Shown here: in pieces, positions 1 through 64,000 of the stretch
Layout of the letters: each line of letters starts with the position of its first letter
Position numbering within the stretch: position 1 is the first letter of the stretch
NCBI GenBank assembly: GCA_963920765.1
Contig: OY987244.1
Coordinates: 5,644,501 to 5,708,500, forward strand
Length of the DNA stretch: 64,000 bases
DNA from: Ulota crispa
Lineage: Eukaryota > Streptophyta > Bryopsida > Orthotrichales > Orthotrichaceae
Direction: 5' to 3'
The notes under the pieces: model-generated
Database searches by the model: none
The model's input: the letters and a program-made list of their open reading frames with translations, nothing else
What the model was told of the DNA's origin: nothing
Program-made: the position numbers and the translations under genes

Positions 1-307
1 CCTCCAATATGAGAATCCTAACAAATGCCATTAGATTACTGTAGACCGGACCAATAAACCTGCAGTATTTATAACTAAACTCTTCCCAGGTATCCTGGGG
101 AATATCCCTCCTCTGCTGGGGAGTAAGGAAGCCGGGTTAACAATGTTATGAAACAAGTGATCGAACACTGTAAACAAAAGTCACTGTGTTTGCCAGTAAT
201 GAAGTTTTCGAGGACGACCGGAGATACTCGTACAGAGTGTTCAACAAATAATGATATCTACCAGCTTAGGCTAGCCCAGGCCTTGCTATTGGCTACGGAG
301 GTACGGA
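1..307. other. Upstream region, no gene seen
   Basis: I see no supportable exon here. Short open frames exist on the + strand but show no recognisable family and run into the repeats that follow. It is probably distal promoter DNA of the downstream RDR gene. Confidence 0.4.
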
Positions 308-384
308 GTCTGGTCCGGGGCCAGGTCCGGTGTCTAGTTCGGTGTCTGGTCTGGTGTCAGGTCCGGTGTCAGGTCCGGTGTCTG
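308..384. repeat. 12-bp minisatellite, about 6-7 units
   Basis: Imperfect direct repeats of a 12-bp unit close to GGTCCGGTGTCA (variants GGTCTGGTGTCA and AGTTCGGTGTCT). The period is a multiple of three, so both strands stay open through it. The open frame is a consequence of the repeat and not evidence of a gene. Confidence 0.8.
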
Positions 385-510
385 GAAGAGATGGCGGGGG
401 CGGGGGCGGGGGGAAAAGAGACCCTGCCACCCGTCCTTTGCGCTTCAAACGTGCGCGATTCTTCAGCAATTCAATGCTCCGTCACCAACATCCATGTCGG
501 AATCAATATT

Positions 511-1350
511 GCTGCTGCTGCTGCTGCTTCGGACCAGGTCGTCGTCCACTCCTCGCTCCTTCTCTTTCTCATTCTCTCGGTCTCCGAATCTCTCGCTTTC
601 TCTCGATGTCTTTATATCGTGAAATGGTTGTCGCTACTCCTGCGGCTATGGAGCTCATCCTGCCCTGTTTCTTCGCCTTCTTTTGGCGGTAATTTGTGAC
701 AAGGTCGCCTCTTAATTGTGAGGTCGTTATATACAACGATAGAGCGGACGCAGATCTGTACAGGCATTAAACAACGGAGAAAATTACTACAGTACTCGGT
801 GTTGCTGCTGTTGCTTCTGATGACCAGGTCGTCCACTCCTCGTTCATTCTCTCAGTCTCCGAATCTCTCGGTGTCTTTATGTCGTGAAGTGGTTGTTGCT
901 ACTCCCGTGGCTATGGAGCTCACTCTGCCCTGTTTCTTCGCCTTCTTTTGGCGGTAAATTTGTGACAAGTTCGCCTCTACACTGTGAGTGTGAGGTCATT
1001 ACACACGACGACAGAGCGGACGCAGATTTGTACAGTCATTAAACAACCAAGAAAAGTACTAAGCTTACTCGCTGCTGCTGCTGCTGATGACCAGGTGATC
1101 TTCTCCTCGCTCCTTCTCTCTCTCATTCTCTCGGTCTCCGAATCTCTCGCTTTCTCTCGATGTCTTTATGTCGTGAAGTGGTTGTCGCTACTCCCGTGGC
1201 TATGGAGCTCACCCTGCCTGGTTCCTTCGCCTTCTTTTGGCGGTAATTTGCGACAAGTTAAGCCTTTACACTGTGAGTGTGAGGTCGTTACACACGACGA
1301 CAGAGCGGACGCAGATTTGTATAGTCATTAAACGAGCGCGAAATTTACTA
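511..1350. repeat. Three tandem copies of a 270-290 bp unit
   Basis: Three diverged direct copies begin near 511, 801 and 1073. Each starts with a GCT-rich run, then a TC-rich tract, a block ending in TTCTTTTGGCGGTAA, a GAGCGGACGCAGAT block, and a closing CATTAAAC...TACTA block near 768, 1037 and 1326. The third copy ends near 1350. The array lies about 1.3 kb upstream of the RDR start codon and may be promoter or leader DNA. Short open frames inside it repeat with the unit and are not considered genes. Confidence 0.8.
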
Positions 1351-2612
1351 TTCTGGCTCCTGTTTGGTTCATTCTTCTGGTTGTGCAAGCAGCGATGAGC
1401 ACAGCGTGAGTCGTCTCCGGAGGTGAGATTAACAGTCTACTCTTTTAACAGTGCCATTCTACATTGTGTTTAGTTCCGTTAACAATGTGTTATTGCAATG
1501 TGGCTGATTTGTGGCTTGGTCTGCTGACTTAGGATGGCCGCCTGCGAAAAAGTGGAGCGGAGGTTGGAACTAGAGGTAGATTTCTGTTCCTTTTCCTTAT
1601 GACTTCGATTGCTGTGGTGTTTGAGAATTTAAGAGAGCGAAAGGTTCGGTAGGTTCATTAGCGCGTGGATTGTTTAGTTTGTTCGTATCTAGGGTGGATT
1701 ATGCCGCTGTGAGGCGCTGCTTCGGGGTTACCAAAGCAACTTGCCGAGACACTGCCGAGGTGATCTGTAGTGTTGCGCTCTGTCAACATACCGTAGTGCT
1801 TTGTTGGGAGTGATAACTGACTGTTTTTTATTTTTTAAAATATTGAGTGTTTTGGAATTGTTTTTTGGTTATAGAATTAGATTTCATATGAAAACTAGTT
1901 GAAATTTAATACAATTTTACAGTTGTTGAAAGTGAATCTTGGTTATTAGACGGCCTGTTGCGAACACCGACAAGGTGCTATGGTAGTGAGATGAATCACA
2001 CCTGTCTGGGGACGATTGTTGCTCAATTGACATCAACCCCTGACGTATGCAGCTCAGGTGTATTCTCACCATAGAACATACGTAAGGTGTCTCCTGAGAA
2101 GCACGGTACCCTTGGCTGTCATTGTGTAGTGCCCTGTAAAGAGCATGAACCTTTTTTTGAAGAAATATCACGTTCTAGGTTGCCATTTAACCTTTATAGA
2201 ATCGACAGTTCAGGTTTTTAAAATGTCCGAATTCGTTGATCATGTTTTGACAAACATGAATCAGATAAGGTCAAATTTATAACCAGAAGCTTGAAGATTA
2301 TTGCATGTATTTGTAAAACAAAAATAGAACTGGATCCAGTTAGGTGTGCTATACCAGAAGCTTCAATTTGGGCTTTTGGTCCTGTAGGAGTTAAAAAGTA
2401 ATGAATTTGATGAAGCTTCTGTTGGACTTTGTGCTGCAGAAAACGATTCCTTTGCAAATGCCCTCCCTTCGTGATCCCAAAGGGGGTCACTACTGACTTT
2501 GGGTCAATTAATTCCACAAAAATTCCCAGCAGCACATGAAGAGGGATAGCTCTTCCAGAATAACTCAAAGGCTAATGCATTCTAAGGTACATGGCACATG
2601 TACTAAAACTAC
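1351..2612 (+). promoter_or_regulatory. Probable promoter / 5' leader of the RDR gene
   Basis: This region has a higher GC content near 1360-1800 than the intergenic DNA. It holds possible leader splice donors, such as GGAG|GTGAGA near 1420. A short open frame starts at the ATG at 1534 and reads into a donor-like GAG|GTAGAT at 1575. The frame of the main start codon (2613) has an in-frame stop at 2604-2606 with no AG acceptor in between, so the 1534 frame cannot be spliced onto the main protein directly at that point. I infer a spliced 5' UTR with a possible uORF. The transcription start cannot be placed from sequence. Confidence 0.35.
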
Positions 2613-5600
2613 ATGGATCTCCCTCCTGCAGTGGAGAAGTTGATCCTGCAAGTGCAACGGCGGCACTCGCAGGTTATTGACAAGTTGACACGGTGGTGGT
2701 TGCACAAGGCCGGGGAGGAGAAGGCGCTACAGATTCTGACAGAGGTCGAGCTTGTGAAAATCGAGAGCATTCGAAACCTAACTGGCTTTGTCGTTAACAA
2801 GGCGAAGGTTTCCTTGGGCTACGTTTCTCCACAATTAGCGCCTTGTGAAATGAAGGCGAGTCCCTCTGGGAGTGCAGCTTGGGCTCCCTGGTCTCAGACA
2901 AAAAAAGAGCCACCCAAAACCGCGCCTGCTATCAGTGATGGTTTATCAGATTCTACGCTGCTGGAATTAGACATTGAGAATAGGATTCAGAACAAGCCAG
3001 GGGATTGTGGAAGCTATAGAGAGAGGCCAAATTCGGCAGTGCAACCTCCACCTGTATCAAGCCAAGGCAGCAATGAGAGCACGGGGTGTGGGGAAGTTGT
3101 TGCTGCCGTACCATGCCATTCCGAACTGTCTAGACATCTAGAGCGCACACCGAAGCCTGAGCCGTACACACGTTTGGGTATGCCACCATCATCATCACAT
3201 ATTGTTGAAGACAGTAGCTCTCAGAAGAAGCGATCCGTTGTTGCTGATAACGGAAGCTCCAGTGGTAGAAACATGAAGGCTAAGCAGGGCGATGATGGGC
3301 AGCCGAAGCTGTTTGATTTTTTCAATCATTCCAGAAGCTCTTCACCTGCTCTTAGTACTTGCGCCTCACGTCCGATTTTGAGCGGTTCTGTGTTTGCAGA
3401 TGCCCGCAAACTTGACTTTGGTCCGGAGCCAATCCATCCACCCTCCGATCTCACTGAGGTTTTGCATCCAAAGTCCGAGGGGGATGGAGGATATCAGAAG
3501 GAATGTGCATTTCGGTTCAAGGGGTGTGCACTTCAGGGGTCAGAGTTTCCAACATTAGACCCAGGGACTATCCGTGCTTTTGGGGAGCTGTCGTTCATCA
3601 AACGCTTCCTCATCCTTGATCACTGTAAAGAGTAAGAGTTCAACCCCTTCAAGCCAAAGCTAACAACATGTAGCCCACTTTGGAGGCTAACAGTTGATAA
3701 TAGTAGATAACAGTAACTTTTCTAACATATTTCTACCGTTCACAAATGTAGGAAATGATTTCTTCTTTCTATTAGTACATATGTTTACCTTTGAAACTTC
3801 ATATATGGTTCGTTTTAACTCCCTCTAGTTTTGAAATCGGTCATCTTTAGTGATTTAGGCATTGAAGTTAGATCCCAGTTTATAAGAGAACAGAGTTCAC
3901 AAATAGTTGGTTTGCATCTTGCATCCTTGTCACTTTTGAAACAGTGATGTATTTGTAGTTGTTCTCTTTAATGTGGTCGAATTAGTGCACGTGTTGTAAT
4001 GAATATTGGTGTGATTATTGGTTGCATTATAAAGGCCAGGAGGATATCCACCAGTGGAAGAGCTGAAGTCCTATAAAAACATGGAGGTGGAGGAGACGGA
4101 TAATCGGCTTTTTCACCGAGCTAATCGTGCTTCTCACATTGCCATGGTGCGCATGTCTGGCCTTATCTGGTGCATTGCAACTTTCTCATTTTTTCTTTCC
4201 TATTAGTCTCACCAGCTAGTTTCTTGCAGAGAGATTGGTCTAAGTTGAACGGAGGACAGTTGGTGTTCACTTGCAATGTGAAGCACTCCGGCAAATGCGA
4301 ATTTTCGGTAGGTTTCCTCTCAACCTGTGAAAGCTGTTCACCGTTTCCTATCATGGCTCTTAGTGTTTGAACATTTTTCCCGTAATTTTAGATATACTTG
4401 CTAAGGTACGCTCGTGCTGATGTGACGCACATTGTAATGCTTCTTGACCGTTTTATTACTTGCTTTGCAGATTAATGTAAGTGTTTCAATTGAACGCTTA
4501 GACTGAGATTTCTTGGTTTTAAAAGACTGATTTGATGAATCATATTGTGAAAATTGTAACCCAGATGGGACCAAATTTATTTCACTAGAATCAGTGAAGA
4601 ATATTGCACATGTCGGTAAAAAATTAATTAATAATGAAAGATATAAACTTCCATATGACCCACTCAATAGTGCTAAAATGAAACACGAGGTCCAATGTGG
4701 GCCTCTTAGTTCTGCAGGAATTAAGTCCATTGCATGACAGGAGAAAAAGTCGGCGGTATTTACAGGGGCCGCAGTTTGAAAATGGGGGCACACCATTGCA
4801 GCGAGCATTTGGTCAGGAGAATATCCTCAGGGTTAACTTTGAAGACGCCGCATATGATCACCACATGATTTTAGATCGATACAGATGCCTTGGCCTCCAT
4901 GGCATCCGTTGTGGTTTAAAGAAATTTGTTTTTTACGGTACGTTATCTAGGCCTATGTATCATTCTGAGCCAGGCTTTGTATTGCTAGAAACTTATCACT
5001 ACGTTCAAATTATATGACAGTGAACCGATTCACGGCATTTCAGCTTTGGTATTCATTATTAGAATGGTATTTTTTGATGTGCGTCTTGTCTCCAATGTTT
5101 GAGAGGATTCGAGTTCATTATGATATGTACTATTAGGATAGTGCATGAATAAGTTACTAGTTGATTACGCTTGAAGTAGTAGGGTCCTAATCACGTGTCT
5201 AGATTTTCCTGGCACCATATGTATTGCGGTTTTGATTTATTTCACATTGTGATAGAATTTAGAAGCTTCTCGTTTCTTACACGTCACGTATTTATATGAT
5301 ACTGGCAAAGTAGATGAGCGAGTTCTCATTCTATGGGAAAGGGACTTCATCCAAATGGGGTTCCTTTCCTTAAAAAGGTTACTTTCTGTACATTGTTGAG
5401 ATTCTGCTGTCATGTTGGCTGTATTTCTCTGCTCTGAGCATTTCAGCGTGAGCACATTGAACGTGATGGCGTACTGCATTGATTAGTGCAATATGCTCAA
5501 TGTATAAGTATATATTATTGCAATTTTACAGTCCTCAAGGGTTTAATGCATGTGTTGTTTCACTCTCGTGTGCAGCATATAAGGATGCTGATGCTAAGAA

Positions 5601-8600
5601 AAAGCAAGGGGTTTCCAAGAAATCAACGTATGGTTGCCGGAGTGTGTTTCTTGCCATCGATTCCTGTGCATCTGCAGATACGGAAGATATATTCAAAAGG
5701 TTCAGAAGTATTGCTGATGCGCGTAGCTACATCATGCATCCCACGGTGCCGTCTTTTGCCAAGGCAATTTCAAGGTACTTCAACATTTTTTGGGAATCTC
5801 TGAGTGATCGTTGACATACAGTTGCTGTTTTCGCTAGGACAATGCTTGGATCACTTTTATATGGATTAGATAAAGCTTTCAGTCAAACTGCCCTCTCATC
5901 TGATCCAAAATCGAGGACATACTAAAATCAAGATAGCTTATACATCTTATTTGTGTTTTTGCAATGAAAAAAATAGACTCAGTCCCTTTTTAATTGCACG
6001 CTCTGTCATGGCACATCGCCTGTGTAACCCGAGAATTATCTCTTACCGTGTACAATTTGGATGTGGGTAGCTTCCACATGTGAGATGTGAACAGAGCAAC
6101 ATTACGTTTTAAGAAACCAAGCTTATGGTTTCAGCTTTGTCCTTTTTTGGCTTTGTGTCAGAATAATTTACAAGAAGAGATGTCTCCCGGTAACAATTAA
6201 CTTTTAATTTTGCTATGATGCGGAAGGTCTATCGTCAACTAATATGCACATCTTTAGGCTGCAGCTTGCGTTGTCACAAACAACTCAGATCCCACTGGAC
6301 TTTCAGAAGGTTCATGTGGACTTAATTGATGACATTCCTTGCCGGGTACTTTTCCTCTCTTTTGCTGGAAGTATTTTTAGTTTAGTAAGAGAGGACTTTA
6401 TTATATTGCAGTTTGTTCTTTTGTATCTAACACAAGTGTCCGAGTGCCTTATAACTAATTTTTCTACTTGAATGTAATGTCAGGATGAACATGGGAATGT
6501 AGTGAAGGATGCAAATAACAAGCTTATGATACACACTGATGGTTGTGGGTTCATCTCAAAGAACCTGGCTACACTTATCCAGGACGTGGTCATTAAGGGT
6601 ATCAAGCGGCCAGAGAAGGTTGATCAAAAGAATAAGCAGGTACTACAAATTTTAGAGTCAATCTAATGGTAGAGTTTGTGGGTTAACCTTGTTACTCATG
6701 GATTTGTTTTTCTCCTTTAAAAGTCGTTTTTCACCTCTTCATTCTCTTTCTTTTATCAAACTTTCATTCTCGAGTTCATAGACTGTACCAAAATGATCTT
6801 TTTGATTGATTATTAAAGTAGGAAGTCAATGTTGATGTTTGTATTTAGTATTTGTTTCTCTTGATTTGAATGCAAAGACGAATCTGAGGCTAAATTTCTT
6901 TGAGTAACATACATAGAAACATGCAATTGACACACTTCGAATGAAGAACCCTCATGATTGAAAAATCTCCTTCATTTACGGGTTATCAAACTTTGTTGTT
7001 TGAAAGATTCATTTTTCAAATGTTCACTTGATTTTGTTCTTTTCTGTGATTGTGGAAACTGGATGGCTCTGGTAGATGGATTTGTTTTTGGGTAGATGTC
7101 CTAGTTCTATGAATGGACTGAAATTGTCATTACGTGGCTCAGAATTTGAGTTTTGCGACTTGAGGAATTCCCACGGGGCCTTCTAGGTGTTTTCGGGGTT
7201 AAAAATTCAGTTCATGATTTTCCTATCCAATGCAGGAGTATCCTTTGATGATGCAAGTTCGCGGGTTCTACCAAGGCATGCTCTGGAAAGGTGTGCATAT
7301 TGTTAACCTCAAGGTATGTTGTGGCAGCTCCAATTTGACATGTATTTGTTAGCAATGAAACTTGTGCAATGGAGAGTCAAAATAATTTTTGGACTAAAAC
7401 TAGAGTTTCATTTGGAAAGTGATCGTTAAATTTTCACACCATCACTGGTTATGACGAGATCATAGGGATCTTTACGACGTAGAATTTTTCTGTCCGCTAT
7501 TTTCTGACAGTAGAACACTAGGAACTGAAACCTGTGTACTCCACTTACGGCGTTCCACTGAATGAGTAATGACATGATTTATTATATTCAGCTCCCGGAC
7601 AACACAATCCAAGTGCGACCCTCGATGTTGAAAGTGGAGCGAGACAAGAGGCTCCCCTCGGCCACTTTTAACTCTTTGGAGCTTTGCAACACTAGGTATA
7701 ATACTGTACCGTATTCTCAATAGATATGCTTGGTTGTGTGATTATTGTTCCAAGGAACTTACAACTAGAAACAAACTAAGCATACTCTGTAGCATTAGAA
7801 TTATTTTCTTGAGGGAGTTGTTTGCATTTAGAGAATAAGTTCAACGCATTTTAATATGTATTATTTGGATATGAAAAAAACTGTCAATACTTTAAAGTTG
7901 TGCAACAAATACCACCTGACAGTTCCGCTGTTTAGATGGTGTACATTTTGAGCCAAAACTTAGTGTGAATTGCTTCAGTTTAGAGTTGCTTTCTGGTGTT
8001 GCTGTCTTACTATCAAGTATAGAGGAACTATAGATTTCTGAAAATTGTGAAAACAATAAAGCAAGCGTGTATTTCAATTGTGATAATGCAGCCGAAGGCC
8101 CTCAGATGCAAGATTGTTCCAACACTTGATTCTCCTTCTCAAAATTGGCGGTGTGGAAGGCGAAGTCTTGCTGAAATATGTGGAAGCAGCTGTAGAGAAG
8201 CTCAAGCTGTACTTCACAACTCCTGATGAAGCATTACGTGGTAAATGTCCAAATATTGACAGCTTTGTCGTTTGGGCAGCATCTCGAAGTATACCGTTAT
8301 CATGTTTGTCATTGCATTAGCCAAACTTAAATTGTAGAAGAGTTTTACGTTTTGCAATACATTAATTGATATGGTTAGAAGCATTTAGTTCATGAATGGC
8401 TCTGGCTAGTTTCAGAAAATAAAGTATCATATATGACCTAACTACAGTTGAACATATATACGTAGTTTGCTACATAAAAAAAGGGACATGTTCTAACAGT
8501 GCTATACACCTGTTTATATCATGAAGTTGTCGTCAAGAATATGGACACTTACAGGCATGGAGAGCTAGCGTGTGAGATGTTGATGGCCGGGCTGAAACCA

Positions 8601-11600
8601 GGAAAAGAGCCCTTTTTACAAAAGATTCTCCTTGAGATTGTTAAGAGTAAGCTTCAAAGTTACCATTTGGGGAAAGTGCCTGTGCCGAACACAGCATACC
8701 TAATGGGTTGTGCTGATCCTACTGGCTTACTAGAGAGAAACCAGGTGGCCATCCTCTTGTAAGCTCCATTCCATTTTTCGAAGTTTCACAGCTGATTGCA
8801 TTTACTATTTTTCGTTTGTAAACTAAGATCTATGCAATTGATTTTTGAACACCGTTTGTGTTGTGACAGTGGCAATGGTATGAGGATTTGCCNNNNNNNN
8901 NNNNNNNNNNNNNNNNNNNNNNNNNNNNNNNNNNNNNNNNNNNNNNNNNNNNNNNNNNNNNNNNNNNNNNNNNNNNNNNNNNNNNNNNNNNNNNNNNNNN
9001 NNNNNNNNNNNNNNNNNNNNNNNNNNNNNNNNNNNNNNNNNNNNNNNNNNNNNNNNNNNNNNNNNNNNNNNNNNNNNNNNNNNNNNNNNNNNACAAAAAT
9101 ATTATATTTCTCTTTAGAACAGGTTTAAAGACACTTTCACCAAAGGCCCCTGTGCTTTGCCCAAAAATTATGAAGTGATTTTTTTGCAAATACAAAATGA
9201 AATGATAAAGAATGTACTTTGTTGCAGAATTTTTGGAATCTTGAAAGATAAGTTTTGATAAGCCTCTATGTTCTTATGTTCTTAAAATGGTGCCTGCAAC
9301 ATACTTTGATCAACACCCTAAAATATACGAATCAACTTTCAGTTCCTTGGTACGTCGCCCAATTATTTTTCATATTCTCCATCCTTGTTTAGAAACTAAA
9401 GTCATAACACTGACTCCCTTGCACTTACTTTCAACCCATGCATCTTGATTTGCACGATGAACTTCACCATAAATATATCGAAACACCTTTTGATGAAAGG
9501 ACCTTCAAGAAATCCTATGTTATTTTTATTTATTTTTGAAGGGACGTTTTGAAGAATGGAGATAGGTTTTGGAAACTTTGACAATAGAACACTAGAGCAC
9601 ATATTGGAATATGTTCGTCACTTGCTGCCATTCGAACATATTGGAGCAGCACCTGAAATCTTTTCTTAATATATCATTCTTCTTGACGTATGTGCTGGCT
9701 GCGTTTTGTTCTGTTTATATTATTTTGAATTGATTGTGTTTTAATGTAATGTTTCGTTCGTTTTGGTATGTTTAAAGTCCTGGTTTTGTTCTTGTTTTCT
9801 GAGAACCTTGGTTTGAGCATAACAATTCTGACACACACCAGTTTGTCTTTTTCAATGCAGTAAAATCAAGGGCACATCAGCAAATACGTGGCTTGCTCTC
9901 ACCGATTGCACCATGAGTAAGAATGTGCTTGAGGTTGACAAAGTACGTGCAAAGAGAAGCATTCCAGCTATTGTAAATTTGTTTTACGAGGCTCTAGATG
10001 CAGACAAGTCTGGCAAGGAGGTTAGTACTTTGTTTCAACCCCCCTAGAATTTGTTTTTTTAGCCATATTGTCTTATTTGTTTGCCCTCTGGTTATAAAAA
10101 CTTGATTTCAATTGAAAAGTGTACGGTCTTTTGAACCAGATTAAATGGTCCAAGGACTTGCAGTGCCACGTTTTTCCCCACTTTTTGGAGAAGAATAAGG
10201 ATGACAACCAAAATTGGAATGGCTTCAGTTGTAAAAAGCTTCCAGCCAGAAAGTTCAAAGAGTACAAATCGACTTCCATTCTCGGGCAAGTGTATGATTT
10301 GGTCAAGGGAGAGAATTTGGACACGCAACTTGAGGGTGCGTCTCCATCTGACTTTGTTGCCTTGCATCTTGATTGGGAGGATAAATGTTTGTGCCTTTTG
10401 AAGGTTCTCAATTTCAGTTTCAGTAATGTAGCTTTTGTGAGTGTTGAAAATGATCTCTGATGAACCGCTTTTATGGCCACATGCAGTTAATTCGGATGCA
10501 TTATTTGCGTATGAAGGTTACAACGAGTACTACCAATATTGGCTCACTCAATTCTCTGAATATAAGAGACGGTTTGACAGTGAATTTCAGAAGCCTGAAG
10601 AGCAGAGGTTTAAAGACTGTGCCTCTGAGAACATAGTTGCGCATTACAAGAAGGTACCCTACCCCTTTTAATCCTTTGCTTGTGGTTTTTTCATGTAACT
10701 TATAGCCAGGACCTCATGCTTTAAGCAGTTTTAGTAAATCCATGTATAAGTTGTTTTTCTGTCCAACTTTATTCGTCTCCTTGACCAATATATGCAAATG
10801 TTCTTCCCAAATAGTATTTAGCAGTGGAGTTAAAGTGGAACAGAGTATCTTTTCGTTAGAGTCCATGCAATGAAAAACAAATCTTTAGTAGTGAACAAGG
10901 GTATGCTCCAAACCGTATCAATTTTATTTTAACACTTCTTAGTTGCATTTACTTGTGAACTCCGGTTTCTTCTGTCTTTTTGAGTTTTTTTGTTGAATAT
11001 TCAGCTCTGGACAACAATAAATCATATTGCAGACAGAAACTTATTGTGCTCTTTCGATTTTAAAATGGGGACTGTGATGAATAAGGTTATGCCATTCACT
11101 AGTAGTACAAAAACTTGGCCTCATGCGAATTGTATTTTCCCAATATGATCAATTGAATGATCTTTTTAAAACCATGGATCTTGGGTCTGTAAGGATTGTA
11201 TGAGTTAATTGTTAGTGAAGGAAGGTAGAAAAACCTAAAAATGTGTCAAATTTTTTTAATGAAAAATACATACTTATTGAAGAAATGTTCAACATTTGTT
11301 GCAGGATGTTTGACATTAGGACATTGAAATTAGGGCAAAGATCTAGAATATCTACCGATTACCACTTATGACTTTTGCGTACAACATTCAAATGTCGTTT
11401 TTGGACTTACAAGTAATGCCTATTTTTTTTTGTGTGTAACTGAAAAATTGGAGTTCACTAACAAAGTACCATGGTTGTCATGTTGTTTTTCATAGCCTTT
11501 TAACAATGTACGGGCAATGTACATTTGAGGAGGTGCACCATTTTAGAGCCCTATGGCCTTTCCACTTCAAAATTTCTTAAGCAATTCCATAAAGCTCCAA

Positions 11601-12155
11601 AAAATATGAAACAACTTGAGTTAGATGCCAACTCCGCTTGTCTTCCAAGGAAAGTTTACTGAAAATAAATCAAGAAGTTTCACTTCCCCAAAATTCGGTT
11701 CAGCCCTTAGATGCTCCATTCATGAGCCTCTTACCTTAGGCTGTCTTTTTCTTACTTCCGCTCCGTTTTAAGTGCTAAGTTGCAAAAGAATGTGGGATTT
11801 CAGTTTGTCATGCTTTCTAACAATTCAGTCCTGCAATGTGTTCATTACTTTCTTCACTTTGCTGTTCGTATTGATTTCTTTCTTTCACTTTGCAGTTTGT
11901 ATTTAATATTCTGTGGCTATGTCGTTGCAGCTATTCCTTGGCGAGGGGGGAAAGTCCGAAGATCGACTACGCAAAGAAGCCTCTGCAATCTATGCAGTCG
12001 TGTATACCGATTCAATGAACAAAGATGTGAATCATCAAACTCTCCAGTTTGCTTGGAAAGTGGCCGGTTCCAAGCTTTGCTCTATATATTCTGACAGGAC
12101 AAGAGGAGGATCCATATGCTTGGCTAGAGAAAACCTCAAAATTTTCTTAAGGTAA
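2613..12155 (+). CDS. RDR3: RNA-dependent RNA polymerase, RDR3/4/5 (gamma) type, interrupted by assembly gap
   Basis: Plant RdRPs of this group copy RNA into dsRNA and are presumed to act in RNA silencing. The RDR3 clade is little studied. My exon model, with phases consistent, is 2613-3631, 4035-4146, 4230-4307, 4766-4937, 5576-5774, 6258-6345, 6484-6639, 7236-7313, 7592-7695, 8092-8240, 8527-8758, 8870-gap, 9861-10020, 10140-10335, 10487-10653 and 11931-12155. Family signatures in order are an N-terminal helical block (LPPAVEKLI), HTDGCGFIS (about 573-581), QVRPSMLKV, YLMGCADPTG before the gap, then after it KSTSILGQVYDLVKG and the C-terminal FAWKVAGSKLC. About 1,050 residues are visible. 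The segment with the catalytic DFDGD-type loop is absent and is expected at the 8893-9092 gap. Residues about 80-290 are Ser/Pro-rich and carry a PIP-box. The start is set by an in-frame stop 9 bp upstream. The 8240/8527 junction is the least certain. Confidence 0.9.
3300..3323 (+). other. PIP-box motif coded in RDR N-terminal region
   Basis: Residues 230-237 of the predicted RDR read QPKLFDFF. This fits the PCNA-interacting consensus Q-x-x-[ILM]-x-x-[FY]-[FY] exactly. It sits in a Ser-rich, probably disordered stretch, as functional PIP-boxes often do. Function is inferred from the motif only. Confidence 0.6.
8893..9092. other. Assembly gap, 200 N
   Basis: Exactly 200 N bases interrupt the RDR gene just after the exon starting at 8870, which follows the conserved YLMGCADPTG block. 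The round size suggests a placeholder, so the true length is unknown. I found no catalytic-loop exon in 9093-9860, so the missing 70-90 residues probably fall here. Confidence 0.98.
11460..11738. mobile_element. Truncated MITE copy in last RDR intron
   Basis: The sequence matches 46540-46805 over most of its length and ends in the same outward terminus (GAGCCTCTTACCTTA). The left terminus seen at 46475 is missing, so this is a 5'-truncated copy. It lies in the intron 10654-11930, the longest RDR intron. Confidence 0.75.
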
Positions 12156-13104
12156 CTTAATAGCCATTCTTCGCAGTTTTTTCTTTCCTTGGGGGGGTTG
12201 TATCATCTTAAGAGGCTTTAGGTGACTGCTATCTTTGCTTTTTCTTTATCAGACAGCCTGGGAGAATTTCCCTTTGTAATCATACAAGATACAATTTATT
12301 TCTTTTGAAAGTTCTTTTTTTTAAGAACTTACTACCGCTGTAAGCTTAATTATAGTTTGTAACGACTGTTCTATGAACATCAGATCATGCTCAAACAGAA
12401 CTTGTTCCTTAAGTAATTCACCTTCCTGAAGTAAATCGCATATGTTATGACTAAGTAAAGAGTGTTGATTAGCATTTCCAAGAAAAACTTAATACAAAGA
12501 CTCAAACTTTAAATTGTTTCTTTTTCGGATTTTTTTTAGATTTTTGAAGTTACCGGTAGTAGCTTTCTATTAGTGTCCACAAACATTCCATGCATTTAGA
12601 ATTAATCTAGAGCTGAGTTTTTAATGACCTGAGAGCTTGCCTCAATTTGATTGCCATTGATTTGCGCAGACAAATTCAAGGTTTTTGATTTGAAACATAC
12701 ATTCAAAATTTCCAATTCTGTCTTCTAGTGGTGAATTTCGAGAGTCGTGCATTTTCCTCCATATGAAAAATTGAAGCTTTTTTACTTGAGGTTTAAGCTT
12801 ACATATTGAGAAAGAAGGGGGTTTGGGAAAGGTTGAGTCTAGTTCTGCGTATACTAATAACTCAACCCAACACTGTCTCTAATGTGTAAGCATAAACACT
12901 TACCTAAATTGTATATAAAAAATTGGAGTCCAAACGAAGATTCATCAGAGCAAGCTGAACATGGGAATGGCTTTGGAATAGCTATGGAAAAAGCCAGTTT
13001 TTACCTTATATGTGGTCAAAAATTAATATGTTCGTTGATCGGATAAGTTGTGTGTTTGAGTATGTCTACGTGCTTTGTGCAGTCTCTTTTAAAATATGGT
13101 GGCA
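12156..13104. other. 3' flank of RDR, no gene seen
   Basis: AT-rich DNA following the RDR stop codon, presumably its 3' UTR and then intergenic sequence. I see no exon-like segment and no clear element termini. Confidence 0.5.
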
Positions 13105-13260
13105 TTTTGGGTGACTTTTCACCCTCCCTTTTCATGCCTTTTCCTCTCCCTTCTTACCTTTATGAATTTCAAATTTTGGGTGAGACACCAGCACTCAATG
13201 CTTGACATCTAAAGCTTTATAATAGAAAATTTGAAACTTTTGATATTTATAAAGAATTTT
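13105..13260. repeat. Dispersed TC-rich repeat (copy 1)
   Basis: This segment contains GTGACTTTTCACCCTCCCTT, then a CTCTCCC tract, then text resembling 'hexose-free' AT sequence describing short names such as CTTTATAATAGAA. Related copies lie near 28895-28995, 31437-31790, 50940-51180 and, inverted, 54990-55235. No coding capacity is seen. Confidence 0.6.
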
Positions 13261-13269
13261 GAATATTTT

Positions 13270-13560
13270 GTGACACATAGGCAATTCACGTTTTTTTTCT
13301 GGCAAAATTTTGCCTAAATCTTACCTTAAATTCTCATTGGCTCCCATAACACTAAAAAAAAATATTGTGAAAAATGGATGAAATTATGAAATCCCTCCTC
13401 AATCCAACATTGAATTTGTCATTTTGGATGATTTTACTAATGTAGTTTATGGATGACAAGCACATGTCAACAGTTCTATCCAATTTTGTCCAATTTTTCC
13501 TTACCTGCTTGCATTGTTGAATGTGGGTTGCTCTACCCTCGTAAAAGGAAAAAATTCTGC
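13270..13560. repeat. Dispersed AT-rich repeat, first of two nearby copies
   Basis: The block from TTTTGCCTAAATCTTACC through GGATGAAAT to GGTTGCTCTACCCTCG recurs at 14060-14315 and more distantly at 39625-39800. The order of sub-blocks is conserved, so these are copies of one dispersed element. Its ends are not defined. Confidence 0.65.
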
Positions 13561-14059
13561 TTTACACCACCTTTTTTAGTATCATATCCATTATAAGTAT
13601 AGAACGTACTTGACTTTATGTTCTCATTGCAAGACTTTTGATAAGTGTAAAAAATAATCACCAATGAATTTTGAGACTATTACAACTCAAGTCATTCTTT
13701 GATCGATGTCATTATTATGTGCAACATTAGAGTGTCACAACGTTGCAAAACTATATGCTATTGCTTGTAATTTATATGCTTTGGTTCCACTTTTGTGATA
13801 CCAAAAAGGTTCAGATGAAATTTTTATAAAATTGCATTTGATCAAACCACCTAGATTGCAAGATTGAAATTGAAGGTCTAGGAATGAATTATATATTGCA
13901 ACTTATTGTTTGGATTCCTTAGTTAAACATTCAAAATAATTAACTAAAGTTTTAATTAGAGGACTAACATTCTAGTGCAAATGATTGTAAAGCCATCTGC
14001 AACTTACCACCTCACATAGTTCTTTGATGTGTTGATCGGAAACATTTTGGGGTAGGAGC

Positions 14060-14315
14060 AAAGTTTTTTTTCTTGGCTAATTTTTGCTTAAATCTTACCT
14101 TGCTCCCATTACACTAAAAAAATTGTGTGAAAAATTGGATGAAATCTCCAAATCCCACCTTGATTGTTTGTCAAATTTTGGATGAAAGTTACATATGTTA
14201 GTAGTTATTTCAGCGAACTTCCACATATCATTCATTCTTTCCAATTTTAGCCAAATTTTTTTTACTTGCATGCATCCTGGGGTGCGAGTCGCTCTACCTT
14301 GACAAAAACAAAAAT
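14060..14315. repeat. Dispersed AT-rich repeat, second nearby copy
   Basis: Second copy of the 13270-13560 family in the same orientation, about 790 bp away. It ends in GTCGCTCTACCTTGAC. No open reading frame is conserved between the copies. Confidence 0.65.
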
Positions 14316-14533
14316 TAAACCCTGGGTAGGAGCACCTCTAAAGAACTTTCAATAGATAATTTTTAAAATTTTGATTGACTTTGCAAATCTCAAAAATTAA
14401 GATGCTAAATTGATGTATGTTTGATTTTATCTTTCAAAAATAGATCTGTACTCAAATATGATCATAATATTCAATATTCAACATAAAGAAATTAGGCATC
14501 TCAAAAAAAATTGATGCTCCACTTTACACTACA

Positions 14534-15787
14534 TTAACCCTTGCATGACCGAGAGGACCAAAATGGTCCTCATATTATTTCACATGCACATTTGAGGTAT
14601 TGGATTTAATTTTTTAACATTGTTGTAAACTATGATTATCAAGGCATTCAAGTGGTTCATGCAAGTGGAGTAATGGTAAGTCAAACTAAATGTTGTATAA
14701 GAGTCTAGAGAGCCTCAATTGAGTGAAATACCATACAAGTCGTAATGGCAAGTAATTAATGTCTTACAAGCTGCAATTGGTCAATATCCCTTGCAAGCTC
14801 CTTTGCATGTGCTTTGTGGTAGTAGGAAAATCACTAGCAAGGGTTCAAGATTGTTTTAGATCCTTGTCGTGGCGACGTTGCCACAAGAAAAATTGTCCGC
14901 ACTGACATGTTTGAATTGACTATAATGTCCAAATTGACAAAAATTTGATAGAAGTGTGTCCAAATTGACAAAAAAGTGTCCGAATTAGGGTGACCTAATT
15001 GACAAAAAAAAGTCCAAATTGACACTGCTCCCTTTTATTAACCCTCATTGATTGTGTTGCTCATCATTTTCCATGCAATAGCAATTTGAAGCTCTAAAAC
15101 TTGACATAAAAAGAAGTGCAATCTTCAATATTTTGCTAGTGTGTGTATTCACATCTAATATTGCTACTCACCAAAATTGAGATGAATTTGCATCTTATAG
15201 AATTTTGTTAAAATCATCAAATAGCAACTACTTGCCAAAAAATGAGATTTTACCATCACATGCTGTTTGATCAAATGTTATAATCTCCCATCTCCCAAGG
15301 TCCATTGTTCCATAAGTTTCAAGCCATTTTCCAAGTTAATGTTCTACTATTTTCAATTGTCAATTTTTGTGAATCATCCAATTGACTGAGATACGATGCA
15401 TCAAAGTTGTAGGTCTTCCAAAACCCTGATATTAGGGGGCTTCAAACATAAAATCATGAGTTTCTCACCTCATAGGGTCCTAGCTGATTAGTGAATTATT
15501 TTCATTCACACATGCCCAAAGTTTGAGACACCCGTGAGTTTGCCAATAGCCTCAAGTAGGGTTTTGTGCACAAGTTGGGGCTAAGACACACAAGTGGACA
15601 AGCCGTGCAAAGGTGAATTTCTAGGGTTCAGTCCTAAAGTGAATCACGTTAGTAGTGAATTTCAAAGATGAGTTACCTTGCTGTATACAAGTGAATTCAC
15701 AAAGGTGAATCGTGATGTGAGTCACTTGAAAAAATGGATGTTTGAAGCCCCCTATTGGTGGAAATGGCCTAGGCGCTCAAGGGTTAA
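14534..15787. mobile_element. TTAA-bounded element, family A (copy 1)
   Basis: It begins TTAACCCTTGCATGACC and ends GGCGCTCAAGGGTTAA, so a TTAA duplication encloses inverted ends starting CCCTT. The interior matches 34586-35349 and 56468-58133 (shared blocks include GCATTCAAGTGGTTCATGC and AATAGCAACTA). No transposase is present. A TTAA target with CCC-type ends is typical of the piggyBac superfamily, so this is probably a piggyBac-like non-autonomous element. A small CACTA-like insert lies at 14878-15039. Confidence 0.8.
14878..15039. mobile_element. Small CACTA-like insert nested in TTAA element
   Basis: This insert interrupts family A relative to the 34.6 and 56.5 kb copies. It starts near CCACAAGAAAAATTG and ends near GACACTGCTCCCTTTTA, resembling the CACTACAAGAAAA termini of plant CACTA elements. 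Inside are several spaced copies of GTCCAAATTGACA in both orientations, like CACTA subterminal repeats. Related copies are at 39509-39626 and 42806-42904. Confidence 0.55.
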
Positions 15788-16019
15788 CCCTTAAAGGACT
15801 AAGCTACTAGAATACATACTATGTACACTGCTAGGTAATTGGCATTTGCTACCAACAAAAAGTTTTAATTTGGGATCTTGATTACCTCACTAGAACATCA
15901 TTGATCTATATTCTAACTTCTTTGTTGATCTCAAATGTAATAAAAGTGTGAATGCACTACAGAAAAAATACTCTGTATTGTTCTGACTGCAAAGGGCTGC
16001 CTTGTCGTTTCGGGGTTAA
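15784..16019. mobile_element. TTAA-bounded 236-bp element, family B copy 1
   Basis: It starts TTAACCCTTAAAGGAC and ends in GTTTCGGGGTTAA. The interior includes GGCATTTGCTACCAA and GTTTTAATTTGGGATC. It shares its first TTAA with the preceding element and its last TTAA with the next. Confidence 0.8.
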
Positions 16020-16247
16020 CCTCTAAACGTCTGTGCGTGCCGCTCCAACCAATTCAATACGGGGTATTTTTCTTGTATTTGAAATGGATCCACACCTCTA
16101 CTACATTTGAGACCAACAAAGAAGTTGGAGAATAGATCAATGCGGTTCTAGTGAGCTACTTGAGATCCAATTAAAATTTCTTATTGGTAGCAAATGACAA
16201 TTATACTTCAGTGTATATACTATGTCCTATGGACGTTTAAGGGTTAA
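16016..16247. mobile_element. TTAA-bounded 232-bp element, same family, inverted
   Basis: The interior is the reverse complement of the copies on either side, for example GATCCAATTAAAATTTC and TTGGTAGCAAATG. It is bounded by shared TTAA sites at 16016-16019 and 16244-16247. Confidence 0.8.
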
Positions 16248-16476
16248 CTCTTAAAGGACCGCTCTACATATTACATAGTAAATACGCTGCCATATAATTG
16301 GCATTTGCTACCAATAAAAAGTTTTAATTTGGGATCTTGACTAGCTCACTAGAACCGCATTGATCTATATTCTAACTTCTTTGTTGATCTCAAATATAGT
16401 AAAGGTGTGGATGCATTCCTAATACAAGAAAATACTAAATATTGTATTGGCCGCAAAGGGCTCCTTGGTCCTTTAA
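16244..16476. mobile_element. TTAA-bounded 233-bp element, same family, copy 3
   Basis: Same orientation as 15784-16019 and highly similar to it. It starts TTAACTCTTAAAGGACC and ends GGTCCTTTAA. It abuts its neighbours at single TTAA sites. Confidence 0.8.
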
Positions 16477-16884
16477 CCCTTTAATGACCGGTCAACTAGT
16501 TCTTGGATGATTTTGACTCTTTTCAGTTTGTAGGGTGAGCATGTCAAGGAATTTGATGATGTGGCAAAGGGGACGGATTTGGGGAATTGGAAAGTGAAGA
16601 GTTTAGGACAATAACTAGGCCAATCTAAGGTGGCATGTGGCTAGAGGGTTGAAAATACTAAAAGAGTACCGGCTGAAAATACATCAAAGAATGCAAAAAG
16701 ATGACCATAAAAACTAAAGAGTGAGCATAATTCATGATGCATAACACTAAACCTTGCAAGATACTTCCATCTGTATGGTCACATTTATGATAGACATATG
16801 TATTCAATAACCCTAAAATTTCTCCAAATGGCCATAGCAAGGATTGCCCACGCCCAGAATCGACCATGGTCGTTAAAGGGTTAA
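16473..16884. mobile_element. TTAA-bounded 412-bp element, different interior
   Basis: The inverted ends are TTAACCCTTTAATGACC and GGTCGTTAAAGGGTTAA, matching at 16 of 17 positions. The interior is unlike the other TTAA elements in the chain. It is the last of five end-to-end elements and lies 136 bp upstream of the methyltransferase start codon. Confidence 0.8.
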
Positions 16885-17019
16885 GGGTTAAGGCCTCCAC
16901 TGTTAGGTACAACGGCCATTCATCACAAAACCATAGCCAATTTCTTTAGCTATGGCCTAAAGAAGCCCCCATGGCTATGGCCTGAAGGAGCTCATCACGA
17001 GTTCACGACTCTCCTCGTC

Positions 17020-20000
17020 ATGAAAATGCTCCACCGGCTTTCCTCGCTTCACCACCATCCACTGCCTCCCGCGCCATTCTCTCTCCGACGCAGATTATCC
17101 GGGAGACAGTTCATCAGCGCACAGTCTCTAAATCGCAGCAGCGATGATGTTCATATCAAATTGAGAATAATTCTGAGGCCTCGAGGTGGACGGACTTCCA
17201 AGCTTCACTCCTTGGGCGGATCTCCATGCGGAGGCGATGTGAAGGCGACCGTGGATGCGAGGAATGCCTGGGAGACCGACCATGCAGACGAAGACGTGCG
17301 CGTGCTTGCCAAATTCCAATCCTTGTACGTCTTTTTCTTTACTTCGGATCTGTTTCCTTTACATTCAAAGCAGTTAATTGCTCATCTTCCATTCAGTTTT
17401 ATTGTATTTCGCCAACACTTGTAATAAGGTAGAAGCACCTTAACGTGACACTTTTGTTACATCAATTCTTCACCAGAAGTGTGCATCGAGATTTTGAGAA
17501 ATGTGACACTTTTGTTACATCAATTCACCAGAAGTGTGCATCAAGATTTTGAGATTGTAGAATGGTTAGGAAACCGGGCAGAGAGTGCTGAAAATTTGTT
17601 TTTGGAATTTTCTGAGATCGTATGAATAAACTACGAATTGTTGCAGGTAATTCCCTAGACACACCTATTGTGCACACTAGACCCTCATTGAATTGCTTGT
17701 TTTGAAATGCAAATGCAACATCAAAAAGATCATGTCACATGCTGTCACTTACACAATTTTTGTTCCAATACTCAATTATGGTGATAGCTTTCGCTGACTT
17801 GCATGTCTGATTTGGGTACCTGATGGTTCAGATATGGGTTCATTTATAGGTGTCCAAAAACAAATAGTGTCATATTAAGGTGCTTCTACCTTACTGTTTG
17901 CTCATTCCGATGATGGCTAAAATCCGGCGTCCTATATTTCCACAATCACAATCAATGATCAATTAAGGTAGAAGCACCCAAATGCAACACTTACCTTAGA
18001 TGTGGTAATTGGGAGGGTCTTCTGAGAAGAGAATCTAATGGCATGGGCTTGTTAGGAAATGGGTACAAATGCAAGGAATTTTTTTTTGGAATTTTCTAAG
18101 ATCATATGAATAAATTATGAATCGTTGAAGACAACTCCCTAGACTTACCTATTGTAAACACTAGACCCCAAAAAGCGACAGCAAAAAGACCATGTCTTGA
18201 CAACAAAAAGACCATGTCACACCCAATCACAAATTGTCACTTGCACAATTTTTGTTCTCTTATGTTAACTTGCATATCTAGTTTGGGTGCATGCGTGTCT
18301 TGTTTGGGTGCAGGAGTGTCTACTTTTAGGTTTAATTTTAGGGGTCGCTAAACAGCTAGTGTTGCATTTGGGTGCTCCTACCTTATAGTTGTTGTTAGAG
18401 GAACAAGCCGAGTAATTGTTAGAGGAACAAGGAACTCTTTGGTTAAGGTAGGAGCACCCATAAGCATCAGTGTCCCCATAACCGTCACCTTGGAAATCTT
18501 GGAAAATCTGTGGAAATGAATAGATGTAATGACAAGGATGTACAACATGTGAACATGAAATCTTGAAAGTGGTTATGGGTGCAATGGCAGTTTGCTCTTT
18601 AAAAACTCACAACTTATTCTCACAGTATCCAAATAATACATTCAAAAGTGCAAACTCAATTTTTTTTATTCTATTCCTAATAGGATCCTATAATTTGCTA
18701 GTTGTTTATTAATAGTCATCATGTTCAAAACACTTAGTTTGACGTTTAAGGGTTCTCCTACCTTATGTAGGATTTGAATTCCGTTCGAAATGCCGAAGGC
18801 TTTGGTTTAGAGTATTATCCAGACATTTGGAATAAAGCATGTCCTGTTTGGATGGATGCCTTCTTAGGTACAACTTTGTGCAGGTGTTGGAGGTTTCGAG
18901 GAGAGCGGACCACTTCCTGGCCGGCTGCAGGTTGCTTCTGCTGGACCGGCCTGGCAATATTCAAAGTGTGTACAATCCTTACAAAATGATAACAGATTCT
19001 TACTATGACATCTTTGCAACGCTGCCTCCTCTTCTTCCTGATGGCCCTGTGGCCATCTTGGGATTGGGAGCGGGGACTGCTGCTCGCATCCTCCTCCATT
19101 TCTGGCCTCATGTGGAGTTGCATGGTTGGGAACTCGATCCTTCTGTCGTCATGGTTGCTCGGCAGTTTTTTGACTTGGCAGTGCTGGAACAAGGCGCATT
19201 GGATCCGAAGTCCTCTCTAATTCCAGGTATTTTGCAAAACCTTAGTTCTGATTCACTTCAACCTAACAAATGCCTAATCTCACTGATGACAATTACGTTT
19301 TGAAACTTTTTGAGTGAAAACTTATCAGTTTGTTTTAAGGTAGCAGCACCCATAACCGTCAAACTAAGGGTTTTGAACATGATGATTATTAATAAACATC
19401 TAGCAAATTATAGGATCCTATTAGCAAGAGAAAAAATGATGAGTTTACACTTTTGAATGTATTATTTGGACATTGTGAGAATAAGTTGTGAATTTTGAAA
19501 GAGCCGACTGCAATTGCACCTAATACCAACTCTAAAGTTTCATGTTCACATGTTGTACATCCTTGTCATTACATCTATTCGCTTCCATAAATTTTCCAAG
19601 ATTTAGAGGTGATGGTTATGGGTACAGTGATGATCATAGGTGTTGCTACTTTATGACTGTTAGGAGTTTTTGTGAATTTTTGAAGTTGTTTCCCAAAGTT
19701 TGCACGAGATTGTGCTTATTTTGACCTTCCGTGAAACGGTCCAGTGCTTTCTTTGGATGAATCTTAGCAGGTAATAGTGTTTTATTTGTTTAAGCTTGAA
19801 AGACATCGAATGAAAAGTTTTAGATGCATGGTTTAAGGAGTTAAGTGAAATCGGAACCTACCTTAAATGAACGACAGTCATAGCCATCTTTGTTTGGTTT
19901 TCCTTCTGCAATGTTTGTTAACTTTGCTGGCTGGCTCAGATAATGTGGCTGGCGTGCAGCTACCTCGACAGGAAAGGATCCGAACCATGTTGGGAGGTTA

Positions 20001-21362
20001 GTAGTGCACGTGGGTGATGCTCTGGAGTGTGAGGCGCCAACAGAAGTAGGCTTTGCAGGACTCATTGTTGACATGTTTTCTGACGGAGCCGTGATTCCTG
20101 CGCTGCAACAGCCTCAAACATGGCGGCGCCTTCAACAACAGCTGAAACCAGGAGGCTTGTTTCTACACCCCAGCATTCGTTTTCATCCTTTCTTGTTATT
20201 GTCACAGTATCAGACTTGGGAAGTCTGGTGAATATTAGAGCCCTACCTTCACATTTATACGCCATTTTCAACATAATAATACTTTCAACCGATAACTGTG
20301 TTTTGCTTCTCTATCAGTATTTTTTATGTTTTTTTTTTTAATATTTGGTTGGCGTGGTTGCTTAGGCAATGCTCTCATCCACCAAATAGTGCAGTGCTAA
20401 GTTCCAATAGCTATTTGGAAGATAACAAACCTCTTGTGTAAGTGCACGTGCAAGGTCACCTATGAGAGTTGGGCTTTTGAGTTAGCTAACTGCTGCTACT
20501 TTGCTTGGTGCGAGTGAGTTGAGCATTGTCAACCGTTGGCACAATCAGTTTATTTGTCCAAAATCAAGGAGTTAGCTCTTGGAAAATGAACGTAAATTTA
20601 TTTGAAGTCAGTTAGCAGATGTTAGCACCAATTAGCTAACAGACACAACTGAAGCTTAACCCTTAAACGTCCGGTGGGTGGCCATGCCCTGCCCATACTG
20701 TAGTTTCAACAGTGTTTTGATTGATGCGCACCAATAGTATTGCTTCTAAAAGTTTCAAAAGTCAATATTGCATGTTGATCGCATGAAAATTGCAATAAGG
20801 GCAGCTTGAGACCTAACACAGTGACTTTGAATTTTCTCACAATTTGGGTTACCTAAAAATATGAGTATATTTGATAAGACTGTTATTTGCCTTCTATGAT
20901 GGATCATGTGTTTACAGTCACTTTGGAAAAAAAATAGATGAAAAACGACTTTTTTCTGTTCTACAGAATGCTTTTTCAGGGCCAGAGGACAAAAAACGTC
21001 CTCATGGGCGTTTAGGGTGAAACATTGAGCGTTGTGACACAAGAGATAGTACACTTGTAGGAACTAATTTTTTTCCTTTTATACTTGGGGGTTAACACAC
21101 AGGCCGCATCATGGTGAATTGTGGAGGCTCCTGTGTGGAAGCAGATTACAAGAGCTCTGCCAAGGATGGTGAAACAACAATGGAGGAAACACTGGAAGCG
21201 ATGCGTGTGGTCTTCCCTGACGAGGTCTTCCAGGTCAAACTTCCTGGGAGTGGAAACAACTCGGTTGCTCTCTCTGGTCCTTCCCCTGATTGGCAAGCTT
21301 GGGAGCAAGCTCTTCCCCAAATGTTGAAGAAAGGTGCGCGTAATTGGATTCCTGTTTCCTGA
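17020..21362 (+). CDS. Spermidine-synthase-like SAM-dependent methyltransferase family protein, probably plastid-targeted
   Basis: Four exons (17020-17324, 18868-19226, 19960-20154, 21103-21362) give 1,119 nt and 372 residues with phases that fit. Residues 1 to about 60 are rich in Arg, Ser and His and lack acidic residues early on, like a plastid or mitochondrial transit peptide. The core is a Rossmann methyltransferase fold: a lead-in strand (CRLLLLDRPGN), motif I GLGAGT at 167-172, the acidic end of strand 2 WELD at 189-192, then HVGDALE (238-244), LIVDMFSDG (256-264) and KPGGRIMVNCGG. This resembles the plant spermidine-synthase-like methyltransferase superfamily. Substrate and reaction are unknown, and polyamine synthesis is not implied. 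The third intron starts with GC. Intron 1 is about 79% MITE DNA. Confidence 0.82.
17425..17893. mobile_element. TA-bounded MITE (AAGGTAG ends), long subfamily copy 1
   Basis: The ends are TAAGGTAGAAGCACCTTAA and the inverse TTAAGGTGCTTCTACCTTA. It contains a direct duplication of a roughly 56-bp segment (GTGACACTTTTGTTACATCA...). It lies in intron 1 of the methyltransferase gene. A TA target duplication is inferred from the ends. Confidence 0.8.
17964..18385. mobile_element. TA-bounded MITE, long subfamily copy 2
   Basis: The ends are TAAGGTAGAAGCACCC and GGGTGCTCCTACCTTA. The interior is homologous to the first copy, including TTTGGAATTTTCT and ACACCTATTGT-like blocks. It lies in intron 1 of the methyltransferase gene. 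Confidence 0.8.
18444..18765. mobile_element. TA-bounded MITE, short subfamily copy 1
   Basis: The ends are TAAGGTAGGAGCACCC and GGGTTCTCCTACCTTA. The interior shares TAGGATCCTATAATTTGC with copies at 19336 and 47495. It ends about 100 bp before exon 2 of the methyltransferase gene. Confidence 0.8.
19336..19653. mobile_element. TA-bounded MITE, short subfamily copy 2, inverted
   Basis: It is in the opposite orientation to 18444-18765. The ends are TAAGGTAGCAGCACCC and GGTGTTGCTACTTTA. It lies in intron 2 of the methyltransferase gene, so two sibling MITEs flank exon 2 in inverted orientation. Confidence 0.8.
20656..21021. mobile_element. TTAA-bounded element in methyltransferase intron 3
   Basis: It begins TTAACCCTTAAACGTCC and ends GGGCGTTTAGGGTGAA, where the right TTAA has mutated to TGAA. 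It is about 366 bp, non-coding, and ends about 80 bp before the last exon. Confidence 0.7.
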
Positions 21363-21839
21363 TCAGCTTTTTTGTTTCAGAGAGTCTTACAGGAAAAGAA
21401 AATGAAGTGGAAGCCTGTGATTGCTCTCTTTGAGGAAGTGGCTACCACAAGAGGAACTCAAATGCGGATTGATTGAGGAGTTCGTTTGTTCATTCAAAGT
21501 CAAACATGTTTTTGGTTTCCTTCATGGCACGTACTAGATGACATGGCCATGAAGAAGCAAACGTTCTCCTTATGGGCAGTATTTTTTGCTTGGAAGGCTG
21601 GTTTTTGTATCATAAAACTACTCTATTTTTTGTCCCAGAACTTCTTCCTCCTATTTGGTAATTGCTCAACCATGAATGAGAATTTGACTAAATTGGAGTT
21701 TTGTTTGAGAACTGGATTCTGTTGCAAAATTGTTGTCTTGGCTGTTCCTGTTAAACAATTAATACATATTAAAAATCCATTATTTTAGTGTTAATATGTT
21801 GTTGAAGTCAATATTGCACCTATATTATTATTGCACTTA
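21363..21839. other. 3' flank of methyltransferase gene
   Basis: Probable 3' UTR and downstream DNA. A short + strand open frame at 21486-21788 has a hydrophobic composition but no recognisable similarity and is not called as a gene. Confidence 0.45.
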
Positions 21840-21848
21840 TATTATTTA

Positions 21849-22151
21849 GGGAAAATTTCATGGATACCCTTGAAGTTTGCAATATTTTCATAGATACCCC
21901 TGCTTTTTCAGAAATTTCACAAATATCCTTGGACTAAAAAATTTAGGCATTTGTTTTGTTGTGCATGCCACTTCCATTCTTCCTTTGTACGCACACATAA
22001 CAAGAAAGAAGTAGTGTGCACACAAAGGGAGAAGGAAGTGACATGCACAACGCCTAATTTGTTTGGTCCAAGGGTATTTGTGATATTTCTGTAAAAGCAG
22101 GGGTATCTATGAAAATATTGCAAACTTCAAGGGTATCCATGAAATTTTCCC
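21849..22151. mobile_element. Foldback MITE with 9-bp TSD (MULE-like), copy 1
   Basis: Long inverted arms start GGGAAAATTTCATGGATACC and close with its reverse complement. The flanks at 21840-21848 and 22152-22160 are both TATTATTTA, a perfect 9-bp target duplication. The arms exceed 60 bp with few mismatches. A 9-bp duplication with long inverted ends is typical of Mutator-like elements. Related copies are at 61234-61394 (intact ends) and about 49446-50345 (disrupted). Confidence 0.85.
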
Positions 22152-22160
22152 TATTATTTA

Positions 22161-23648
22161 ACATGGATTATGTTCATACAATTTTTAGCACTAAAATAGA
22201 AATATGATGGCATTTTATTTAAGCCAATTTTTTTCAAATATGAATTCACATAAAGACAATGTATTTACAATGATGGATCGACATAATTTTGGAATGATTG
22301 AATTGGTTTTTTTTTGTATTCTCTTAACATCTTAAAAAAACATTGAAACTATTGAACAAGCAATAAATTTATTGCTAAATTTGTGGGTAAAGACATTTTA
22401 AGATGACACTTTGAAAAACTTCGTAGTGACTTTTTAGTAATTAACCCTCTAATAACTAACCCATTTATCATTTGAAAGAGCATCATACTGATTGTTGTAG
22501 GCTATTTTACACTAGGAATAAAGGCCATGAAAATAGAGGCCTTTTCAACCAAAGTTTTAGTTCAACTTGTCTTATGAATGGCTTTAACCTTTTTTTATAT
22601 AAAAAGAGCATACTGAAGGCCATTTCTCTTGTGTCTAAGTTTTTGGAGGTCAAAAATTTAAGTTTGTTAATGTAAGAGTTTGAGAATTTTAGTAGAAAAG
22701 GAAGGGTGAAGCAAATCCAATACAACCGTTGAGGCTTTTATTTTATCCAATGGTGTTGACTAGAGTAAATTTTTATTTAAATAATTGCATTTTTAATGGA
22801 ATGTGAAAATGATCCTGGGCAATGAATTGGCCTTCCATTCTTATTGGACTATACTTCGATAGTTGGACAGCATCAACTATTGTATTTTAAAGGTCAAAAT
22901 ATGTTTTGAAAACTTGGCCATGTTCCCTAGTGTAAAGATCATTTTCAAATAATTAACCAGTGATAAGCCTATAATTTGGACATGCATAAGCTCCAAAATG
23001 GCTTTTGTTGTAATGTTAAACTGCCCAAAACTAACAACAAAATCACTAAATCAACAATAAAATTCTTAAGTTAGTAACAAAGATAGGAGGCTCTATCATG
23101 TAGTACAATGGCATGAACATTAGCATCCCTTATTATCTCTAGTCTCGACGGAAAAAATATTTTTGCATTAAGAGAAGCTACCTTTGAAAATGTTGAATTG
23201 AATAGATGCCTTACTCAAAAAGCAAATGAAACAAGGCCTCTTATAGTTTGGCTGCTCATTTATTCTTAATTGTTTCATAACAAGGCAATCACACAGTCAT
23301 CAATTGAGTCTAAGCAATTCTTCTCGTGTATTCGAGACCAATGATCTTACATCTAGAACTAACTATTAAGCACATTGATCCACACATCTCCCCCTCATCA
23401 ACAACCACCAAATTCACGCCTTTGATCTAAAAAACAAACTATTCTTCACAAGACATATGCCATTTCTATGATTGCATGCTATTCAAATTGCTTGTTAGAC
23501 CTCACAACCCTTGTCATTAAATAGTTAAAAGTAATTTACTTTTGAAGCAAAGCACCTACTCAAACTTGGCTTGGTGTATTGCACATACGTGGTTGTGGGG
23601 CCGAGGTGGAAAATCTTGGCATTTTTACAAACAAAGGCAAAAGTAATA
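22161..23648. other. Intergenic, no gene seen
   Basis: AT-rich DNA. It contains a TTAACCCTCTAATAAC start at 22441 that could be one end of a TTAA element, but I found no matching right end. No exon-like segment is visible. Confidence 0.4.
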
Positions 23649-24230
23649 CTCCCTTTGTTGCATTATAAAGCTCCAAAAAACTTCTCCATGAGGGATTAAG
23701 TGTATTTTTAGTCATTATGCTAATGACAAATGCATTCTAGAATCAATATACCACCTATCAAATATCTGCAAAATCTCAAGTTTTTATGTTGTCATTTAGA
23801 TACCCAAATTTCATGCAAAAAGTATCAAATTTGTGCATAGTTTGTGAAGGCTGCCGGCTTCTCATTATTTTAGACTTTGTACTAATGACATATGCATTCT
23901 AGAATCAATATACCATCTACTAAGTATGTGCAAAATCTCATGCTTTAATGTTGCCATTTGGGCACCCAAATTCCATGCAAAAAGTACCATATTTGTACAT
24001 GTTGCAAGCTCCTCATTATTGATGATTTAAAGATTAGTAGCAACAATGGTATGTCATATGGACAAGGCCAAGCTTGTTTGGAGAGGAGTGCTCTTTGATT
24101 GCTTAACTTGCCCCCATGAGATCACTGGACATGACAAATGCTTTCTCAACAATTCAAATCAATAAAAGGGAGCTTTTTAGTGGGACAAGAACTATGCCTA
24201 ATTTGGAGCTTTATATTGGGACAGAGGGAG
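23649..24230. mobile_element. Stowaway-like MITE (582 bp)
   Basis: The left end is CTCCCTTTGTTGCATTATAA and the right end inverts to CTCCCTCTGTCCCAATATAA. Both are flanked by TA (23647-23648 and 24231-24232). The CTCCCTC terminus is that of plant Stowaway MITEs (Tc1/mariner superfamily). Internally there is a direct duplication of a segment around GACAAATGCATTCTAGAATC (near 23730 and 23890). Confidence 0.85.
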
Positions 24231-24289
24231 TAATTTATCCCTATGTTGGGAGTTGATGAATTTTATCCTCCTTTGTAGATTGATACTAA

Positions 24290-24747
24290 GGGGCAGTGTA
24301 CACTACATCCCACGTCCCATCTTTGCAAGTCTCACCTCAACATGAGATCCCAATTTAGTTGGGTTATTTAGGACAAAAAAGAATACCAAAGAAAGTTATG
24401 AATATTTTATGCAAAAATATTGGTGGGACTTGGGTTGAAAATTGGATCTAGAAAAATGGTTTACCCAAACCTTGAGTGAAGTCCCACCTTCTTAAGCACC
24501 AAAACTTCCAAAAAGTGCTAATGTGTAAGCAGCTAGGGCATGAGACTTGGGATGCAGTGTGAAATGCCAAGTCCCAATTTTTTGCTCTACACTTGAGGCT
24601 CTACACCAATCAAATTCTTAGATTTCAGTGGAACATGGGATGTGGGGACATATTGTGAATTGCCAAGTCCCAACTTTTTGCTCTACATCAATCATATTCT
24701 TAGATTTTAGTGGGACATGGGACGTGGGACATAGTGTGAACTACCCC
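24290..24747. mobile_element. Inverted-repeat element with internal duplication
   Basis: The left end is GGGGCAGTGTACACTACATC and the right end inverts to GGGGTAGTTCACACTATGTC. A segment of about 100 bp (GTCCCAA...TTTTTGCTCTACA) is directly repeated near 24541 and 24640. The target duplication is unclear and no coding sequence is seen. Confidence 0.65.
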
Positions 24748-25311
24748 AAAATCAAGACATTTGAATCCACATTCAAATTTCCCAAATCCAACCTTTCAAA
24801 GCTAAATGTCTAAGCTCTTACATTTTTTGGCTGGTGCAAAATCAAAACTTTTTCCACCCCCAACCCCAATAAAACCAAACCACTCTCAAACTTTGTAAAG
24901 GTAAGGTAGGAGCACCTTAAATGGACACTTTTGTTAAATCAATTCAAGAAGAAGGTGCACTAAGATTTTGAATACAAATTTCTCTTAGGAAATGGGCACA
25001 AATGGATAGAAAATTGTTTGCATATTATTTTGCAGTTTTATGAATAAAATATGAATTTTTGAAGATGAGGTTGTAGATACACCTATTGTGAACCCTAGAT
25101 ATGTTGTAAATCGGTCATGAACCTTGGGAAAACAAGCATAGAGAAGACCAAATGAGTGGACACAAGAGTCCAAGAATAGATCACTTTAATGCTTAAAATG
25201 GTCACTGTAATCGCTCATATCCATGGTTTGTGTCCTATTTGCCCAACTTCTGGATCCGATACGAGCTGTTTTATAGGTGTCTGTAAATGAATTGTGTCCA
25301 TTTAACCCTTT

Positions 25312-26215
25312 AGAGACCACGAAACCATATTTTGGTTTGGGAGAGTAGTATTTGGCCTATAGAGTAAAATTGCTCAACAATTTGGTAAACAATCTTGAAG
25401 AACGCTTGTGATCACAAGAATTTTGCATCCAACCCAAGAAATGACAATGGAATCGGATATGGGAGTTGATAAATAATAGTGTTTATACATCATGGCCTCA
25501 AAATACGTATCCATATTTGGTCATAGATGGATCAAAGCAACAACACAATACATCAAACATCCAAGAAGAAAGCCACATTTCAATTGTGCGGTCCCAAAAA
25601 ATTTCAAATTGCTCAAGAAATACGCTTGTATTGTTTCTCTATACAGTTGTATCATAATTGTAGTATTTCAAGATCTATTGAAATGGTGCTATCATTTCAT
25701 CTTCAAAATATATTGTCCTACATTTAAGGCCAATTCTTGATTGTTTTCACCGATCGGATTTTCCATAACAATTATCAAATTTCTTGTAGAACCATTTTAG
25801 GGTAGCAAAGAAAATGAGATTTTTGACCCTTTTTGTTTACATAGCTACACCTTGTGATTGCTATTTTTGTCTATATTGTGTGAAACTAGTCATGTTGGAT
25901 AGGTGGGACACCTTGTTTTCTAAAATGTAAGGCTCTTCTCAACTAAAACTTGCATGAAGCGTTAACATTCAAAACCACACAAGCATGAAAAACTAGAAAT
26001 TTCCCATATACGGCTCACTCAATCATTATAATGTTTCACCTTCAACGATAGATCTAGCTGAAATTTTGATACATTACAACACACAAGGTGTCCTTCACAT
26101 TTGTACGGTTGGATTATTCAAATTGGGTCCATATTTGATTCAAATGCACATCTAATTTTATTACCCCGATTTCTAATAGATTTTGAGAAAATATGTGTGA
26201 TCTTTAAAGGGTTAA
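25312..26215. mobile_element. TTAA-bounded element nested in MITE
   Basis: It starts TTAACCCTTTAGAGACC and ends TCTTTAAAGGGTTAA. It is about 904 bp, without a supportable coding sequence. Short overlapping open frames at 25466-25740 look random. Confidence 0.75.
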
Positions 26216-26275
26216 CCCGTAAATGCCCACGCTATCAAACACCGAAATTGGGTGCCGTGGGCATTTACGGGTTAG
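26212..26275. mobile_element. 64-bp palindromic TTAA mini-element
   Basis: It reads TTAACCCGTAAATGCCCACG, then a short loop, then CGTGGGCATTTACGGGTTA. The arms are 19 bp and perfect. It abuts the preceding TTAA element at a shared TTAA. Such an extreme internal deletion leaves little more than the termini. Confidence 0.75.
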
Positions 26276-26524
26276 GGTGCTCCTACCTTAGCTTTTCTGA
26301 AAGCAGAGCCTCCTCCCCGAGGGCTACGGTTCCACAGCCAAACAAGCAAGACATTTCAGCCAGAATCAAAATCAAAAGGGTACCTTGGGAGCTTTATCCA
26401 ATGTGGAAAAAAGCACCGGAGCTCTGTCGCGAGTAGTCAGCGGTTGAGAATCCCAACCCAAACCCAAATCCAAGCCCATCCCTGCAAGCAAGCAAGCGCT
26501 GCGTTGCAGGAGCAAGCTGCGCGC

Positions 26525-26578
26525 AATCCAGAAATCCAGCAATCCAGAAATCCAGCAATCCAGCAATCCAGCATCAAT
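26525..26578 (+). repeat. Short AATCCAGC tandem repeat in SDR 5' leader
   Basis: Several copies of AATCCAG(A/C) with spacer AA or A lie about 90-140 bp upstream of the SDR start codon, presumably in its 5' UTR. Downstream is a GCTCT repeat near 26590. The reverse strand is open through here for 157 codons, which I take as a composition effect. Confidence 0.6.
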
Positions 26579-26663
26579 CAAGCGCAGCTCTGCTCTGCTC
26601 TGCTCTCGTGGTGGTGGAGCACCAAGCAAGCCAAGTAGCAAGCAATAGCAAGCAGTGGCAGCC

Positions 26664-29600
26664 ATGGCGGACCTTATCCAGTGCAAGGCCATCGTCACAA
26701 CCACCTCCCCGCTCAATTCGCTTTTTCCCACCACCCAACCAACGCCTCGCACCAGCAATCTGCTGCATCCCCGGAGGAGGAGGTGGACGAGGGGCGTGGT
26801 GCGAGCTGCGAAGAAGAAGGACGACCCAGAACCCAAAGAGCCCAAGCCTTCCTTCTCCTTGGGCGACCAGTTGCTCGATTACATCGAAGGTATGTGCTTG
26901 CTGCCCCCTTTGTGCGACACACCTTTGCAGCTTTCCATTGCAGCCCTTTTCACCACAACCTGATTGAGCCTTTGCAGTTGAAAACTGTTCTTGTGTTCAA
27001 GTCTCTCTTTTCTACCTTTTGCTGATTACCATGTTTTGCATATATTTTGGTGATTTTGAACCTGAATGACTCCATTTGAAGTATTCTAAAAGCCAATGTG
27101 ACGTATTTGGGATGCTTCACAGGATAATTGTGGTACAAATGTGTCTTGTTCTTGTTTGGAAGAATATGCTCCAAGTGCCGATTCCGAATTTTGAGATTTA
27201 CTGGCAAAATTTTGACATTTCTCGTTTTCAACTGGTTTTGTTGAGTACATGCATTGGATACTGCAATTTAGACATTTTTGAAATTCGGTTTTTATACCGT
27301 AGATTCAAATTTCAACCGGTTTTTTTTTGGCGTTTAGTTTTGTTGACTTTCTATTGTTTTTTCGGATCTCCGTATAAGGTAGCTGCACGCATGGGCGTGA
27401 CGTCCCCATGGGCGTCACTGACCTAGTCAAGGTGCTTATGGATAAGTGATATTCATGGGTGACAAAGTGATGGTTGTGGGTGACTCCATGACAGTTTTGA
27501 GTACCCATTTCACTATTTAAGAACCAACAAGCCTTGTTTTTAGCATCTCTTACACATGGTCCCTACAATTTCAATGATTTTGGACTTTGAAAAATCTTTG
27601 TGAACAAATGCTTGCAGTTGGAACCTTGAAATTGATGCCAATATTTTTGGTTTCCGTTTCCTAACTTACAGTATATTTTTCAAAGTTAGTCAATTGTTTT
27701 ACCTACTCCAAAACCCTTATTTCCACGCTTATGGGTGCGCCTACCTTACATTGCATTGGCTTTTAACACTAGTGAAAGGGAGTACTGAAACTTCTCCACC
27801 TGGCCTATTCTTTAGTGCAGTACAATCAGGCAAGGCCTGAACTCATGAAAGAAGTACACACTCTGAGTTTTGCAGTGTTTTTATATGTGTTCAGGTGGTC
27901 CAAAATTAAGGAAATGGTATGGCGCTCCTGATCAACTCCCCAAGGATGGCGGTGATGACCAACAAGACGACGATTCTAAAGGTGGCAAAACACATCTCAA
28001 GACTTCTTTCTTTTTTTTCAATTGATTCTGACTCTTAAAGGTGGATTGGAGAGATTTTTCTCTCGATTTTGAGCTTGAGTACTTCAATGCTTAATTAGAT
28101 GTGGCACTTTCTATGACTCCAGACTTCATCAAAGAAGAAGAGAAAGAAGGCCCTCGCGATGCTGTGTTGGTCACGGATGCTGACAGCGAAACTGGCCAGG
28201 TACTCTGTCACCCTTCTGAAAAAGCAGTTAAAAGTTTGCAAACATCAAAATTCTGCAAAATAATTTACAGCCTAAGAAAATTCCAGAAAGACGATCTTTC
28301 ATTTTTGCAAATTTTTGTTTTTATGATTCAGAACTTTGCACGAATATCATGAATCACCCAATGATGATCAAGCTAGTCATAGAGTTTGAAGAATAGGCAA
28401 AAAATTATCTCTCAAAGCACTCAGCCCCTACTGTAAGCATTTGAAAGCACTCATTGTTGGACGCTGACTCTCTTAGGAGTAAGGAGTTTATCAAACAAAG
28501 AGAAAAATGGTGGAGACACTTTTGTGGTTTTGAGTGAATATAGAGAGTGGTGCAAAACAGCACTATTGGAAAGCTCCGAGGTGTCTTTTAAGAAGCTTTT
28601 AATTGGATGGTGAAAGAAGTAGTTTGGTGTGGGGAATTTTTGCACTGCATTTAGGGCTTCAATAACACGTTTTTTTCTTGTAATTTGCGTTGGTTGTAGC
28701 TTCTGGTGCTGGCACTGATATTGAAGAGGATGCGTGTTCGTGCACTGGTGCGAGATGCTAAAGTTGCAACTGCTGCATTCGGTCCTTACGTGGAGGTAAC
28801 TTTAACACTCTCTGAAACATTACAAAGCCTTTCTGTATTAAGAGAATGAGTATGTTTTGTAGGCGCTTCACGCTGTATCTCTTAATTTTTCTTGACTTTT
28901 CAGGGGATTTTTCACCCTCCCTCTGAATGCCTTTTTCTCTCCCTCCCTCTCTCTAATAGAACTTGTAATGTTAATAGAGAATTATATTGTGTGACACAAA
29001 TTGAGGTTTTATATTAGAAATGCCTTGGATTGTTGCATTAATACTTGGGGGTTTGTGTTTTGGATGGGGATGTTTTGGTGAACAGCCAGTTGTAGGAGAT
29101 GTAGCAGATCCAACAAGCCTGAAGAAAGCGTTGCTAGGGGTTCGAGCTGTCATTTGTCCAACCAAGGTAAAAGAAATTGGGGTTCTAAATAAATCTGAAC
29201 TTTTTAGGAAACTTGTAGATAAACTTTGTATAAGGTAATGGTTGACAAAGAGAGTATAACTACAAAATTTGGGCTGATGTGGAGGGTAAAGCTTGACGAG
29301 GATGTTTTTCCGTTTTTTCCCATGATGCTTGATGAGGAGAGTATTTGCCTAATGTGAATAAAAATCAGCGCAAGGACATGGATGAGCTTGTGGACAAAGA
29401 ACTGTAATCTCGAAATACGCAAGTTTTCTTGCATAATGCTCTTAAATCCCTAAACTTACAAAATAATCCGCCTTGGAATTGACTAGCACATTATTTCCCT
29501 AGGGTGGTTTAACACAATCTTCTTGTTGAATGTTTCAGGTCGGCGCCATTGCAAACTTGGCAAGTGTGAAAGGCCTAGAACACATAATCTTCATGTCCCA

Positions 29601-32600
29601 GGTAATTTCTGAAACAAGGATTCTGCAAATGCTATGTTTAACTAGGAATGGACTGATCATGTAACCATGAAACTTTCTATGTTCTTCAACGTTGGAAGTT
29701 CTAACAAGGTTTTGTATGTCTCCCAATATTTTGTAAATATCTTACAATATTTCACAAGCATTTTTTTATGCTTAAAAAACAAGGACAAATTTTAGATCAT
29801 TACTTACTATAGATCTAACAAAGAGCTGCTTGTTTTGCCACGCAAGCGGCTACAAGTCGAGCCTAGCAAGACAAGACTTGTAGCCGCTCACGGGGCAAAA
29901 CAAACAGCTCTACCCGCTCAAAAGCGTTAAAAGCAAAAGGGGCTTGTTTTGCCATGTAGTAATCGATCCTTGTTGCAGAATTGATCCTCTCTGCATAATT
30001 GGTCCCTGTTGCAGATTTGCAATTGAAAATCAACACAAAAACAGCAAAACACGCCCCTTTTGCTTCTAATGTATTGACTTTGGATAGAGTATATTTGGTT
30101 AAATCATACAAATATCCTTTGTTGGATATAAGGTTTTTTTGTGCACTCGTACCAACAAAATGGCACATATCAACTCCCAAGTACTCAACCTTAAAAACCC
30201 CAAAATCTCCACCTTGGATACCCAGAGTCAATTACAGTACCTTTCAAAACGTGTTTTTGAATCCGTCAAAAAGTGCAAAAGCATGATGAGCATATATACA
30301 TATTTTGGGATTGCTAAGGGAGTGACTGAAGGCTTGCAGTTGGCTGCATACAGAAACGAAGGTGGTTTTGCAGCGCTGTTTCAAGGGAAGAATCGTCGCC
30401 AGGCTGAGCAAGCCGAGGCCGCCATCGCTGCCACTGGAATTCCTTACACCATCGTCAGACCTGGAGCTCTTCGTGACGAACCCGGCGGTCGACTAGGCTT
30501 TCAATTCGCTCAGGTTTGCTCTTTTATTTTTTTGTCAAGTCCTTTTTGAAACACCAAAGCCCTCCCCATTCCTTATGGATTTGTTGTGAGGGTTCAACCT
30601 GTGCTCCATTGAAGTTGTTTGGCAACCTCCATTAGAGCATCTCTTGCAACCCTGCAATTATCCAGGTCCCTTCAGTTCTTTTTTGTTTGTTTAAGGGGAT
30701 GGCCACTTGTATCCCCAATAGTCCAACCCCCTAAGTATAGGGCCAACCAATCACAAGTCAAGGATCTTCCAAAAGCAATGAAGTAAGCTATGACTACAAA
30801 AAAATATAACTTGTAGAGAGTTTAGAGACCCCTTCAAATATGGCTTATTTGAAGGGGGAAGATAAATGTAGAGGTTGACATCGCTAGAATTGGTTGCTTT
30901 TCATCCAGATTTGAGAGGGGTCAAGACATTTGGAGGGTTGCAGGAGAGGCTCTTAGGTGTATATAACCCTTTTGCCACAAACTTCATTTCTCAAAGAATA
31001 TTGTGATTTTATCAAAATTTGTATTGAGAGCTTGCCTATTGCAATTTTTTTCTTTGCTCAAAAGCGGTACAAGTTTTCTTTAGAGGAAATGTTCAACAAG
31101 AAATTAAGTTTTCCATTTTTGAGTGGGTGAAATCTTTGAAACGCTTCCCTAATCTTGTTAAGAGAGTGTTTATGGTTTCCCACACCAACCAAGTACAGTA
31201 AAACCTGTTTGAAAACATATTGTGTAAGTGAGTAACCTCCATACAAATGAAAATTAACTTTTTGGCCTCAATCAACAAATTAATGTATTGGTGCATCAAG
31301 GTTGAATAATTTGTGTAAGTGTATATCTTATTTTGGCTCTAGTTATATTCAATTAGACACGTGTTGTGTAGTGTTTATTTGTCAATATGGGGGTGTTAAG
31401 TTCCATTAGCTAATTGGAGGTTAAGTGCATTATTATTACAAGTATGCCTTCCACGCTTGGCTGCATGTCTCTCTTTTCATGTGACTTTTTGCCCTCCCTT
31501 TCCTTATCTTTTCCTTTCCCTCCCCTCCTCAAATTTCCTTCCATGCCTTTTCCTCTCCCTCCCCCTCCCTTGAATATCAAATTTTGGGTGAGGGAGAGAC
31601 ACCTAATGCTTGACTCCCAACACTTTATAATAGAATATTCCAAACTCATAACAGAGAATTTAGAAAAAAGTTCCAATGTCTTTTTACCCTCTCATTGGGT
31701 GCCTTTTCCTCTCTCTTCCCCTATCTAATAGAACTTGTGATGTTAATAGATAACCATATTATGAGACAGACAACCCACTCTTTATAATACACATAGATGT
31801 GCTTGCATTTGCAAGGTTACTAATAGGGAGTAATACTTTCAAGTTTTCTTAGTAAATTTTGTTGCTTTGTCCAAACTTAGGGAGGTAATTAGTGGAAATG
31901 TCATTGCAAAGTAGTTGTCCAAGTCCATCTTGGACAATGAAACAAGAAGCATTTAACATGAAAAATGGACTATATTCTATGAAAAGTCAAATCTAGAATT
32001 TTGGTTGAGGAAAATTGAGTTCATGTTTTGTAAATATTGCATTATATCTTCCTCATAAATAGTAGAGAAGTGAGAAAACACAATATGAACTTGTTATTTT
32101 TTTATTTTTTCATCAAATTTTGTTGACTCCTTTTTTTTTCATGGATTTTTTTCATTTTATCAAATTCCACGTTAGGTTTTGTGATATGAAATGCTCTTCA
32201 TGGGATGTGCAGGCTGAGCCCATTACTGGATCTATTACCCGTGAAGATGCCGCTGCCATCTGTGTGCGGGCTCTCAGCCGGCCTCCTCAGCAAGCTCTCA
32301 TCTTTGAGGTAATCCCTCTCCACTTTAGGTACCTTGTAATAAGGCCACCAGTCCTTTTAACCAATTTCCTGCATAGAGCACTTGTAAATATCATAAATAA
32401 AAAGGTTTAAAAACGGTTGCCATACTGCATGACCCTTATAACCAGCAACTCTCGAATTTGAGCGTCCAGTCTACTACTCTGTCAAAAAAAACTTTCAAAA
32501 ATACGAGCCATGAAGTCTAGGTTATGTTCTTATTAGTGGAACTGCTTTTGAACTAATGGGTGTATGTGTTGTGTTTTAGTAATTCTTGTTGCAGCAATTT

Positions 32601-32912
32601 AGTTGGTTATAAGTGTCATGCATTATAGCATTTTAATACAAAAGAGTCATTTTGGAATTTGCTTTGTCCTCAAATAATTTGGGAGACTCAAAATGGGTGC
32701 ACTTTTGTTGTCTATTTGTGTGGTTTTGTTGCATATTAATCAAGTGGAAAGTGAACTTTTCTACTCTTCTTTGGTTTTGAAAACTTTTTTTGTGTTTTTT
32801 TATTGAACCTTGGGTATTGTTCATTGAGCAGGTTGCAAACAAGAAGGAAAAATCTGGAGATTGGAAAGCTGTTTTCAGCGAGCTTAAGGAAACTTCAAAT
32901 TCTTATACATGA
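26664..32912 (+). CDS. Atypical SDR-fold NAD(P)-binding-like protein, plastid-targeted
   Basis: Nine exons (26664-26889, 27895-27981, 28099-28199, 28700-28795, 29086-29166, 29539-29601, 30340-30513, 32213-32308, 32832-32912) total 1,005 nt, or 334 residues plus stop. Residues 1-49 resemble a plastid transit peptide (Ser/Thr/Arg-rich, with a likely cleavage near VVRAA). An acidic linker around 95-105 is followed by the Rossmann start VLVTDADSETGQ (127-138), RVRALVRDAK, GDVADPTSLKKALLGV, HIIFMSQ, a Lys/Arg/Glu helix (235-245), YTIVRPGAL (254-262) and REDAAAICVRAL. This order matches plant plastid NAD(P)-binding Rossmann-fold proteins of the atypical SDR type. The usual TGxxGxxG loop is degenerate, so cofactor binding is uncertain. 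Reaction unknown. The ATG at 26664 is the first in frame with an ACC/GCC-type context (GCAGCCATGG). Confidence 0.85.
27375..27748. mobile_element. TA-bounded MITE in SDR intron 1
   Basis: The ends are TAAGGTAGCTGCACGCATGG and CATGGGTGCGCC-like sequence closing in GCGCCTACCTTA. The interior includes tandem GGGCGTGACGTCCCCATGGG. It shares only the ends with the other AAGGTAG elements. It lies in intron 26890-27894. Confidence 0.75.
28895..28995. repeat. Dispersed TC-rich repeat fragment in SDR intron
   Basis: A fragment with TTTTCACCCTCCCTC and AATAGAACTTGTAATGTTAA, shared with 31437-31790. It lies in intron 28796-29085. Confidence 0.55.
29823..29910. repeat. 88-bp hairpin in SDR intron 6
   Basis: The left arm has GAGCTGCTTGTTTTGCC and AGCGGCTACAAGTC. 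The right arm has GACTTGTAGCCGCT and GGCAAAACAAACAGCTC. The two nearly perfect arm blocks flank a short loop. It may be a foldback MITE or a hairpin RNA source; there is no evidence to choose between them. Confidence 0.75.
29932..30064. repeat. Second inverted repeat beside the hairpin
   Basis: AGCAAAAGGGGCTTGTTTTG at 29932 pairs with CAAAACACGCCCCTTTTGCT ending at 30064. The arms are about 21 bp. Its arm shares TTGTTTTGCC with the hairpin at 29823-29910, suggesting a common origin. Confidence 0.65.
30634..30952. mobile_element. PIF/Harbinger-like MITE, copy 1
   Basis: The ends are GAGCATCTCTTGCAACCC and GGGTTGCAGGAGAGGCTC, flanked by TTA on both sides (30631-30633 and 30953-30955). The 3-bp TWA duplication is the PIF/Harbinger signature. 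It lies in the SDR intron 30514-32212. Confidence 0.8.
31437..31790. repeat. Dispersed TC-rich repeat in SDR intron 7
   Basis: It starts ACAAGTATGCCTTCCACG, as does the copy near 50940 (ACAAGTATGCCTTGCACACG). It contains CCCTCCC tracts and CTTTATAATAGAA. The open frames on both strands come from the pyrimidine-rich tract. Confidence 0.6.
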
Positions 32913-34585
32913 GAATAAGAATTCTGGTAAAATCCATTATGGATGCCACTGCACCTGCTGTAGCTTTATTTCTTCAGCACTCAATTTCCAGTAATTCTCC
33001 AACTCTTGACTATTCTTTTGTTTCATAATCCAAACATGTAATTAGTGTAGAGTTGAGAGCGTCTCAAAGAGATCTCCTTGTAAACCACCGACAAGCCTGT
33101 AGGTTTCTGAAAACTGAGTTCAGCCTTGTGAATGGAGAAGCTCTCTCACAGATTATTGTCAGCACTAATGGGCCAGCCTTAGGGTGTTTCAAATCTCGGT
33201 ATATTTTGCAGCTGAATGTGTTTTTTTCCTCCTTTCCTTCTGCAATTTTTTTGCAATTTTTTTCAAATTTTCATGGTGGTTTCCAGGCTTGTGTTTGTCT
33301 TTTCCCTTGTTTCCTCATACAAGAGAGCTCATGCTTGCACTTCTGCACACCTTGTTAGGTGCGCAATACTTTTTGGTAACGCAATATTGTGTAACGAAGT
33401 TGTTTTGTAGGGCAAAATTGTTTGTAGAGAGTTAAAAATTACCCGATTGGGTCAAAGGAACTAGACCTTGTCTGGTCATGATCAACGTTTGTAAATATGG
33501 CTAAATTTTAAAAAATTATCATCAATTTTGCTCCTTTATTTCATTTTGTATATACAAATGATGTGAATTTTAGATTATTAAATTTGGAATTTCAGCACAT
33601 TTAATAGTGGTCTTTTTTTTTTTTATATGGAGAAATTTGCAGAAGGAGTGTGAAATGAAAATACACTTGAAAATTGGGGTAATGTTTGAAAGTAATACAA
33701 ATGGGAGCACATTCACAATGATCATGTTGCCCTTTGTTTTGTTCATCTCTTGCCACTTGCCCTATGGTCACAATATTTTGGAGGCCCTTTGTTGGCCACT
33801 TGGTGCTATCCTTTATCCTTTATTCATCACTTGATGCTGATTGTCCTTTGTTGTTGGTCACCAATTGCTTGTTGATCTTTGCCCAACTTTTGGTACTCTC
33901 AAGGATCCCTCATTGACAATGTCAATCACATGTCCAAGTGTTGTGTGTCCCAAGAACTTCTTGCCACACTTTCTATGATGCACTTTGATCTTCCATTGTA
34001 TTTTTTTTGGCAACACTAGAGGCAAATCCTTTGGTCTTGTGCCTTGCAAACACACTAATATTGTGGTTGTGCCCTTATTTATGATTACTTTCAAATTGTG
34101 CCCCTATATGTAATTATATGTCAATGTTGTAAACCCCCGCTTTATCTTGTAAACATAAGAATGTGATTTCTATATTTGTGTGAAAGGTTAGTGTATTTAG
34201 CAATGATTTTAGCAACTTGAGTTTATTATGAAAATCACATATGGAATCACTAGTTGCTAACATTAGATGACGGTAATTTACTTTGTAAAGTCTTCAATAA
34301 TTGTTTGTGCAATTGATACCTTTTTGTTGTGTTGGGAGATTTTAAAGTTTGAGAATGAAAACCTTATTTTCCTAAGGCTATTTGCAAGAGAAACTATAGT
34401 TTTTTTGAACAAAATTTCAAATTTTCCCATGTAAAATCAAAAATGGTTATGCACCTAGCTAGGTACACAAAAATGCAAGCATGGGCTCCCTTGCATGAGA
34501 AAACAAGGAAATCTCTATAAAAATTTGAATTATTTTTCTTGCAATAAAGCCCTAAAAAATTTATTTTCCAAAAGGTGCTTCTCCT
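32913..34585. other. SDR 3' flank and intergenic DNA
   Basis: The first several hundred bases are probably the SDR 3' UTR. A short reverse-strand open frame at 33858-34094 has an even composition but matches no family I know. No other gene is seen. Confidence 0.4.
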
Positions 34586-35349
34586 TTAACCCCTGAACGC
34601 CCCAGTAATGGGATCCCGTTGGTGGGGATTTCATATGCTTTTTTGAGATCCCAAATCTAATTTTTTGATCTAACTATAAACTACAATTATGAAGGCATTC
34701 AAGTTATTCATGCTAATGGAGTAATGGCAAGGAAAGTCAACTATTGTACAAGTGTTGCAAGGGATTTGATTGGGTGAAACACCATACGGAGCGTGGTGGC
34801 AAGCATGGTTTTATAAGCTACAGCCGGTCAACATCCCTTGCAAGCTTCCTTGTGTGTGCTTTGTGGTAGCAGGAAAGTTGTTGGCAAGGGTCCAAGCATG
34901 TTCTAAACTCTTATTATGGCAACTATCATGAACTGTGCCGATCATTGTTTCCCATGCAATAGCAATTTGAAGCCCCAAAACTTGACATAAAAAGAAGTGC
35001 AATCTTCAATAATTTACAAGTGTGTGCATTCACATCTAATCTTGCTGCTCACAAAATTTAAGATGAATTAGGGACTTGTACATAGAATTTTGTAAAAATC
35101 ATCAAATAGCAACTATTTACCAAAAATGAGATTTTGCCATCACATGTTGTTTGATCAAATGTTATAGTCTTCCATTTCCCACAGTCAATTGTTCCCAAAA
35201 ATTACAAGTCATTTTTTAAATAGGTGTACCACTATTTTCAATGGTCACTTTTTGTGAATCATTGGATTGACTGAGATACAATGCATCAAAGTTATCGATT
35301 TCCAAAATACTTGATTTTGGTGAATACAGCCTGGGCGCTCAGGGGTTAA
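34586..35349. mobile_element. TTAA-bounded element, family A (copy 2)
   Basis: It starts TTAACCCCTGAACGCCCC and ends GGGCGCTCAGGGGTTAA. At 764 bp it is the simplest family A copy and lacks the inserts found in the copies at 14.5 and 56.5 kb. It is therefore a good reference for those nested insertions. Confidence 0.85.
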
Positions 35350-36239
35350 ATCCCCTATTCAAACATTCATTTCATGAAGACGCTTTAATGTCACAGTCTA
35401 AGAGCTCAAAGGTACAAGATTGTTGTTGGAGTTTTTTAACATTATGATGATTGATAGTCTTGAACCTAAAAAGACGGTTTGGTAATCACTTGAAGGTGTA
35501 GGAGTTAAGAAACCATTTTGAATTTTTTTTTTCACATGTGTTGAGTCCCTTATTATTACATATGTCTGCAACTCCGGTCTTATGACTCAACTAAGCCCAA
35601 TGAGAGTAAGATAGGAAAGAGCAAGTTTTGAAAGGGATAAATGTGTGGTTTATGTCATATGCAACTAAATATTGACTTTGCAAAGCCCATAAGCAGTAAT
35701 TGTATTGCAGGAGATTTGTCCAAACATTAGGAGATGTGTTCAAAGCATTGAGATATAAGTGTAAAATATTGTGAAATCTATGTCCCATCATTATGAGATC
35801 TTCCTATGTTTTGCACACAAAGTCCAAAAATACATGAATACTGTAGGTGGGGAGCAGATTTGGTTGCCCATTGCCAAATTAATTATTTTTTTGGAAAAAT
35901 CAATTCAACATCAAATTTTATAATTAAATAGGATTAGACACTTTCAAAGAAAGCTATTATTATTTGGCATTCAATAAAAAAAATTAGTAGAATTAAGCCT
36001 TTTTCTAAGCATCTTCCACTTTCTAAAATTAGCCCTTGGTATAAAATTTGCAGTAGATTGAGCCCTCTTGGATTCAACCTTGACCTTCCATTGTTAGTTC
36101 AGCTTATTGACTTTTATAACATTTGGCATTTCAATTTTTGATTTTTTTGACATTGGGCATTTTTGGAGAATATTTTATAGAATAATTAAGCAAAATTTTG
36201 GAGAATTATTTTATGCCAAATCTGCTAACAACCTACAGT
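35350..36239. other. Intergenic, nothing recognised
   Basis: AT-rich DNA with no exon-like segment and no clear element ends. Confidence 0.4.
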
Positions 36240-36495
36240 AACACCATATTAGGAAAATTGGGAAAAAGGTATAATTTGGGACTTTCAGACTCGCTTTCAA
36301 AAATTTGAGGTGATCTCCTCAATCCGAGCTCCAGCGCTTTTTTTAGCACATGTGTCCTCACTTGAGAGGAGGGATTTGCAAAGGAAAAAATCTTAGTGAC
36401 TCAGACTGAATCTGATACTTTGAATCTAGCTTTTTGAATTTGAGGGGAAAAATAAAGTGGGACACCTTTTTTCCCAATTTACCTAATATGGTGTT
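36240..36495. mobile_element. Inverted-repeat MITE (AACACCATATTAGG ends)
   Basis: The left end is AACACCATATTAGGAAAATT and continues GGGAAAAAGG. The right end is its near-perfect inverse (CCTTTTTTCCCAATTTACC, TAATATGGTGTT). The arms are about 30 bp. The target duplication is not clear. Confidence 0.75.
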
Positions 36496-36845
36496 CAGTA
36501 GTTTAGATTTACTTAAATGTGACATTTTGGTACTTCGGCTTATAATAATGCAACTAATTCTAGTACTATTGAAGAGATTAGAAAATGATAATTGTAAGGA
36601 GTTTCTTTTGGAATTTTGAGCCGCAAAGACAATAACAATATCAAGTATCGAAGTAACAAAAAATAAAATTTTTGAAAATCAAAAAATCAAAAATCAAAAA
36701 TCACATGTGTTTGTGCAAAACAATTTCAATTTAAAGTGCACTTGACAAACTGCAAAATTACCAAATTTAGAACTATTTTTTCCATAGTAGGGACGATCGT
36801 GATCACCATGAAATGCTAGCTCTCAACATTTATTGATACAGATTG

Positions 36846-37211
36846 TTAACCTTTAAAGGACTGATTCTGAACCCGTAGCTCAAACCGAGGAGAGTGCATT
36901 GTCCATGGGCAGTGAACAGTTTATGGCATGTGTCCAAGAGAGATAATATTCTCCTCAAAAGAAGGAAAAGTCAATAGTGTATCCTGCCCCCACAAAAAGG
37001 GCAGTAGGGACCTTGTACATCTCTTTACAAATTGATGTTTTAAAAAATATGGAGGCATCAAAAGCAGCTATTTTTGGCATTCAGTGATGTGGCACATCTC
37101 TCTAACCACTTTCAAGAAAAAAAATTTGAAAAAAAAATCTTTTTCCACCCTCGGGATGTGTTTTTGGCATTGAAAGGACAATTTTTGTCCACTTGGATGA
37201 TTAGGGGTTGA
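36846..37211. mobile_element. Possible degraded TTAA element
   Basis: The left end TTAACCTTTAAAGGACTGA resembles other TTAA elements. The proposed right end TTAGGGGTTGA has a mutated TTAA. The interior contains a TTTTTGTCC-rich segment. The pairing of the ends is weak. Confidence 0.4.
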
Positions 37212-38093
37212 TTGACGGAGGTGAACTCTTGTGAACTCTGATTTTTATAAATTTGCCCTCTTTGCCAATATTTCTATAATGATTTGTCTGAGCAAATTTT
37301 TGTTTTATGTTATCTGAAAATTTTGCTAAAGTTCTAGAACATCCATTACAAGGGATTTGGGCCCAAGAAATGGCCCCTTCTCCAGAATCATGGGAACTTT
37401 GGGCCCATTCCCCCAAAACATGGGAACACTTTCACATGGGCAGGCTAGCATGATCAAAGTCCAACCACGTCAGATGACATGATTATTTTTTTATTTTTTT
37501 ATTTAAATCTTTTATGACGACCAGCAAGAGCTAGTTCCCAACATTGGGAACAACCAAACTCACAGCCCTTTGGAGGGCTCAATTTCTTTGTAATGTCAAT
37601 GTTACATGAAATTGCTCTTGGAGTTTTTGGAATGCAAATGAGAGGCAAAAATTGCCCCATAACAATGTTGCATCTCTTGCAAAACCTAATTTCACAATTG
37701 TCTAATTTGGAGTTTTTGCAAGGGTAAGCTTACTACTACCAACTAATGCAAGAAATTACATGTGGCATTTTTTGATGAATGTTATTGTATCTCTTGCACC
37801 TTTGTGACAATTGCAAATTCAAAGCTTTAGAAAACAATAAGCTTGCAGAAAGCTCTATTTGATAATTTCAAAACCCCATTCCAGTGGAGGTGCTCTTACA
37901 TGGACAAACAAAACTAAGTACTAATTTCAAGAAGTGAACTTCAATATCCAATTATAAACAATCTACATAACATTTTTTAGAGCCATAAATTGTATTCATA
38001 AGCAAATAGAGTTGTGAACATGTATGCAAAACCATAAATCAAATTTAAAACTATATAATTTCTTACAACCTATAATCTACAACTATATACAAG

Positions 38094-39283
38094 TACTCAG
38101 TATTGTTCAACTTACTTCTTGAACTTCAATAATCCGTCCAATAGCCTTTAGTAGCCAATACAACAGCAACTCTTCGCGGCATGCTTTCATACAATGCTAA
38201 GCAATCCTCCTGACTAAAACTTGAGAAAATTGTACGCACACGCTCCCACAATTCTTCAATTCCTCTTGGAGAGGTAGAAAACTCATTCAATCACCGTTTC
38301 AAAAGAGCCCAAAAATGCTCTATGGGATTCAATCTGGAGATTGAGCAGGCCATTGGAGAAGCTCAAATGGTTGCAATTTAAGCCATCCCGGCACCAACTT
38401 GCTTGTGTGTTTTGGATTATTATCTTGCTGAAACACTAAGCTACTTGGATCCATACTATAATGCCGAATTGTAGACCACAAAAAGTTTTCTAAAATAAAT
38501 TTTTACTTATGTTGATCCATGATACCTTCAATCCTATACCAAGCTCCAAGTCCAAATGCTGTCATGCAACCCCAAATCATGACATGCCCGCCACCGTGTT
38601 TCACTGTTTGACAAACATGTTGCAATTGAACACATTCTCCATATCTAATCCAACACTAGGACCTACCATTTGAATTGAACCTATTTATCTTTGTCTCATC
38701 ACTGAAGATAACGCGTTTTCAATCATGAATTGTCCAATTTGCATACCTTTGAGCAAACCTCAAACGTGCCAAAACGTGTCTCCGTGCCAAAAAAGGTTTC
38801 TTCTGTTGCACCTGGGCAGCCAAACCTTCACCTCTCAAAGCTTGCCTCTTGGTAATGTCAGACACAAATTTCCTATCTCGTTTCAAAATTGATTTGCAGT
38901 CTTTGATGCAGTTCCAAGACGACCTTCAGAGAGTAGGGTTGCGCATCGTCGCCTCTCTCTCGCATTAAGATGCTTTGCGCCCTCCTTTTTGTTTCTCCAC
39001 ATCTCTAACAATCTCCTTTTGTAATTGAACCAACCACAATTGACTCATACCAACTGAAACAGCTACTTTCTGTGTCAACAAACTGCTCCAAAGTTGAGAC
39101 AAAGCAATGTTTCTATTCATCTCAATTAAAGGAGCCATACTCAAATAATAGAAAACCCTCACAATCCTCACAAAGTCCACAGACGTAGAATCGCAACACG
39201 CCAACAACCTCTTCAAAACAAACACAAACACTCACGGAAACAAATTTTGAAGTGCGACAAACGACTTCAAACAATACCGAGTA
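38094..39283 (-). pseudogene. Tc1-type (DD34E) DNA transposon with broken transposase
   Basis: Read on the minus strand, the segment encodes a Tc1 transposase: a helix-turn-helix-like N-terminus (GRLGTASKTA), VIFSDETKINRF with the first catalytic Asp, [30 protein letters not shown] with the second Asp, and SPD/LNPIEHFWALLKR with the Glu. There are 34 residues between the second Asp and the Glu. Several in-frame stops (including Trp codons read as TGA or TAG) and a one-base deletion inside the SPDLNP block inactivate it. Likely ends are AGTACTCAGTATTGTT on the left and its near inverse on the right, with TA at 38094-38095 and 39282-39283. The 1.2-kb size is normal for Tc1. Plant mariner elements are usually DD39D, so a DD34E Tc1 here is unusual. 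Confidence 0.88.
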
Positions 39284-39508
39284 CTAAAACCCTAGGTGGT
39301 TCAAACCTTGGTTCTAAAGCACTTTATCACTTTTCCACCTTTTGTTTTCACACACATGAGTGGAACAAGTTGTTTTCACACTTCTATCATTCACTTTAAC
39401 AATTCATGTTATCTAGTGCCACATAACTCTAGTTAAACTTGAGTTTTCTATTTGAATACTCAATTTTATTTGTCACTATACCTCATCTTAACTCTTGGCG
39501 AAAAATAG

Positions 39509-39626
39509 CCACAACAAAAAATTGTTTGTAGTAACACGTCCAAATTGACGAAATGTGTCCAAATTGACAAAAAAAAAAAAAATGACCCAATTGACAGGTC
39601 CAAATTGACATTGTTCCCTTATAGTG
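39509..39626. mobile_element. Small CACTA-like element, copy 2
   Basis: It starts GCCACAACAAAAAATTG and ends TTGTTCCCTTATAGTG. Inside are spaced copies of GTCCAAATTGAC. It belongs with 14878-15039 and 42806-42904. Confidence 0.55.
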
Positions 39627-40465
39627 AACGGATGAAATCTCCTAATCTCTTTCCAAGCAAGGATAAATTTGCCAAAATCTGGATGAAAGTTACCAGCTGA
39701 TCTTACGGATGAACGCACCCAAATGGAAGATTGTACCTATATTTTCATCTTCACCTGCATGCAGTCCAGGTTGCTTGCCGCTCGACCAATGAAAACCAAA
39801 GTGCCAATATTCCGAGGCTAAATTCCCTGTACACAAGCGTAGACTTGGGCTCTGAATATCTCATCAGAAACATCATGGCTAAAGGTTTAAATATAATATT
39901 TATACCGAATGATGGTGAGAAAACAAATTTATATGCTGGTAAAGAAAACATGGATCAAGTCATGTATGTGTGCACATTCATTCATCAGATGAGTTAATAA
40001 TAGGACATTTCATCTAACTTTTGGCACTTCTATAATTTCTTTGAGGGTAACTTGGCAAAATCATCCTTTTTCTCACCCCAATGGTTCTTGGTGTTAATGT
40101 AGCCAATGTCAAAATGAGGTGAGATCTTGGCATCAAATTGCCAAAACCCATAAAATCTCTAACTAATAGGAGGCTTCTAACTTTGGGGGAAAGAATAATT
40201 CTTAAGGCGATTTTGCAGGAACAAACAAAGTTTTTATCATGCAAGATTGTGTATTTTTTTTGAGAAAACTCAAGAAAGTTTCGTGCAGCTAGTTAGGAGC
40301 ACAACACTATAAGCATGGGCTCTGGCATGTGAGAAATTGTGGAAAAGGACTAAAAATTAACCTTGAAACCACCACAGCAAAAGAGGCTTCAATTTTTTGC
40401 TAAACAGGGTTAGGAAAAGAAATATGTATTGTTAAGATAATTACCAAGCTTTGAAATCTCTACCT
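39627..40465. other. Intergenic; contains a dispersed AT-rich repeat copy
   Basis: 39627-39800 resembles 13270-13560 and 14060-14315 (GGATGAAATCTCC and GCTTGCCGCTCGACC-like blocks). Short open frames at 39731-39997 and 40014-40244 are not recognised. Confidence 0.45.
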
Positions 40466-40467
40466 TA

Positions 40468-42021
40468 GGGCCTCTTTACACTAGTGACCAAGGTCGGTGA
40501 CCAAGGCAATTTCTAAAATGTTATTAGAGGAGGAAAGTTGGCCGGTCTAAGTCCGCTTTACACTGGTTGAAAAAAAGAGAAGTGATCATGGGCAAAAATG
40601 GATGAGAAAATGACATGGACCGACATGTCCTGAAGTGAATAATGTTTCATGGTCACCCACATTCCTAGTTGGAACACTTTCAAAGGTTCTCTAGCCAAAT
40701 TTTTAGGGTGACCAAGCCATCCCAAAATTTTGATTGGTCTACTTTTGTCAAGCTTTAATGCTATTTACTATTGAAAATGCTATTTTACTAATGTTTTATT
40801 GTTGTGGGAATACTTTTTATTGCTATGAACACAATTTTATTGTTGAAATGTTATTTTACTACAAGAAATGTATTTGGTTGTGGTAATTTTAGTTTTACCA
40901 CAATAACTAAAGTTTATTGGAGTGTTTGTTGTAACCAATGAGTTATAGTTGATACCATGTTTTCTTACATCTAGTTCTATTGTAAAAAATCACCAAAATA
41001 ATTCCATTATAAAAACACATTTAAACAAGGGAATTGGTGTATGCACATCAGGCGAGACACCGAGGGGGGTGAATTTTAGATGTTTACCATCAACAAGTTG
41101 AATTTGAAAATTTTGAATTCAAATTTGGGTTTAGAGACCTTGATTTAATCTAGAACCATAGTGGAGGTTACAATTAACTTGTAGCGCCCAATGGAAAAGC
41201 TTGGCTTTTGTATAACAAGGGTAAAAGTAGTAATTTGCTCCCTTGCTAAGTTTTTCCACTAGGCGTTGTTCAATTGTAACCTCCTTCAAGGTTTTAGACT
41301 AAATCATGGTCTCTAACTCCAAATGTGAATCCATTTTTTTCAAATTCAACTTGATGATGGTAAGCATCTAAATTTACCCCCCCCCTTAAAACAACTGCAT
41401 GATTATTTACTTTGTATTTTCCATTGTAAATTGTGACTAAAGTTTTAATGGTAAGATTTTGTAATCTTTTTGGTTCCAAGTCTCCTCATTTATTTCTTAG
41501 CATTTAAATTCTTGAAATTTTATTTAGAAATGAGGAGAAAAGATAGGGGAGAGAGTAAAAAAAAGAAACAAGGGAAAGAATAGAATAAATAACCAAATCT
41601 CCAAGGAACTAGTCTAAGTTCACTATACATTACTGGGGTGACCAATGAATGAGAAAATTAGTTCTTGGTTACTAGTCTTGACCAAGAGCCATGAGCAATG
41701 CATGAATAAACATCATATTCATTAAAATGGGAGATTCAACACCTCTCAAAATAACCAAATGAAAAATAAAACCTTTCAATTTTAGGTGAGTTTTGAAAGG
41801 TTTTATTGCAATTTAGCTCGAATCAAGCTTCTAATAAAATTTTCTAATTTTAAGTGAAATTTGAAAGGTTTTATGTCAATTCAGCTCAAATCAAGTTGAA
41901 TTGACATAAAATCTTTTGTCAAATTTCCTTTACATTACCTCTCATTTCAATGGAAAACTCCCATTTTAATGAATATGAGGTTAATATGGACCAGCTCTTG
42001 GTAACTAGTGTAAAGAGGCCC
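40468..42021. mobile_element. 1.55-kb element with GGGCCTCTTTACACTAGT ends
   Basis: The left end GGGCCTCTTTACACTAGT is inverted exactly at 42004-42021, and both sides are flanked by TA. It contains a second foldback element at about 41030-41390. No transposase is seen. The superfamily is undetermined. Confidence 0.8.
41030..41390. mobile_element. Foldback element nested in the 1.55-kb element
   Basis: The left half reads GGTGAATTTTAGATG and AGTTGAATTTGAAAA, with mirrored sequence at 41335-41385 (TTTTCAAATTCAACTTGATG and CATCTAAATTTACCCC). The centre carries a GAGGTTACAATTAACTTG / CAATTGTAACCTCC pair. It is the same family as 47467-48537 but without the tandem array. Confidence 0.75.
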
Positions 42022-42119
42022 TAAATAAACAAACCAAACAGCTATACCACAAGATGCATTGTCCTAGTAGCAGTTTAACTCACTTTTTGAGTAATAGGCT
42101 TATTCAAGATAGCTCCTAA

Positions 42120-42521
42120 GAGCATCTCCTGCCACTCGTGAAATGAACCCAAAAACAAATTTGTTGCCCACCTGTAATGGCTTGCAAATTTTGAGTCTCC
42201 AACAACAATGTAATTGAGGATATGCTAGTGTGGGGTCTCCAAAATTAGTCACAACCATGTCAAATTCCAACTTTCTACATGACCCCTTCACGGCCCCTTG
42301 CACGCACTGTTCATGCACACGGAAACCAGAAATTGTCATGGCATCACTTTCTAGCCAAGTGTACCATTGCGGCACATTCTAACATAGGTGTTAGCCTTGA
42401 ACCCTTCTGGGCTGCAAGGGAGTTTCAAGCCATGCCTCACCACTTCATGCATGTTCACACCATTGTCCCCGGTGAGAACTCATTTGACTTGCCTTGACAA
42501 AATAGGTGGCAAGAGATGCTC
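42120..42521. mobile_element. PIF/Harbinger-like MITE, copy 2
   Basis: The ends are GAGCATCTCCTGCCA and TGGCAAGAGATGCTC, flanked by TAA at 42117-42119 and 42522-42524. It shares its termini with 30634-30952, and both have TWA duplications. Confidence 0.8.
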
Positions 42522-42558
42522 TAACCCCTCTTATTGCAAAGTCTCCTCCCCCTGGGTA

Positions 42559-43402
42559 TAAAGCAACCCACCTTAAAAGTGGTAATTTATAAACATATAT
42601 CACTTTGAAGCATGGTGGTTAACCATTTTTAAGTCTTTGGATAGATACACCACTTGTGGTTGAGGTTCATTACTTTTTTGCAAATTGTTCCCCATTCTAC
42701 TATTCTCCATTTTTTTGCAGACCATTTTTAGTCCAAGATGACATTTGCCAAACAACAAGTATTGGATTTTTGCCAAGCCATGCATGCTCTCTAGCTTGCG
42801 TTGATCACTACAAGAAAATAATGTTTGAATTCACACCTCTAAATTGACCAACTATGTATGAAGTGACATAAAAATGTTCAAAGTGACAACATTCCTTTGT
42901 AGTGTCAAGTTGAGATGGATAAAAGTGATTTCAAATTACTCAGGATATTAAATTATGGGGATGAACTCAAAGAGTTATTAGTATAATTATAAGTCTTGAT
43001 TATCACCATACTTGGAGGACAATAGTTTTGCTACGTGTTTGACAATAACAACCTTAAGACTGCATTTGAGGCTGGTTGAATCTTGTGAATTAGAACTTTG
43101 AAGCCATGCTTGATTAGGAGGGAGGTATTGCCACACTATTCCCAAATATTGCATTTGTGCAATTTAACTTTTCCATTCTTGGATAGGAGAAAGACAAATA
43201 AAGCAAGTCCATCACCAATCTATTTTTAAAAAGTGATTTGAAGTCTTAAAAATTTACACTTTTAAATCAAATAAGCTTGTGGACATCAATACAATTGATA
43301 AAATGGTCAAAAGTGGTTATAAACACTTTAAGCTCTTACCGATTACCACTTTTAAGCTAATATAAAAGTGGATTTTCTACTTTTAAGGTGGGTTGACTAT
43401 AA
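42559..43402. mobile_element. Inverted-repeat element with nested CACTA-like insert
   Basis: The left end is TATAAAGCAACCCACCTTAA and the right end inverts to CTTTATAGTCAACCCACCTT. It contains a 99-bp CACTA-like element at 42806. No coding sequence is recognised. End positions are approximate. Confidence 0.6.
42806..42904. mobile_element. 99-bp CACTA-like mini-element
   Basis: It starts CACTACAAGAAAATAATG and ends CCTTTGTAGTG. CACTACAAGAAAA is the classical terminus of plant CACTA (En/Spm) transposons. Internal AAGTGACA and TTGAC motifs resemble subterminal repeats. A 3-bp target duplication is not evident. Confidence 0.65.
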
Positions 43403-44972
43403 AGTCCAACAAATTCAAGGGCCCCCTTCACCTCTCTCTCGCTAAGTCTGAAGTAAGCGTGTGTGCGTGCCTTTCCTTTTGCCATGGGAACAGCACCACG
43501 GGTGGTGGGATCAGAGCACTGTTCGCATGTTCGCAAACATGGGTCGGAGTCTTCCAAAAATTAATCAAATAACATCAATTTTCAACCCCTCCTGAAAAAA
43601 AAACTAAATACAATCATGTCAAATCACCAAATTGATGCTCATTGATGGCATCCTGATACGATGGTGCATTCTAATGATGACTTTAATTCACATTTGCCCA
43701 TCATTTTCTTTTATTTTTGACAAAGCATCCGTTTAGACTAGGAGTTGGGTGGGGACCCCAAAGAATAATTTTGATGCAATTTAAAAGCACTCGTTATTAT
43801 ATAAAGCGGGTCCTTTTCGAGTGCCTTGGAATGTCTTGTGTGCAATTTTGAGGCCTTATTTTCAAGTCTATGTAAATTTTGAAAAGAGAAGGTTTGAAGA
43901 AAGAAGGCAAGTGAAGTTGTTGACATTTCAATTCCACCCCAAAGTGCTGATTATTCAAAATATGTACATTGTTTTGTTATTAAAATAATTATATGAGATT
44001 TGATCAATACAACCCAACAACAACTAATTGACCTTTCATTTTAAGTAAATATATTTTATAAAATTTGAGTTGTGTTCAATATTGTCTTTTGAACAATAAA
44101 TTTTTTTTGAATAATAAAATCCATAGCAAAGTTTTGACATGGGCTCCTAATGTAAAGGCGCATGGTGTGTTGAATTTGGAAATTTTACCAACTAGAAATT
44201 TGGATGGATTAAGTTAGGATCTGCTTGCACTTCAGAACAGCCTCGGCTTGTGGAATAAATAAACCATTACCAATATCACATCCATTCATTCTAAAATTTT
44301 AAGAAATAATATCTTGAAACTTAGAGTATTTAGTTTACCAATGTGTAGAGTTGAGGTGTGCAAATTCTATTCAAAATCCATATTTTACCACTACTAGACC
44401 AAAACTGAAAACTTTGAATTTCATATTGAGAGACCGTGAATGAGTTAGGGTTAATTTCTTATAAAGAAAAGCATCTACTATGCATATGATAAATAGACTT
44501 TTTGAAATTGACATTGGGTTCAGTACACTTAATAGGTTTTCTTCATCCAACTCTAAATCAAAACCAATGGAGATACACGTTGTGTTTACATTACTAATTT
44601 TCTATATTTGTTTAACATTTGTAATTGTTCTTCTTTTTTTTTGACTTAGGTGAACCATTTCTCTAGTAATCCTTAGGATTCTAAAGGATCAAGCATAATA
44701 GAAAAAATCAAGTGGAGTTTCCAAATAAGGTCAGACCATCACAAAATATATTTAAAAATAGAGGTGGGTTTTGAAAACAATTTCATGTAGGGGCATACTT
44801 GAAGAAATTACAAATAGGAAGGCATCTACAAATATTAAACAAGTACAAACACATGCACCATATTATTGTTGCATATGTTAACCACTTGTCACCAATCATT
44901 GAATAATTATAACTTGTAGCTCCTCACACAACCTTTGGTGTTGGATGTCCTCAAAAGGAAATCCAAAGTGCA
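43403..44972. other. Intergenic, no gene recognised
   Basis: 43415-43560 is more GC-rich than its surroundings and has a reverse-strand open frame of 66 codons (43357-43557) with no recognised similarity. The rest is AT-rich and featureless to my reading. Confidence 0.4.
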
Positions 44973-45896
44973 TTAACCCTTAAGCGTCGGGGCCAATTGC
45001 TGCAAATACACGGGCTCATTGTATTTGACGGGGACGATTTTTGTCCCCATCGGCGTTTAAGGGTCCTTGAGCAACCAGCTCAAATTTGTATTTCGGCACG
45101 GCCATGAGACCCCATGTTAGTGAAAGGGCTGTGGTTTTACTAGAAATTACATCCAGGTCTACTGACTATTGACCTCAACCTCAAGTCCAATTCTGAAGTC
45201 TTAGGCACATTGATTGTACGATTTGCCAGATTATAATGGTCAATGTGCCTTTGGCCTTTTTGATTTTGGGGTAAATTTTGGGCCTCTCGTCATGTTGACC
45301 CTTGATTGTGGCACGATCAGGGGGGTGCAAGGTCTGAAATTTTGAGGCATTGTTTGAAATAGAGACACCTATGTATCCTCCAAATTTTAGGATTGTAGGA
45401 CTCAATTTACCTTGTCAAACCTAACCCCAAATGCAAAGACCTCTAAATTGCTCATTGGGATCCTAGTACGGGTTGCACTAATACGTTGGCTTCCTAGCAG
45501 GTGGTACATCACTACAGTTTGCCACGTCTAATTTGGCGCGTGCGTTTAAGGTCCAGCAGGAGAGAGACAACCTATTCGGAGCAAAGGAAATGAGCGAGAC
45601 ATCCGCGCTCGTGCCATCCGGCCCCTCCCCCAAAGGTATGTGACCTTCTATACTCGGTGGCATCGATATTGCCTAAAACACATAATGTCTTCAAAAACCA
45701 CTTTTCTAAATCCCAAGATTGGATCTGACATAGCAAGGAATGATAATGATACTAGTTTCCACTCCCTCTAGTAACCCTAGGAGTACTAGTACTTTAAAAC
45801 CATCAAGCGCCCTAAAACGACCGCATCTAGCTCCATAACACCAAAAATTACATTTTGAGGGGCCAGATTTGGGACGCTGGAGCACTCAAAGGTTAA
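44973..45896. mobile_element. TTAA-bounded element with GC-rich insert
   Basis: It starts TTAACCCTTAAGCGTCGGGG and ends GGGACGCTGGAGCACTCAAAGGTTAA. A shorter palindrome (44973 to about 45066, ending GGCGTTTAAGGGTCC) may be a separate mini-element at its left. An internal GC-rich stretch at 45530-45650 contains an ATG frame closing at a consensus splice donor. Confidence 0.6.
45590..45635 (+). pseudogene. Possible captured first-exon fragment
   Basis: Within a GC-rich island, ATGAGCGAGACATCC opens a 15-codon frame (MSETSALVPSGPSPK) that ends at CCAAAG|GTATGT, a strong donor. The surrounding DNA is AT-rich and non-coding. No downstream exon is identifiable. This could be an exon acquired from a host gene by the surrounding TTAA element, or chance. 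Confidence 0.3.
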
Positions 45897-46474
45897 TATG
45901 ATGAGAGTTGATAGCATTCATAAGAAGCATTGGATAAATGAAAAAAAAAAAAAAAAACTTTTTTAATGATAGAAACTGACTATAGTACATGTTGGGAATG
46001 TAGGTAGAACATATCAAGACTTTTGATTTGAATATGCCCAAAAACTGATATATGAGACACAGTTTCAAAAAAATCAAATCCCTATAAAGTTTTGGTCTGG
46101 ACATTGGTAGATTTAGATACGTCACATTACAAGTTTTTTACCCACGCAAGTTTAGTTACCCACCTAGATTTATTTACACACTTGGTAAAACGATGGTAGT
46201 AAAAGGATTGCCATATTGGTAAATTGTATTTTGTTATATAGATAGATACAATCAGCTTGTATTGAAAGTTACCTCTTTTCTAATGTAATATCACCCTAAA
46301 TGTTATGTTTTTTTTCTCTTTGATATTTTTGAATAAAGAAGGACCTTTAGAGTATTGTTTATTGTTTGTTAGGTACTATCTACATTGCTAAGTGTAAAAC
46401 ACTTTCATAATTGTAATACTTCATTGATTATGGTAGGTACAGATGTCACAATTATTGTTGGCAAGTTTGCATTG
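45897..46474. other. Intergenic, nothing recognised
   Basis: AT-rich sequence with a 17-bp A tract near 45941. No gene or element ends seen. Confidence 0.4.
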
Positions 46475-46805
46475 TAAGGTAGGATGCTCAAATTCGGAGC
46501 AGGCTCAAATTTAGAGCACCTCCTCAAATGTACTCTTTTTATACATCTTGTTTTTCATAGCCCTCCAACAATGTACAACTCATTTATATTTGAGGAGGTG
46601 CTCCATTATAGAGTCCTATGGCCTTTCCACTTCAAATATTCATAACTAATTCCACAAAATTCCAAAAATTATGAAACAACTTAGATTAGATGCGGATTCT
46701 TCTTGTCTTTCAAGGAGAGTTTACCAAAAATCATTTCAAGGAGTTTCACCTACCCAAAACTCAGTTTCAGCACTTAGATGCTCCATTTATGAGCCTCCTA
46801 CCTTA
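46475..46805. mobile_element. TA-bounded MITE (AAGGTAGGATGCTC ends)
   Basis: The left end is TAAGGTAGGATGCTCAAATT. The right end ATGAGCCTCCTACCTTA inverts to TAAGGTAGGAGGCTCAT. Most of it matches the truncated copy in the last RDR intron (11460-11738). Confidence 0.8.
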
Positions 46806-47466
46806 GTCGTAACTCAAAATTGATATCATTTGAAAAGGAGATGCTCCTGATGAGGCAATCAAGCACTTGAGAATGAGCATTCATTCTTATTTTCAAACGT
46901 CTCATAATATTAACATGTGATTTCCAATTTAACTGACATTTTTAATTGGAACGTTTGTTCTAAGATTCTTCCCTCTTTGATTATTATTTGTTGTTTCTCT
47001 TCGAATGTTGTAATTTCTATGCTCTACATAGGTAACATTCAATGAAGGGCAGTTGTAAATACATTTGCCTTTGAACTGCAATAGCGGAAATTTGTTCATT
47101 TTTTCTTTCAATTGTAAATAAAGCTAAAAATTACCAATCTACCATTGAATTTTTAAAGTATCCAATGTATGCCTTGAGGTTTGGTTTGCAAAAAAACTCA
47201 ATGGAATGTGACTTCCTAACACATATTTGTAATGCAAATCTATGTAGAATGTATTTTGTGTCTTTATTGGTCATGAAAATTTATTGAGATCCAAACAAAT
47301 TAGCACCTATAATGTAAAAAATGTATACAACATGCAATCAAAGACATTTGAACAATTTGGGCAAAGCCCAAAAAATTTAGATTAAGTCTACTTGATCATA
47401 TCTCTCACCTCGTATGGTCAAGCTTTATGAAGATTTCACCATATCTTTCTAAATAAATATAGGGTA
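46806..47466. other. Intergenic, nothing recognised
   Basis: AT-rich sequence without exon-like segments or element termini that I can define. Confidence 0.4.
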
Positions 47467-47494
47467 TTGATATGTGCACACCTGGGAGTTGATA

Positions 47495-47794
47495 TAAGGT
47501 AGGAGCACCCATAAACATCAAACTAAGGGTTTTGAACATGATGACTATTAATAAACAACTAGCAAATTATAGGATCCTATTAGGAATAGAAAAAAAATGA
47601 ATTTGCAATTCCAAATGTATTAGTTGGATACTGTGAGAATAAGTTATGAATTTTTAAAGAGCAAATTGCCATTACACCCATAATCACTTTTAAGATTTCA
47701 TGTTCACATGTTATACATCCTTGTCATTACATCTATTCACTTCCACAAATTTTCCAAGATTTCAGAGGAGACGATTATGGGTGTTCCTACCTTA
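47495..47794. mobile_element. TA-bounded MITE, short subfamily copy 3
   Basis: The ends are TAAGGTAGGAGCACCC and GGGTGTTCCTACCTTA, in the same orientation as 19336-19653. It is inserted at a TA inside the left terminal unit of the foldback element. Confidence 0.85.
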
Positions 47795-48115
47795 TGCACA
47801 CCCTAGAGATAAATTTTAGATTTCTACCGTGATAAGGTTGAAATTGAGATTTTTGAATTCATATTTGGACCTAGAGACCATGATTTTGTCTGGAATCGTA
47901 GAAAGGTTGCAATTGAACAACACCCAATGAAAAAGCTTAGCTAGAGAGAATTTTTTTACTTTTACTTTTGTTTGTAAAAAAGGATAAGCTTTTTCATTGG
48001 ATGTTGTTCAATTGCAACATTTTTTATGGTTGCAAACAAAAGCATGGTCTTTTGGTCTGAATCTGAATTCAAAAATCTCAAATTCAATTTTTTCATAGTA
48101 AAAATCTAAAATTTA

Positions 48116-48493
48116 CCCCGGGGGTGTGCGCGCATATATCAACCCCGGGGGTGTGCGCGCATATATCAACCCCGGGGGTGTGCGCGCATATATCAACCCC
48201 GGGGGTGTGCGCGCATATATCAACCCCGGGGGTGTGCGCGCATATATCAACCCCGGGGGTGTGCGCGCATATATCAACCCCGGGGGTGTGCGCGCATATA
48301 TCAACCCCGGGGGTGTGCGCGCATATATCAACCCCGGGGGTGTGCGCGCATATATCAACCCCGGGGGTGTGCGCGCATATATCAACCCCGGGGGTGTGCG
48401 CGCATATATCAACCCCGGGGGTGTGCGCGCATATATCAACCCCGGGGGTGTGCGCGCATATATCAACCCCGGGGGTGTGCGCGCATATATCAA
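48116..48493. repeat. 27-bp tandem array, 14 identical units
   Basis: Each 27-bp unit has a CCCCGGGGG block, then GTGTGCGCGCATATAT (16 bp of strict purine-pyrimidine alternation), then CAA. Two shortened units (24 and 20 bp) follow at 48494-48537. The period is divisible by three, which leaves long open frames on both strands with a 9-residue period. These are not genes. Confidence 0.95.
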
Positions 48494-48537
48494 CCCCGAG
48501 GGGTGTGCATATATCAACCCCGGTGTGCACATATCAA

Positions 48538-49445
48538 TTCCCTAAATCTAATGCAAGATTTTTTATTGAATTTTTTTTTTTTAAATTTGTTTTAGGGATC
48601 GAAAGACTACAAATAACAATTTTGAGTGCTTTTTGTGGAAAATGGCTTGGTTCCTTAGGGGTGAAGAGAAGGAAGGAGGAGGAAAAGACTTGTGGAGATA
48701 AAATAGTGTTTATTTTATTTTCTATGGAGAAGAATAGAAAAGTGAAACCTTCTTTAAAATGCTATGTTATGGAATGTATCAAGTGTACCAAGATAGAATG
48801 GAAGATGTATTTTTGGAAGGCAAAATCTAATAATAATGATAATAAAATTGAAACTAAACAGGTACCCTTAAATTATTATTTTTGTTTTGTTAAGTCTTTC
48901 AAGTCCAAATAATTCAAATTAGGTTCGAGGATGATTTCAAACTCATTGCATTCAATGGAAATTAATTTCTAGTAGAAAGATTAATTTTAAATTTACATTG
49001 GCTGTGTAATTGTACTATGCAATATTTAGTCAAACACCACTAGAATGTACATTTCAGTAGAATTATGGAAATGTAAGCATGTGATAAATTGACAATGTTG
49101 ACCTTTAGCTCAAAACTGTCTTTAAATAATGAGCTTATAGATTAAAGTGATAAAAAAATTCCAAGATATCTCAAAATATATAGGAATGAGATCATCACAT
49201 TTCAAATTCCTATCAACAAACATCACTCCAACATGATAAATAATTTGTTTAACAACAAAATTAGAAATGATTTCCTATTATGATAATATATTTATGAAGT
49301 ATACATAGCTATAATCCAAACTTCAAAGTCCATGACATTTATTCATACATCATGTCCAAAATATTCATCCGTGTTACATTTGAGAACAAATCTTTGTACA
49401 TTTTTCAAAATGGAGAGACCTTGGGACACTTAGGGGTTAAATGAA
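48538..49445. other. Intergenic; right end of a TTAA element near 49439
   Basis: GACACTTAGGGGTTAA near 49424-49439 looks like the right end of a TTAA element, but I could not find its left partner. An open frame running out of the array to 48912 has no recognised similarity. Confidence 0.4.
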
Positions 49446-50345
49446 GGGAAATTTTCATGGATATAGTTGAAGTTTGCAATATTTGTACAGATGCTCATGG
49501 TCTTTCAAAAATCGCACAAACACCCTAGGATCATAACTTTGAAGCGCTTGTTTTGTTGTGCAAGTCATTTCCTTCTTCCTTTGTGCACATTCTACTTCTT
49601 TCTAGCTTGCTTTGTTACAATCTCTACTACAATTGCCACCTTCATAACATGTTAACAAAGCTCTTGCATCAAAGAAAAGTGTTGGCCAATTGTAAAGCAA
49701 CTATCATAAGAGCAAGCATAGGGGTCCGTTGTGCTTGTGAAGGATGTGTTCTGACTAAGGTTGAAATAAAGAGTGCAACATAACAAGAAAGAAGTAGCCT
49801 TTGCAAAAAAGAGATAAAGAAGTGACACACACAGCCACAAATGCCTAGAAAGTATGGTCCAAGAGCAAGTTAGGTAGCTCAAAAAGTGCCACTTTAAGGG
49901 CTAATCTATCTTCTCATGCGCGTTTTGAGACAGAAAAAAATTATCTAATTTTCAAACAAAGAGAAATGGATACCAAATATAACATATATTGTTTCATATT
50001 CTTAAAGCATTATTGAATTGTTGATGAGTTTTCAAAATTTTATGTGGTAGGCACCTATTTGTGATTTTAGGTCTCCCATAAACCATTACTTTGCAACTCG
50101 TATAAAAATGAGTTGGAATTAAGGAATATAATTGACTCTTGCAATAGAATACACCTTTTCTTCTATGACTAAAGAGCATCCATTTAAGAACCACCTCATA
50201 TCCATTCTTGAGTCATCTATGAAGCGCTTTTCAAGAAAGGGATTGTAATTCTAGCTACCTACCTTACTTGTGCAATGTCTTAATAAACCAAAGGCATTCG
50301 TACAAATAACACAAACTCCACTTCCCTTGAATGAACCTCTTCTTT
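49446..50345. mobile_element. Disrupted MULE-like foldback copy
   Basis: The left end GGGAAATTTTCATGGAT matches 21849-22151 and 61234-61394. The middle is interrupted by a separate element at 49868-50276, after which diverged remnants of the right arm continue (TTGTGCAATGTCT, then TTGAATGAA). No target duplication is recoverable. Confidence 0.55.
49868..50276. mobile_element. TA-bounded element (GTAGGTAGCT ends), copy 1
   Basis: The left end is near TAGGTAGCTCAAAAAGTG and the right end is CTAGCTACCTACCTTA. It is homologous along its length to 54571-54968 (CATTTTGAGACA-like and AAGAACCACCTCATAT blocks) and inserted in the MULE-like remnant. Confidence 0.75.
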
Positions 50346-51181
50346 ATGAAAGGAGTAAGGAAAAAAGTTTGTATTATTGGTCCTTTTTACATCTGTCCTG
50401 TAGAAGTTGTTTTACCAACTTACTATAACTCTTATGCCTTTATTTCAAAGATACGGCCACTTTTGCAATATCTTCTCAAACAAGTAATACACGTGGCAAC
50501 ATCTTACTTGCAGTACGAATGTCAGTGATAAGTTAACAGGATATTAATATCCCCACGTGGCTGGCGGAGGTTGGTCATTAGCTGTATGAGTTATGTCCTT
50601 TGCAAAGAAACGTATTAAAAATTTCCTTTAACGTCACATATAGAAACCAACTATAGTATCGTGAAGAATATTTAACTACCTATGCACTCTTTCACAAATT
50701 GTTAGACCTATTCACAATGGGACAATGGTTTTGAATTCAAATTTTAACTTGTTAGAGTGTTCACAAATCTACAGATAAATCAAGTGCAAATAATTGTAAG
50801 CTAACACCAAACCTAAAGAAATTCAAAAATTTAAGGTTTACAATTAAGGAAATATTTTACACTAAATGAGAGAGGTGTTTAAATCAGCTTTGTTTGAGGA
50901 TCAAGGAAATAAGCTTCTAAGCAATAAAGATTACGTACACAAGTATGCCTTGCACACGCTTTGGGTCATGTTCTTTTTTTCAAGTGACTTTTTAGGCTCC
51001 CCATCTCTACCTTTTCATCTCCCTCTTTCTTGAATTTCTAATATTGGGTAATGGACATACAAACATTTGACACCCAATACTTAGAGTAGAAAGATTCAAA
51101 TTTATAAAAGAGGATTTAGAAAAAAAAATTCAATGACTATTCACCTTCCTATTGAATGCCTTTACCTTTCCCTTGTCCTCT
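50277..51181. other. Intergenic; contains dispersed TC-rich repeat
   Basis: 50940-51180 is another copy of the repeat seen at 31437-31790, starting ACAAGTATGCCTTGCACACG. No gene is seen. Confidence 0.5.
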
Positions 51182-51907
51182 TTGACTCCCAAAGGACCAA
51201 GCCCCATTTTCGAGGACAAATGGGATTTCGGGCACGTACCTATGGCTAAACTACTTTGTGTGATTTTTTGAAACTTTTATGGGAGATGGGGAATTCAAAA
51301 ATCTATGTGGGCATCTAATTTTTTCCTCATTCCGACATTTATTGAAGAAGTTAAAAATGAATTTATGAGAATTTTAGTTTGGTGGGCAGCCCAAAAGCTT
51401 TTTTAAAATTTGCATTTTTTAAAAATAAAAATTCAAGGTTAGTTCTTTTGACTTATGTATATGTGGGAAGCTTTGAATCATTCAATTCTAATTGATGAGA
51501 TGAAAGTTATGAGAAGTTTTTGTTTGCATGTAGGCATAGTTTTGAGATTCTCCACACCTACCCGCAAACTAAAACTTCTCATAACTTTCATCTCATCAAT
51601 TAGAATTGAATGATTCAAAGCTTCCCACATATACATAAGTTTAAAGAACTAACCTTGAGTTTTTATTTTAAAAAAATGCAAATTTTAAAAAAGCTTTTGG
51701 GCTGCCCACCGAACTAAAATTCTCATAAATTCATTTTTAACTTCTTCAATAAATGTCGGAATGAGGAAAAAATTAGATGCCCACATAGATTTTTGAATTC
51801 CCCATCTCCCATAAAAGTTTCAAAAAATGACACAGAGTAGTTTAGCCATAAGTACATGCCCAAAATCCCGAAAGTCCCTTGAGGGACTTTGGTCCTTTAG
51901 GGGTTAA
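51182..51907. mobile_element. Large palindromic TTAA element
   Basis: The arms are about 340 bp each around a centre near 51545 and are nearly perfect inverses. The right end is GGTCCTTTAGGGGTTAA. The left end, TTGACTCCCAAAGGACC, is the same end with a mutated TTAA. A transcript would form a long dsRNA hairpin. A diverged relative is nested at about 56977-57888. Confidence 0.85.
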
Positions 51908-52056
51908 CAAAATTTATAATGTTTATAGTGAATTATATCATAAAAACATATGTGTACATGTCGTACAGATATATAGGTTTTGTTTATAATTTTTGAGGTT
52001 GCTCATGCCATATGAGAATACTTGAGTGTGTTTTGGTCTGCTTAGACACTTGGGGA

Positions 52057-52711
52057 TTAACCCCAAAACAACCCTTAGGACAAAATGTGTCCTCAACCAA
52101 TTTTTAAAGTTAAATAAAACCTTACCAAATTTGTGTTTTGAGTAGTTTATTTTTTTGAATTTGTTTTTTTGAAGTTTGGTTTTAGTTTCAACAATTTGAT
52201 TTTGCAAATGAATAATTAGGATTTTTCTATTCAAGATTTTGTGCACGGGTGTCCATTGCAATCTTGACTTCATGTAGTGTTGAGGGCTCTTGGGAATGAG
52301 CCTCAAACACTCTAGATGTTTGAGAAGAAATCACATTAGAAATTCATTTAAAAAATTGTAGAATAGATTTTGAGAAGTCATAGATTGAATGGGGTTATGC
52401 ATGTTAGGCCCTTTAACCTCATATTTTTTTGGTGACCATTTTTTTGAATTTGACATGTGAAAAGAAGATTGAAAGCCTTCAAATCACTTTCACAATTTTA
52501 ACAACCTCGTGACCAAACATTATAATCTTTCAATCCATAAGAGATATTGTTGTGTTTTCTTTTCAAATGTGATCTCTAACATGTCTAATTTGATTTTATA
52601 CGTTTAAAATTCAAAAAGAATTGATACAAATTATCAAAAATGTTGACATTTTGTTCAAATTATAGCAAATTCCTAGAAGCTCAAGAAGTTCCAGGGTTAT
52701 TTTGGGGTTAA
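52057..52711. mobile_element. TTAA-bounded element with AACAACCC ends
   Basis: The left end is TTAACCCCAAAACAACCC. The right end GGGTTATTTTGGGGTTAA inverts to TTAACCCCAAAATAACCC. It is 655 bp and non-coding. Its ends differ beyond the first bases from the other TTAA elements, so it is a separate subfamily. Confidence 0.8.
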
Positions 52712-53100
52712 CCTCAAAATGAGGTAACATAAATGTAAAGAACTCCTAACTTTTCTTTTGGAGTTTCTATTGAAAACTAAGCTTGTTATTATTCAAATAG
52801 TTGGAGCCTTATGAATAAATGCCTCTCCTCTTTTCAAGAGCGCTTGTATCATCATTGCCTAAATATTCAAGAAGGTACTCTAAACTCTTAGAAATGTGAA
52901 GATGAGTAACAAACTGCAATCACGAGGAATTCTAATGAATTGATGACTTCCAAACGAAAGCATTAGATTGTAGTACATAAATCAAATCCATGCAACTCAA
53001 TCTATCATTGAATTCACCTACGTATATAAATAAACTTAAATCCCAACTAGTTTAGAAATATTTAAATATAATTGTGCATTGAAAGTTAGTGACTTTCAAA
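52712..53100. other. Intergenic, nothing recognised
   Basis: AT-rich, no gene. It ends with GTGACTTTCAAA, which is mirrored after the microsatellite by TTAAAGTCAC. Confidence 0.4.
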
Positions 53101-53322
53101 GATATAGATATAGATATAGATATAGATATAGATATAGATATAGATATAGATATAGATATAGATATAGATATAGATATAGATATAGATATAGATATAGATA
53201 TAGATATAGATATAGATATAGATATAGATATAGATATAGATATAGATATCGATATGGATATGGATATGGATATGGATATGGATATGGATATGGATATGGA
53301 TATGGATATGGATATAGATATA
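53101..53322. repeat. GATATA/GATATG microsatellite
   Basis: 24 units of GATATA, one GATATC, 10 units of GATATG and 2 units of GATATA make a compound hexanucleotide microsatellite of 222 bp. The period is divisible by three, which creates open frames of repeated dipeptides that are not genes. Confidence 0.97.
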
Positions 53323-54570
53323 GGGAATTGTTAAAGTCACATTCAAAATTACTAACGTTATACTCCTTGTGAGTAGGTAATTTGAGAATGTAATGCTAAT
53401 TTTTTCAATTCAAGTGGTCCATCATTCATTCAATTGTAGTAATACCATTTCCTTGAAAGAAAGAAGAACAAATAAATTATTATGTTGAACTTTTGTGGCT
53501 CCATAGATAAATTTTATGCATTTTTGCTTTAAATAATTTAAAATTCCTATCTTTTGAATTTCAAATTCAAGCCCCTCCAAGTTTTTTGAATTTAGCCTTA
53601 GAATGATAGAGGTGAAACAAATCTTTGGATCCAAATCAATAAAATGAGCACTAAATTCTCACATTTCATGTTCAAGGACACTTTGGGGTGTGGCATTAAC
53701 AATTTTGGGTGTGGCTTTAACAATTCCCTACATGTATTGCTTCATTTTTAGATATTAATTTTTTAATTTTTCTTCTTTTTGCAATAAAATTGAACACAAG
53801 ATAAAGACTTTTCTCATGAGAAGGAGCCTAATAAATTAGATTATCACTTTGAAGACTTGGCGGAAGATTCAATAACAAGTGATAAAGATGTATGGTTGGT
53901 TATTCCTTCATGGATAAGGCGTCCACATATCATGTCAATAAAAAAAGTAAACAAGTCTCATGCATAAGGAAATTTGATTTTTTCATCCATTGTCATGTTA
54001 CTAAGATTTTTGTGTTAGTTCTTAAACATTAAACTTGTAAAGGGTTTTGTTCATAACTTTCCTTTACATTTATCCATCCCTTTACATGTGTTTCAAATAC
54101 TAGTGTTTCTGAAACAGATTGTAGAACACTTGACAATGTGTTAAAAAAATCTAAGCTTTGGGTTTCACTAAATGCCCATTGTTTGTTGCAGGATTTTGCA
54201 TATAGTCTTTAGTGCAAACCAAGCACATTTAAGTGGTTTAGTAATTGTAAAAAGATTATGAAACTAGTGTTTGCAAACCAATTGTAAGTGATGGGATAAT
54301 TCGAAGAGTACAAGTTAGTTTCAGCTGAAAAGCCAGTTCTCCCTAATTTCAAAAGAAAAAACCATAAAAAAAAGGGGGAAAATTTGCCACAATAAAAAAA
54401 CTTAACAATACAAAAGGAAGAAATATAAGCATATAATGACTATTTATTTTGAATTCCCTGATCAGTTTCAAAAGGATTTTGAATAAGTATTTTCAAAATT
54501 TATAGTTAAATATTGATGAATGCAATTGCAGCTCCAACAACACAAACCTGGTACAAGTGTGGTCTTGGGG
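53323..54570. other. Intergenic, nothing recognised
   Basis: AT-rich. A short local repeat of GGGTGTGG(C)...TTAACAATT occurs at about 53685-53725. No gene is seen. Confidence 0.4.
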
Positions 54571-54968
54571 TAAGGTAGTTAGCTTGAAAAGCGACACTTT
54601 AGGGGTTGATTTGCCTTTCCGTGGGCATTTTGAGACAAAGATATTTATTTTTAATTTTCTAACAAAGAGAAATGCATGCCAAATGTACCACAATTTTTTT
54701 CATATTTTTAAAGCATTATTGAATTGTTGATGAATTTTCAACGTTTTTTGTAGTAAGTACCTATTTGTTTAGGTCCCCCATAAACCATTTCCTTGCAACT
54801 TGTAAAAAGATGAGGTGAAATCAAGGAGTATGATTGGCTCTTGTAATAGAATTTGCCTTTTCATTTACAAATAAAGAGGGTCCATTCAAGAACCACCTCA
54901 TATACATTCCTAACCTACCTATGGGATGCTTTTAAAGAGAGGGGTCACTATTCAAGCTACCTACCTTA
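54571..54968. mobile_element. TA-bounded element (GTAGGTAGCT ends), copy 2
   Basis: The ends are TAAGGTAGTTAGCTTG and CAAGCTACCTACCTTA. The interior is homologous to 49868-50276. The AAGGTAG start is shared with the other TA-bounded MITEs in this window, suggesting one transposase source. Confidence 0.8.
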
Positions 54969-56467
54969 TTCAAAATTCTCTATTTTCACTTGAAGTTTGA
55001 AGTTCTTGATTATAAAGCATTGAGTGTTAGGCATTGGGTATCTATCCATCATCCAAAATCTGAAATCCAAAGAAGGGGAAGAAGAGAAAATGGCTGAAAG
55101 GGAGGGTGAAAAGTCTTCACAAACACGAGAGGGGGAGGAAGAGGAAAAGGTGGGTAAAGGGGAGGTGAAAAGTCATGAAAATCAAAAGAAATAAAAAGAG
55201 AGATAGCACAAAGCATGTGCAAGGCATACTTGTGTTTAAAAAAACATGTTTTGTGGAAAGTAAGAGCTTGAATCCGATCCTTGGAAGTTGCAACAAAATT
55301 TTATTGCGATTTAGTTTCTAAGAAATGAAAAAAATTAAAGCGTTATATGGCATTTGTTCAACTCTACTTTCAATGCATAAGTAAAAAATATTCAAATTTT
55401 AATTGCAATAAGGTATTTACACCAAAGACTTCAATTAAGATCTTATACGCGGTTTTAAATCATAAATTGTTCAATTTTTTACATTGTGGTTGATAAATCA
55501 CATCCAATTAAAACATATCTTAATACTCACGCAAAAGTCTACGTACTCCCTTATTTGTTCCTTCATAGAAATACCTGTGAGATTTGTTACATTTGCCATC
55601 TTCAATGATGCACAATCAACATTTAAATCTTATACATTCCCAATCAACTATGTTCAATTTTGCTTTTCAAAAACCTAAAATTTTATTTGTGTAAAAGTTA
55701 TAATTTATTTTGAGTTACGAAAAACTAAATTGGTCTAAAATTACTGGGAGTGACAAGTTTGTTTAATTTGATTACCCAAGTATGTTAAAATCATCAATGG
55801 GCACATCTATGCTTTTAGCAAAAATAAAAAGAGACTTATAGAAACCTATTAATAAGCACTAGTTTTCCTTGCCTACTTTTTTTGAAAAATTTATGTTTTA
55901 TTTCATTTGTTAAACCTTAGTTGTTATTTCATCAAGACTAAATTTATGCTTTATCATGATTATACGTATTATGAGTTTTATAATATTTAACTTAGATTTT
56001 GAGATTCCTGTTTTATATATTTGACATGTAACATTGACACAACTAATTACTTACTGAGAAAACCATAAAGTTTCTTGAGATTTTTGAAATGAGCAAAGGG
56101 GTAAATGTTGATGATTTCTACATAATTTTGTGGTCAACTAAAAGAACTTATCACCAGTATCTTATGATCCACTGTTTTATTCTTGAATGGAAAATAAAGT
56201 ATGTTATTTTCTTAAGTGGAGTTCAAGATTTGAAAAAATCAAATATTAACACGGTTGAATGAGATTGCATGAATATGTTGCTCATTGCCCTAAAATGGCA
56301 ATTGTGATTAAACTCACAAATATCTCTAAAGAGGGACAAGTGGGGCCTTACATAGCTTTTGCTATGTTGCTGTAGAAACAAGAGATGAGTTTTTGAAACA
56401 ACATTTAGTTAGAAAAAAAATAGTACAATATTCTTGTAAATAAGTTTTATAAGAGTTGTAGTTTTAT
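54969..56467. other. Intergenic; inverted copy of dispersed TC-rich repeat
   Basis: 54990-55235 is the reverse orientation of the repeat at 50940-51180, ending in GTGCAAGGCATACTTGTG. The remainder is AT-rich without gene signals. Confidence 0.5.
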
Positions 56468-58133
56468 TTAACCCCTGAATGTCTCAAAGGACCAAAATGG
56501 TTCTCACATGATTTCATGTGCATGTTTGAGGTATTGGATTTATTATTTTGACCTAGCTATAAACCACAATCATTAAGGTATTTGAGTAGTTCATGTAAGT
56601 GGAGTAATGGCAAGGCAAGTTAAATGTTATACAAGTGCCTCAAGAGTCATAATTGGGTGAAACATCATAAGGGGCGTGGTGGGCAAGCAATGTCTTACAA
56701 GCTATAATTGGTCAATATTCATTGCAAGCTTCCTTGCATGTGTTTTGTGGTAGTGGGAAATTCACTAGCAAGGGTTCAAGCATGTTCTAAACCTTTGTTG
56801 GGGCAAGCCTCACCAATCGTGCTAGTCATTTTTTTCCGTGCAATAGCAAATTGAAGCCCCAAAACTTAATGTACAAAGAAGTAAAATCTTTGATAGTTTG
56901 CAAGAATGTGCATTCACATCTAATCTTACTACTCAACAAATTTGAGATGATTCCAGGGCTCTTAAAATTTTGAAAAAATAAAGGACCATTGTCTCTTCAG
57001 GGGACAAATGGGATTTAAAAGGATAAGCTACTTTATGTGATTTTTTGAAGGTTTTATTGAAAGTGAGGAATTTAGAGATTTGCGTGGGCATTTGATTTTT
57101 TCTTCATTTGGACATTTGATGAAGAAGTTATGCATGAATTATTGAAACTAGGGGAGGAGGGGCAATGCGTGCAGCCCAAAAACTTCTTTAAAATTTATAA
57201 GTTAAAAAAAATGGAACTGGTTCTTGAGAGTTTTTTATATGTGTGAAGCTTTGAGTCATTCAATTTCAATCAATGAGACGAGAATTATGAGGAGTTTCTA
57301 TTTGCGGGCAGTTTTGGATTCTCTACTCTAAAATAAACTTTGAAGTCCTTTATTTTACTCAACTTTCAATATTTTGGAAAAACACTAAACCAAAGGAAGT
57401 AGATTGCTTATCACAACATTATAACCATTGGGATTTGCATTTTTCATTTCAATAATTAAATTCTTAAAAATTTAGCGTTTTGACTCATTCTCTATTTCTT
57501 TTTACTTACTAATTTTTCCCATGTGTTGTATAGTTCCAGTTGATTTGAAAAGTCTCCCACATATACCTAACTTGATCTCCTACATGGACAAATAAGAGGG
57601 CAACTTTGGGTAGATCAATTTTTTTGTGTAAGAGAGGTCAAAGGCTTTTGAAATTTACTCGCAGCAAGGAAAAAAACCTTTTCCTTTCACTTCAGATGTA
57701 AATATCTCCCTCCTCTCCATCTAGAATGACATGATTTTTTTCCCACAAGTACCTCTTTTAGTTTAAGGCAAGCTCCTATGGTTGGATTTCCAAATTTAAA
57801 AAAATAAATCTACCTTCTTACTCATCCTTGAGAAGTGACAGTTTTGCGTGATTTTGGCAGAAAAAGGCCTTGATCCTTTAGAGGTTAAATAGCAACTACC
57901 TATCAAAAAATGAGATTTTGCCATCACATGTTGTTTGATCATCCATTAAAATCTCCCATCTCCCATGGTGAATTGTTCCCAAAATTTGCAAACCGTTTTC
58001 TAAGTAGGTGTTCCACTATTTTCAATGGTCACTTTTTGTGAATCATCTAGTTGCATGAGATAGGATGTTTTAAAGTTGCAAGTCTCCCAAAACCCTAAAT
58101 TTGGTGAAAATGACCTAGGCGCTCATAAGTTAA
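56468..58133. mobile_element. TTAA-bounded element, family A (copy 3), with nested element
   Basis: It starts TTAACCCCTGAATGTCTC and ends CTAGGCGCTCATAAGTTAA. The left and right parts match 34586-35349. The middle is interrupted at about 56977-57888 by a different TTAA element. Confidence 0.8.
56977..57888. mobile_element. TTAA element nested in family A copy 3
   Basis: The left is near TAAAGGACCATTGTCT and the right is GATCCTTTAGAGGTTAA. The left half resembles one arm of the palindrome at 51182-51907 (GACAAATGGGATTT and GTGATTTTTTGAA). Comparison with 34586-35349 shows the host element resumes at AATAGCAACTA just after it. Confidence 0.7.
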
Positions 58134-59758
58134 TCTTTTACCAAAAGTTATTTCAACTTCTTTTTTACTGAGATACAATTTTGATTGATCTAACCTAACT
58201 TTTACTTATTTATTCATCATAGATAAATTTCTGAAATGATACCTAATCATTAAATTTTAATAGGAAAATGCTATGTAAATCAATTCATGTTAAAGTAATA
58301 TTATTCTAAATTTTGCTTAATGTTTCAATTTATTTTGTTCAAAGTTAGTTTACCTATATACGGAGTAATGTTTTATAGCAATTGACTTCAAATTATCTTT
58401 CATTGTTGAAGCAAGTGGTGATCTCGAAAATGATGATTGTTGTATAACCAAATTAACATATAAAATTATTTTAACAACAAAATCGTTATAGTTTTTAATA
58501 TCTTCAAATGCAATGAGAACAATTTATATCAAGATTTTATTTGGATATATCCAATTATTTAGGATTTGCACAATAAAAGTGATGTGATCTTGACTTTTTA
58601 TTTAAATATATCAATGCCAATTACTCCATTTATTTTGAAAATTTGATACACTAATGGACATGGAGCGATCATGGTAAGATGAAAAAATTAAATATCATCA
58701 TATGGGATCTTCCGGTAAAATTAGTATATATTCATTTTACATTATCATATTTGCTCTTTTAATTTTACATAATAAATTAATTTAAATCCAAGAGACTAGT
58801 AGGGATTTTACTTTTTTATATCAAAATTGAGTCCAAACAAATAATCATTCCATTAAAACACTTATCAAAACAACCTGATTTCATAATTAGTGCAATATGT
58901 TGCCATTAGTGCAATTTTTTTGTTGCTAGCGTAATGACAACTAATTGGAATTGATATAATATAAAATTTCAACCTCTCGTTTTTACCAAGTTACAATACA
59001 AATTTTCAAGGTAATATGTGATAAATTGTAATATGTTTAATCAAATTTAGTGAATCAAGAACCCTTTTCTTGAATTTTCCCTTGAAACTATGGAAACATC
59101 ACAAAATAGTATAATGAAACAACATGTATTTATTTTAGGAATTTAAACATCATCATTCTGTGAATAAAGGGCTAAACATGGCTACCAAACCATTTTTGTA
59201 ATTTGAGATGAATCATCTCACAAAGCTTCAAAGAATTAACAAAACCTATTGTCTCATCTCATTTCTATAACAAATTTATCTTTATTAGTTGGGTAGTTGC
59301 AAGCAAAGTATGATTTAAAAATTTGTGATTGGTCGTGGGCCAAAAGGCAAAGTGAAAAATTTGTGATTGGCTAAGGGTCAAGGGGGCAAAGTGATGAACA
59401 TGGGAATTGTGTGTGAAAGGACATCTTTGGTGGAATCCATTGAATCTTTTTCCAACTTGAATTTGGAATTCACATATAAAGGGGTGGGAGGGAGATGAAG
59501 AGCAAATTGATTTGAATCTAAAATTAAATTTGAGTTTATATTATTATCCCATGGAGTATTTTTGTGAGTAGGGGGTGGCATGGGGATAGCATCAATACAA
59601 TAGCCTTCCGCCGGAACGGCGGGTGCAGGAGTCCACTAGTTAAAGATAAATAACCATGTCTAAACTTTTAAACCAATTAAATGTCTCATAGAAGTATGTT
59701 TGGTTAGGAGGATATGGTTAAATTGATCAATTTCACCTCAACCACAAACAAATTGTCC
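58134..59758. other. Intergenic, nothing recognised
   Basis: Very AT-rich sequence with no gene-like segment. A short direct repeat of AAATTTGTGATTGG occurs near 59317 and 59357. Confidence 0.4.
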
Positions 59759-60307
59759 TTAACCCCTAAGCGCCCAATCGACCATTTTCTGGTTGCTGCC
59801 TATTTTTTTGGGCTGCTCGAGACTTTTTTTTTTTTTTTTTTTTTTTTCAAATTTTTTTTTCATTAATAGAAAATCAAGTCTACTTTCCAACTTAACTTGA
59901 ATCATGTCAATCCAAGTTAAACTCCTCCAAGGAGAATTTTTTAAAGACAAACACTTCAATATTTGCTAGTGTTGTAGAATTTACTATTTTGTGAAACTAA
60001 TGATGTTCCCTCCTTTCAAAAGATAGAATTTTTTGAAGTTTAAGATAGAATGTTTGTTTTTAACCAATCATACCAAATTTTGGAATCTATGAGTAAAATT
60101 TGTAATTTTGGTGAATATTAAATGGTAAATGCTTCTAAATTCATTAAATAAGAGTACAATTTTTTTTGAATATTTGACCATATAGATAATTGCTAAACAT
60201 CATGATTCTTATTTTCTTCTTTGAAACAAACTTCATTGAAGTTACAAGAGTATTTTTTTTAATGCATTTATGTTTTGCCCTTACCCCCTCAGGTGTTTAG
60301 GGGTTAA
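59759..60307. mobile_element. TTAA-bounded element
   Basis: The left end is TTAACCCCTAAGCGCCC. The right end GGTGTTTAGGGGTTAA inverts to TTAACCCCTAAACACC. It contains a long T tract at 59824-59847. Non-coding. Confidence 0.8.
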
Positions 60308-61224
60308 AATGCCCAAATAGGTAAATAGTGGATGCTTTTTTATAAATATTTACAAATGATGTTACAAAATCATAATATAATCATAATATAGTTACAAAAA
60401 GGTGCATAATTTGAAAGTGATTACAACTGATGGCATATACTTAACCATTGAAGGACCCTTGGGCTATGAAGTTACGGTACCAAATATGGTCACAACCAAT
60501 ATTCAGAAGTTTGAATCAGTTGGAAATTAAGTGTTACAATCATACATATTAAAGGATTGTATGAAAAATGATGCATTTTTTTTTGAAAAGTCCTCAAAAC
60601 AACTCAAATATGTATATACATACGGCTGCAAAAGGCGTTCGGGCCCTTCAGGGGATAATATTGGCTATCTCCTAGTGTTTGATCAGCCAACTGGCCAAAA
60701 AGGATTTGCTTTCTGTGCCATGGAATGTAGTGGAAGTGAAGTGCGTAGCAAAGAAACTATAGCATGAAGGGTCATAACCTCTTTCCAAACAATAACCGAG
60801 ATGTTAGTGAGAGATTCTCGTGATAATCATGAATAACATAGTTTGATAAAACAACCATTTTGGAGAATCAAGCTATAAGATCAAAACTTGGTTCTACGTA
60901 CACACCCATTTTTGCACCATATTTGTGCTTAAATGAGATTGTAAAACCAAACTTCAACCAAACCCATGCTTGAATGGGATTGTAAAATCAAACTTTAACA
61001 TTGCACTTTGGTTTTCTAAAATATTTTATTATCATTAATGGTCGTCAATAAGAGATTGAGTTGTTGACTAACAGTAGCAAATAATACTGAAATAATAATA
61101 AAATGAGCTATATGAACTTTAAACAAACCACAATGAAAGTATCTATGGGCCTCTATCTATATGTAGTTGTTAACCATGCCCTTGTTTGTTAATTATTTTA
61201 TGATTTTGTGTTCCTGCTTATCAA
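60308..61224. other. Intergenic; one unrecognised open frame
   Basis: A 78-codon + strand frame at 60531-60767 ends in a Gly/Cys-containing stretch (KGFAFCAMECSGSEVRS). I do not recognise it and see no flanking exon signals. TTAACCATTGAAGGACCC at 60441 may be an element end without a partner. Confidence 0.35.
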
Positions 61225-61233
61225 TTCTCCTTA

Positions 61234-61394
61234 GGGAAAATTTCATGGATACCTTTGAAGGAAGAATGGGAAGTGACATGCACAACAAAACAAATGCTTG
61301 AAATTTTGGTTCAAGAGTATTTGTGTAATATCTGAAAAAGCAAGGGTATCTATAGAAATATTGCAAACTTCAAGGGTATCCATGAAACTTTCCC
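61234..61394. mobile_element. Foldback MITE with 9-bp TSD (MULE-like), copy 2
   Basis: It starts GGGAAAATTTCATGGATACC and ends in the inverse (GGTATCCATGAAACTTTCCC). The flanks at 61225-61233 and 61395-61403 are both TTCTCCTTA. It is internally deleted relative to 21849-22151, mostly in the left arm. Confidence 0.85.
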
Positions 61395-61539
61395 TTCTCC
61401 TTAACACAAAATGATTTTGAATTTAATGTCTTTACACATCTTTACTTTTTTTTTTATATATCTAAGCATACAATCATACTACTAAAATCATAATGATTTT
61501 TGTAATATCATATCCAAACTCTTAATAATATCACGTCAC

Positions 61540-62327
61540 AACCTTTTGTAATATCACATCTCCAATCTTTGGGATATTATCACATAGATACAATTTGAAG
61601 ACTTACTAAAACTTTTACTCTGCACTCTACCTAACATACAAACATCCTAATAAAATTCTAATGGTGAATGCGTAATGTAGCAAATACCAACTACTAGTAA
61701 AACTAAAAAATTCATACCTTGTAGTTTTGAACAAAATAAAATACACCTTTCATGAGCTATCACAATAGGTAACATGAGTTTTGAACAATACGTTTTGAGA
61801 GTTATTATAATCAAGGATAAGGGGTAACTTCCAAATTGAACTTTCTATTCATAGCTTAGGCACGGAGGGAACCAACCATAATTAAACCCAATTGAAACCT
61901 AATCAACATTAACCAACTTTTAAACATCACAACCTTTGTAATATCACATCTCCAATCTTTGGAATATTATCACATAGATACAATTTGAAGACTTACTGAA
62001 ACTTTTACTCTGCACTTTACCTAACATACAAACATCCCAATAAAATTCTAATAATGAATGCGTAACGTAGCAAACGCCAGCAAACGCCAACTACTAGTAA
62101 AAGTAAGAAAAAACCATACCTTGTACTTTTTAACAAAATAAAATACACGTCTCATGAGCTATTACAAGAAGCAACATGAATTTTGAACAATACGTTTGAG
62201 AGTTATTATAATCAAGGACAAGGGAGTAACTTCCAGATTGAACTTTCTATTCACAGCTTAGGCGCGAAGGGAACCAACCATAATTAAACCCAACCGGAAC
62301 CTAACCAACGTTTAACCAACATTTAAC
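61540..62327. repeat. Tandem duplication, 391-bp period
   Basis: Two adjacent direct copies begin near 61540 and 61931. They share blocks such as AATATCACATCTCCAATCTT, ACTTTTACTCTGCACT and GGGAACCAACCATAATTAAA and differ by scattered substitutions. The pair lies immediately upstream of the GC-rich leader region at 62328. Confidence 0.85.
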
Positions 62328-64000
62328 CATGGTTACCAAAGCCGGGTTCGTTCGTCGTCGTCGTCGTCGTCGTCCTCCTCCTCGGGGGGTGCGCGTCTTT
62401 CCCAAGCGTGGCGTGGCCTTGCTTTCTTTCTGCGATGCCCCTCATTTGCATCACAGCCCGAGCTCAGTGCGACTAACTCATGTTCCCATTCAAGCCAAGC
62501 TCCTAAACATTCCGTCCTCTCCCTGGCTGTGGTAGAATCGGACCGTGCCGTTTCTTGCGCCATTCTTGCATGCCTTAAATTGCCATTTCTGCTGCATGGA
62601 GCCTCTTTTGCAATGCACGCCGGGGGGAACAACAGAATCAGACGCTCTCGCTTGACCTAAAACGCCAGGTGAGTAATAATCATCGTCATGCTTAGGGTTT
62701 TATGCTCATTGTAGGTTTCTGGCTTCCTGTTCGAGAGCTCGTAGTTTGTGAGCTCCTGTAGCCTCCAGGTAAGGGGTAAGTAAAGCACATACGTAAGTAA
62801 GTAAGTTAATAAGCACGTGCTTACCTCGTAGTCTCTCGCAGTGCGTTATCGATGCTCTCCGTGAGTAGGAGTTTCAGCAATGAGGTGGAATTGTTGCTGG
62901 CATCAAGATTTCTTGATACAGAGGATTACGATTTTTTTCGCTTTTCTGGAAGTATTTTTGAAAATCGAGGTTGAGGTGGAGAGCTGATTCCTGTAGGATT
63001 ATTTGTATTTATTGTTTCCTGGAGTTTTATGTTGCGGTTTGGACTCTGCGCCATTTTTAATCATTTCTACCAGTTGTGAAGAGTGTTGGAGTAAAATTAG
63101 TTTGTGAGAAGGTGTTAGCTTAGTTGCTTGTGGATTTTTGGAGTACTACGGACAAGTTACTTGGCGAACTTCGTGGTAGTCTTTCTTCCTTAGTGCTTTC
63201 AGCAACTTTTAGGAGGGTTTGCTTGGAGTAATCAATTTGAATTTCGAATGGAAAGTCTAGGAGTACAAGATTCTTACGCCATGGTATCAAGGATCACACA
63301 TCTCGACTGAGTTGACCTGGATCAGAACATAATGAGTGTAATAGTACGACCGATGACGATGAATGCCTCTTGTTTCTCTGTCTTCCTTCCAGCAGCTCAT
63401 GAATAGTGTTGCGTCATACAGCTTGTCTTGGTGATTCTTCGACTCTAGATTCTTGGAATGTGATGCTAGTAATCTGATAATTGTCGACGATATCAGATCG
63501 AGTAGGTGCCATCAGTATTGGATTCAAAAGAAGATTCTGTACGCTCTACCGGGTGCACCATTGGACTCTTTGGTTAATTTTCCTGGTAGCCACCAAATCC
63601 AAGCACGAGCTATGAATGCTCATCGATTGTAAATTAAGTCAAGCAGTTCTCAGGTTTTGGTTTAGGTCACGAAGTAGCTTTTTAAAGAATATTCGGTACA
63701 CTTCAGGTTCAGTGCTCTTGTGCGGGTCATGCTAACTTCTAGTTCATTCGACTCACTTAGTAGTAAGACTGTGTAGTGACATGCGAATCGCTTGGATGTT
63801 TTTAGCTTGCAGCGATAATTAGAAGGTGGCGAAAGCGCTGCTCTCTTATGTTTTATGTGAATATTCAATGCTGCCGTAATAGCTACTGGTATATGTTCTG
63901 GAATTGGTGAATCTGTGGGCTTGAGCTGAAGCCGTATTTTGAAATTATACTCATATAGCCGATTTGGATACTGAAAGGTGAAGGTCTTATGCGATTAGCG
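62328..64000 (+). promoter_or_regulatory. Probable 5' leader and first intron of a gene beyond the window
   Basis: GC content rises sharply at 62330-62700, with a CGT run, CTCCTCCTC and a CCGGGGGG-like stretch. GCCAG|GTGAGTAA near 62669 is a strong splice donor, with another donor-like CCAG|GTAAGG near 62769. The following 1.2 kb has no long open frame and reads like a leader intron. The 68-codon frame at 62329 and the opposite-strand frame here look like composition effects. The downstream CDS is not in the window. Confidence 0.4.

Follow-up and report, generated by a model that had tools for sequence, protein, structure and literature searches.

In the moss Ulota crispa five TTAA-bounded elements stand end to end, each with a TTAA in common with the next, and at one of the joints the order of arrival can be read: the fifth element went into the fourth, at an inner TTAA rather than at the terminal one. 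The chain is very probably one of non-autonomous MITEs of the piggyBac superfamily that was built up by successive cut-and-paste insertions. That the end-to-end block is itself real, and not a chance pattern, is confirmed by controls both for the end word in the genome and for the end motif in the window, the window being the whole 64-kb stretch of DNA that was analysed. Its parts, with one feature inside the first element and one joint further on, are as follows (positions are those of the window).

14534..15787, + strand: E1, TTAA-bounded element, 1,254 bp
15424..15757: insertion within E1, with TA flanks and inverted ends of ~15 bp, GGGGGCTTCAAACAT / ATGTTTGAAGCCCCC, identified by eye
15784..15787: TTAA common to E1 and E2
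15784..16019, + strand: E2, MITE of the ~233-bp family, 236 bp, 9% from the family consensus
16016..16019: TTAA common to E2 and E3
16016..16247, - strand: E3, MITE of the ~233-bp family, inverted, 232 bp, 20% from the consensus
16244..16247: TTAA common to E3 and E4
16244..16476, + strand: E4, MITE of the ~233-bp family, direct, 233 bp in place, 13% from the consensus
16473..16476: TTAA that was the target of E5, originally 7 bp inside the right end of E4
16473..16884, + strand: E5, MITE, 412 bp
16885..16891, + strand: displaced tip of E4, GGGTTAA, beyond E5
26212..26215: further TTAA joint, between a 914-bp element (25302-26215) and a 64-bp hairpin element (26212-26275)

All five of the elements that an earlier, sequence-only reading had placed at 14534-16884 are present at those positions, and its statement that neighbours overlap by one TTAA holds at 15784, 16016, 16244 and 16473, with the reservation that the last of these is not the terminal TTAA of E4. 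Core and arm alignments bear out that E2, E3 and E4 are of one 233-bp family with the middle copy inverted: E2 and E4 have a direct core of 144 nt at 89% identity, and the 101-nt arms of E3 and E4 are 88% complementary. E2 to E5 have the properties by which MITEs are recognized, as they are 232-412 bp long and non-coding, have terminal inverted repeats and are of high copy number, and within the chain (14534-16884) there is no ORF of at least 150 aa. The family of E1 has a size of ~765 bp, with relatives at window positions 34586-35349 and from 56468 onward, and in the fetched loci L015, L047 and L057; E1 itself has been enlarged to 1,254 bp by two later insertions, at ~14875-15044 and 15424-15757. 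As the second of these is missing from the other E1-family copies compared, it probably represents a different type of mobile element. Outside the chain a joint is clear at 26212, and there is a weaker candidate at 52708. The element at 26212-26275, 64 bp in length, is nearly all hairpin and is flanked by TTAA at one end and by TTAG at the opposite one. Some 130 bp lie between the end of the chain and an open frame whose ATG is near 17019 (window 16885-17430), and the chain may occupy a gene's promoter region.

How can it be told which of two abutting elements came later? E4 in place stops at ..CTTGGTCCTTTAA (16476), the GGGTTAA that is missing there is found right after E5, and removal of E5 in silico restores CTTGGTCCTTTAAGGGTTAA. 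Since the tip of E4 stands beyond E5, E5 was inserted after E4 and is the younger of the two, and what it entered was the inner TTAA, 7 bp inside the E4 end. The sequence-only reading had proposed repeated insertion into the terminal TTAA of an existing element; serial insertion is directly shown by E5 in E4, but the TTAA used there is the inner one. At the E1/E2, E2/E3 and E3/E4 joints either neighbour may have been the earlier. The signature of a displaced tip, TTAACCCTTAACCC, has 786 exact sites in the genome against 13 for its control. When 20 joined loci were fetched from the upper rows of the list of matches to E3 plus E4, and their joints classed by eye, a displaced tip was present in six (L084, L087, L088, L092, L094 and L097, mutated by one base in L087 and L092), the joint was sub-terminal with no clear tip in two (L101 and L102), terminal in eight (among them L100, with a decayed partner end), and too decayed to class in four (L086, L089, L093 and L095). 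TTAACCCTTAACCC is a directional marker, and wherever it is present it may be possible to read off which of two insertions came first; relative dating and a preference for self-targeting become testable genome-wide with this sub-terminal marker.

The mechanism that we favour would have a piggyBac-type transposase insert element DNA at TTAA with duplication of that TTAA, so that each inserted element would then have TTAA at both tips, with many ends carrying a second one 7 bp inside. A later insertion into such a TTAA would make the newcomer abut the older element, with the TTAA in common, and in the case of E4 and E5 use of the inner TTAA would have left the severed 7-bp tip of E4 beyond E5.

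A genome-wide search for the ends, which the sequence-only reading had proposed, was made on the 274.8-Mb assembly of 157 contigs, from which the other genome-wide counts were also taken, and the end word TTAACCCTTNAACG is enriched, with 3,107 exact matches versus 55 for the reversed word. The form of end that has a second TTAA 7 bp inside, TTAACCCTTAA, has 11,293 matches versus 1,396 for its reversed word; any element that enters that second TTAA is bound to have TTAACCC on its far side afterwards. In the 64-kb window the ten-base end motif is matched at 10/10 by 20 TTAA sides versus none for the complement control, and at a score of at least 9 by 35 versus 3, while of 55 ends 50-51 have C at any given one of the three bases that follow TTAA.

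The E2 search of the genome yielded 2,667 first-look candidates, of which 40 copies were scored, all with at least 85% identity. For the 29 family copies besides those of the window the 30-base flanks differ, as judged by eye, and in 55 of their 58 ends a TTAA is at most 4 bases from the edge of the match; the remaining three ends, one each in L016, L035 and L038, have one-base TTAA variants. With E5 40 of 721 candidates were scored and, E5 itself excepted, they are 88-90% identical and either full length or at most 3 bases short. These two family searches show that paired copies bounded by TTAA, in differing flanks, are present elsewhere in the genome, as had been anticipated from the window.

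Is the TTAA duplicated on insertion? The flanks of 105 called end pairs were joined by one TTAA and compared with all the fetched sequence (the 105 include overlaps, and the window twice; pairs with a flank under 60 bp were dropped). Four cases were judged informative, most of the other matches being to neighbouring family members. In L070 a 546-bp element occupies CTTAAAG, which is single in one place in each of L066 and L065, though other copies of the site (at a second place in L066 and in L046) are without TTAA. L047 has two joined elements (1259-1507 and 1504-1738) in place of the single TTAA of a 94% identical repeat copy. So for two insertions, that of L070 and that of the L047 joined pair, the expected empty sites with a single TTAA have been found. 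In the other two informative cases, L002 and L007, the site is unduplicated but diverged. In L002 the host of a 233-bp copy is a ~765-bp element, of which six continuous copies are without the insert (L015, L057, L047 and window ~15283, ~35173 and ~57951; L009 coincides with the window). Those empty copies read TTGA or TTGC at the insertion site, and so a mutation to TTAA presumably preceded the insertion in the L002 host. For L007 there are uninterrupted repeat copies in which the site has diverged. At these related sites the TTAA target is duplicated on insertion.

A piggyBac-type transposase is present in the genome, largely as decayed genes. A search for its domain, PF13843, in which 116 of 528 candidates were scored, found 120 matches, with a best E of 1.3e-73, and no match in 14 control genomes; by our own count there are stops in all but 10 of the 120. 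At five of six transposase loci examined the domain lies between inward-facing candidate ends of TTAACCC type, with 11-15 of the first 16 bases agreeing, and the lengths between the end pairs of these coding elements are 5,027 bp (C3), 5,102 bp (C2), 6,010 bp (C4), 5,586 bp (C8) and 5,746 bp (C5). At the sixth (C7, L073) the end pair is weak, with 10/16. The transposase that had been sought on the strength of the window is thus found, and within elements of like ends. Two transposase fragments compared with solved structures both match piggyBac 6x67 and piggyBat 9c0f, that from L071 at 1.6e-25 and 2.7e-21 respectively, and the VDE and CDN aspartate motifs of the latter fragment align with those of 6x67; a GVD.ADQ motif is seen by eye in L073 and L074. 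The aspartates of VDE, CDN and GVD.ADQ may be the catalytic residues. How close are the coding elements to the members of the chain? The 5.6-kb coding element C8 matches E5 at both ends, over 67 bp at 71% on the left and 38 bp at 87% on the right, and on that likeness it is a plausible partner or parent of E5. For the other window elements compared no such two-sided match to the five coding elements was found (for one of the five the comparison covered 60 bp of the right end), E3 has a single weak one-sided end match to C2 (41 bp, 71%, E 0.006), and apart from the end motif E1 to E4 have little in common with those coding elements. A PF13843 transposase may be what moved these copies.

Some further loci may be mentioned. 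In L083 (C1:1177000-1185100), at ~2091-5341, a piggyBac transposase is present in three ORF blocks, with the matched domain free of stops. It is possibly a domesticated, intron-bearing host gene. When a chain with a coding element was sought there, beside L039, a left-facing end was found ~2 kb downstream (1184004) and no right-facing partner in the 3.7 kb fetched upstream, so that a chain was not seen. The two spans of 2.3-2.6 kb between inward-facing strict ends in L069 and L070, examined for a transposase, have no long ORF, and each instead holds at least one smaller element.

With the TTAA target, the CCC..GGG ends and a PF13843 transposase in elements of like ends, the piggyBac-like character that the sequence-only reading had suggested is upheld. 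However, piggyBac is not the only superfamily to target TTAA, and Kolobok-type transposition also duplicates it (PMC9587614). The termini given for Kolobok in that source are 5'-RR..YY-3', with AG in Xenopus (PMC6004289), and those here are 5'-CC..GG-3', because of which Kolobok is disfavoured; further, it is a piggyBac transposase that is found in this genome. Transposition by Kolobok, the other superfamily with TTAA as its target, is very unlikely. Shared 5'-CC..GG-3' ends are reported for piggyBac and IS1380 (in a passage of PMC10045372), and seamless excision is described for piggyBac (in PMC7351741) and may be presumed here.

Granted piggyBac-type transposition, did each element arrive separately? 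The side-by-side presence of three copies of one family could suggest local tandem duplication or unequal crossing-over, but E2, E3 and E4 are 17-24% divergent from each other (the 29 copies elsewhere average 6% from the family consensus, in a sample picked for likeness to E2), and E3 and E4 have their nearest copies elsewhere, at 90-92% identity, the best-scoring matches to E3 among the fetched loci being L047, L046 and L043. In addition E3 is inverted, both of the chain neighbours are from other families, and such duplication leaves the displaced E4 tip unexplained. We give it almost no credence; to judge from the divergence, the three ~233-bp copies would be separate arrivals of already diverged copies and not local duplicates. 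An alternative that deserves a little more weight, though still improbable, is that pairs like E3-E4 were joined once and thereafter moved as one ~460-bp element, so that the chain would partly reflect a single insertion. Many loci do match E3 plus E4 as a contiguous 420-460 bp, and the L047 pair at one TTAA of its 94% identical repeat fits a single composite insertion too. However, the 20 fetched pairs and that of the window are at most 90.3% identical (median 83.6%, 156 alignments over 300 nt), and by that measure no two of them resemble recent copies of a single unit; the joints differ, being terminal or sub-terminal in either partner, and the displaced tip in 6 of the 20 records the insertion of one partner into the other. 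A very old composite unit behind the joined pairs is possible. Successive insertion of separate elements is the reading that we prefer.

Do elements of this type meet more often than they would by accident? The sequence-only reading raised the question of chains in excess of chance, and what can be said is divided: genome-wide word counts, with one background, give a 2.4-4.5-fold excess, but unselected local samples give none. Joint sites, GGGTTAACCC, number 3,258 in the genome versus 161 for the reversed word, and GGG precedes 224 of the 3,107 strict ends; of 30 joint loci chosen by that GGG, 28 have on the other side what looks by eye like an element end, L067 and L068 being the doubtful ones. 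With a background for ends of 0.73% of TTAA sides (15/2,052), the estimate is ~67,000 ends and 2,670 joints genome-wide, the joints exceeding a uniform null 4.5-fold, and a null scaled by 1.9 for local density 2.4-fold; the 1.9 is our own estimate. Another background, the reversed-word joint count (65,105), with ratios of 14-26, is not relied on, as CCCAATT is a different word with a frequency of its own. Of 55 ends from the 233-bp family, 10 adjoin a further element end (P 0.017 against 8.5%), and 7% of inner TTAAs (786/11,293) are followed by CCC, the mark of an insertion. Against this, joints in unselected sequence amount to 2 of 51 ends in flanks, none of 17 in L001-L008 and 2 of 25 window ends outside the chain. 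Ends with a motif score of at least 9 occupy 31/438 TTAA sites of the window, 50/588 of those in the flanks of loci, and 17/142 of those in L001-L008, a set of seven loci chosen for an end (L004 is omitted as an overlap). Because ~7-12% of the sampled TTAAs are already element ends, an excess over chance is no more than possible; we conclude that, to a first approximation, the chains are explained by random choice of TTAA in an element-rich genome, on top of which there may be a several-fold preference for element ends. Some 1.4 chains of at least five are expected genome-wide if joints are independent at 8% per end, and so a five-element chain is rare but not extraordinary. A tentative idea, on balance doubtful, is that the transposase may be drawn to its own ends, with the terminal TTAAs and those 7 bp inside used several times more often than other TTAAs and elements seeding growing chains. 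If true, the displaced 7-bp tips would be a genome-wide record, at ~780 places, of which element entered which.

The population to which the chain belongs is large, comprising coding relics and an estimated ~33,000 elements (15,000 with a harsher background). The mechanism is already known, and it is the abundance in a plant that is, in our judgement, unusual. LEAFY is plant-specific, and its SAM domain, PF01698, has six matches on six contigs of this assembly, of which one is strong and five are weaker, and no match in any of 14 control genomes; these matches, and the RNA-dependent RNA polymerase gene fragments of the window, fit a plant. The idea in the sequence-only reading that piggyBac is poorly documented in land plants is right for one land-plant TE review, where a text search shows that the word piggyBac does not occur (PMC9033089), but other plant papers do list it: piggyBac is placed among angiosperm MITE superfamilies in PMC10004981 and named among plant superfamilies in PMC10794571, and a table row in PMC6890710 has 1,230 PiggyBac copies for Ceratopteris. 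The presence of piggyBac in plants has therefore been published before. In the titles and abstracts of the open-licence literature, TTAA-sharing chains of piggyBac MITEs, or displaced tips, were not recognised for plants.

Apart from its elements the window has, upstream of the chain at 2600-10000 on the + strand, gene fragments for a cellular RNA-dependent RNA polymerase (PF05183), a minisatellite at 48115-48523 with 15 copies of a 27-bp unit (98% matches), and at 53100-53323 a hexamer microsatellite, AGATAT, of 37 copies. A Pfam search with 11 distinct window ORFs gave one RNA-dependent RNA polymerase match over the cut-off, one such match and one NAD-binding match under it, and nothing else. 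No Rfam family reached its gathering threshold in the window and no tRNAs were found there; of two window ORFs looked up in the PDB, one had no match and the other one chance-level row (E 0.66).

Nested or multimeric MITEs, with one MITE inside another, are known from grasses, where other superfamilies with different target sites are involved. KolobokP multimers resemble the present chain in being multimers and in having target duplications at their outer ends, but as described in PMC9587614 they have long terminal direct repeats and are ascribed to unequal crossover or circles, in contrast to the nested TTAA insertion of the window chain. The Xenopus T2-MITEs of Kolobok likewise target TTAA (PMC6004289), with termini that are given there as AGGRR, or RR..YY, where the window elements have CCC..GGG. 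The closest likeness in target, in ends and in enzyme is to Trichoplusia piggyBac and to piggyBat: TTAA is targeted and duplicated, the ends are 5'-CC..GG-3', the transposase is of PF13843, and the core AGGGTTAACCCT of a piggyBac end oligo given in PMC7351741 is also in ends of the window type. What sets the window elements apart from those two is that they are miniature and non-coding (against 5-6 kb for the five coding elements measured here), that their host is a plant, and that they form chains with displaced tips.
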